Assembly: GCA_949297275.1 (NCBI GenBank)
Contig: CASFQR010000008.1
Coordinates: 1-35,062, forward strand
Origin: an uncultured bacterium
GTDB taxonomy: Bacteria; Bacillota_I; Bacilli_A; RFN20; CAG-826
Reading direction: 5' to 3'
Length of the DNA: 35,062 nt
The notes beneath the pieces were generated by a model. The model did not search any database, had not been told where the DNA came from, and worked only from the letters and a program-made list of their open reading frames with translations. The position numbers and the translations under genes are program-made. Positions 1 through 35,062 of the stretch are shown here, one piece after another. Position 1 is the stretch's first letter; every line of letters starts with the position of its first letter.

Positions 1-1131
1 ATCTTCAGTTTCGCCACTACGATGGGAAGTAACTGCGGTATAACCAGCATCATGCGCCATCTTAATCGCCATTAAAGTTTCTTTAACGGAACCAATTTGA
101 TTTAATTTAATTAAAATGGAATTTGCAACCCCTATTGAGATACCTTTTTGGAGTCTTTCAACATTAGTGACAAATAAATCATCACCAACAAGTTGCACGC
201 GTTTACCAATGCGAGCAGTTAATTTCTTCCAACCTTCCCAGTCTTCTTCATCTAAAATATCTTCAAATGAAACGATAGGATAAGTATTTACAATATGTTC
301 CCAGTGATCAATTAATTCATCGCTAGTCATATCTTTATTTTGTTTTGGTAAGTGATAATAACCAACGCCTTTTTCTGATTTCCATTCACTCGCTGCCGCG
401 TCCATAGCTAACATGAAATCTTTACCAGGGACATAACCCGCATCTTTAATTGCTTGCATAATTTCATCTAAAACATCTTCGTCGCTCTTTAAATTAGGAG
501 CAAAGCCACCTTCATCACCAACTGCTGTTGCCATACCTTTAGCTTTTAAATTTTTCGCTAAGGTGTGATAAACTTCTGAACACCATCTTAAGCATTCTTT
601 AAAGCTAGGAGCGCCCACTGGCATAATCATGAATTCTTGGCTATCAACGGTATTAGAAGCGTGGCAGCCACCATTAAGAATATTCATCATTGGAACAGGT
701 AAAACGACTTTATTGCCTTTTGATAAATATTTAAATAAACTAACACCTTCGATTTGAGCCGCTAATTTATTGGTAGCTAATGAAACAGCTAAAATCGCAT
801 TCGCGCCTAATTTAGTTTTACCTTTCGTACCATCGAGTTCGAGCATAATATCATCGAGATGATTAGGATTACGAACATCTTCGCCAACTAAACGTTCAGC
901 GATAATATTATTAACATTATCGACAGCTTTAAGGGTGCCTTTACCCATATAACGTTTCTTATCGCCATCGCGAAGTTCTAAAGCTTCATAAATGCCGGTT
1001 GAGGCACCACTAGGAACTTCTGCTCGCGCAAACATGCCATTATTTAAAGTAATATCAACTTCAACAGTTGGATTGCCGCGACTATCTAAAATTTCGCGAC
1101 CATGAATTTTTTTAATTGCAAATTCGTTCAT
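1..1131 (-). CDS. eno: Enolase, 3' end cut by window edge
   Basis: Phosphopyruvate hydratase of glycolysis, converting 2-phosphoglycerate to phosphoenolpyruvate with Mg2+ in the cytoplasm. The frame is open from position 1131 to the first base of the window and gives 377 residues. About 50 C-terminal residues of the usual ~430 lie outside. The N-terminus ([20 protein letters not shown]) and the [17 protein letters not shown] stretch are classic enolase. [10 protein letters not shown], the metal-ligand region [23 protein letters not shown] and the closing SHRSGETED are all present, including the catalytic Lys in [10 protein letters not shown]. The ATG at 1131 has an AAAGGA ribosome site just upstream. 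It is transcribed from its own promoter and is not part of the redox genes to its right. Confidence 0.98.
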
Positions 1132-1158
1132 ATTTTTTTCCTTTCTTTTGCGATAGTA

Positions 1159-1187
1159 ATAATAGACTAAATATGCGATTTTTTCAA
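1159..1187 (-). promoter_or_regulatory. Sigma-A type promoter of enolase
   Basis: On the minus strand TTGAAA (1187-1182) and TATTAT (1164-1159) are separated by exactly 17 bases, a near-consensus housekeeping promoter. The predicted start leaves a leader of about 20 bases containing the AAAGGA ribosome site. Confidence 0.75.
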
Positions 1188-1241
1188 GGTTAAAAATTAT
1201 GTTTTATCTTCTTTAAAGATAAATTTAACGATTATCTAATT

Positions 1242-1265
1242 AAAAAGGCCTCCATCAAGGAGACC
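1242..1265 (-). terminator. Intrinsic terminator after the rubredoxin-like gene
   Basis: Read on the minus strand, GGTCTCC (1265-1259) and GGAGGCC (1253-1247) pair as a 7-bp stem with one G-T wobble and a 5-base loop. Five T residues (1246-1242) follow. It separates the rubredoxin-like gene from the enolase promoter. Confidence 0.8.
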
Positions 1266-1298
1266 ATCTAGATAAACACTTAAAGTGTAGTTATAAGG

Positions 1299-1436
1299 TT
1301 ATTCGTCATCGACTTCTTCAAACATCTCTTTTGAAGCACCGCAAATTGGGCAAACATAATCATCGGGTAATTCTTCACCCTTATAAATGAAGCCACAAAG
1401 CGTGCAGCGATATGTTTTAAGTTTCTTTTCTTCCAT
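1299..1436 (-). CDS. Rubredoxin-like Fe(Cys)4 protein, 45 residues
   Basis: Small cytoplasmic electron carrier of the rubredoxin fold. The sequence begins [20 protein letters not shown] and carries CTLCG (Cys 11 and 14) and CPICG (Cys 29 and 32), the four ligands of one iron. The final aromatic and acidic tail ([10 protein letters not shown]) matches rubredoxins. Free rubredoxins are usually 52-54 residues. Here the loop between the two CxxC motifs is about 14 residues, as in the C-terminal domain of rubrerythrin, so this is a short stand-alone version. The ATG at 1436 lies about 10 bases from AAAGGA. An in-frame ATG at 1445 would sit only one base from it and is less likely. The gene is divergent from the DJ-1/Sir2 pair. 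It probably passes electrons to oxygen- or peroxide-reducing enzymes, but no partner is adjacent. Confidence 0.88.
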
Positions 1437-1530
1437 CTGACTCATTTCCTTTCTTTAATAACATTTTAATACAATCAAAAACTTAATAAAAGAAAATTGC
1501 TTAAAAAAGTCTATAGAATGAAAAATTCGT

Positions 1531-1549
1531 TATAATAAAAATTAAGGAG
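1531..1549 (+). promoter_or_regulatory. -10 box and ribosome site of the DJ-1/Sir2 operon
   Basis: A perfect TATAAT (1531-1536) lies just before AAGGAG (1544-1549), which is 8 bases from the ATG at 1558. I see no good -35 element 16-18 bases upstream. The 5' leader would be very short, with the ribosome site almost at its start. Confidence 0.55.
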
Positions 1550-1557
1550 CAGAGAAA

Positions 1558-2112
1558 ATGAAAAGAATATTAATGTTATTAGCGGATGGTTATGAAGATG
1601 TTGAAGCTTTAAGCACTAGAGATTATCTCCTTAGGGCTAATCAAGAAGTCATTACTTCATCAATTAAAGATGATGATATGGTTATTTCATCTTTTAAAGT
1701 GAGGACACACACTGATCTAACACTCAAAAATTTAAATTATGAAAATTTCGATTGTCTAATTCTCCCAGGTGGTGGTCAAGGGGTTAAAAATTTATTAATG
1801 AGCCAAGAAGTTAAAGATATTATTAAATATTTTTATGATCATCAAAAAATAATTGCATCGATCTGCGCTGCACCATCCATTTTAGGAAAATATGGCTATT
1901 TAGAAAATAAAAAATATACTTGTTATGCCGGTTTTAATAGCGGATTTGCAGGGATTTTTACTGGGGAAGAAGTAGTTATTAGCGATAATATTATTACTGC
2001 CCGAGCGATGAATTATTATCAAGAATTCGCACGCGCGATTTTAAATAAACTCGGCGAAGAAAAAGCCATCACACAAGTTGAACGAGCAATTTCGGGATTA
2101 TATTTAAAATGA
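1558..2112 (+). CDS. DJ-1/PfpI family protein (YajL/ThiJ-like)
   Basis: Cytoplasmic protein of the DJ-1/ThiJ/PfpI superfamily. The family includes deglycase/chaperone-like and glyoxalase-like stress proteins. The 184-residue length is typical of the DJ-1 subfamily. Visible hallmarks are the N-terminal strand and conserved Glu13 in ADGYEDVEA, the LILPGGGQG loop (about 68-75), and the nucleophile-elbow Cys103 in ASICAAPSILG. Glu13 and Cys103 would form the usual acid-cysteine pair. AGFNSGF and ITARAMNYYQEFA follow the family layout. The gene starts an operon: its TGA overlaps the ATG of the Sir2 gene (ATGA), so the two are probably translationally coupled. The exact substrate cannot be read from sequence. 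Confidence 0.9.
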   Translation: MKRILMLLADGYEDVEALSTRDYLLRANQEVITSSIKDDDMVISSFKVRTHTDLTLKNLNYENFDCLILPGGGQGVKNLLMSQEVKDIIKYFYDHQKIIASICAAPSILGKYGYLENKKYTCYAGFNSGFAGIFTGEEVVISDNIITARAMNYYQEFARAILNKLGEEKAITQVERAISGLYLK

Positions 2113-2828
2113 ATAATAAAGAAAAACTCTTCGATTTAATCGCAAAATCTCCTAAAATTGTCTTCTTCACCGGTGCGGGTATCTCAACCCCATCAAATAT
2201 TCCGGATATCCGCGGAAAAGATGCTCAAAAACAAAATGAGAACTTAAAGAAAATTTATGGTTATAGTTATGAAGAAATAGTTTCGCATGATTTTTTTATG
2301 CAAAACACGGATATTTTTTATGATTATTATTTTAAACATATGGTTTATAAAGATGCTAAACCAAATAAAGCCCATCAATTTATTAAAGATTTAGAGCAAG
2401 ACCATCAAGTAGTCGTCATTACCCAAAATATCGACGGCCTCCATTTAAAAGCCGGATCAACAAAGATTTATGAACTCCATGGTAATGTTGAAAATAATTA
2501 TTGCTTAAAATGTCAAGCCTTATATTCTTTAGACGATATCTTAAAATTAGAGCCTATCCCTCATTGCCCAAAATGTGGCGGCCTAATTAAACCAAATGTC
2601 GTTTTATTTAATGAAAGTTTACCGCTTGAACAACTTGAAGGCGCCCTTTATCATTTAACGCATTGCGATTTAGTAATTGTGATTGGAACTTCCTTAGTAG
2701 TTAATCCCGCTGCCGCCTTAATTAGTTATGTAAATGCCCCTTTAGTAATTATTAATCAAGATAAAACGCCCTTTGATCAAAAGGCGTCTATTCTAATTCA
2801 TGAAAATATTATTGATGTTTTATCTTAG
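2109..2828 (+). CDS. Sir2 family NAD-dependent protein deacylase
   Basis: Sirtuin removing acyl groups from lysines using NAD, in the cytoplasm. At 239 residues it has the usual bacterial CobB size. The NAD motif TGAGIST (21-27), TQNIDGLH (105-112), catalytic His124 in ELHGN, zinc ligands Cys132, Cys135, Cys153 and Cys156, and GTSLVVNPAA (193-202) are all present. The loop normally reading SGIPDFR reads SNIPDIR (29-35), so the Phe thought to guard the nicotinamide pocket is Ile and a Gly is Asn. The ATG overlaps the DJ-1 stop. The 3' end overlaps the stop codon of the convergent galactokinase gene by 4 bases, and no terminator is visible between them. Confidence 0.93.
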   Translation: MNNKEKLFDLIAKSPKIVFFTGAGISTPSNIPDIRGKDAQKQNENLKKIYGYSYEEIVSHDFFMQNTDIFYDYYFKHMVYKDAKPNKAHQFIKDLEQDHQVVVITQNIDGLHLKAGSTKIYELHGNVENNYCLKCQALYSLDDILKLEPIPHCPKCGGLIKPNVVLFNESLPLEQLEGALYHLTHCDLVIVIGTSLVVNPAAALISYVNAPLVIINQDKTPFDQKASILIHENIIDVLS

Positions 2829-3988
2829 TCGCGCATAATTGCACCATCAAGATTTAGACCAATTTCAATTAAAGTTTTCTGGCCATATTTTTCTTTCATC
2901 TTTGCCATAAAATTTTTAAAGTCTTCATCTTTAACAAAGCAAATAATCGTTCCCACAAAACCACCACCATTAACTTTAATCGCTCCACTACCAATATATT
3001 TTCGCGCATCATCAATCGCTTCTTGGACTGAACCTTCATAACGATTATTGACCATCGTGTTTTTTAAATATTTACGGCTGGATTCACACGATTCATTAAT
3101 GCATCTTAATAAAGTATCTAAATCGTCATTTTCTAAAGCTTTCAAAGCTTTATGAACCCGACCATTTTCTTTATAAAAGTGGAATGCGCGTTTCACTTCA
3201 TTTTCTTTTAAATAAGAGGGATGTTCAGTGACAAATTCATGCAGAGTCTTTAAAGAAGAATCGCGGAGATATTCTACGCCTAAGGCATTCGCGACTTTTT
3301 TCATATCGCCAGGAATTGAAGAATATAAATCAGATAAATCACTATGCGAACCACCACTAGAAACTAAAACATAATGGATACCTTTTAAAGCTTTTGGGAA
3401 ATGGGAGATTTTAGGGCGATTAATATTTTTAAAATCAATCCCATTAATGCCACCATAAGAGACACCAATTTGATCAAGGAGGCCACTCGCCTTCATAAAA
3501 TATTTATTTTCCGCATATTGTCCCGCCTTCGCGAGCAATAATTTATCAATCTTACCTTCATTAAATAAATAGTTAAAAATAGTTCCAATAATTAATTCAA
3601 ACGCAGCGGAACTAGAAATACCCGCTCCAACTGGAATATCACTAGCAAAAATGGCATTAAAGCCACCTAATTTATAGCCGTGATCTTTCAAATATAACGC
3701 CACGCCTTTAGCCATCCCAACTGAAGTACCATATTCATCAAAAGACACTTTGATATCATTAGTGGAAAAAGCAATGCGACCCGAATTCAGCGAATTAATA
3801 TTAACATAGGAATCTTGTCTTTTGCTTACCGAAGCATAAATTTTTAAAGAGGCGCAGCCTACAATACATAGACCATGATTATGGTCAGTGTGATTACCTA
3901 AAATCTCAAAGCGACCTCCAATATCAAAATGATGTTCAGCTTTAACTTTAAAAGTATTTAAAAATTCCGCATCTGTAATTTCGTACAT
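2825..3988 (-). CDS. galK: Galactokinase (GHMP kinase family)
   Basis: Phosphorylates galactose to galactose-1-phosphate with ATP, the first Leloir step, in the cytoplasm. The 387-residue length is normal. The galactokinase signature appears as GGRFEILGNHTDHNHG (24-39), the form I associate with clostridial and related enzymes rather than GRVNLIGEHTDY. The GHMP ATP loop PVGAGISSSAAF is at 119-130, the likely catalytic Asp172 is in GLLDQIG, and the C-terminal GGGFVGTIICFV motif is present. It is the last gene of the GH13-ZIP-membrane protein operon: its ATG directly follows the TAA of the upstream gene (TAAATG), so translation is probably coupled. No galT or galE is in the window. A related sugar kinase activity cannot be excluded. 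Confidence 0.9.
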   Translation of the reverse strand: MYEITDAEFLNTFKVKAEHHFDIGGRFEILGNHTDHNHGLCIVGCASLKIYASVSKRQDSYVNINSLNSGRIAFSTNDIKVSFDEYGTSVGMAKGVALYLKDHGYKLGGFNAIFASDIPVGAGISSSAAFELIIGTIFNYLFNEGKIDKLLLAKAGQYAENKYFMKASGLLDQIGVSYGGINGIDFKNINRPKISHFPKALKGIHYVLVSSGGSHSDLSDLYSSIPGDMKKVANALGVEYLRDSSLKTLHEFVTEHPSYLKENEVKRAFHFYKENGRVHKALKALENDDLDTLLRCINESCESSRKYLKNTMVNNRYEGSVQEAIDDARKYIGSGAIKVNGGGFVGTIICFVKDEDFKNFMAKMKEKYGQKTLIEIGLNLDGAIMRD

Positions 3989-4309
3989 TTATTTTATCTC
4001 CCTTAAATCTTCTTTCTCTTTAGCGATTATTTCTTGATTTAATTGACGACATAATTGATCATTTTTGGTTCCCAAGATTGCTCTAAATAAGCATAAAGAA
4101 ATCCCAACTAAAAATAATATCGTTCCGATAATAGCCCCAATTAAATAATAATAGTTATAAGGCTCACTTAAAAAGCAAACACTAAAACCAATTGTTGAGG
4201 ATAAAAAACCAACAATAACAAAAACAATAATCATTGGTAGAAATTTCTTTCTTAAGGAAATGTTTTTATTAATTATTTCTAAGGTATTTATTCCGTTATT
4301 TTCTTTCAT
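3989..4309 (-). CDS. Small two-helix membrane protein, unknown
   Basis: I do not recognise this 106-residue protein. A charged N-terminus (about 1-24, ending LRKKF) precedes a hydrophobic segment at about 25-47, a short tyrosine-rich loop (NYYYL) and a second segment at about 56-77. A charged C-terminal tail rich in Lys and Glu follows. It has the look of a two-helix inner membrane protein with both ends in the cytoplasm. No Shine-Dalgarno site is evident before the ATG. It lies 59 bases after the ZIP gene and directly abuts galactokinase, so it may serve partly as a coupling cistron. No function is inferred. Confidence 0.7.
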   Translation of the reverse strand: MKENNGINTLEIINKNISLRKKFLPMIIVFVIVGFLSSTIGFSVCFLSEPYNYYYLIGAIIGTILFLVGISLCLFRAILGTKNDQLCRQLNQEIIAKEKEDLREIK

Positions 4310-4368
4310 CGCTATAACTTTATCATAGATAAAATATTATTCATCTAAAAATTACTTTATTAATAAAA

Positions 4369-5172
4369 TTAACCTAGCACCATTTCTAAAGTCATCATAA
4401 CTAAAAAGCCAATCATAAAAGCCCAGACACCAAAATGAATAGATTTACCTTTGCGAGATTCTGGTAATAATTCGTCAATCGTGACATAAATCATTGCCCC
4501 GCTTGCAAAGGCTAAAAACCACGGCATCGCACCAATTAAATAAGAACTAACAAACATGCCGATAACAGCAAATAAAGGTTCAACTACACCCGTTAATACA
4601 CCAAGCAAAAAAGATTTAGTCTTACTTAGTCCATTGGTGTAAAAAGGAAAAGAAACCGCTAGGCCTTCTGGGATATTTTGTATCGCAATACCAATAGCTA
4701 AAGATAATAAAGAAAACATTGTCGTGTTGGTCGGATTAGTTAAAACAATGCCAGCAGCAAAACCCACCGCTAAACCTTCAGGAATATTATGAATAGTGAC
4801 CGCTAATAAGAATTTAACATTATCACTTAATTTATTAGTTTTAATCCCATCGCTTTCTTTTAAGGCAGGATGAAAATGCGGGACAATTTTATCTAATAAA
4901 TATAAGAATAAACAACCAACAATAAAGCCCACTAACGGGGGCACATAAGCCCAATTTTCATAAAGCGGATCGCTACTTGCCTCTTCAATAGAAGGCAATA
5001 ATAAGCCAAAGATTGCAGCAGCAAACATCACCCCGCTAGCAAAGCCTAAGATCATATTAGACATCCGATCAGATAAATTTTCTGAACGAATAAAATAAAC
5101 GAAAGCACTACCGAGGGTAGTTCCTAAAAAGATAATTAAAATAGCAATAATTAGAATTAAAACATCATTCAT
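4369..5172 (-). CDS. ZIP family metal transporter
   Basis: Membrane carrier importing divalent metal (usually Zn2+, in some members Fe2+ or Mn2+). The 267 residues contain about eight hydrophobic segments. The two signature helices carry HNIPEG (128-133, TM4) and QNIPEG (165-170, TM5). The His and Glu residues of these motifs form the binuclear metal site in studied ZIPs; in the second motif the usual His is Gln. A short His-containing loop (PHFHP, about 98-102) precedes TM4. The ATG is 5 bases after the stop of the GH13 gene with no Shine-Dalgarno site, so translation is probably coupled. Placement between sugar genes is unusual. Many GH13 enzymes bind Ca2+ rather than Zn2+, so the link is not obvious. 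Confidence 0.9.
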   Translation of the reverse strand: MNDVLILIIAILIIFLGTTLGSAFVYFIRSENLSDRMSNMILGFASGVMFAAAIFGLLLPSIEEASSDPLYENWAYVPPLVGFIVGCLFLYLLDKIVPHFHPALKESDGIKTNKLSDNVKFLLAVTIHNIPEGLAVGFAAGIVLTNPTNTTMFSLLSLAIGIAIQNIPEGLAVSFPFYTNGLSKTKSFLLGVLTGVVEPLFAVIGMFVSSYLIGAMPWFLAFASGAMIYVTIDELLPESRKGKSIHFGVWAFMIGFLVMMTLEMVLG

Positions 5173-5177
5173 AAAAA

Positions 5178-6899
5178 TTAAGCTAAATAGATAACAAAAG
5201 AAGCAGGGAGGAGCACTTCATCCAAATAATTATTCGCTAAGACAATTTTTTGTTTAACGGGATATTTAATCTTTTTATCAGTGTTATTAATCACTAAGAT
5301 CATCTTTTCATCATTTAAAAATCTTTCAATGACAAATAAATCATCTAAGGCATAAATTTTCATTTCGCCTTCGCGGACAATTTTATTTTTTCTTAGATGA
5401 ATAATATCTTTAAATAATTGGTGGTATTTAGAATTAAATTCTTCGCTATTCCATTCCATCCCTTTACGATTAAAGGGATCACCACCACCCTTCATATAGA
5501 TTTCATTACCATAATAAATTAGTGGCCAACCAATATGCATAACGAGAGTAACAACAGCCAACAAATAAACATCTTTACTTTCTAAGCGATTGAAAAATCT
5601 TTCAGTATCATGACAATCGAGCAAATTGAGCATCATCTTATTGGAATTTTCTTGATATCGCATCAATAAACCATTTAATTTATCAGCGTACATTTTAGCG
5701 TCAATTTTCTTACTGATATAAAAATCAGCGGTTTGATTTAAGAATGGGTAGTTCATCACCGATTCAAATTCATTCGCCCTTAAATAAGAATGAGAGTTAT
5801 ACCAACATTCGCCAATTAAAATAATATCTGGTTTGATCTTCAATAATTCTCTTTTAAAATTAATCCAAAAATCGTGGCTAACCTCGTTAGCAACATCTAG
5901 ACGATAACCATCGATATGATATTTCTCAATAAAATATTTGCCAACTTCAACAAAATAATCTTGTTCTTGATAATTGTTGGAATTTAGTTTTGGCATCCCA
6001 AAAACAGCCGCAAAACAATAATAATTTAAAGGTTTAATAGTTGGTTTATCACCATTGACCCAATAAAAATCGTAGTATTTAGATTTTTTACCATTTTCAA
6101 CAACATCTAAAAACATTTCATTATTATAGGCAGAGTGATTAAAAACTAAATCTAAAACAATTTTCATTCCTAATTCATGCGCTTTATTAACTAAATCTAA
6201 TAAATCTTGATCAGTTCCAAGGCGACGATCGATTTCATAATAATCAACGACATCGTATTTGTGATTAGTGTTCGACTTATAAATTGGAGTCATATAAATA
6301 TCATCAACACCTAAATCTTTAAGATACTCGAGTTTGTTGATAATACCTTTAAGATCGCCACCTATATAAATATCTTGAATCACATCGCCCATCTTACTCC
6401 TTAAATCAGTCGTATCCCAAGGACGATTAACAAAACTTTTATCGATGTCTGGATCAAAACTCAAAAACCTCTCAGGAAAAATTTGATAAAAAACATCGCC
6501 TTTAAAAGTTTCATTTTCATAAATAATGTCATTTTTATTAATAAAGCCCATGCGGAAAGAATCTAAATGGGCAAGGGCAAAGTCATACTCTTTGCTAAAA
6601 CCATTTTCCGAATAATAATAAAATTCACCATTAAGTAAATAGATTTTAAAAACATAAGAATAGGCAGGGATTTCGTCTTCGATTATTGTTTCATAATAAG
6701 AAAATAATTCATCAGAACAAATCTTTTCCATAACATTAATTTTTTGGGTGTTATACATTTTAAAAGAAATGTTCCAATGGACCTCGATTTTAGAAATATC
6801 GTCGTCTTTTGCTACCCTAATTCTAATTTTTAAAGCATGAGTTGAAATAGGATAAGAATACTCTGATTCATTAATGTGATATATAGCTTCTTTTTTCAT
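5178..6899 (-). CDS. Cytoplasmic neopullulanase/cyclomaltodextrinase-type GH13 enzyme
   Basis: Hydrolyses alpha-1,4 (and possibly alpha-1,6) links of maltodextrins inside the cell; there is no signal peptide. An N-terminal beta domain (about 1-125) precedes the TIM barrel, which opens GDVFYQIFPERF. Conserved GH13 regions are visible: I DLVFNHS (250-256), V MPKLN (302-306), II DGYRLDVANE with nucleophile Asp335, III LIGECW with acid/base Glu364, and IV LLDCHDTER with Asp431. MPKLN is the marker of the neopullulanase subfamily (GH13_20), and 573 residues is the usual size. The 5' end is striking: TATAAT lies exactly six bases before the ATG and no ribosome site fits, so the mRNA is probably leaderless. 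First gene of an operon with the ZIP transporter, a small membrane protein and galactokinase. Likely the intracellular end of the maltodextrin pathway fed by the operon at 7522-20611. Confidence 0.92.
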   Translation of the reverse strand: MKKEAIYHINESEYSYPISTHALKIRIRVAKDDDISKIEVHWNISFKMYNTQKINVMEKICSDELFSYYETIIEDEIPAYSYVFKIYLLNGEFYYYSENGFSKEYDFALAHLDSFRMGFINKNDIIYENETFKGDVFYQIFPERFLSFDPDIDKSFVNRPWDTTDLRSKMGDVIQDIYIGGDLKGIINKLEYLKDLGVDDIYMTPIYKSNTNHKYDVVDYYEIDRRLGTDQDLLDLVNKAHELGMKIVLDLVFNHSAYNNEMFLDVVENGKKSKYYDFYWVNGDKPTIKPLNYYCFAAVFGMPKLNSNNYQEQDYFVEVGKYFIEKYHIDGYRLDVANEVSHDFWINFKRELLKIKPDIILIGECWYNSHSYLRANEFESVMNYPFLNQTADFYISKKIDAKMYADKLNGLLMRYQENSNKMMLNLLDCHDTERFFNRLESKDVYLLAVVTLVMHIGWPLIYYGNEIYMKGGGDPFNRKGMEWNSEEFNSKYHQLFKDIIHLRKNKIVREGEMKIYALDDLFVIERFLNDEKMILVINNTDKKIKYPVKQKIVLANNYLDEVLLPASFVIYLA

Positions 6900-6905
6900 A
6901 CCTCG

Positions 6906-6914
6906 ATTATACCA
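6906..6914 (-). promoter_or_regulatory. Extended -10 promoter giving a leaderless GH13 mRNA
   Basis: On the minus strand TGG followed directly by TATAAT (6914-6906) is an extended -10 element. The -10 hexamer is six bases from the ATG at 6899, so transcription should begin at or within a base or two of the start codon. No convincing -35 is present. Confidence 0.65.
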
Positions 6915-7027
6915 TTTAATAAAAATATAACTACTTGTTTTTAATTATTATTAACTCTTTTTATCATAGTTGTCACTATTATCTAAAATTTAAGAAAATT
7001 GTACTTAAATATTTTAAAAAAATATTT

Positions 7028-7033
7028 TATAGT
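7028..7033 (+). promoter_or_regulatory. Candidate -10 box six bases before the start codon
   Basis: TATAGT (7028-7033) precedes the ATG at 7040 by six bases with no Shine-Dalgarno site. The geometry is the same as for the divergent GH13 gene. The 17-base-upstream hexamer TTAAAT is a poor -35. Confidence 0.45.
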
Positions 7034-7039
7034 TATTCT

Positions 7040-7525
7040 ATGAAACTAAAGGTTTATCGCATTTCTCTTCTTATCGCTCATCTTATCACTGCCATTTTTG
7101 GTGTTTATGTGACTATCATTACCATCATCAATTTGCTCAATTACGATGATTATTTAACTTTATCGGTATATTTGATTGCAATGGTTTTTGGTTTAATTTA
7201 TGTTGTCACGGAAATTGTATTAATTATTAAGTCTTTTTATAAAGGAACTTTAATGATAGATCAATTGTTATTTCACCACGATACAAAAAAGCTCCGCAAA
7301 GGAACATTTATTGTTGCAATTATCGGAACTATTTTATTTTTAGCATTATTTATTGTCGGTATCTTAATTGTTAGTGGCGTAATTCCCCTTCAAAGCGAAA
7401 GCTATACATCCACTGATGGATATTTTACTATTTTCTGCGGATTATTTATCTTTTTGGACTGTCTGGCCTTAGTTATTTTTGGTGCTTTGTTTTATAAAGA
7501 TCAACAATATTTGAAGAGTTACTAA
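7040..7525 (+). CDS. Four-helix membrane protein, unknown
   Basis: A 161-residue integral membrane protein I cannot assign. Hydrophobic segments lie at about 8-33, 42-64, 87-112 and 128-150, with a charged stretch HHDTKKLRKG between the second and third. I chose the ATG at 7040 (MKLKVYRISLL). An in-frame TTG at 6935 would add 35 unusual residues, has no ribosome site and would overlap the divergent promoter. A -10-like TATAGT six bases before this ATG suggests a leaderless message. The 3' end overlaps the stop of the convergent lipoprotein gene by 4 bases. Confidence 0.65.
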   Translation: MKLKVYRISLLIAHLITAIFGVYVTIITIINLLNYDDYLTLSVYLIAMVFGLIYVVTEIVLIIKSFYKGTLMIDQLLFHHDTKKLRKGTFIVAIIGTILFLALFIVGILIVSGVIPLQSESYTSTDGYFTIFCGLFIFLDCLALVIFGALFYKDQQYLKSY

Positions 7526-8262
7526 TTTAGTGGTAATTGTGGTAAAGTTTCAAAAGTATTATATGTTACCCTTTGGTGAAGAATGCCATGATTACCATTA
7601 TCAAGTGCGGTCATTTGCCAATATAGTTCAACTAAAAAGCCTAAAGAATTAACAGTGATATCTTGAGAAGAAGATGTTTCTTCATATCCTATAGAATTAG
7701 AGCGAATGATTAAATTGTTGTTTTCGTCAATTTTATATTGCATTTTGCTAACATCAGCGGAATTAATGCGCGTTAAAATCGTATCGCCATAAAATAATCC
7801 TCCGGTATAATAACCGGCCGTATCATCGGTGTAATACATCATTAAGATATCATTATAGACATCATTAGAAGTAAAGGCTTCTTCATCGAGCAATTCTTCG
7901 TTTTGATATCTTTTAGCTAAATAATTGCCGTCTTCCTCGTTATAGCGGACATCATTTAGTGATGAAACAATATTATCTTTAATTGCTTCACCCTCATATG
8001 TTATCTCGGTTCTTAAGAAATATTTTTCGGTGTTATTTTCATGATAAATGGCAAAATTAGTAGTTGAAAATGTTTTCGAAAGCAAATTGTTATGACTATC
8101 ATAACTACTTTCTTCATAAGTAATTGTCGCACTTTGAAATAGTTCCATCCCCTCATCTAAAGAAAAGCCATCCATGTAAGCTTTAAAAGCACTATCTAAG
8201 CGTGGTCCACAACTACATAAAAAGGCGATGAGAGAAATTGAGAGTGCACTTATTCTTTTCAT
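7522..8262 (-). CDS. Small lipoprotein, last gene of the maltodextrin operon
   Basis: A 246-residue predicted lipoprotein: signal peptide MKRISALSISLIAFLCSCG, lipobox LCSC with lipidated Cys18. The mature part is rich in Asp, Asn, Glu, Ser and Tyr with alternating hydrophobic residues, suggesting a beta-sheet fold. The layout (YEESSYDSHNNLL near the start, QRVTYNTFETLP at the end) loosely resembles LolA/LppX-like lipid-binding lipoproteins, but this is a weak impression. It follows the pullulanase gene by 38 bases on the same strand, so it probably belongs to the operon. A TAAAAT also lies six bases upstream of its ATG and could be an extra start. Function unknown. Confidence 0.75.
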   Translation of the reverse strand: MKRISALSISLIAFLCSCGPRLDSAFKAYMDGFSLDEGMELFQSATITYEESSYDSHNNLLSKTFSTTNFAIYHENNTEKYFLRTEITYEGEAIKDNIVSSLNDVRYNEEDGNYLAKRYQNEELLDEEAFTSNDVYNDILMMYYTDDTAGYYTGGLFYGDTILTRINSADVSKMQYKIDENNNLIIRSNSIGYEETSSSQDITVNSLGFLVELYWQMTALDNGNHGILHQRVTYNTFETLPQLPLN

Positions 8263-8300
8263 CGCCTTATTTTAAAATAAATTAGAAAAATTAGAAACTA

Positions 8301-10916
8301 TTATTTATAAGCAATAATGGTCTCATAGCGTTCGATTGGTGTTGAAGAAGTTAAGACCTTATCTTCATCAATCGTGCTTAAATATAAGGTATAACCACTT
8401 AAATCATAGGCGAAATCACCTTCGCGATAACCATTCGCATGTAAGACGATATATTCGCGATTGAGTGCGCTATCTTTCACCGTATATTTAAAGGTGCCAT
8501 TATAGGCAAGATTTGGTTCGATTTCACCAATTTGCATTACGTCGGTAATATTATCAGAAAGATCTAAATGTAACCCATCTGTATCTTGTTTAAAGGCGAT
8601 TAATTTTTGATAATTATGGAACATATCGAGATTATCGACTTTTAATTCATAATCTAATTCATTAACTTCATAAGAAGCATCGTAAGAATTAGAATTTCCG
8701 CCTTTAGTTCTTAAGAACTCTTCACCAGCGAGCATGAAAGTTGTCGCTTGCGAAGTAAAGACGACCGAATTAGCGAGCATCGCCATCTTTTTAACGGTTG
8801 CTTCATCATTAATACCCGCGGCTTTAACACGATCATAAAGAGTATAATTATCATGACAAGTCACATAATTAGTCGTTAAATCAGGATCGATAATTGTCGT
8901 ATTTGTACGACCATAAATCATCGCGCGAATTTTTTGCCAATCAGCGGTCGCTGTTTGCGTTGTGCTATTAGTAACCCAACCACGATCAGTCGCAGCCGAT
9001 AAACCACCTTTAATTAAGGCATCACGACCTTGATCATTAAATTGCCCATAACCTTCAAATAAAGTTGCATTATTTTGAATTGCTTGTTGACTAGATGGTA
9101 GAGTTGTCGTTCCACCAGTCCAAGGTTCACCATAGACAACAATATTACGATTAACTGTTTTAAGATTTAAAACGACCATTTCCATCGCATATAAATCATG
9201 CAAACCCATTAAATCAAAGCGGAAACCACCTAATTTATATTCTTTTGCCCAGAATTTAGTGGAATCCATCATAAATTTGCGGAACATATACATTTCCGAA
9301 GCCGTTTCATTCCCGCAGCCTGAGCCATTACTTGCTGTCCCGTCTGCATTATATCTAAAATAATAACCTGGCATTAAAACATCAAAAGGCATACCAGTTA
9401 AGCCGTTCATATGATTATAGACAACATCCATAATAATATTGATGCCGGCTTCACTATAAGCTTTGACAAGTTCTTTAAATTCTTTAATGCGAACATATCC
9501 ATCATGTGGATTAGATGAATAGCCACCTTCTAAAGTATTATAATTAACAGGATTATAACCCCAGTTAAATGTCATGTTGGTTTCATCGTTATATTGATCA
9601 AAAATTGGAATTAATTGGACAGCATTAACACCTAATTCTTTAATATGATCAAAACCAGTTTTAACAGTAACATCGCCTTTTGTATAAGTTGTACCTTCTT
9701 CGTAGGCACCTTTAAATAGTTTCGCGTTACTAGCGCTTCCGCCCCAAGTATCGCTACTAGTGATATCAGCAACATGGGTTTCATAAACCGTTAATTCTTT
9801 GCGATCGTAAGGATGAGGTTCAACATCTTCCCAACCTTCAGGATTAGTTTTAGAAAAATCGACAACCATACCGCGTAAGCCATTAACCCCTGTAGAATAA
9901 GCATATGGGTCAACAACTTCGCGAGCACTATAAGTCGAATTAGTAACGACAAAAGTATAATATTTACCTTCTTGATCGCCATTTAAAACATATTCAAAAA
10001 CACCTTTTTCACCTTTAGTCATCGTATATTCTTTGTAGGTGTCAGAACCACTAGTAGAATTAACACTTGTCGGTGTCCCGTTATCATAAATTCTTAATTT
10101 AATTTCGGTAGAAACGGGCGACCAAACTTTAAAGGTTGTATTACCGGGAGTATAAATTGCTCCTAGTTCACCATCATAGTTATAATCATTACCAAATTCA
10201 GTCGTTTTATATAAAGATGAAACACTAACAGGCGCACTTAATGTATCGCCACTAACATTAAATGTCGCTTCAATGCGATAAGTGTTCATAAAGGATGCTT
10301 TTTTGCCTTCTGGTAAATTAAATGAGTAATTTTCAGTTGCAGCAAAACTAGCTTCATAAATTAAAAGATCATTTTCATACATCTTAAGGGCATTAATTGT
10401 ATTAGTTGTTTGAACATTAACGTCGCTATAAGAGGTGAATTGGGCTAAATCAATTGAGTCAACAATGACTAAATCAGCATTAGCATATATATTAGGGTCA
10501 CCTTGTTGAAGATAAACATGGTAACGCAAATTATCATCTTTTTCAAAATTAGCAAATTTGACAAAACGATCAGCTTCGACATCTTTTGCTGACCAATCAC
10601 CCTTCGATTTGACGATAAAGCCTAATTGGTCGTTTTCAACATTTTCCCCAAATGTTGATAAAGGATAAGAGGCAACTGCTCCATAAGAGTCAGAGCCATT
10701 GAATTGATATTCTGAACCATCTTTACTCGGTGACCATAACCACAAAGCCCATGGATCGTAATTATTATCGACGCGCTTATAATGGAAAACGATCGATGTT
10801 TCATCATATGTTGGATAAGAACCATCATCGCCGCCGCCACCAGTCTTATCACAACTAGTGAGACTAATTGTTAAAGCAAATGCAAATAGAGGAACGAATA
10901 TTTTCTTAAAATTCAT
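8301..10916 (-). CDS. pulA: Cell-surface type I pullulanase lipoprotein (CBM41-CBM48-GH13_14)
   Basis: Debranching enzyme cutting alpha-1,6 links in pullulan, amylopectin or glycogen, anchored outside the membrane. Signal peptide and lipobox LTSC give lipidated Cys22, followed by a Gly/Asp linker. A CBM41 starch-binding domain at about 41-155 is marked by HYKRVDNNYDPWALWLW. A CBM48-like domain spans about 245-335 (GAIYTPGNTTFKVWSP). The catalytic barrel follows, with NWGYNPVNYNTLEGGYS (451-467) as the type I pullulanase signature (NWGYNP where NWGYDP is usual). Region I is MDVVYNH, region II GGFRFDLMG with nucleophile Asp568, region III VYGEPW with acid/base Glu597, and region IV TCHDNYTLYDR with Asp689. 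The 871 residues are a normal multidomain size. AAGGAG lies about 10 bases before the ATG. It supplies linear oligosaccharides to the MalEFG importer. Confidence 0.93.
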   Translation of the reverse strand: MNFKKIFVPLFAFALTISLTSCDKTGGGGDDGSYPTYDETSIVFHYKRVDNNYDPWALWLWSPSKDGSEYQFNGSDSYGAVASYPLSTFGENVENDQLGFIVKSKGDWSAKDVEADRFVKFANFEKDDNLRYHVYLQQGDPNIYANADLVIVDSIDLAQFTSYSDVNVQTTNTINALKMYENDLLIYEASFAATENYSFNLPEGKKASFMNTYRIEATFNVSGDTLSAPVSVSSLYKTTEFGNDYNYDGELGAIYTPGNTTFKVWSPVSTEIKLRIYDNGTPTSVNSTSGSDTYKEYTMTKGEKGVFEYVLNGDQEGKYYTFVVTNSTYSAREVVDPYAYSTGVNGLRGMVVDFSKTNPEGWEDVEPHPYDRKELTVYETHVADITSSDTWGGSASNAKLFKGAYEEGTTYTKGDVTVKTGFDHIKELGVNAVQLIPIFDQYNDETNMTFNWGYNPVNYNTLEGGYSSNPHDGYVRIKEFKELVKAYSEAGINIIMDVVYNHMNGLTGMPFDVLMPGYYFRYNADGTASNGSGCGNETASEMYMFRKFMMDSTKFWAKEYKLGGFRFDLMGLHDLYAMEMVVLNLKTVNRNIVVYGEPWTGGTTTLPSSQQAIQNNATLFEGYGQFNDQGRDALIKGGLSAATDRGWVTNSTTQTATADWQKIRAMIYGRTNTTIIDPDLTTNYVTCHDNYTLYDRVKAAGINDEATVKKMAMLANSVVFTSQATTFMLAGEEFLRTKGGNSNSYDASYEVNELDYELKVDNLDMFHNYQKLIAFKQDTDGLHLDLSDNITDVMQIGEIEPNLAYNGTFKYTVKDSALNREYIVLHANGYREGDFAYDLSGYTLYLSTIDEDKVLTSSTPIERYETIIAYK

Positions 10917-10936
10917 AATATTTTTTCTCCTTATAA

Positions 10937-10967
10937 AGATAATCTGGGCTATAAGCCCAGATTATCT
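10937..10967 (-). other. Perfect 13-bp intercistronic hairpin before pulA
   Basis: AGATAATCTGGGC (10937-10949) and its exact complement GCCCAGATTATCT (10955-10967) enclose a 5-base loop. In the mRNA only three U residues follow the stem before the pullulanase ribosome site. It therefore looks more like a leaky terminator or an mRNA-stabilising structure protecting the upstream starch-binding lipoprotein message than a full terminator. Confidence 0.8.
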
Positions 10968-10982
10968 AGTTAAATTACTAAA

Positions 10983-12407
10983 TTATTTTGTCGATGAAGT
11001 AACAGTACCTGGATAGAAAACGCTTTGGGCATCACCAACACCAAATGTTGAGTAAGCAGCCGTAATGGTAACTAAATCATGTTCGCCAGGAACAGTAATT
11101 ACTAAATTACCACCAGCAGCGTCTTTAATCGCTCCGGTCCAATCATCACCTTTTGTGACGCCAAATTCTAATTTTTGTTCGCCACCACCAATAGAAAGGG
11201 TAACTGTCCAATAATCTTCAACAAGATTCATAGCAGTATATTTCCAGCCAGTGAAGCTACCAGTAATACCTGGAACTGTACCTTCAGGAACAGTTGTGTC
11301 AGTCTCACTATTAACGAAGCGGAATTCAACATCGCGTGTTATAGAAGGATCAGTCCAAACTTTACTTGGATATCTTTCGAAATCGTGTGCTGCATCATAA
11401 GCGCCGTCAAGGCCTTGTCCTGCTACTGGAGTAGTTGAAATATTGTTATTATAACTGGTATTACCTTCTTCGTCAGTAATCGCATCACCGAATTGATATT
11501 GATACATCGCATCGCCTGGTTTGCCACTAGCATCAGGCGCTAACAAAACAACTTGATAGGAAATTGGAGCGTTAGCAATAACTGTACCAATATTTAAGGC
11601 ATAGTAATAACGATCTTCTTCAGCAAAGGCATAATCTTCTAATACTGAGAATTTCCATTTAGAAATATCAAAGTCATCATCATTGCCCCAGTTATTGAAG
11701 GTACCAACACCATAAGCGGCCGCCCAACTTGGTAAAGCTTCTGGCCAGCTAACTACTAAGTGGAAGTTCTCCATTTCAACTGGTTGAGGTGGAAGTGTTG
11801 AGAAAGTATGAATGGCACCTAGATTATTATCAGTAATTAAATAAATTGTGCCATCACCATTATTTTGCCATTTTGGGTTTGTTCCATAAGAATAAGTTTG
11901 GCACTCTTCGGATTTATAATTATCAACCCATAATAAACCAGAACTACTTTCTCCTAAGCCAGCATTTCTATTATAGCCAGCTACTAATTGGTAAGAATCA
12001 ACCCCATTAGTGCCACCATATTCGTCCTCTTCAAGAACGGTAATATGTGCGTAGTAAACGTCACTAGTACCTTCCATTAATTGCATTTCGGTCGCGCCAT
12101 AATTGACTGGCCAATCGCCGTTCCAAGTTCCATCTTCTCTCTCGCTTTCAGTGAAGCCGCCAGTCAACCAAATCGAAACATATTCTGGCAATTCAAGAGA
12201 CTCGCTCGAATAAACGAAAGCGACGGTAACTTGTCCATCAGGAGCTTCAGGCAAATCAACTGTCGTAATGTCGGTTACGCCCGCTGGCGGTGCAACAGAA
12301 ACGCTCCCAGGACCAGTAGAAGTACTACCCTCTTCACCTTGTGGGCAACTAGTGAGCGCTAACGCAAAGGCGAAAAGAGGTAAAATAGTTAAAACTCTTT
12401 TCTTCAT
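10983..12407 (-). CDS. Probable starch-binding surface lipoprotein, three beta modules
   Basis: Non-catalytic 474-residue lipoprotein. Signal peptide MKKRVLTILPLFAFALALTS ends in lipobox LTSC (Cys21), then CPQGEEGSTSTG and a Pro/Ser linker. Three beta-rich modules follow, at about 55-205, 212-345 and 357-452. The second contains VGTFNNWGNDDDF. The third contains ITGSFTGWKYTAMNL followed by W-T-V-T-L and LEFGV. These 'G(T/S)F..W' plus 'W.v.l..g' patterns are typical of CBM48/CBM20-like, X25 and SusE/SusF starch-binding folds. No catalytic motif is seen. Position between the MsmX and pullulanase genes, and hairpins on both sides of the gene, support a role as a well-expressed glucan-capturing protein. 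An AAAGGAG lies 14 bases before the ATG. The substrate is an inference from context. Confidence 0.75.
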   Translation of the reverse strand: MKKRVLTILPLFAFALALTSCPQGEEGSTSTGPGSVSVAPPAGVTDITTVDLPEAPDGQVTVAFVYSSESLELPEYVSIWLTGGFTESEREDGTWNGDWPVNYGATEMQLMEGTSDVYYAHITVLEEDEYGGTNGVDSYQLVAGYNRNAGLGESSSGLLWVDNYKSEECQTYSYGTNPKWQNNGDGTIYLITDNNLGAIHTFSTLPPQPVEMENFHLVVSWPEALPSWAAAYGVGTFNNWGNDDDFDISKWKFSVLEDYAFAEEDRYYYALNIGTVIANAPISYQVVLLAPDASGKPGDAMYQYQFGDAITDEEGNTSYNNNISTTPVAGQGLDGAYDAAHDFERYPSKVWTDPSITRDVEFRFVNSETDTTVPEGTVPGITGSFTGWKYTAMNLVEDYWTVTLSIGGGEQKLEFGVTKGDDWTGAIKDAAGGNLVITVPGEHDLVTITAAYSTFGVGDAQSVFYPGTVTSSTK

Positions 12408-12446
12408 AAATTAGTTTTTTTCTCCTTTCATTTTAACTTTTTTATA

Positions 12447-12464
12447 TTAAAGGTTACCCTTTAA
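12447..12464 (-). other. 7-bp hairpin between msmX and the starch-binding lipoprotein gene
   Basis: TTAAAGG (12447-12453) and CCTTTAA (12458-12464) flank a 4-base loop, directly after the msmX-like stop codon. AT-rich sequence follows in the mRNA but no clean U tract, so it is at most a weak or partial terminator or a processing site. Confidence 0.5.
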
Positions 12465-12467
12465 CAC

Positions 12468-14999
12468 CTAAATGAGACGAATATCGAATTTATTTTCGAA
12501 TATTCTAATTTTATGGATGTCGACCGTTAGATAAATGGTATCGCCAGGAACGACATCTTGATCAACCTTAACATAAATGTTTTGATCGACCACATTAATG
12601 ACTGCAAAGCGCTCTGCGCCATAATTTAAGACATTATCAACCATGCCTTTAAAGCCATAACCTTCTTCTGCAATTTGGTAAGCATCATGCGGTACCTCAT
12701 AGCGGAAGCTACTCGTAAAGAGAGTAACACCTAAAGCTTGCACAACTTTTAAAGTAATATCGGTTGGAACTTTAACATAGTGACCGTTAATCGAAATATA
12801 GAATACTTTCGATTCAGTAACAGCATGATCAACCGCTAAATTATATCGCGCTTTAGCTTCTTTAATTGCAGTGCGTAAGGCATGTTCATTAGCTTTAATT
12901 TCATCAGGGCTAGCGCCTTGATTAGCCTGATATTTAGCGTTAATGGCTGCTACTTCTTCATTATATGTAGCGTCAGCTTTAGCAATATCTTCTTTTAATT
13001 TAGTTTGAGCGTCTTTAAGAAGTTCGCGCATCATCGGTTGAGCTTGCTTAGCCCCTTCACTATAAACCAAGGCATATTCATGATAGATACCTTCATAATA
13101 ACGAATTTCTTCATCGGTTTTAGCCGCAAGTTCTTTAACTTCTGCTTCATTTAAACCTGCCTTAGAATTAATTTCTTGCGTAGCGGCTTCATAATCTTGT
13201 TTCATCTTAGCAAGTTTATTTTGATATTGTTCTTTAATTAAGCGCTTATCTTCTTTTTGTCCAGTTGAAACGGCTAAATTATTAATGAATTCATCTTTAG
13301 CCTTCACTAGCGATTCTTTATAATTCTTTTTAAGGCGCTTTAAAGCATATTCGGTATGACCCATGTCCGCTAATTGGTTGATATAGCGATCATGAATTTC
13401 TTTTTGTTTATTAGTAAAGACTTCATGACGATATTTAACTTGAGCATTAGTGGAACGTGTCACATTTTCTAAATTAGTAAATGGACCGACAAATGAGTCG
13501 TATGTTGATAATGCTTTAATATAATCAACACCATCTTTAGAAACGGAAATCTTCTTAAAGTCAATACTAATTTTTACGACATCATCAACTTTTAAATTGT
13601 CATCCGCTAGCGCAAAGAAGGTACGATCATCAATGACTAAATAGGCTAAACGAACACCTTTAACTTCTTCAATATATGCGACTTTTGCGGAGATATTGCC
13701 TTTACCGATGCTAATAGCTTCAGTTGGAATTAATAATTCGGCATTCTTAACATCTTCAGAATAAATCGCTTCTGGCAATTTAACCTTTAACGATAAGAAG
13801 TGAAGAGTATTATCTTTAATCGAAACATCAAAGACATTTTCAGTTGGAACACGTGGTGAAATAGTTAATTCATCATCTTTATCAAAGAAGTGAGCTTTCT
13901 TCATATCAAACGCTGCGTCAACTACATCGCCTTGTTGGAGATTAAGCGCACCATGATAAGATTTAATAATGACACGGGTTGAAGATTCAATAAAGCCATC
14001 ACCACCCATATTTAAATCACCATAAACGAGTGTTTCATTTCCTAATTCTTCAAAGTGAGAAACTTTCACTTTCATAATGTTATTAGATTTTTTCACTACT
14101 TCGGGATCTAAAGAAATATGTTCACACCTTAAACCGACATAGACATGTTTATCACCATGGAGATAGGATGGTTTAACTTTAAGTAAATCCGCAAATGGAA
14201 TAACTAATTCGTTATCGCAATAATCAAATTTAGCGTAAACCTTATCTTTTTCTCTTCTCAAAGTCGCTTCAAAGAAATTCATTTGTGGCGTGCCAATAAA
14301 ACCAGCGACGAATTTATTTTCTGGATATTCATAAAGGTTTTGAGGAGTATCGATTTGTTGGACATAACCTAATTTCATAACGACGACACGAGTGCCAAGT
14401 GTCATCGCTTCGACTTGGTCGTGGGTAACATAGATAAATGTCGTCTTTAATTCATTATGAAGTTTAGCGATTTCCGCACGCATTTCAGTACGAAGTTTCG
14501 CATCTAAGTTTGAAAGTGGTTCATCAAGTAAGAAAACTTTTGGATTGCGTAATATCGCTCTACCTAGAGCAACACGTTGTCTTTGACCACCACTCATCGC
14601 CCGTGGTTTACGATTTAAATATTCAGTTAATTTTAAGACATCCGCAGCCCATAAAACTTTACGATGAATCTCATCAGCAGGGACATGGCGAAGTCTTAAA
14701 CCAAACGCCATATTATCATAAACAGTCATATGGGGATAAAGCGCATAATTTTGGAAGACCATTGCAATATCACGATCTTTTGGTTCCATATCATTGACCA
14801 AAGTATCACCGATAAATAATTCACCAGCGGTAATTTGTTCAAGACCTGCAATCATTCTTAAAGTCGTTGATTTACCGCAACCAGAAGGTCCTACGAAGAC
14901 GATGAATTCTTTGTCAGCAATTTCCATATTGAAATCATTGACAGCTTTAACACCATTAGGATAGACCTTGTAAATGTGTCGTAAACTTAGTTTTGCCAT
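12468..14999 (-). CDS. msmX: MsmX/MalK-type sugar ABC ATPase with long coiled-coil extension
   Basis: Energises oligosaccharide import by binding the EAA loops of MalF and MalG on the cytoplasmic side. The N-terminal ATPase is complete: Walker [10 protein letters not shown] (37-45), Q-loop in VFQNYALYP, signature [14 protein letters not shown] (135-148), Walker [13 protein letters not shown] (155-166, Glu160) and H-loop His193. The regulatory OB/TOBE region (about 235-380) follows. MsmX and MalK normally end near residue 370, but this protein has 843. The extra part holds a second OB-like segment (about 385-495), a charged helical region likely to form a coiled coil (about 520-730), and a final TOBE-like segment (about 785-843, with [20 protein letters not shown]). 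Extended UgpC/MsmK ATPases are known to me from mycoplasmas, but this one is longer. AAAAGGAG lies 7 bases before the ATG. The role of the extension is unknown. Confidence 0.9.
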
Positions 15000-15012
15000 T
15001 TCTTTTCTCCTT

Positions 15013-16662
15013 TTACCTAATAACTATAATTGACATTGGAGCACTAGTTAAAACTGTGCCACTAAGTGATGATTTTGTGCTCGAGGCATCTAATACTCCC
15101 ACTACTTCTTGATAACCTAAAGCACCAAAATCCACCGTATATTCACTATCAAGTGAACCATTTATAACGATTAAGACATCTTCTTCGTTATAAATCTTAT
15201 TAAAATGTATTGCTGAACGCAGGTCGTTTTCACCATAGATATCACCTAAAACGCCATGCGATATAGCTAAATGTTGATTGCGAACAGTGTTCGTTTTCTT
15301 AACAAAATTTAAAATTGAATTTTCATCTTTTAATTGGCTATTAACTGAGCCATAAGGATATTTTTCAGCATCGGTCGCTGCACTATATGTGCCACTAACT
15401 GGGTCGCACATATAACTATCGCCTTCACCCCAATATAGAGGTTGACGGCGATTTTCATCTCCCACGCTTTCGCTAGTCGGATTAGAAACGATTGCCATAC
15501 CAATTTCATCACCATAATAATTGAAGGTTGCGCCTGTCATCATTTGGAGTAAACCATAGGCCATCTTAATATTAGTTGCACTTGCTTCACTACCATCACT
15601 AGCGGCCACTGCTCCAGTTAATCTAGAAGTATCATGATTAGAAATAAATGGAGCGGGCACACCCCAAGATAAATCTTTAACTTGTTCTAAATTCTTTTCT
15701 AAACCTAAATGGTAATTAGACATGCGACTACGCACGACGCTTGAACCAATATAGCCACCAGATTGCGAATCTTCAAAATTGAAACAACTATTAATACCAG
15801 CTTCTATATAGGTTTTATTTTCTTCTGGATTACCCCACGCGCCTTCAGCAACAATATAGACATCTTCTTTAATCTTTTGGGCTTCATCCATTAACCACTC
15901 TAAGAATTCAGCGTTTTGGGTTGTTGATCCGGTAAAATAAGATGTAACCGCATCTAATCTAAAGCCATCAACATTATGGTCAACTAGCCAGAATTTCATA
16001 ATGTTTTTAATTTCTGTCGCTAATGGACCATCGGGGTTATTCAAGACAGCCTCTAAATTGAAATCTGGCATTCCACTCCAAAAACGACATTCATAAATTA
16101 AAGTATTTGAACCTGGAACGCGTGCAAAGCCACTAGGCACAACCGAACCAGTAAATTCTTGAATATTGTAATATTCATAATATTGATTATTTGTCATGCC
16201 TTTAATATGCGCTTCATAGCATGTCTTAAACCAAGGGTTTGAACTTGAAGAATGATTGAGAACTAAATCGAGCAAAATAGTCATATCATTTTCATGTAAT
16301 TTAGTAACTAAAGCATCATAATCTTCTAATGTACCTAAAGTTGGATTAATATCATAATAATCGTCAACATCATACATGTGATATGTTGGTGAGGGATGAA
16401 CGGGGGTTAACCAAACACCATTAAAGCCTAAATCTTTAATATAATCGATTTTATCGATAATACCTTGTAAATCACCATCGCCATCGCCATTACTATCAGC
16501 AAAAGAAATTGGAAAAATTTCATACATCGTTCGATAGTTATCGTCGATAGTTAAAACGGGTAAATCAGGGGTTTTAATGCCGCCACAACTAGCAAGGCTA
16601 ATCACCCCAACCATCCCCAAAGGAAGAAACATTAATTTTGAAAGAAAATTGTTTCTTGACAT
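15013..16662 (-). CDS. Cell-surface alpha-amylase family lipoprotein (GH13)
   Basis: Extracellular, membrane-anchored GH13 enzyme hydrolysing alpha-1,4-glucans to oligosaccharides for MalE. Lipobox LASC gives lipidated Cys26. The barrel begins [19 protein letters not shown], whose DSNGDGDGD loop is a known Ca2+ site. Region I is LDLVLNHSS, region V MPDFN (199-202 core), region [10 protein letters not shown] with nucleophile Asp237, region [11 protein letters not shown] with acid/base Glu273, and region [11 protein letters not shown] with Asp344. A short C-terminal beta domain ends the 549 residues. MPDFN-type region V places it near the oligo-1,6-glucosidase/neopullulanase intermediate subfamily, so mixed specificity is possible. 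The gene starts two bases after the malG stop, with AAAGGAT as ribosome site. Confidence 0.92.
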
Positions 16663-16664
16663 TT

Positions 16665-17588
16665 TTATCCTTTAACTGCGCCTCCAGTAACACCTTCAAC
16701 ATAGTAACGTTGGAGGATGAAAAATAGCACTACAATCGGTATAGATACAAATACTGCACCAGCACAGAATGTTGTAAAGTATGTACCAACATTAGTTGAA
16801 CTTAACCAGTTATTAAAACCAACCACGACAGTCCAGTTATCTGAACCCGCGCGACCAACGATTAAGTTAGACATCATGAAGTCGCCCCATGGACCAGTGA
16901 AAGCTGTCAAAATTGTATAAATAACAATTGGTTTTGATAAGGGAAGAATAATTCTCCAAAAAATTGTATTGCGACTAGCACCATCAATCATCGCCGCTTC
17001 ATCAAGCGAACGAGAAATGGTATCAAAGAAACCTTTAGTAATATAATAACCCATCATTGAACCTGAAATATAAACGAGAACAAGGGCAAAGATAGATGTC
17101 GAGAAGGTAAACCCAGTCCCAGTGAATAAGTTATCGATAAGAGATAATAATCGAAAAATACAAATCATTGATAAGAAGCCAGGGAACATTCCTAAAATGA
17201 GCATAAAGCGCATTAATAATTGACGACCTTTAAAGCGAAGTCGGCTTAAGGTATAAGCGGTCGCTAAGGTAACAATCGTATTAATAATTGCAACGATAAT
17301 TGCAATAACTAAAGTGTTAAGATACCAGCGACCAAATTTATCTAAGGTGCCGCCATCATTAACAAATAAATTAATATAATTATCAAAACCTAATTGGCTA
17401 ATTGATTCAGGAATGAGTTCAGGTGAAATACCACCGCGGTCAATACGCAAGGATTGCATTACTAAATAGAAGAAAGGGAAGACCCATAAAGCGCATATTA
17501 CGACAAGGAAAATATAAATAATTGTGTCAATAATAATGCGTTTAGCTTTAACGCTTTTATTCGTTTTATGCAAATTTAAAGATGCCAT
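16665..17588 (-). CDS. malG: Maltodextrin ABC transporter permease MalG
   Basis: Inner-membrane permease pairing with MalF to pass maltodextrins from the binding protein. The 307 residues have six hydrophobic segments and the EAA loop for ATPase contact: EAAMIDGASRNTIFWRIILP (197-216). I chose the ATG at 17588 (MASLNLHKTNKS). It overlaps the malF stop as TAATG and has an AGGAGG site 8-10 bases upstream. An ATG at 17657 in the same frame lies well inside malF and would add 23 residues without a ribosome site. Confidence 0.93.
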   Translation of the reverse strand: MASLNLHKTNKSVKAKRIIIDTIIYIFLVVICALWVFPFFYLVMQSLRIDRGGISPELIPESISQLGFDNYINLFVNDGGTLDKFGRWYLNTLVIAIIVAIINTIVTLATAYTLSRLRFKGRQLLMRFMLILGMFPGFLSMICIFRLLSLIDNLFTGTGFTFSTSIFALVLVYISGSMMGYYITKGFFDTISRSLDEAAMIDGASRNTIFWRIILPLSKPIVIYTILTAFTGPWGDFMMSNLIVGRAGSDNWTVVVGFNNWLSSTNVGTYFTTFCAGAVFVSIPIVVLFFILQRYYVEGVTGGAVKG

Positions 17589-19090
17589 TATTGGAAATCC
17601 TCCTCGTTCTTTGTTGAACCAATTTGCGAATATGTGATAAGTGAAAGAATCGCGCACACAATGAAGACTAAGATACCAATAACTGACGCCATTGAATAAT
17701 TTTGTTCAGTGACAGTCAAATCATAAAGCCAAGTGATAAGTAAGTCAGTCTGACCTGCGGCCGATTGCATGTTACTATCAAGGTTTGGTCCACCACCAGT
17801 TAATAAATAGATAATATTGAAGTTATTGATATTACCAACAAATGTTGAAATTAAAGATGGACCTAAAACGAAGAAGATATATGGAAGAGTAATATTGATG
17901 TACATGTGATAAGGATTAGCCCCATCAATCTTAGCGGCTTCATATAAATCTTCAGGGATATTCATTAAAATACCAGTTGTCGATAAGACAGTGTAAGGAA
18001 TACCGACCCACATATTAACTATAACAATAACTACTTTGGAGATAGTTGGATCAGCTAAAAAGCGGATTCTACTACCGGTAATCATTTCAAATATTTCGGT
18101 AACAACGCCAAAATTCTCATGGAATAATTTAGCCATGATAAGTAAACTAACTACTTGCGGAACAGCGATGGAAATAACTAAAAATGTTCGCCAAACCTTT
18201 TTAAGTTTGATGGATTTTTTATTGATTATCATTGCTAAAATGACACCAAAGAAGAAATTGGTTACCGTGGCTAAAACCGCCCAAAGTAAAGTCCAACCAA
18301 GAACTTTCCAGAAGGTATAAGAGAATGTCTCATCATAACCACCTAAACCTCCACCAACAAGCATGGTGTGGAAATTATCAAAACCAACCCATGTAAATAA
18401 TTCATTCGGTGGTTGGTGAGCGTTATCAAAATTCGTAAAGGCAACCATAATCATGAAGATTAATGGTACGACTGTAAAACAAATTAATAATAAGAAAGGG
18501 ATAGATAATAAGGTTGTATGATAATATTGATTACCTAAACTAGCGATATCATAACGAGCACTAGCTAAGTGACGATTGATTTGTTTCATATGTTGAATGT
18601 TCCAAGCTTGATGAAGTTGGGCCATCCAAATAATGAAGACAAAAAGAATAACAACTAATGTAATGATTGAATAAAGAAGGATATTAAACGAATCGTCACC
18701 GATAACAACGAAGCCGGTATTAGGATCTTCAGTTGGGCGGATTGTACCCAAAGTACCAAATTTGCCTAAATAACCAGCTCCAAACAAAGTCATGTATAGG
18801 ATAAAAGCAATTTCGACTAATAAGAAAGCAATCCCACGCAGCCATTGCTTATGCCATAAATTAGCAAAACCAAAGATCAAAAGTGACAAACGTGATTTCC
18901 AATTCCCGTAACGAATAATGTAATAAATTACTGAGAAGATGGAACCAAGTTTTTTTATGCCTTTCCAAGCAAGAAATGGTAAATTCTTAATAAATTTCCA
19001 AATAATAAGAGGCAATTTCTTAAAGAACAAGCCAATTTTTATAAAGAAGCGAGCAAATTTACCATGAGATAAAAATAATAAGTCGTTCAT
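17588..19090 (-). CDS. malF: Maltodextrin ABC transporter permease MalF
   Basis: Partner permease of MalG in the membrane. The 500 residues include an EAA loop with EAAKIDGANPYHMYINI (384-400) and about eight hydrophobic segments. The core permease domain starts near 190. The N-terminus is extended: residues 20-50 contain a repeated Lys/aromatic amphipathic pattern (KKLPLIIWKFIKNLPFLAWK) before two membrane segments and the first periplasmic-side loop. A run GGGGGA lies before the ATG as ribosome site. A stem-loop separates it from malE, and it overlaps malG by one base (TAATG). Confidence 0.93.
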   Translation of the reverse strand: MNDLLFLSHGKFARFFIKIGLFFKKLPLIIWKFIKNLPFLAWKGIKKLGSIFSVIYYIIRYGNWKSRLSLLIFGFANLWHKQWLRGIAFLLVEIAFILYMTLFGAGYLGKFGTLGTIRPTEDPNTGFVVIGDDSFNILLYSIITLVVILFVFIIWMAQLHQAWNIQHMKQINRHLASARYDIASLGNQYYHTTLLSIPFLLLICFTVVPLIFMIMVAFTNFDNAHQPPNELFTWVGFDNFHTMLVGGGLGGYDETFSYTFWKVLGWTLLWAVLATVTNFFFGVILAMIINKKSIKLKKVWRTFLVISIAVPQVVSLLIMAKLFHENFGVVTEIFEMITGSRIRFLADPTISKVVIVIVNMWVGIPYTVLSTTGILMNIPEDLYEAAKIDGANPYHMYINITLPYIFFVLGPSLISTFVGNINNFNIIYLLTGGGPNLDSNMQSAAGQTDLLITWLYDLTVTEQNYSMASVIGILVFIVCAILSLITYSQIGSTKNEEDFQ

Positions 19091-19115
19091 TGCTTTTCCC
19101 CCATATTAATCCCTA

Positions 19116-19142
19116 GGCCTACTAAGAATGACCTAGTAGGCC
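19116..19142 (-). other. 9-bp hairpin between malE and malF
   Basis: GGCCTACTA (19116-19124) and TAGTAGGCC (19134-19142) pair perfectly around a 9-base loop, with no U tract after it in the mRNA. Such a stem at a binding-protein/permease junction typically protects the upstream binding-protein message or slows read-through, giving more MalE than MalFG. The effect here is inferred. Confidence 0.75.
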
Positions 19143-19192
19143 ATAAGGACGAAAACTAAAAACTAATCAATAAATGTTGATATCAATTAATT

Positions 19193-20611
19193 TTATTGAA
19201 CTGCACCTTCGATTTGGAGTTGCATTTGTTTAAGTTCTTTTGCAAGCGAGGCTTTTTGTGTATATTTTGTGCCACCAGCAAGAAGGTCTGTGTACATACC
19301 AGCACCGAAGTTTTGAATTGGTGTCCAGTAGTTAGCAGGAACTGAAGATTGGACGTGATTGGCGATTGCGTATTGTTCGGTTAAAGCAGCCAAACCAAAG
19401 TCTTCAGCAACCGCTTTGTCTTTTCGAGCTTCAATATTAGAAGGACCTAAACCTGTCGCGTTATAACGAGCCAAAGAAACTTCAACATCGGTTAAATATT
19501 TGGCGAAATCATGTAATCTTTGAAGATTTTCCGCTGATTCGCGAGCGTATGAACACATAGGATTAACGCCCATCAATTTATAACCACTAAAGGAATAGAA
19601 ATCATATTTATTACCTTCATCATCTTCTAATGCAGGTAAAACGGTCGCACGAGCATCATCGCCCCAAGCCTTTTTGATTTCTTTAGTTTTCCATGTTCCA
19701 CTAATAGCAGCAGCAACTTTAAATTTTGTTGGTTGAGTAACGTTGCCGTTAGCATCAATAGAAGGTATACCAGCAGTAATATTATCGTTGAGGTGTGTAC
19801 TTGAAGCATCACTATAGAGATAGTGAGAAGAGACCTTGCCGTCTTGCATAATAGTATTCTTCATCATTTCAGAAGCGCGATAACCGATAGTATAATCTTC
19901 TTTTCCTTCTTCATCTACTTCATAAGCGAACCAGCAATCTGACGACTCGATATTTCCTTCGTCATCATAAATGATTTCATAATCGCCACCAGCACCGAAG
20001 AAAACGCCAGAAATATACCAAGCGTCGCCCATTGCCCAGGTAACTTTAGCATCAGCCCAATCGCCACCTTTTTGGTCGAGAGCTTTATAAAGATCTAAGA
20101 AAGTATAGCCTTCTTTCAAATCGTTGGTTGTAGCGTCCCAAACATCAGTACCTTCAAAAGCATCTTGATTATAAAACATGAAGAAACCATTATCGGCTGA
20201 AACGGGATAACCATAATAAGTATCACCGAGTTTGCCGGTTTCTAACGCAACTTCAACATGGTTTTCTTGCGCCCATGTTAAATTATCGCCGCGAAGAGGA
20301 GCTAAAGCGCCAATACGATTAAGATTAACTAACATGTCGTTAGCGTAAGTGAAGACGGCAGCACCTTTCGTAACGTCGGTCGACATTGCCGAATAAGCAC
20401 CGGAGTCACCTTGGCCAGCAACAGTAAAACGCACATCCCATTGATTTTCTTCTGCATATTGTTGAGCGTATTCACGATACAAATCTTCGTGATCGCCCGC
20501 TCCCCAGATGATAATTTCAGGACGATTATCACAAGAGGCGAGAATACTACCAACAGTAATAGCTAGTAAACCTATGCTACTAAAGGTGACAGCTTTTAAA
20601 CTTTTTTTCAT
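19193..20611 (-). CDS. malE: Maltodextrin-binding lipoprotein MalE
   Basis: Extracellular solute-binding protein of the carbohydrate ABC importer (family 1), tethered by lipid. The lipobox LASC gives Cys27 after a long signal peptide. The mature part starts with a strand and loop typical of the fold (PEIIIWGAGDHEDLYREYAQ). ADNGFFMFYNQDAF (about 140-153) and several aromatic residues expected in a sugar site (YYGYP, WYISGVFFGAGGDY) are present. The 472 residues are slightly above the common 400-450. A strong AAGGAGG lies before the ATG. It is the first large gene of the operon and sits behind two promoters with catabolite/MalR-type operators. Specificity for maltodextrin is inferred from the neighbours. 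Confidence 0.9.
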   Translation of the reverse strand: MKKSLKAVTFSSIGLLAITVGSILASCDNRPEIIIWGAGDHEDLYREYAQQYAEENQWDVRFTVAGQGDSGAYSAMSTDVTKGAAVFTYANDMLVNLNRIGALAPLRGDNLTWAQENHVEVALETGKLGDTYYGYPVSADNGFFMFYNQDAFEGTDVWDATTNDLKEGYTFLDLYKALDQKGGDWADAKVTWAMGDAWYISGVFFGAGGDYEIIYDDEGNIESSDCWFAYEVDEEGKEDYTIGYRASEMMKNTIMQDGKVSSHYLYSDASSTHLNDNITAGIPSIDANGNVTQPTKFKVAAAISGTWKTKEIKKAWGDDARATVLPALEDDEGNKYDFYSFSGYKLMGVNPMCSYARESAENLQRLHDFAKYLTDVEVSLARYNATGLGPSNIEARKDKAVAEDFGLAALTEQYAIANHVQSSVPANYWTPIQNFGAGMYTDLLAGGTKYTQKASLAKELKQMQLQIEGAVQ

Positions 20612-20664
20612 AGTTTTCCTCCTTAAAGTTTAAATTTTTTATTATTAATCCTTACTTATCAGGA

Positions 20665-20694
20665 ATAATAACCACAAGAAAGCGCTTACATCAA
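20665..20694 (-). promoter_or_regulatory. Promoter P2 of malE
   Basis: On the minus strand TTGATG (20694-20689) and TATTAT (20670-20665) are 18 bases apart. A start near 20658 would give malE a leader of about 47 bases with AAGGAGG. The second operator overlaps the -35 and the spacer, so a bound repressor would block it. Confidence 0.6.
20677..20690 (-). promoter_or_regulatory. CcpA/MalR-type operator inside P2
   Basis: TGTAAGCGCTTTCT on the minus strand fits the cre consensus TGWAANCGNTNWCA except for the last base. It overlaps the -35/spacer of P2, the position of a repressing site. LacI-family sugar regulators such as MalR use very similar sites, so sequence alone does not say which protein binds. 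Confidence 0.65.
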
Positions 20695-20699
20695 TAAGC

Positions 20700-20726
20700 A
20701 AAATAAAAGGGTCGAACCAACCCCTT
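20700..20726 (-). terminator. Intrinsic terminator between P1 small ORF and malE
   Basis: On the minus strand AAGGGGTTG (20726-20718) pairs with CGACCCTTT (20714-20706) as a 9-bp stem with two wobbles and a 3-base loop, followed by a TTTTATTTT-type tract. Transcripts from P1 should largely stop here unless it is overridden, so P1 may drive a separate small RNA or peptide gene. Confidence 0.7.
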
Positions 20727-20740
20727 CCCAAGTAAATGCA

Positions 20741-20845
20741 TTATGAAAGTAAATGGAAAAACACCGAAGTATAATTGTTTCTAAACCAAACCGAAACATT
20801 CTTGCCTAAGATAGTGTCTGTTCGTTTTTCTAACATGTTAATCAT
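20741..20845 (-). CDS. Possible 34-residue small protein or leader peptide
   Basis: A 34-codon frame starts at the ATG at 20845 (MINMLEKRTDTILGK...) and ends HLLS with TAA at 20741-20743. An AGGTGA-like ribosome site lies about 7 bases upstream (20857-20853). A near-consensus promoter starts transcription about 16 bases before the ATG, and an intrinsic terminator follows the stop by 14 bases. I do not recognise the sequence. The first half is charged and the second half is aromatic and hydrophobic (VSVWF, SVFFHLL). It may be a small protein, a leader peptide sensing translation, or a chance frame inside a small regulatory RNA. Confidence 0.4.
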   Translation of the reverse strand: MINMLEKRTDTILGKNVSVWFRNNYTSVFFHLLS

Positions 20846-20867
20846 AGTGTTTCACCTGATTGTTTAT

Positions 20868-20897
20868 ATTTTAAAAAAGATTTAAAAATCTTGTCAA
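20868..20897 (-). promoter_or_regulatory. Promoter P1 upstream of the small ORF
   Basis: On the minus strand a perfect TTGACA (20897-20892) and TAAAAT (20873-20868) are separated by 18 bases. The predicted start is near 20861. Confidence 0.75.
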
Positions 20898-20905
20898 TAG
20901 CAAAA

Positions 20906-20919
20906 TGTAAGCGTTTACA
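20906..20919 (-). promoter_or_regulatory. Perfect cre-type operator upstream of P1
   Basis: TGTAAGCGTTTACA (20906-20919 as read on the plus strand, nearly self-complementary) matches TGWAANCGNTNWCA at every position. It ends 8 bases before the P1 -35, a site from which a CcpA/LacI-family protein could either activate P1 or block polymerase contact. Confidence 0.8.
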
Positions 20920-20972
20920 TATTTTTTTAAAAAGGTAAACAATGATGCTAATTTGCTAATATTTTTTGATGC

Positions 20973-21083
20973 ATATTTTTTATCTAGGACACCATACGAG
21001 ATAAAAATTATTTAAAAGATATAAATAAGTGGCTAAAAAACTATATTTTCTATCTAAAAATGCCTATATTTTTTAATTTAGAA
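20973..21083 (+). repeat. Three direct copies of an ATATTTT-TATCTA motif
   Basis: ATATTTTTTATCTA (20973-20986) and ATATTTTCTATCTA (21043-21056) match at 13 of 14 positions. A weaker third copy, ATATTTTTTAATTTA, starts at 21066. They lie upstream of the IstA-like gene and could be binding sites, but the sequence is AT-rich and the repeat may be accidental. Confidence 0.4.
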
Positions 21084-21120
21084 AAAACCGCAAAATAAAG
21101 TTTTTTTATTTTTTGAAATG

Positions 21121-21129
21121 TGGTAAAAT
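21121..21129 (+). promoter_or_regulatory. Extended -10 element of the IstA-like gene
   Basis: TGG followed by TAAAAT (21124-21129) is an extended -10 without a clear -35. The resulting leader of about 45-50 bases contains GGAGG (21170-21174), 9 bases before the ATG. Confidence 0.45.
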
Positions 21130-21183
21130 TAACTTGGTTAAAGAAATCAATTAGATTTTTAAAATATTTGGAGGTTAGATAAA

Positions 21184-21594
21184 ATGATTAATCAAGTAGA
21201 TAAATTAGCGATTATCTCTTTATATAGTCGTGGGCATTCTTTGCGCAGTATCGCTAAGACTTTAGGTCATTCTCGCCAAACTGTCACAACTTATGTCAAT
21301 GAATATAAAAAGACCATGGAATTAGTTGCCACACAAGGTGAAACCGAAGAACTTAAAGCTCGTCTTTATGGCGCGCCTAAACGCAAAAGCGCCCCGCGAG
21401 CCTGTTCGATTTATGTCGGCTCATTAAAAGAACGTTTTGTTGAACTTGCGTCTAATAAAGATAAGCAAGAAGAAGCTTTTGGTGAAGTTAAGAAGGTCAC
21501 TGCTGCAATGATATCAAGAAAATTAAAAGAGGAAGGCTATCACATTGGTGATTCGACCGTTAGACTAAAATATCGTAAATATAAAGCGAATTAG
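21184..21594 (+). CDS. Stand-alone IstA-type (IS21) DNA-binding protein
   Basis: A 136-residue protein resembling the N-terminal DNA-binding part of IS21-family IstA transposases. Residues 4-42 form an IS21-type helix-turn-helix (SLRSIAKTLGHSRQTVTTYV). A basic linker KRKSAPRA follows, and a second IstA-like segment (about 75-132) ends in TAAMISRKLKEEGYHIGDSTVRLKYRKY, corresponding to the second helix-turn-helix of IstA. The DDE integrase domain that should follow is absent, and so is any IstB gene or terminal repeat. The gene is not obviously decayed: it has its own -10, GGAGG ribosome site, clean frame and strong terminator. It is therefore either a precisely truncated remnant or a transposase domain kept as a regulator. 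Its divergent position suggests it could act on the shared 572-bp region, but the operators there are LacI-type. Confidence 0.75.
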   Translation: MINQVDKLAIISLYSRGHSLRSIAKTLGHSRQTVTTYVNEYKKTMELVATQGETEELKARLYGAPKRKSAPRACSIYVGSLKERFVELASNKDKQEEAFGEVKKVTAAMISRKLKEEGYHIGDSTVRLKYRKYKAN

Positions 21595-21603
21595 TATTTT
21601 AGG

Positions 21604-21636
21604 AAAAGAACGCTAAAATCTCAAAAGCGTTCTTTT
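21604..21636. terminator. Bidirectional intrinsic terminator
   Basis: AAAAGAACGCT (21604-21614) and AGCGTTCTTTT (21626-21636) pair over 11 bp around an 11-base loop, with T runs on both strands. It ends the IstA-like gene on the plus strand and the esterase gene on the minus strand. Confidence 0.92.
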
Positions 21637-21637
21637 T

Positions 21638-22522
21638 TTATTTCTTTAGAAATTCAATGCGCTTTTCAAAAGCTTCATAACTTATTTTAGATTCTAAAAA
21701 TAGTTGGTTAAAACCATGAGGTGCGTCTTTAATAATCTCAAAATTGACTGCCACTTTCTCTTTTAAAAGCAACTCATAAAATTTTTTATTTTCTTGGATT
21801 AAAAAATCGTTTTGGCCGCACTGCAAATATACATCTTTTAAAAAGGAATAATCAATTAATAAGGGGTTATCAATAGTGCGACCCTTTTTATATAGTTTCC
21901 ACATTTTGTAGTTGTTCTTCTTATTCCATAATAGATAATTATCATCATCAAAATCTTCGCGAGGATTGGGGTTAATTACTGGGTAAGATAAAACAACCTT
22001 TTGAGGGATATTTATTTCGTGAATATTTATATCAAATAAGGCCATTAAGATTAAATAGCCACCAGCTGAATCGCCCATCATATAAAATTTATCTTTATCT
22101 AGATTTAAATCAAAGGCATGTTCAATTAAATAAGTATAAGCGTGAAAAACATCGTGCCTAGAAGCTTCAAAAGGAGAATTATAGGCGAGACGGTAGTCAA
22201 TATAAGCCACAATAATCTTTAATTTTTTTGCCAAAAGACGCGCTTCTAAAATATGTTCTTTTGAACCTTTATAAACGAAGGCTCCTCCATGGACATAAAA
22301 GAGTAATGGCGATAATTCAAGACGTTGATGAGGTATTAAAAGATAAATTGTCAATTTCATTTTTCCATTTCGTAAAACAATTTTATTAACATGTATTTCA
22401 TCATCTTTAAAATAAATGTCTTCGAGGGTTTTTAAAACGATATTGCCAAAATAAAACGCTGCTTTATTAAAAGGGGTTTTAATATGTTTTAATTTATTAA
22501 ATTCTTTATTTATTTCACTCAT
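21638..22522 (-). CDS. Alpha/beta hydrolase, acetyl-esterase/HSL type
   Basis: Cytoplasmic serine esterase or lipase of the hormone-sensitive lipase group. The oxyanion motif HGGA is at 78-81 and the nucleophile motif GDSAGG has Ser152. A likely acid Asp239 (CGQNDFL) and His269 (DAPHGF) complete the triad. I start it at the ATG at 22522 (294 residues), which overlaps the stop of the aldo/keto reductase by 8 bases (ATGAGTGA). A TTG at 22543 would add seven residues without a ribosome site. Last gene of the flavodoxin operon; it ends at a bidirectional terminator. Substrate unknown, perhaps acetylated sugars or short acyl esters. Confidence 0.87.
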   Translation of the reverse strand: MSEINKEFNKLKHIKTPFNKAAFYFGNIVLKTLEDIYFKDDEIHVNKIVLRNGKMKLTIYLLIPHQRLELSPLLFYVHGGAFVYKGSKEHILEARLLAKKLKIIVAYIDYRLAYNSPFEASRHDVFHAYTYLIEHAFDLNLDKDKFYMMGDSAGGYLILMALFDINIHEINIPQKVVLSYPVINPNPREDFDDDNYLLWNKKNNYKMWKLYKKGRTIDNPLLIDYSFLKDVYLQCGQNDFLIQENKKFYELLLKEKVAVNFEIIKDAPHGFNQLFLESKISYEAFEKRIEFLKK

Positions 22523-23633
22523 ATTTACAGCGTATCTTTTCAATTAAAGAGGGAATATCTAACTTCTGCGGACAAATTTTAGAACATTGATGGCATTTTA
22601 AACATTCCTTAGGTGAAGAAATTGCCGCAATTTCAAAATATTTTTTCTTAATTTTCTCGTCTTCATAAATTAAAGATGAATTATATAAAGAAAAGAGTGA
22701 CGGGATTAAAATATGTTTAGGGCAAACATTTAAACAATAACGGCAGGAGGTACAACCAATTAAAGGTAATTTGTTTTCTTCCTCCACCACTTTTTTAATT
22801 GCCATCAATTCTTCTTGATTTAATGGCTGATAATTTTTAAAGGTATTAATGTTATCTAATAAATCACTCATCGAATTCATTCCTGAAAGAATCATGAAGA
22901 CATCCTCGTGCATTAAGACATATCGAAAGGCAATTGAAGCTAAAGATCCGCGGTTTAAATTTTCAATAATACTTTTAGTTGAAGACTGTAAATTAACTAA
23001 TGTTCCACCTTTAAGCGGTTCCATGACAATAATTGGTTTATGATAACGGTGACAGACATCATATAAAGCTTTTGATTGAACATGTTCGTCAAGATAATCT
23101 AAATAATTAAATTGAATTTGTACGACATCAATTTCGGGGTAAGTTTTTAAAATATCTTCTAAAGTTGTAGCGTCGTCGTGGAAGGAAATACCGACATATT
23201 TAATTTTGCCTTCTTTTTTCAGCTTAAAGGCCGTTTCATAGGCTTGACATTGGCGATATTTTTTAAAATTATGACGATTTTGAGCGTGCATTAAATAAAA
23301 ATCAAAATAATCCGTATCGAGGGTTTCTAATTGGTTGAGTATAAATGGTTCTATATCTTCTTTTTGGGAAAAATAATTTTCTGATAATTTATCGGTCAAA
23401 ACGATTGTTTCGCGGGGGTATTTCCTAATGACACAATCGCGAATGGCTAGTTCGCTTAAACCACCAATATATCCATGCGCAGTATCGAAATAATTAAAAC
23501 CATTAGATATATAAGCATCCACTAACTGTTGAAATAACTTTAAATCAATCGAACTATTTGGTAAGCATTTTAAACGCATAACCCCAAAACCTAACTTGCC
23601 CTTAATGAAAGGAAAAACTTGCTTACTATTCAT
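22515..23633 (-). CDS. Aldo/keto reductase with C-terminal 2[4Fe-4S] ferredoxin domain
   Basis: Oxidoreductase of the AKR family fused to a ferredoxin, an architecture common in anaerobes. The AKR barrel (about 12-285) carries the catalytic tetrad Asp50 and Tyr55 (FDTAHGY), Lys82 and His116 (LMHAQNR). The C-terminal part has two Cys clusters, C294-x2-C-x2-C-x3-CP and C344-x2-C-x2-C-x3-CP, enough for two [4Fe-4S] centres. The 372 residues are typical. The ATG overlaps the flavodoxin stop by 8 bases and the 3' end overlaps the esterase start, so the three are tightly coupled. The adjacent flavodoxin is a plausible electron partner. The organic substrate is not known. Confidence 0.93.
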   Translation of the reverse strand: MNSKQVFPFIKGKLGFGVMRLKCLPNSSIDLKLFQQLVDAYISNGFNYFDTAHGYIGGLSELAIRDCVIRKYPRETIVLTDKLSENYFSQKEDIEPFILNQLETLDTDYFDFYLMHAQNRHNFKKYRQCQAYETAFKLKKEGKIKYVGISFHDDATTLEDILKTYPEIDVVQIQFNYLDYLDEHVQSKALYDVCHRYHKPIIVMEPLKGGTLVNLQSSTKSIIENLNRGSLASIAFRYVLMHEDVFMILSGMNSMSDLLDNINTFKNYQPLNQEELMAIKKVVEEENKLPLIGCTSCRYCLNVCPKHILIPSLFSLYNSSLIYEDEKIKKKYFEIAAISSPKECLKCHQCSKICPQKLDIPSLIEKIRCKYE

Positions 23634-24144
23634 TTTCTAACACCCATCTTTTAATTGCTAAAGCTTTTTTTCTTACTTCGAAGCCATACGCGCAAAATGG
23701 TTTCTTAATTGTTGCATTTGGTAAATACTTCTTTAGATCATCTTCTATCTGACCCAAATATCCACCTTCATGAGTAATGAAGGGATGAATGGTTTTGCTA
23801 GTAAAGTCATAAGTTGCTAGGAAAGTAGCAACGATATTAGGAAAAGTACCAAACCAATTAGGAAAACCTAAGTATATATCTTGATATTGATCTAAAGAAC
23901 TTAAATATTTATAAAACGAGACGGAAAGATAACGTTTCTTCTCATCTATGGCCCGCTCTAAGATTTCATTATATTTCTCGCTATAGGGAATTTTTGCCTT
24001 AAGGGCGAAAAGATCACCGCCAGTGATTTTTTCTAAAAATAAGGCGAGAACTTCCGTATTACCATAATCTTGATAAGATAATTTAGAAAGGTGATAAGTT
24101 TCACCCCTTAAAGAAAAATAAACGATTAAAGGTTTAGAATACAT
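23626..24144 (-). CDS. Flavodoxin-like protein (flavodoxin_4 type)
   Basis: Small cytoplasmic FMN protein of 172 residues. The phosphate loop reads YFSLRGETYHLS rather than the usual YSxTGNT, while GNTEVLALFLEKITGGDLFA and GFPNWFGTFPNIVATFL match flavodoxin_4 proteins (aromatic residues lining the flavin). ITHEGGYLGQ is the third loop. The altered first loop may change flavin phosphate binding. It heads a three-gene operon with the ferredoxin-fused aldo/keto reductase and the esterase. The ATG is exactly six bases from a perfect TATAAT and has no Shine-Dalgarno site, so the message is probably leaderless. Confidence 0.85.
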   Translation of the reverse strand: MYSKPLIVYFSLRGETYHLSKLSYQDYGNTEVLALFLEKITGGDLFALKAKIPYSEKYNEILERAIDEKKRYLSVSFYKYLSSLDQYQDIYLGFPNWFGTFPNIVATFLATYDFTSKTIHPFITHEGGYLGQIEDDLKKYLPNATIKKPFCAYGFEVRKKALAIKRWVLENE

Positions 24145-24150
24145 AAAATA

Positions 24151-24159
24151 ATTATAACA
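24151..24159 (-). promoter_or_regulatory. Extended -10 promoter giving a leaderless flavodoxin mRNA
   Basis: TGT followed by TATAAT on the minus strand (24159-24151), six bases before the ATG at 24144. It lies in the short gap after the ABC exporter stop, so the redox operon can be transcribed on its own. No good -35. Confidence 0.6.
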
Positions 24160-24172
24160 AAACTAATGACAA

Positions 24173-25939
24173 TTATTTATCAAATTGTAGCAGATAAAGT
24201 TTGTAATAATAATTCTTTTTCTTTAATAATTCTTGATGCGTGCCGCTTTCAACTATTTCACCATTTTGTAAACAGATGATTTGATCAGAATGTTGAATGG
24301 TCGATAAACGATGCGCGACAATGAGCATCGTTCCAATATTCTTCATTTTTTGTAATGATTCTTGAATGATTACTTCTGTTTCCGTATCAATACTAGCGGT
24401 CGCTTCATCTAAAATTAAAATTTGCGGTTTAAATAACACTGTTCGCGCGAAAGATAGCAGTTGCCGTTGACCAGTCGAATAATTTTCTCCTCTAGCGATA
24501 ACTTCAGAATAAATACCATTATCTAAAGAATTAATAAAAGAGGAAGCATTAACATAGTCTAAGGCGTTTTTAACATCATCATCGCTATAAGATTCGTCAT
24601 ATAAAGTCACATTTGATTTAATTGAACCCGAGAAAAGAAAGACATCTTGAAGCATTTGGCCGATACCTTTTCTTAAAGAGGATATTTTTATATTTTTAAT
24701 ATTGATATCATCAATAAATATATCGCCTTGCTGGGGTTCATAATTTCTCACTAGCAATGATAAGATAGTTGTTTTACCAGCCCCAGTTGCACCCACAAAA
24801 GCAACCGTCGTCTTCGGTTCAACAATAAAAGAAACATCTTTTAAAATATAATTATCTTTTTCATAAGCAAAATAGACATGACGGAATTCAATCTTGCCAA
24901 CAAATTTATCAATTTCTATCGCATCTCTATGATCTAAAACATCGGGTTGGACATCTAATAAATTAAAGAGTCGCTCACTCGCTGTGCTCGCTCTTTGAAT
25001 TTCATTAAATTGATCAGCGAGATTTTGAATCGGATTAAATAAGCGCGATAAGAAAAGATAAAAGCCAACAATTTCCCCACCACCTAAATTATGTTCAATA
25101 CCATAATAGAATGTTAAAGCGGCAGCAAAGATATATAACATTTGGATAAATGGACGATAAATAGCAAAAGCAATGACGACATGATAACGCGCGTTTCTAA
25201 GTTTTTGATTTTTGTGATTAAAATCTTTTTCTTTCCTTCTTTCTTGATTAAAGATTTGAATCAATTTCATCGAAGAGAGGTTCTCGTTTAAATAAGTATT
25301 CATATCAGAGATATAGCCTCTTTCTTTTTGAAATAATTTTCTCACAATTAAGCGGAACACAAAGGAAGCCACAAAGACCACTGCCATAAAGATCAACATT
25401 AATAGCGATAAATCGACGGAGATAAATAACATCGCAACATAGACCCCAACAATCGTTAAAACATTTCTTAAAACATTAACTAAAGTTGAAGTAAATAAAT
25501 TAGACATATTTGCCGTATAAGAGGCAACGCGTGTCACTAAAGATCCTACTGGCATGACATTAAATTGATCTAATGACATATTTTCGATATGTTCAAAGAC
25601 TTCAAGGCGTAAATCATAAACAATCTTTTGCCCAGCTTTTTGTAAAATCATCGATTCAAAATATAAAAAGACTTGATTAATTAAAGTTAGGACAAAATAA
25701 CCAATGGCTAAAATTAATAAATAAGTAAAGGCTGTATTAACAATATTTTCGCTACTTAAAGAGGTCGTAACCTCCGAAAGAATTAAGGGTAAAACAATAT
25801 CTAAAGCGACATTGATAATAATAAAGATAAAAGCAACAATAAAGCGCCATAAAACTGGTTTAAGATATTTCATGACGCGTTTAATCATCACCTTAAGAGG
25901 AATCTTTTTATCACCAAATAATTGGTCTTTGTCTGCCAT
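24173..25939 (-). CDS. ABC exporter half-transporter with the catalytic ATP site
   Basis: 588-residue membrane-ATPase fusion of the multidrug/lipid exporter type. Six membrane helices (about 30-310) precede the nucleotide domain. Walker A is GATGAGKTT (383-391), Walker B ILILDEATASID has catalytic Glu512, and the H-loop is His543 (VAHRLST). The signature reads STGQ (488-491) instead of SGGQ. Its ATG overlaps the stop of the upstream half-transporter by one base (TAATG), and a run AAGGGGG serves as ribosome site. Together they form a heterodimer of the LmrCD/BmrCD/TM287-288 kind. Substrate unknown. Confidence 0.92.
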   Translation of the reverse strand: MADKDQLFGDKKIPLKVMIKRVMKYLKPVLWRFIVAFIFIIINVALDIVLPLILSEVTTSLSSENIVNTAFTYLLILAIGYFVLTLINQVFLYFESMILQKAGQKIVYDLRLEVFEHIENMSLDQFNVMPVGSLVTRVASYTANMSNLFTSTLVNVLRNVLTIVGVYVAMLFISVDLSLLMLIFMAVVFVASFVFRLIVRKLFQKERGYISDMNTYLNENLSSMKLIQIFNQERRKEKDFNHKNQKLRNARYHVVIAFAIYRPFIQMLYIFAAALTFYYGIEHNLGGGEIVGFYLFLSRLFNPIQNLADQFNEIQRASTASERLFNLLDVQPDVLDHRDAIEIDKFVGKIEFRHVYFAYEKDNYILKDVSFIVEPKTTVAFVGATGAGKTTILSLLVRNYEPQQGDIFIDDINIKNIKISSLRKGIGQMLQDVFLFSGSIKSNVTLYDESYSDDDVKNALDYVNASSFINSLDNGIYSEVIARGENYSTGQRQLLSFARTVLFKPQILILDEATASIDTETEVIIQESLQKMKNIGTMLIVAHRLSTIQHSDQIICLQNGEIVESGTHQELLKKKNYYYKLYLLQFDK

Positions 25940-27735
25940 TATTTTGATCCCCCTTCTAATTCTTTCTCTAAAGTTTGTAAATAAACCATCCTTTGATAAG
26001 TCGGTGAGATTTTCATCAATTGCTCATGACTAGCAAAAGCTTCTAATTCACCATTATTTAAAACGATGATTTTATCTAGATTCTTTACCGAAGATACGCG
26101 ACTAGCAATGAGGATGGTCGTTAACCCTTTACGTTGCGTTTTAATATTATTTAAAATCGTCTCTTCGGTTTTAACATCAACCGCCGAGACTGCATCATCC
26201 ATAATCATAATCGGTGCATGTTTAACATAGGCTCTAGCAATTGCAATTCGTTGTTTTTGCCCGCCAGATAAAGAAACACCTCTTTCCCCTGAGACCGTTT
26301 GATATTTCATAGGAAAATCAACAATGTTCGCGTGCACATCTGCAAATAACGCGCCTTCTTGAACATTATTAATCGAAATTGAAGTATCATAAAAAGCAAT
26401 GTTATTTTGAATCGTATCACTATATAAAAAATTATCTTGGGGAACGAAAGCGATATTATCTCTTAAAGAGGCTAAATCGCATTTCATTAAATCGATACCG
26501 TCAATAAAAACAGTGTTTTCTTCCACATTATATAAGCGCAATAAAATATTCATTAATGTCGATTTACCAGAGCCGATTTTACCTATCACTCCGATGCTTT
26601 CACCTGGATTAATAGTTAAAGTAATATTTTTTAAAGAATCATGAGACGAATCTTGATATTTAAAAGAAAAATTCTTAAATTCAATTTTCCCTTGGCAATG
26701 ATCTAATTTAATTGCATTCACTGGATTTTTAATATCTTCATCTTGATCAAGGAAGCGAGAAATTCTTCTTAAAGAGGCTTTCGCTCGCGAACGCATAATA
26801 AAGATTTGCCCAAAGGCAATTACTGGCCACACAAGCGAATCAAAATAACCAATAAATGTGATTAAATCGCCATTAGTTAAATCAATTACATAACTACCGA
26901 TGATTAAAGGGTTACCATTAAAATTTTCAATGACTAAATAAGAACCTAAACCAACAATAATTGAGACAATTAAGGCACAGATAACAGAAATAGCAATATC
27001 AAAAGCAATCGAATAACGAACAAAATCAATTTCGACATCGTAATTCTTTTTAGCAATTTTAGCAAAAGCATGGAGCTGCTGCGTTTCTTTTACAAAGGCT
27101 TTAATTACCCGAATGCCGGTAAAATTTTCTTGGGCGAAATCATAAATTTGATCGAGGGCTTTTTGGCGATTTTCCCATTTCATATCCATGAATTTTTCTA
27201 CCAACAAACCCCAAACAAAAATTAATAAAACCGGAATTAACACAACTAAAGTAATTAACCAATCAAGTAAAAACATTTTGATTAAAACAAATACGGACAT
27301 AAAGAAGGCATCAATTAATGTAATTGAACCCCAACCATAAATATGTTCAATTTCTTCTAAATCAGTCGTAAACCACGAAATAATATTCCCTACTTTATTA
27401 CTATGATAATAATTCTCCGATAATCTTTCGGCTTTTAAAAACATCTTATGTCTTAAATCAGCTTCAATCCCACTAGAAGCGCGGAAAAGGGTTAATCGCC
27501 AAACAATACGCGATAAAAACATAATGACGGCAATGCCGATGGTGTAAAGGATAATATTAAGAATCTCGTCTAAATGTTCTTCGATCGCCCCACCATCAAT
27601 ATAATCAACAATATCGCCTAAGAATTCTGGAAGATATAATTGAAAAATATCGCAGATAATTAATGCTAAAATACCTACAAAAAATAGGAGACCGTATTTT
27701 AAATAATAGCGATTAACATATTTACCAAAGAGCAT
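25939..27735 (-). CDS. ABC exporter half-transporter with the degenerate ATP site
   Basis: 598-residue partner of the next gene, with six membrane helices (about 13-315) and a nucleotide domain. Walker A is GKIGSGKST (385-393) and the signature LSGGQ (489-493) is canonical. After the Walker B Asp513, the catalytic Glu is replaced by Asp514 (IMDDAVSAVD) and the H-loop His by Ser545 (IASRVSS). These changes mark the non-hydrolysing site in heterodimeric exporters. GGAG lies 6 bases before the ATG, within a 16-bp palindrome. It is divergent from the MATE gene. Confidence 0.92.
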   Translation of the reverse strand: MLFGKYVNRYYLKYGLLFFVGILALIICDIFQLYLPEFLGDIVDYIDGGAIEEHLDEILNIILYTIGIAVIMFLSRIVWRLTLFRASSGIEADLRHKMFLKAERLSENYYHSNKVGNIISWFTTDLEEIEHIYGWGSITLIDAFFMSVFVLIKMFLLDWLITLVVLIPVLLIFVWGLLVEKFMDMKWENRQKALDQIYDFAQENFTGIRVIKAFVKETQQLHAFAKIAKKNYDVEIDFVRYSIAFDIAISVICALIVSIIVGLGSYLVIENFNGNPLIIGSYVIDLTNGDLITFIGYFDSLVWPVIAFGQIFIMRSRAKASLRRISRFLDQDEDIKNPVNAIKLDHCQGKIEFKNFSFKYQDSSHDSLKNITLTINPGESIGVIGKIGSGKSTLMNILLRLYNVEENTVFIDGIDLMKCDLASLRDNIAFVPQDNFLYSDTIQNNIAFYDTSISINNVQEGALFADVHANIVDFPMKYQTVSGERGVSLSGGQKQRIAIARAYVKHAPIMIMDDAVSAVDVKTEETILNNIKTQRKGLTTILIASRVSSVKNLDKIIVLNNGELEAFASHEQLMKISPTYQRMVYLQTLEKELEGGSK

Positions 27736-27738
27736 AAC

Positions 27739-27754
27739 TAACTCCGTGGAGTTA
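27739..27754. promoter_or_regulatory. 16-bp perfect palindrome at the exporter transcription start
   Basis: TAACTCCGTGGAGTTA is a perfect 7+2+7 inverted repeat. It overlaps the last base of the -10 box, the predicted +1 and the ribosome site of the exporter operon. This is the position of a repressor operator. Because transcription should start inside it, an RNA hairpin role is less likely. Confidence 0.6.
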
Positions 27755-27762
27755 TTCTATCA
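27754..27762 (-). promoter_or_regulatory. Extended -10 promoter of the ABC exporter operon
   Basis: On the minus strand TGA directly followed by TAGAAT (27762-27754), with no strong -35. The predicted leader is only about 12 bases long. Confidence 0.5.
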
Positions 27763-27792
27763 CTTATTTTAATATTTAAAATAAAAAATGAA

Positions 27793-27806
27793 TGTAAGCG
27801 GATACA
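27793..27806 (+). promoter_or_regulatory. Third CcpA/MalR-type operator, upstream of the MATE gene
   Basis: TGTAAGCGGATACA matches the cre consensus with one mismatch and shares TGTAAGCG with both malE operators. It lies 25 bases upstream of the MATE -10 box and about 30 bases upstream of the exporter -10 on the other strand. Confidence 0.55.
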
Positions 27807-27831
27807 TCTAGTAAAATAGTTAAAATTAGTT

Positions 27832-27837
27832 TATAAT
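27832..27837 (+). promoter_or_regulatory. -10 box of the MATE gene
   Basis: Perfect TATAAT with no recognisable -35. The leader would be about 70 bases and carries an 8-bp inverted repeat and AAGGAGGG. Confidence 0.5.
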
Positions 27838-27844
27838 TTATTCA

Positions 27845-27880
27845 GTTCCTAAAACCCAACATCTTAACTTAATTAGGAAC
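27845..27880 (+). other. Inverted repeat in the MATE mRNA leader
   Basis: GTTCCTAA (27845-27852) and TTAGGAAC (27873-27880) are perfectly complementary around a 20-base loop. It lies between the -10 box and the ribosome site, so it could be an RNA stem or a DNA operator. Confidence 0.5.
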
Positions 27881-27914
27881 ATAAAGAGCTTCATATATCT
27901 AAAAGGAGGGAATT

Positions 27915-29261
27915 ATGTTATCGAAAGAGTTTTTTTGTGAGAGCAAAATCTCAAAGTTATTTTTTCGCCTTGCTATTTTAGGGGCGATAGGAATGCTCGC
28001 AAGCGCTATTTATCAAACTTTAGATGGGGTTATCGTTTCTTATTTTTTAGGTGAAACATCCTTTGCGGCCTTAAATCTAGCTTTCCCCTATATTATCATT
28101 TTATACGCAGTGGCAGATTTAATTGGGGTTGGTAGTTCAGTTATCATCGCCATTAAATTAGGCGAGGGCCAAACAAAAGAAGCCTCCAAAATATTTACTA
28201 ATTCCGTTTTAACAATTTTAGTATTAGAAAGTGTTTTAGCAATTGTCTTTTATTTTACTGCTCCTTATCTAATTAAAATTATGGGAGCGGAAGGTGAATT
28301 ATTTGATTTAGCAACATCTTTTTTAAGAATGTATATCATCTTTTTACCATTAACATCTTTAACATTTGCCTTCGATAATTATTTAAGAATCTCCGGAAAA
28401 ATAAAAACTAGCATGTTCTTAAATATTGCCGTATCAGTTTTAATCGTTGGTTTAGAGTGTTTATTTCTAGGTGTCTTTAAATTACCTCTATATGGGTCAG
28501 CCCTCGCCGCATCAATTGCTTTTACCCTTTCCACAATCTTTTCGTTTATCTACTTTGCAAGTGGTAAATTAGCGTTAAAATTTGTTAAACCTTCCTTTGA
28601 TTTTAAATTCTATTGGTCAACGATTAAAAATGGTCTACCAGTCTTTTTGAGTAATATAGCTGGGAGAGTAATGGCGATTGTTTTAAATATCTTATTATTA
28701 AATCAAGGTGGTGAAAACGCTGTCAATGCTTATGGGGTCATTATGGCCATCGATGCCTTTACTTTGCCACTATTATATGGGATGGTCGATTCTTTACAAC
28801 CGGCGATCGGATTTAATTATGGGGCTGGTGAAATTAAAAGAGTTAAAGCTTTGATGAAATATGCCTATTTAGCTGCTTTAATTATCTGCGGTGTTTCTTT
28901 TATTATCACCATCTCTTTACCAACTCAATTGGCAGCTATTTTTATTGACACTAGTAATCTTGATGCGATGAAATTAACTACAACTTGCATCTTTATTTAT
29001 AGTTTTACTTATTTAACGCGATGGATCTGTTTTACCGCTCAATCAACTTTATCTTCCTTAGAAAAACCTATCTCTTCTTTAATTATTTCTTTAGTAGTGT
29101 CTTTTATTGCCCCGATGGCGTTAATTGGGGTATTCTATTCCCTCGATTTAACAGGTATATGGTTAAATATGCCAGTAGCTAATTTAATTGCCACCATCGT
29201 CGCGATATTAATTATCATAATTAAATGGAAACGCCAGACATTATTTAATAAAAATATTTAG
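27915..29261 (+). CDS. MATE family efflux transporter
   Basis: 448-residue multidrug and toxin extrusion protein exchanging organic cations or metabolites for Na+ or H+. Twelve hydrophobic segments and the MATE/MepA-like features are visible: a first-helix region with YQTLDGVIVSYFLGETSFAA, GVGSSVIIAIKLGEG in the loop after TM2, and the second-half repeat GMVDSLQPAIGFNYGAGE (about 289-306). An AAGGAGGG ribosome site lies before the ATG. It is divergent from the ABC exporter pair, and two terminator-like hairpins follow it. Substrate cannot be predicted from sequence. Confidence 0.92.
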   Translation: MLSKEFFCESKISKLFFRLAILGAIGMLASAIYQTLDGVIVSYFLGETSFAALNLAFPYIIILYAVADLIGVGSSVIIAIKLGEGQTKEASKIFTNSVLTILVLESVLAIVFYFTAPYLIKIMGAEGELFDLATSFLRMYIIFLPLTSLTFAFDNYLRISGKIKTSMFLNIAVSVLIVGLECLFLGVFKLPLYGSALAASIAFTLSTIFSFIYFASGKLALKFVKPSFDFKFYWSTIKNGLPVFLSNIAGRVMAIVLNILLLNQGGENAVNAYGVIMAIDAFTLPLLYGMVDSLQPAIGFNYGAGEIKRVKALMKYAYLAALIICGVSFIITISLPTQLAAIFIDTSNLDAMKLTTTCIFIYSFTYLTRWICFTAQSTLSSLEKPISSLIISLVVSFIAPMALIGVFYSLDLTGIWLNMPVANLIATIVAILIIIIKWKRQTLFNKNI

Positions 29262-29262
29262 G

Positions 29263-29286
29263 TTTTGCAATAAAATCATTGCAAAA
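29263..29286 (+). terminator. First hairpin after the MATE gene
   Basis: TTTTGCAA (29263-29270) and TTGCAAAA (29279-29286) form an 8-bp AT-rich stem directly after the stop codon. The T run is on the opposite strand, so alone it would be weak for the MATE gene. Confidence 0.45.
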
Positions 29287-29293
29287 ATAAAGA

Positions 29294-29321
29294 AAAATGC
29301 AACTATCGAAAGTTGCATTTT
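29294..29321. terminator. Bidirectional terminator between MATE and the repeat lipoprotein
   Basis: AAAATGCAACT (29294-29304) and AGTTGCATTTT (29311-29321) pair over 11 bp with a 6-base loop and end in T runs on both strands. It serves the convergent MATE and lipoprotein genes. Confidence 0.85.
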
Positions 29322-29345
29322 CTATTTCAAAAATTAAATTAAAAA

Positions 29346-32030
29346 TTAAGCTACTTTTATAAGATTAATTTCGTAACTTACAGAATCCCAGTCTTCAAAA
29401 GTACCGGTTAATTCTCCGGTAGTATTATCATAATTCCAGGTATATGTTTCATCACCATAAAAGGAATCACCATCGATAACAGCAACATCTAATTCACCAC
29501 TACTAGCGTCATAAACATAATTAAATGTAAATGATAAATTACCATATAAATATTCACCACTGCCATTAGCAAGAGTTAAAGTGGTATCGATATTAGCATG
29601 TTCTGAACTAGTTGTTCCTTCAAAAGTTCCTTCGATGGTAGAAAAATCGACGCCAGCGGAGGGAACAATTTTGGTAAGTACGAGAATATATTCATAAGAT
29701 TCATAGGACTCAGTCAAATCACCTGTAATAACACCGGTTTCAGGATTATATGTCCAATTATAAGAACCTTCATATGTATCGCTTGTAACGGTTACATTCA
29801 TCTCATTTGTGCCTGCATCAAAGGTATAGGTAAATTCCGCAACTAAATCTGAACCATTATAGATTTGGCCGCTAGTGTCATCAATAGAAGCAGTAACATT
29901 AATCGGGCCTAAACGAGTCATAGTGCCTTCATATTCACCTTTAGGCACACTCATATCGACTGCGTTAGGATTCTCTTTAACTAAATTAACATCATAATTA
30001 TAGCCGCCAGAATCTGCGGTTATCTCACCGGTAATCGTGCCGGTGCTACTATCATAATTAAATGTGTAAGTTTCTTCATCAAACAAATAGTTAGCGTCTT
30101 TTAAATCAATAGTCATATTACCACTAGCATCATCAAATGTGTAAGTGAATGTAAAATAAGTATCGCCACTAGAGTTAAATACCGTTCCGTTAGTATCGTC
30201 TAAGTTGGCAGTAACTTCAATACTGCCAACCGTACCAGTATAATCACCAGCTGGCACGCTCATATCAACTTCCGTGCTTTGTTCTCTAACATCAAAAGTA
30301 AGGGTTGTAGTAACGGTATCCAAAACATCGCTAGTAAGAGTTAAAGTAACGTCTTCTTGAGGACTAACGGCAGTAACGGTCCAGATACCAGTTTCAGGAT
30401 TCTTACTTAATTTAACTGCCGAGCTTGTGGTAGTAACAGTATAACCTTGCGAGGCATAACTAGGAGATAAAGAGGCTGCAATTTCAGAAGTTTCTCCTAC
30501 GAACAAATAGGTAGGACGGAGGGTTAAAGATGCACTATTAAATTCTTCTGGTTTAGCCGTTTCAACTTTAATTACAACTTCATCATAAACATCGTTAATT
30601 GACCAGCGTGGTTTAACGTGAACAGATAAATTACCTTCCGCAATAAATTCAATATAATAGCCACTGGTATCAACAGTTTCTTCACCATCAATAATTTCAA
30701 CAACTAAATCATTTAAATTGGTAGCTCCTTCTGGTGCGCTACTATCAACTTCAAAATTAGAATCAAAGAAATCGGTACCGACATATGCTAAGTTAGGAGC
30801 ATAGTCAGTATCATAAGTTTCATAGTGAACGCTCAACTCAGTAGCAAAGAAATCAGCGATAGCAAAATCGAGGGTTTCTTCGTTATGACGTTCATTATAA
30901 GTGAAATTGAATGTTATTGTTTCTTCATTTAAACATTTATCGCTTTCTTCTTCAGTTTCATAAACTGCTTCATTTTCATAAATATGAAGCGTCAATGATA
31001 ACAAATCACCAAAGCGAGTATATTTAGCGCCATATTCATAATGTGTAACCGAACTGGTGCCCCAGCTAGTAAAATAATCTTCGCTAATATGAACGTCAAC
31101 AGTAATTTCATCGCCACTTCTAACAGCTTCAAAACTAACCAATTGTGGTCCATATTCACTAACGCTTAAATTATCATAAATGTTGTTATCATCGAATAAA
31201 TTTAATGCAATTGCATCGAAAGCTTTTGTATCGACAATATTATAATAAGAAAAGTCAGATGCTCCACTAAGTTCATCATATTCTTCTTGAGTTAAAATCT
31301 TTCTAAATTCAGCACTCTTATCATATGAACCATCGCCTTCATCGGATAATTCGAATAAAGTTTTATTTCCTTCATATTCAGTAATGAGATTTAAAATGCG
31401 AATCGTATCTGTTTCACCATAAGAAGTATCTTGTCCACTAATCGAATAACCATTATCGGATAATTTATAAGTTAAAGAGGAAGATGAATTGCTTTCGTAT
31501 TCATAATCCTTTTTATTATAACTATAAGCAATATCAGAAGCGTTTAAGTAGGCATTAGCTTCTAAAGTTTGAAGTTGACCAGTAAAAGCATCAAGGGTTT
31601 GTGGGGCATTCACGCCACTAACAACTTCAACATCAAAATGCTCTTTTACTTCTTCTTCGATACCAACTAAACTGATTTCAACATAGCCGGTTCCAGTCTT
31701 TAAAGGCGTAATGACTTTCGAAATTACATCATAAGTTAATACTGTACCATCAACGGTGATTTCATACTCGGGTATTTCTCCTCCTATGGGAGAAACAACG
31801 ACTTCAACACTAGGAATGATTGTGTCAGTAATAGTGATTAGCGATGGAATTTCAGCATTAATTGTATAGGTATATTCAATTGGTTCTACGCTTGAAGAAC
31901 CGCTAGAATCTTCAACTGAGCTTGAAGAACCATCTCCGCCACTAGAGTCATTGCTACTAATACTCCCTTTTGGGCACGAAGTCAAAGCAAGCATTAAAGC
32001 TGGCAAAATAATTAGAAATTTCTTATTCAT
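29346..32030 (-). CDS. Large surface lipoprotein with three C-terminal beta repeats
   Basis: 894 residues; signal peptide MNKKFLIILPALMLALTSC with lipidated Cys19, then CPKG and a Ser/Gly/Asp-rich linker (about 22-50). A bacterial Ig-like segment (about 53-138), a long acidic middle part (about 150-410) without a recognised domain, and further Ig-like segments (about 420-585) follow. Residues 588-894 are three tandem repeats of 101-103 residues (see separate entry). No enzyme motif is seen. The strong bias to Asp, Glu, Ser, Thr and Tyr is typical of extracellular beta proteins. It lies 12 bases after the GLUG lipoprotein gene, with AAAGGAGG overlapping that gene's end, so they form an operon. 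Likely an adhesin or binding protein; function unknown. Confidence 0.85.
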   Translation of the reverse strand: MNKKFLIILPALMLALTSCPKGSISSNDSSGGDGSSSSVEDSSGSSSVEPIEYTYTINAEIPSLITITDTIIPSVEVVVSPIGGEIPEYEITVDGTVLTYDVISKVITPLKTGTGYVEISLVGIEEEVKEHFDVEVVSGVNAPQTLDAFTGQLQTLEANAYLNASDIAYSYNKKDYEYESNSSSSLTYKLSDNGYSISGQDTSYGETDTIRILNLITEYEGNKTLFELSDEGDGSYDKSAEFRKILTQEEYDELSGASDFSYYNIVDTKAFDAIALNLFDDNNIYDNLSVSEYGPQLVSFEAVRSGDEITVDVHISEDYFTSWGTSSVTHYEYGAKYTRFGDLLSLTLHIYENEAVYETEEESDKCLNEETITFNFTYNERHNEETLDFAIADFFATELSVHYETYDTDYAPNLAYVGTDFFDSNFEVDSSAPEGATNLNDLVVEIIDGEETVDTSGYYIEFIAEGNLSVHVKPRWSINDVYDEVVIKVETAKPEEFNSASLTLRPTYLFVGETSEIAASLSPSYASQGYTVTTTSSAVKLSKNPETGIWTVTAVSPQEDVTLTLTSDVLDTVTTTLTFDVREQSTEVDMSVPAGDYTGTVGSIEVTANLDDTNGTVFNSSGDTYFTFTYTFDDASGNMTIDLKDANYLFDEETYTFNYDSSTGTITGEITADSGGYNYDVNLVKENPNAVDMSVPKGEYEGTMTRLGPINVTASIDDTSGQIYNGSDLVAEFTYTFDAGTNEMNVTVTSDTYEGSYNWTYNPETGVITGDLTESYESYEYILVLTKIVPSAGVDFSTIEGTFEGTTSSEHANIDTTLTLANGSGEYLYGNLSFTFNYVYDASSGELDVAVIDGDSFYGDETYTWNYDNTTGELTGTFEDWDSVSYEINLIKVA
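29349..30269 (-). repeat. Three ~102-residue protein repeats
   Basis: Repeat 1 is residues 588-690, repeat 2 691-793 and repeat 3 794-894. They share VDMSVP(A/K)G(D/E)Y(T/E)GT (VDFSTIEGTFEGT in the third), a central FTFTYTFD-like strand, a (T/S)YxW/FNY-x5-TGxITG(E/D) hairpin, and a closing YxxxLxK strand. Coordinates at DNA level are 29961-30269, 29652-29960 and 29349-29651. Confidence 0.88.
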
Positions 32031-32042
32031 TTTTTTCCTCCT

Positions 32043-34961
32043 TTAGATTTTTTCTAATGAATTAATAGCGAAGCGATTAGTAACATGATAAGTATTATTA
32101 ACGCCATTAATATTGAGGGTTATATCACTACCTGTGATAAACGAACCATTGACAATATTCACCTCGCTATAAGTCCCATCATTTTTTAATAAATAGGTGT
32201 GATTTTGATAAGCGTAAATAACGCCTTCATCAATGCTAAAAGCTCCTAAGATTGCGTCATTAACAAACATGTAATAATTACCTGTCGAGCCTTTACCAAC
32301 AAATAAATCATCATCAACATAGTAAGTTAAAGCCATGTTAGAACCTCGATAAGAGGCGCACTTAATGTAAACTGAGTAAGTACCATCATTATTATTATGA
32401 TAATAGGCCCCACCACCCATATCATAACTAACATACTCATAAATTAAGAATTGGTTAGTCGAAACATTAACTTCGATTTCCACATCATAAATAGATGTGC
32501 CGCCATAGGCATTATGTGAGCCAGTGAACAAATATGTTCCATCACCTAGCGTTTGACGAATATAGTTATTTCCTAATTCGATTAATTGATGATAGGTCAC
32601 CGCGTCATCACTGATATTATATTCTGTAATTTCTTCAGAATAAGTATATGTCTCTCCGTCTTCATTTAAAGTAAGACGATATTCGTAAACATCATAGGTG
32701 CCTTGACTTTCATAAGTATACGTATATGTAACATACACTTCTTCTTCGCTAAATGATGTCAATTCTTTTTCATCGGGCTTACCGCTATAAGAATTAGTGT
32801 CATAAGAATAATTTTCACGCACTAAGCCGTCACTATAAATCGTAAAATCACGTACACCTTCATCATCATTTAATTCAATCGTTTCATATTTTTTATCAAT
32901 GAAGGGCTCATCATAATCTCTTAAAAATGGCACTTTGGTAAATGTGATGGTGTGATCAATTTCACTATGAATTAAATCCATACCATTAACACCCACACTT
33001 ATTGAGGTTATCTTTTCATAACCTGCATCACCTTCACTAATATTGATGTCGCCGTTTTCATAGCTATAAGTAAATTCAATACCTTCAGCACTACCTTTTA
33101 AGGTTAAAACCCCAATTGTATTGGTGACAAAATCTAAACGATATTCACCGCTTTGATAATAACCAATTAAATCATTTGCTGGTTCATAGATAAATTCTGT
33201 CCCGCTAGCATCATTAGCATAGAAGGTAAGGTTTTCATCTTCATTAATACTTGCGTATGTATAACCCCAACCACCATCGACATAACTACTATCGGTTTCA
33301 AAATATAAATAATCGGTGAAATAATCATAGTAACCAGTGTTATAAGAATAATCGCTAAAATAGACATACATTGAACCATCATCTTGGAAATCAAATGTAC
33401 CAGCTGTGTAGTATGTTGGCACAAATAAGCCAGCAAAAGTGGCATAATTTGACCATTTACCATGTAAAGTTAAATCAAAGAATAATGGTAAATAGAAACG
33501 ATAAGATTGCGTTAATTCTTCATCGTAGAACCAACCATTAAAACTATAACCACTATAACTAGCGTCCACATCAACTACATCATAAGAATATTTATCGTAT
33601 GAAGCACTTTCTTTGGTGAAGACATCTAAATTAGTATCAAAACTAACCGTCGCGGAACCATCACTAAATTCTTCTTGATAATTAAGTGAGGGATAAGCAT
33701 CGCTACTATAATTCCATTCTTCACCGAAATGGATGTCCGCTAAATAGGCTTGGTCAACTAAACTACTAGAAGCAACTTTCGTCGTGTTATTAATATCTTC
33801 AATTACACTGCTACCGCACATAATTCGCGTTGAATTATTCACGCGGTTATTCATTAATAAAGTTTTATTAATCATGTATTCAGGATCATCTTCCATCGTA
33901 TAACTAGGAACAATGGAGGCGGAATATTCTTGATTATTAATCGCCGCACTTGAAACAATAATATTACTAGCGGTAACTACGCTTGACATAATAACCGTAT
34001 CATCAAAAGCAATCGCGGCAATTCCACCCGCGTAAGTACCACCTGCAACATTGCCGTTATTATAAGCAAAAGAGATGGTGGCATAATTATCTAAATAGGC
34101 GGTAATTCCACCAGCAGCATAAGCTCCAACAATTTCGCCATTATTAACGACATAGGAGATAGTTAATACCCCGCGGCCACTACTAGTATAAGAAGTGCCA
34201 AAAATCCCACCAACATAACTTGTTGGGGTATTATTTTCAATATCAACATCGGAAGTTAAAAAACGCATTTCCGTTGCAAGATATTGTGTGGAACCGTCTT
34301 CATAATATAAAGGAGTAACGGCATTAAAACCTACAACACCACCAATGACAACTTGTTGGGCCCCAGTATATTTAACATTGATTGATCCACTAACATTAAT
34401 ATTTTCTAATAAGCCATTATCTAAATAGGCAACTAGCCCACCAACATAAATAGATTGATTCCATAAGGCTGGTGTTAATTCAATATTAAAATCGGTGACA
34501 TTTAAATCCGTAATCACCCCATGGAAATGACCAAACAAACCATAATAGGCTTGCATCATTGGAGCGCTGGTAATTTTAAAATTAGAAATCGTGTGATTAT
34601 TACCTAAAATATGCGCACTAAAAATATGTTCAAAGTTAGCGTCAACATTTACCCCGATCGGTGTCCATTCTTGACCACCTAAATCAATATCGTTAGTAAT
34701 CGAATAATAAGGGGCATTATCTAGACTCGTCACATAATCCATTTCTAAATTATTCACAGCTTCGGCTAAGGCAAGTAGATCGTTAGCGTTTTCAATTAAA
34801 TAAGGATTTTCATAAGAGCCATCCTCAGTAGGAGTGATGCTTGTTGAAGGGGTGCTACTACCCTCACTACTACTCGACGAATTGCTGGTTGATTCGCCGT
34901 GTGGGCAACTAGACAAAACCATCATTAATAAGGGAAGAATAACGAATAATTTCTTTTTCAT
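32043..34961 (-). CDS. Large surface lipoprotein with GLUG and InlB B-type repeats
   Basis: 972 residues; signal peptide MKKKLFVILPLLMMVLSSC with Cys19, then CPHG and a Ser/Thr linker. Residues about 48-345 form a probable right-handed beta-helix with GLUG-like repeats: YYGLFGHFHGVI (139), YVGGLVAYLDNGLL (172), VIGGVVGF (205), YVGGIFG (249), AAGGITAYLDN (282) and YAGGIAA (310). An InlB B-repeat (Listeria-Bacteroides repeat) lies at about 436-503 with YSGYSFNGWFYDEEL and LTLHGKW. The rest (about 505-972) is Tyr/Asp-rich beta sequence without a recognised domain. These modules occur in adhesins. The nearest Shine-Dalgarno site is 46 bases before the ATG, and an in-frame TAA four codons upstream rules out a longer start. 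Confidence 0.87.
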   Translation of the reverse strand: MKKKLFVILPLLMMVLSSCPHGESTSNSSSSSEGSSTPSTSITPTEDGSYENPYLIENANDLLALAEAVNNLEMDYVTSLDNAPYYSITNDIDLGGQEWTPIGVNVDANFEHIFSAHILGNNHTISNFKITSAPMMQAYYGLFGHFHGVITDLNVTDFNIELTPALWNQSIYVGGLVAYLDNGLLENINVSGSINVKYTGAQQVVIGGVVGFNAVTPLYYEDGSTQYLATEMRFLTSDVDIENNTPTSYVGGIFGTSYTSSGRGVLTISYVVNNGEIVGAYAAGGITAYLDNYATISFAYNNGNVAGGTYAGGIAAIAFDDTVIMSSVVTASNIIVSSAAINNQEYSASIVPSYTMEDDPEYMINKTLLMNNRVNNSTRIMCGSSVIEDINNTTKVASSSLVDQAYLADIHFGEEWNYSSDAYPSLNYQEEFSDGSATVSFDTNLDVFTKESASYDKYSYDVVDVDASYSGYSFNGWFYDEELTQSYRFYLPLFFDLTLHGKWSNYATFAGLFVPTYYTAGTFDFQDDGSMYVYFSDYSYNTGYYDYFTDYLYFETDSSYVDGGWGYTYASINEDENLTFYANDASGTEFIYEPANDLIGYYQSGEYRLDFVTNTIGVLTLKGSAEGIEFTYSYENGDINISEGDAGYEKITSISVGVNGMDLIHSEIDHTITFTKVPFLRDYDEPFIDKKYETIELNDDEGVRDFTIYSDGLVRENYSYDTNSYSGKPDEKELTSFSEEEVYVTYTYTYESQGTYDVYEYRLTLNEDGETYTYSEEITEYNISDDAVTYHQLIELGNNYIRQTLGDGTYLFTGSHNAYGGTSIYDVEIEVNVSTNQFLIYEYVSYDMGGGAYYHNNNDGTYSVYIKCASYRGSNMALTYYVDDDLFVGKGSTGNYYMFVNDAILGAFSIDEGVIYAYQNHTYLLKNDGTYSEVNIVNGSFITGSDITLNINGVNNTYHVTNRFAINSLEKI

Positions 34962-34970
34962 AATATCGTA

Positions 34971-35021
34971 TTATTCAGTTAAGCCTAGTTTGATGACTGA
35001 ATAACTTCTCCTTTCTAGGCT
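34971..35021 (-). promoter_or_regulatory. Interleaved inverted repeats in the leader of the GLUG lipoprotein gene
   Basis: In the mRNA sense, stem A pairs AGCCTAG (35021-35015) with CTAGGCT (34988-34982). Stem B pairs TTATTCAGT (35004-34996) with ACTGAATAA (34979-34971). Both are perfect. Each has one arm in the other's loop, so they are either mutually exclusive or a pseudoknot. AAAGGAG (35014-35008) is in the loop of stem A. Folding stem B reduces its distance to the ATG from 46 to about 12 unpaired bases. Confidence 0.6.
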
Positions 35022-35062
35022 ATAATTTCTATATGCTGTGTACCTGTAGTTCATATTTGCCA

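What the first reader, a model, noticed from the sequence alone, without database searches (positions are those of the whole stretch)
34962..35021. Possible translational switch that brings a distant ribosome site to the start codon
The GLUG lipoprotein gene has no Shine-Dalgarno site at normal distance. AAAGGAG is 46 bases upstream, and an in-frame stop excludes an earlier start. A perfect 9-bp hairpin (stem B) exactly fills the gap, leaving 3 bases on the SD side and 9 on the ATG side, so its folding would make the spacing about 12. A second perfect stem (A, 7 bp) competes for this space and would leave the SD remote. Fully formed together they would be a pseudoknot, but only two bases link the end of stem A to the 3' arm of stem B, so alternation seems likelier. 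A phase- or temperature-type control of a surface adhesin is an attractive inference.
Basis: partly seen in the sequence, partly recalled or inferred. Interest (0 to 1): 0.66.

Follow-up and report, generated by a model that had tools for sequence, protein, structure and literature searches.

The report
Jumping gene carrying a folding ribosome-site
The odd leader is the end of a mobile DNA element (IS110 family) that inserts exactly between a gene's ribosome-binding site and its start codon, and that end carries a replacement ribosome-binding site plus a hairpin that should pull it back to working distance; old copies of this end remain as leaders of ordinary host genes.

Summary
In detail: AAAGGAG lies 46 nt from the ATG, with a 9-bp stem B and an interleaved 7-bp stem A. 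It is not a private leader of this gene. The window stops at a contig end, and its last 97 bases (34966-35062, minus strand) are the left end of an IS110-family insertion sequence. The same end stands before a HIT gene and an ABC-permease gene on two other contigs of this genome. In a sister species all three genes have ordinary empty sites (here AAAGGAGA-TATT-ATG). In relatives the full element sits between host SD and ATG. Its noncoding RNA has two guide segments that resemble the SD side and the start-codon side of its own insertion site. A copy with a non-SD target has non-SD guides and lacks stem B.

Stem B covaries strongly across about 60 divergent ends, with AAAGG kept beside it. At least 25 solo leaders without transposase keep the structure before host genes. 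Best reading: a selfish element that breaks ribosome sites and supplies its own split ribosome site, folded into register like T4 gene 25, later kept as a scar. Stem A is also conserved, but a switch is unproven; phase or temperature control of an adhesin is not supported. Translation itself was not tested.

The parts
34966..35062 (-). Left (5' noncoding) end of an IS110-family element, running outward to the host gene; it continues beyond the contig end
   Evidence: 98% identical copies at two other contig ends of the genome; full elements in relatives; empty sites in the sister species
35015..35021 (-). Stem A, 5' arm AGCCTAG
   Evidence: pairing kept in about 90% of 58 divergent ends through different sequences
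35008..35014 (-). Element-borne Shine-Dalgarno AAAGGAG
   Evidence: AAAGG retained beside stem B in most divergent copies and solo leaders
34996..35004 (-). Stem B, 5' arm TTATTCAGT
   Evidence: covariation: A1 98.1% paired, A2 97.1% paired with 8 of 10 pairs changed on both sides
34982..34988 (-). Stem A, 3' arm CTAGGCT, inside the loop of stem B
34971..34979 (-). Stem B, 3' arm ACTGAATAA, overlapping the conserved element terminus ATAATACGA
34966..34967 (-). Junction dinucleotide GA shared by element end and target (putative core)
   Evidence: empty sites GGAGA|TATT, GGAGA|TAGAT, GGAGA|AAATT against filled sites GGAGA|TTTAAC and ATACGA|N
32043..34961 (-). Host gene: 972-aa predicted lipoprotein whose native SD was displaced; its own spacer TATT remains at 34965-34962
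   Evidence: orthologue L178 in G002 reads AAAGGAGATATTATGAAAAAG
35021..35026 (+). TATAAT on the transposase strand, candidate -10 box of the bridge RNA or transposase
   Evidence: sequence; ATTATA on the leader strand kept in divergent ends; function inferred
35035..35062 (+). Start of the candidate bridge-RNA target-binding loop, including the start-codon-side guide TAGTTCATATTT (about 35047-35058); cut off by the contig end
   Evidence: comparison with L028 and L029, where the loop is complete

Best explanation
The leader is the left end of an IS110-family element inserted between the native SD and start codon of this gene. Shown: the element family, the insertion point in three genes of this genome by empty sites in a sister species, and the SD|element|ATG arrangement in many relatives. 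Supported by comparison: an element-encoded bridge RNA with one guide resembling the SD side and one resembling the start-codon side chooses the site. Inferred: because insertion removes the SD, the element's end carries AAAGGAG followed by hairpin B, which loops out the 34 nt that include the recombination terminus, so a 30S subunit can use the new SD at about 10-17 nt and the gene stays translated. Because the gene then depends on this end, the end outlives the rest of the element as a solo host leader. Stem A, interleaved with B, forms a pseudoknot or an alternative fold of unknown purpose.
For: Same end before unrelated genes at contig ends of the genome. Full copies with an IS110 transposase (Pfam DEDD_Tnp_IS110 and Transposase_20) antisense to the gene. 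Matching RE ends in this genome after malF...AAAAGGAGA and ..TTAGGAGA. Empty sites for all three genes in G002: AAAGGAGATATTATG, AAAGGAGATAGATATG, TAGGAGAAAATTATG. An ATG follows the end at 43 of 47 non-redundant sites, against about 17% expected; of the other four, one is cut off and L031 has an ATG after a duplicated end. Guides resemble their own flanks more than those of other copies: SD-side guide p = 0.0035 overall, 0.033 within clades; start-side guide p = 0.003 and 0.005. L035 has a non-SD target, guides matching that target, and no AAAGG or stem B. Stem B: 97-98% of cells paired, 8 of 10 pairs changed on both sides, covariation 0.569 against 0.289 shuffled. G.U cells on the leader strand outnumber A.C cells 34 to 4. 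At least 25 solo leaders without transposase, some before the same gene in two or three genomes.
Against: No expression or translation data. Collapsed spacing is 12-19 nt with the 9-bp stem, 10-17 if the outer pair is counted, longer than usual optima. How the gene is transcribed through or out of the element is unknown; no conserved outward promoter was found. The within-clade SD-guide test is only modest. Some copies have a weak SD or one that overlaps stem A (L034, L211, L212, L214). A2 was aligned with a model of stem B, which favours pairing and G.U. The transposase of this genome's own copies is not in the held contigs.
Confidence: 0.8

Rival explanations
1. The stems and the AAAGGAG serve the element itself: recombinase docking, control of the bridge-RNA promoter, or DNA structure at the recombining end. 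Translation of the host gene is incidental.
For: Stem B overlaps the conserved terminus ATAATACGA, which also resembles a donor guide in the noncoding RNA; a TATAAT box on the transposase strand abuts stem A.
Against: Solo leaders with no transposase, most with no recognisable bridge RNA, keep SD and stem B with compensatory changes. G.U on the leader strand exceeds A.C. AAAGG persists while stem sequences turn over. L035, with a non-SD target, lacks stem B.
Confidence: 0.1
2. One reading: a gene-specific translational switch for a surface lipoprotein, alternating stems A and B (phase or temperature type).
For: Both stems are conserved and interleaved; many solo leaders precede lipoprotein or secreted-protein genes.
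Against: The same end precedes HIT hydrolase, ABC permease and many other genes. The orthologue of this gene has a normal SD and no stems. Stem A is lost in several solo leaders that keep stem B (L221, L222, L226, L228, L229).
Confidence: 0.04
3. The insertion simply silences the gene; AAAGGAG and the hairpins are decoration kept by descent.
For: The native SD is displaced by the whole element; polarity from an antisense 1.5-kb insert is plausible (inference).
Against: AAAGG next to stem B and the stem itself are kept by compensatory change in divergent elements and solo leaders, and downstream genes remain long open frames, including ones that look like cytidylate kinase, plsX and trpB by their N-termini.
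Confidence: 0.06
4. The split ribosome site was first a host leader, later captured by the element, so solo leaders are ancestral rather than scars.
For: Solo leaders are widespread and shared between genera before the same lipoprotein genes.
Against: A graded series exists: full elements, truncated copies with part of the bridge RNA (L137, L138, L139, L211), a decayed one (L123), then solo leaders.
Confidence: 0.2

Closest known systems
IS900 and relatives (IS110 family, Mycobacterium avium subsp. paratuberculosis)
   Same: IS110-family element targeting translation-start signals: target motif CATGNNNNNNTCTCCTT, the reverse complement of an SD-spacer-ATG (PMC8141618, which also cites Doran 1997 on IS900 targeting translation initiation signals)
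   Different: IS900 is described as using the host's SD to express its own complementary-strand hed frame; a replacement SD with a hairpin for the downstream gene was not mentioned in what I read. Here the element supplies an SD to the host gene, and solo ends persist as leaders
Split translation-initiation regions of T4 genes 25 and 38
   Same: Over-long SD-AUG spacing brought to working distance by a hairpin (27 to 11 nt and 22 to 5 nt; PMC3014915)
   Different: A single phage locus each; here the module is carried by a mobile element to many genes, the loop-out is longer (46 to about 10-17 nt) and a second interleaved stem is present
IS621 bridge RNA and IS1111/IS110 seekRNA systems
   Same: Noncoding RNA in the long end upstream of the transposase, with a target-binding loop whose two sides match the two halves of the target (PMC11208160, PMC11187229)
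   Different: Here the guides resemble a ribosome-binding site and a start codon, and the same end has a second role in the host mRNA; RNA and transposition not demonstrated

Membership tests
IS110 family of insertion sequences | DEDD RuvC-like N-terminal domain and C-terminal Transposase_20 domain | tested here: met
   L017 and L020 transposases: PF01548 E 1e-33 and 1e-34, PF02371 E 5e-23 and 7e-24; this genome's own transposase is not on the held contigs
IS110 family of insertion sequences | Long noncoding end upstream of the transposase with an RNA whose target-binding loop matches both target halves | tested here: met
   237-nt noncoding end; predicted loop GCUGUGU.CCUG..GCCA/UGGC..CAGG.ACACGGC; guide-flank permutations. 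RNA itself not shown
IS110 family of insertion sequences | Insertion at a shared core without a longer target duplication | tested here: met
   Filled and empty sites share only GA; for the window's gene only the left-end junction is held
IS110 family of insertion sequences | Circular intermediate with joined ends | not testable with these tools
   Needs reads or PCR
IS900-like, translation-signal-targeting IS110 | Insertion between SD and start codon with fixed orientation, transposase antisense to the gene | tested here: met
IS900-like, translation-signal-targeting IS110 | hed-type open frame on the complementary strand using the host SD | not tested
   Not examined systematically
T4 gene 25-type split ribosome-binding site | SD too distant and a conserved hairpin filling the gap | tested here: met
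   46-53 nt raw, 12-19 nt collapsed; stem B covariation
T4 gene 25-type split ribosome-binding site | Breaking the hairpin lowers translation, restoring it recovers translation | not testable with these tools
   Bench experiment
Switch by alternative base pairing (riboswitch or RNA thermometer) | Two mutually exclusive conserved folds with different SD access | tested here: inconclusive
   Both stems conserved and interleaved, but in the window's clade neither covers AAAGGAG, and several leaders lack stem A
Known Rfam RNA families | Match to a curated covariance model | tested here: not met
   Only a chance-level hit elsewhere

The most novel reading that the evidence does not exclude
A lineage of RNA-guided insertion sequences spreads a portable translational control module: guided to ribosome-binding sites, it replaces each with its own folded split site, and interleaved stems A and B then act as a shared, regulated switch over a scattered set of host genes, long after the element itself is gone.
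Probability: 0.15. Interest if true: 0.88.

Novelty: new variant of a known kind. Interest (0 to 1): 0.74.

Why it matters
IS insertions near genes are usually thought to break them or to add a promoter. Here an RNA-guided element appears to aim at the most universal bacterial gene signal, the SD plus start codon, and to repair the damage at the level of translation with a folded spacer. That would explain how an element can target ribosome sites genome-wide without killing its host, gives a natural set of about 60 divergent split ribosome sites to test spacing rules, and shows a route by which mobile ends become permanent host leaders. It also means that genes with no SD in such genomes can be misread as leaderless or switch-controlled.

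Tried and rejected
Group I/II intron or IStron ending before start codons: considered from the repeat, dropped once the flanking protein proved to be an IS110 transposase. Known RNA family: none. Viral origin of the repeat: no hit for the 40-mer in viral contigs. Outward promoter in the element end: one 10/12 match on the leader strand of L028, within the shuffled expectation and not conserved by eye, so no claim; none found upstream of a solo leader by the simple scan. Coaxial pseudoknot: interleaving is clear, but the 1-3 nt between the 3' arms of A and B makes a full classical pseudoknot strained; pseudoknot or alternation was left open. A first guide test included part of the element end in the flanks and was inflated; it was repeated on host-only flanks.

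Full report
What was claimed and what is there. The SD-ATG gap is 46 nt, and 3 + 9 nt remain if stem B is folded.

The leader is a repeat at a contig end. The window is the whole of contig C8, and position 35062 is its end. The last 106 bases recur at 98% identity at the end of C23, before a HIT-family gene, and at the start of C9, before an ABC sugar-permease gene. In all three the shared block stops 4-5 nt before the ATG.

It is the end of an IS110-family element. Relatives carry the same end at 91-95% identity. Unbroken copies (L017; L020, overlapping L028) show about 1.5 kb of element with a 390-aa transposase on the opposite strand, with Pfam DEDD_Tnp_IS110 and Transposase_20. The left end is a noncoding stretch of about 237 nt upstream of the transposase.

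It sits between SD and ATG. In full copies the sequence before the element ends in an SD (AAGAGGAGA, TATGGAGGTA, ATAAAGGAG, TTTAAGGAG and so on) and the sequence after it begins with a few bases and ATG, also in elements whose transposases are only 42-57% identical. In this genome the right ends lie at the end of C2, after the malF-like gene (..GATAAAAGGAGA), and at the start of C29 (..TTAGGAGA). In the sister species G002 the sites are empty: malF-malG reads GATAAAAGGAGATAGATATGAACG, the HIT gene reads ATAGGAGAAAATTATGAACG, and this lipoprotein gene reads ACAAAAGGAGATATTATGAAAAAG. The only bases common to both junctions are GA. So this gene originally had an SD 5 nt from its ATG.

Site choice. 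The noncoding end can fold into a target-binding-loop shape. One side of the loop resembles the SD side of each copy's own insertion site and the other resembles its start-codon side. Own-flank matching exceeds swapped flanks: SD side p = 0.0035 overall and 0.033 within clades; start side p = 0.003 and 0.005. L035 is a natural control: its target is not an SD-ATG (GTTGTCAATT / GATGTGAA), its two guides match those sequences, and its end has no AAAGG and no stem B, the longest helix with its terminus being 5 bp against 10-12 in SD-targeting ends. This follows the bridge-RNA scheme of PMC11208160 and PMC11187229; the RNA itself was not observed.

The structure is conserved as RNA on the gene strand. 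In 26 distinct ends (A1) stem B pairs in 98.1% of cells and stem A in 88.5%; whole-structure covariation is 0.370 against 0.198 shuffled, and sliding the partners drops pairing to 44% or less. In a further 38 matches found with a stem-B model (A2, 35 distinct, some overlapping A1) stem B pairs in 97.1% of cells, with 8 of 10 pairs changed on both sides and 70 double-change cells against 21 shuffled. G.U cells on the gene strand outnumber A.C cells 34 to 4. A2 was fitted to stem B, so its counts lean that way; A1 was not. Stem A recurs with unrelated sequences (GCCTAG/CTAGGC, CCCGGG/TCCGGG, GGCCCA/TGGGCC, CCCTAG/CTAGGG, GCCCAG/CTGGGC) in about 90% of 58 ends, against about 19% of shuffled loops giving 5 bp or more. 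It is lost in some leaders that keep stem B.

Position relative to ATG. Of 47 non-redundant ends, 43 have an ATG within the expected short distance, against about 17% by composition. The four exceptions are one truncated by its contig, one with a duplicated end followed by ATG, one with GTG or TTG, and one with none. Raw SD-ATG distance is 46-53 nt; with the 9-bp stem looped out it is 12-19 nt.

Solo leaders. At least 25 leaders have no transposase in about 1-1.9 kb upstream, yet keep AAAGG and stem B before ordinary genes (lipoproteins, and genes whose N-termini look like trpB and others). Some stand before the same gene in two or three genomes (L222/L227/L228; L221/L229; the L124-L128 group). 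Truncated and decayed copies (L137, L138, L139, L211, L123) bridge full elements and solo leaders, so I favour scars of old insertions, though host origin is not excluded.

Mechanism. Shown: element, insertion point, empty sites, conserved structure. Inferred: the element's SD and hairpin B restore translation, as hairpins do for T4 genes 25 and 38 (27 to 11 and 22 to 5 nt; PMC3014915). The terminus must stay fixed for recombination, so the SD cannot simply be placed next to the ATG; folding the terminus into a hairpin solves this. The promoter that drives the gene after insertion, and the purpose of stem A, are unknown.

Known and new. IS110 elements aimed at translation starts are known: IS900, motif CATGNNNNNNTCTCCTT (PMC8141618). 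Hairpin-split ribosome sites are known. RNA-guided IS110 targeting is known. The combination, an element that breaks a ribosome site and brings its own folded one, which then persists as a host leader, was not found in the papers searched, a limited library. I therefore rate it a new variant of a known kind.

Noticed in passing
L040, L042, L046, L048, L050, L054, L056 (sister IS110 clade, transposase 36-39% identical): Host left flank ends in a TATAAT-like box plus about 6-8 nt and, where the right flank is held, the host right flank starts with ATG 1-2 nt after the element. The target looks like a -10 box followed by a start codon (leaderless genes), and the right end brings GATAAT about 7 nt before the ATG, perhaps re-supplying the -10 box.
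   Followed up: partly
G000 contigs C2 (end), C9 (start), C29 (start), C23 (end): Contig breaks at the repeat can be scaffolded through the element: C2-IS-C9 (malF/malG) and C29-IS-C23 (HIT gene), supported by G002 synteny. The partner of C8 was not found.
   Followed up: yes
L031 (G068:C42) and L047 (G144:C30): Short tandem duplications at an element junction (ACTAGGCTTAACTGAATAATACGA twice; AAGGAGGCTAACTATTAAAGGAGGCTAACTATTA), perhaps traces of repeated insertion or excision.
   Followed up: no
L079, L084, L089: Some divergent ends carry a long palindrome between the -10-like box and the SD module (for example ATTATAACAGCTGGCCAGCTGTTATAAT), role unknown.
   Followed up: no
L034, L211, L212, L214, L219: In one clade GGAG overlaps the 5' arm of stem A, so stem A could hide the SD there; this is the best place to look for a true switch.
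   Followed up: no
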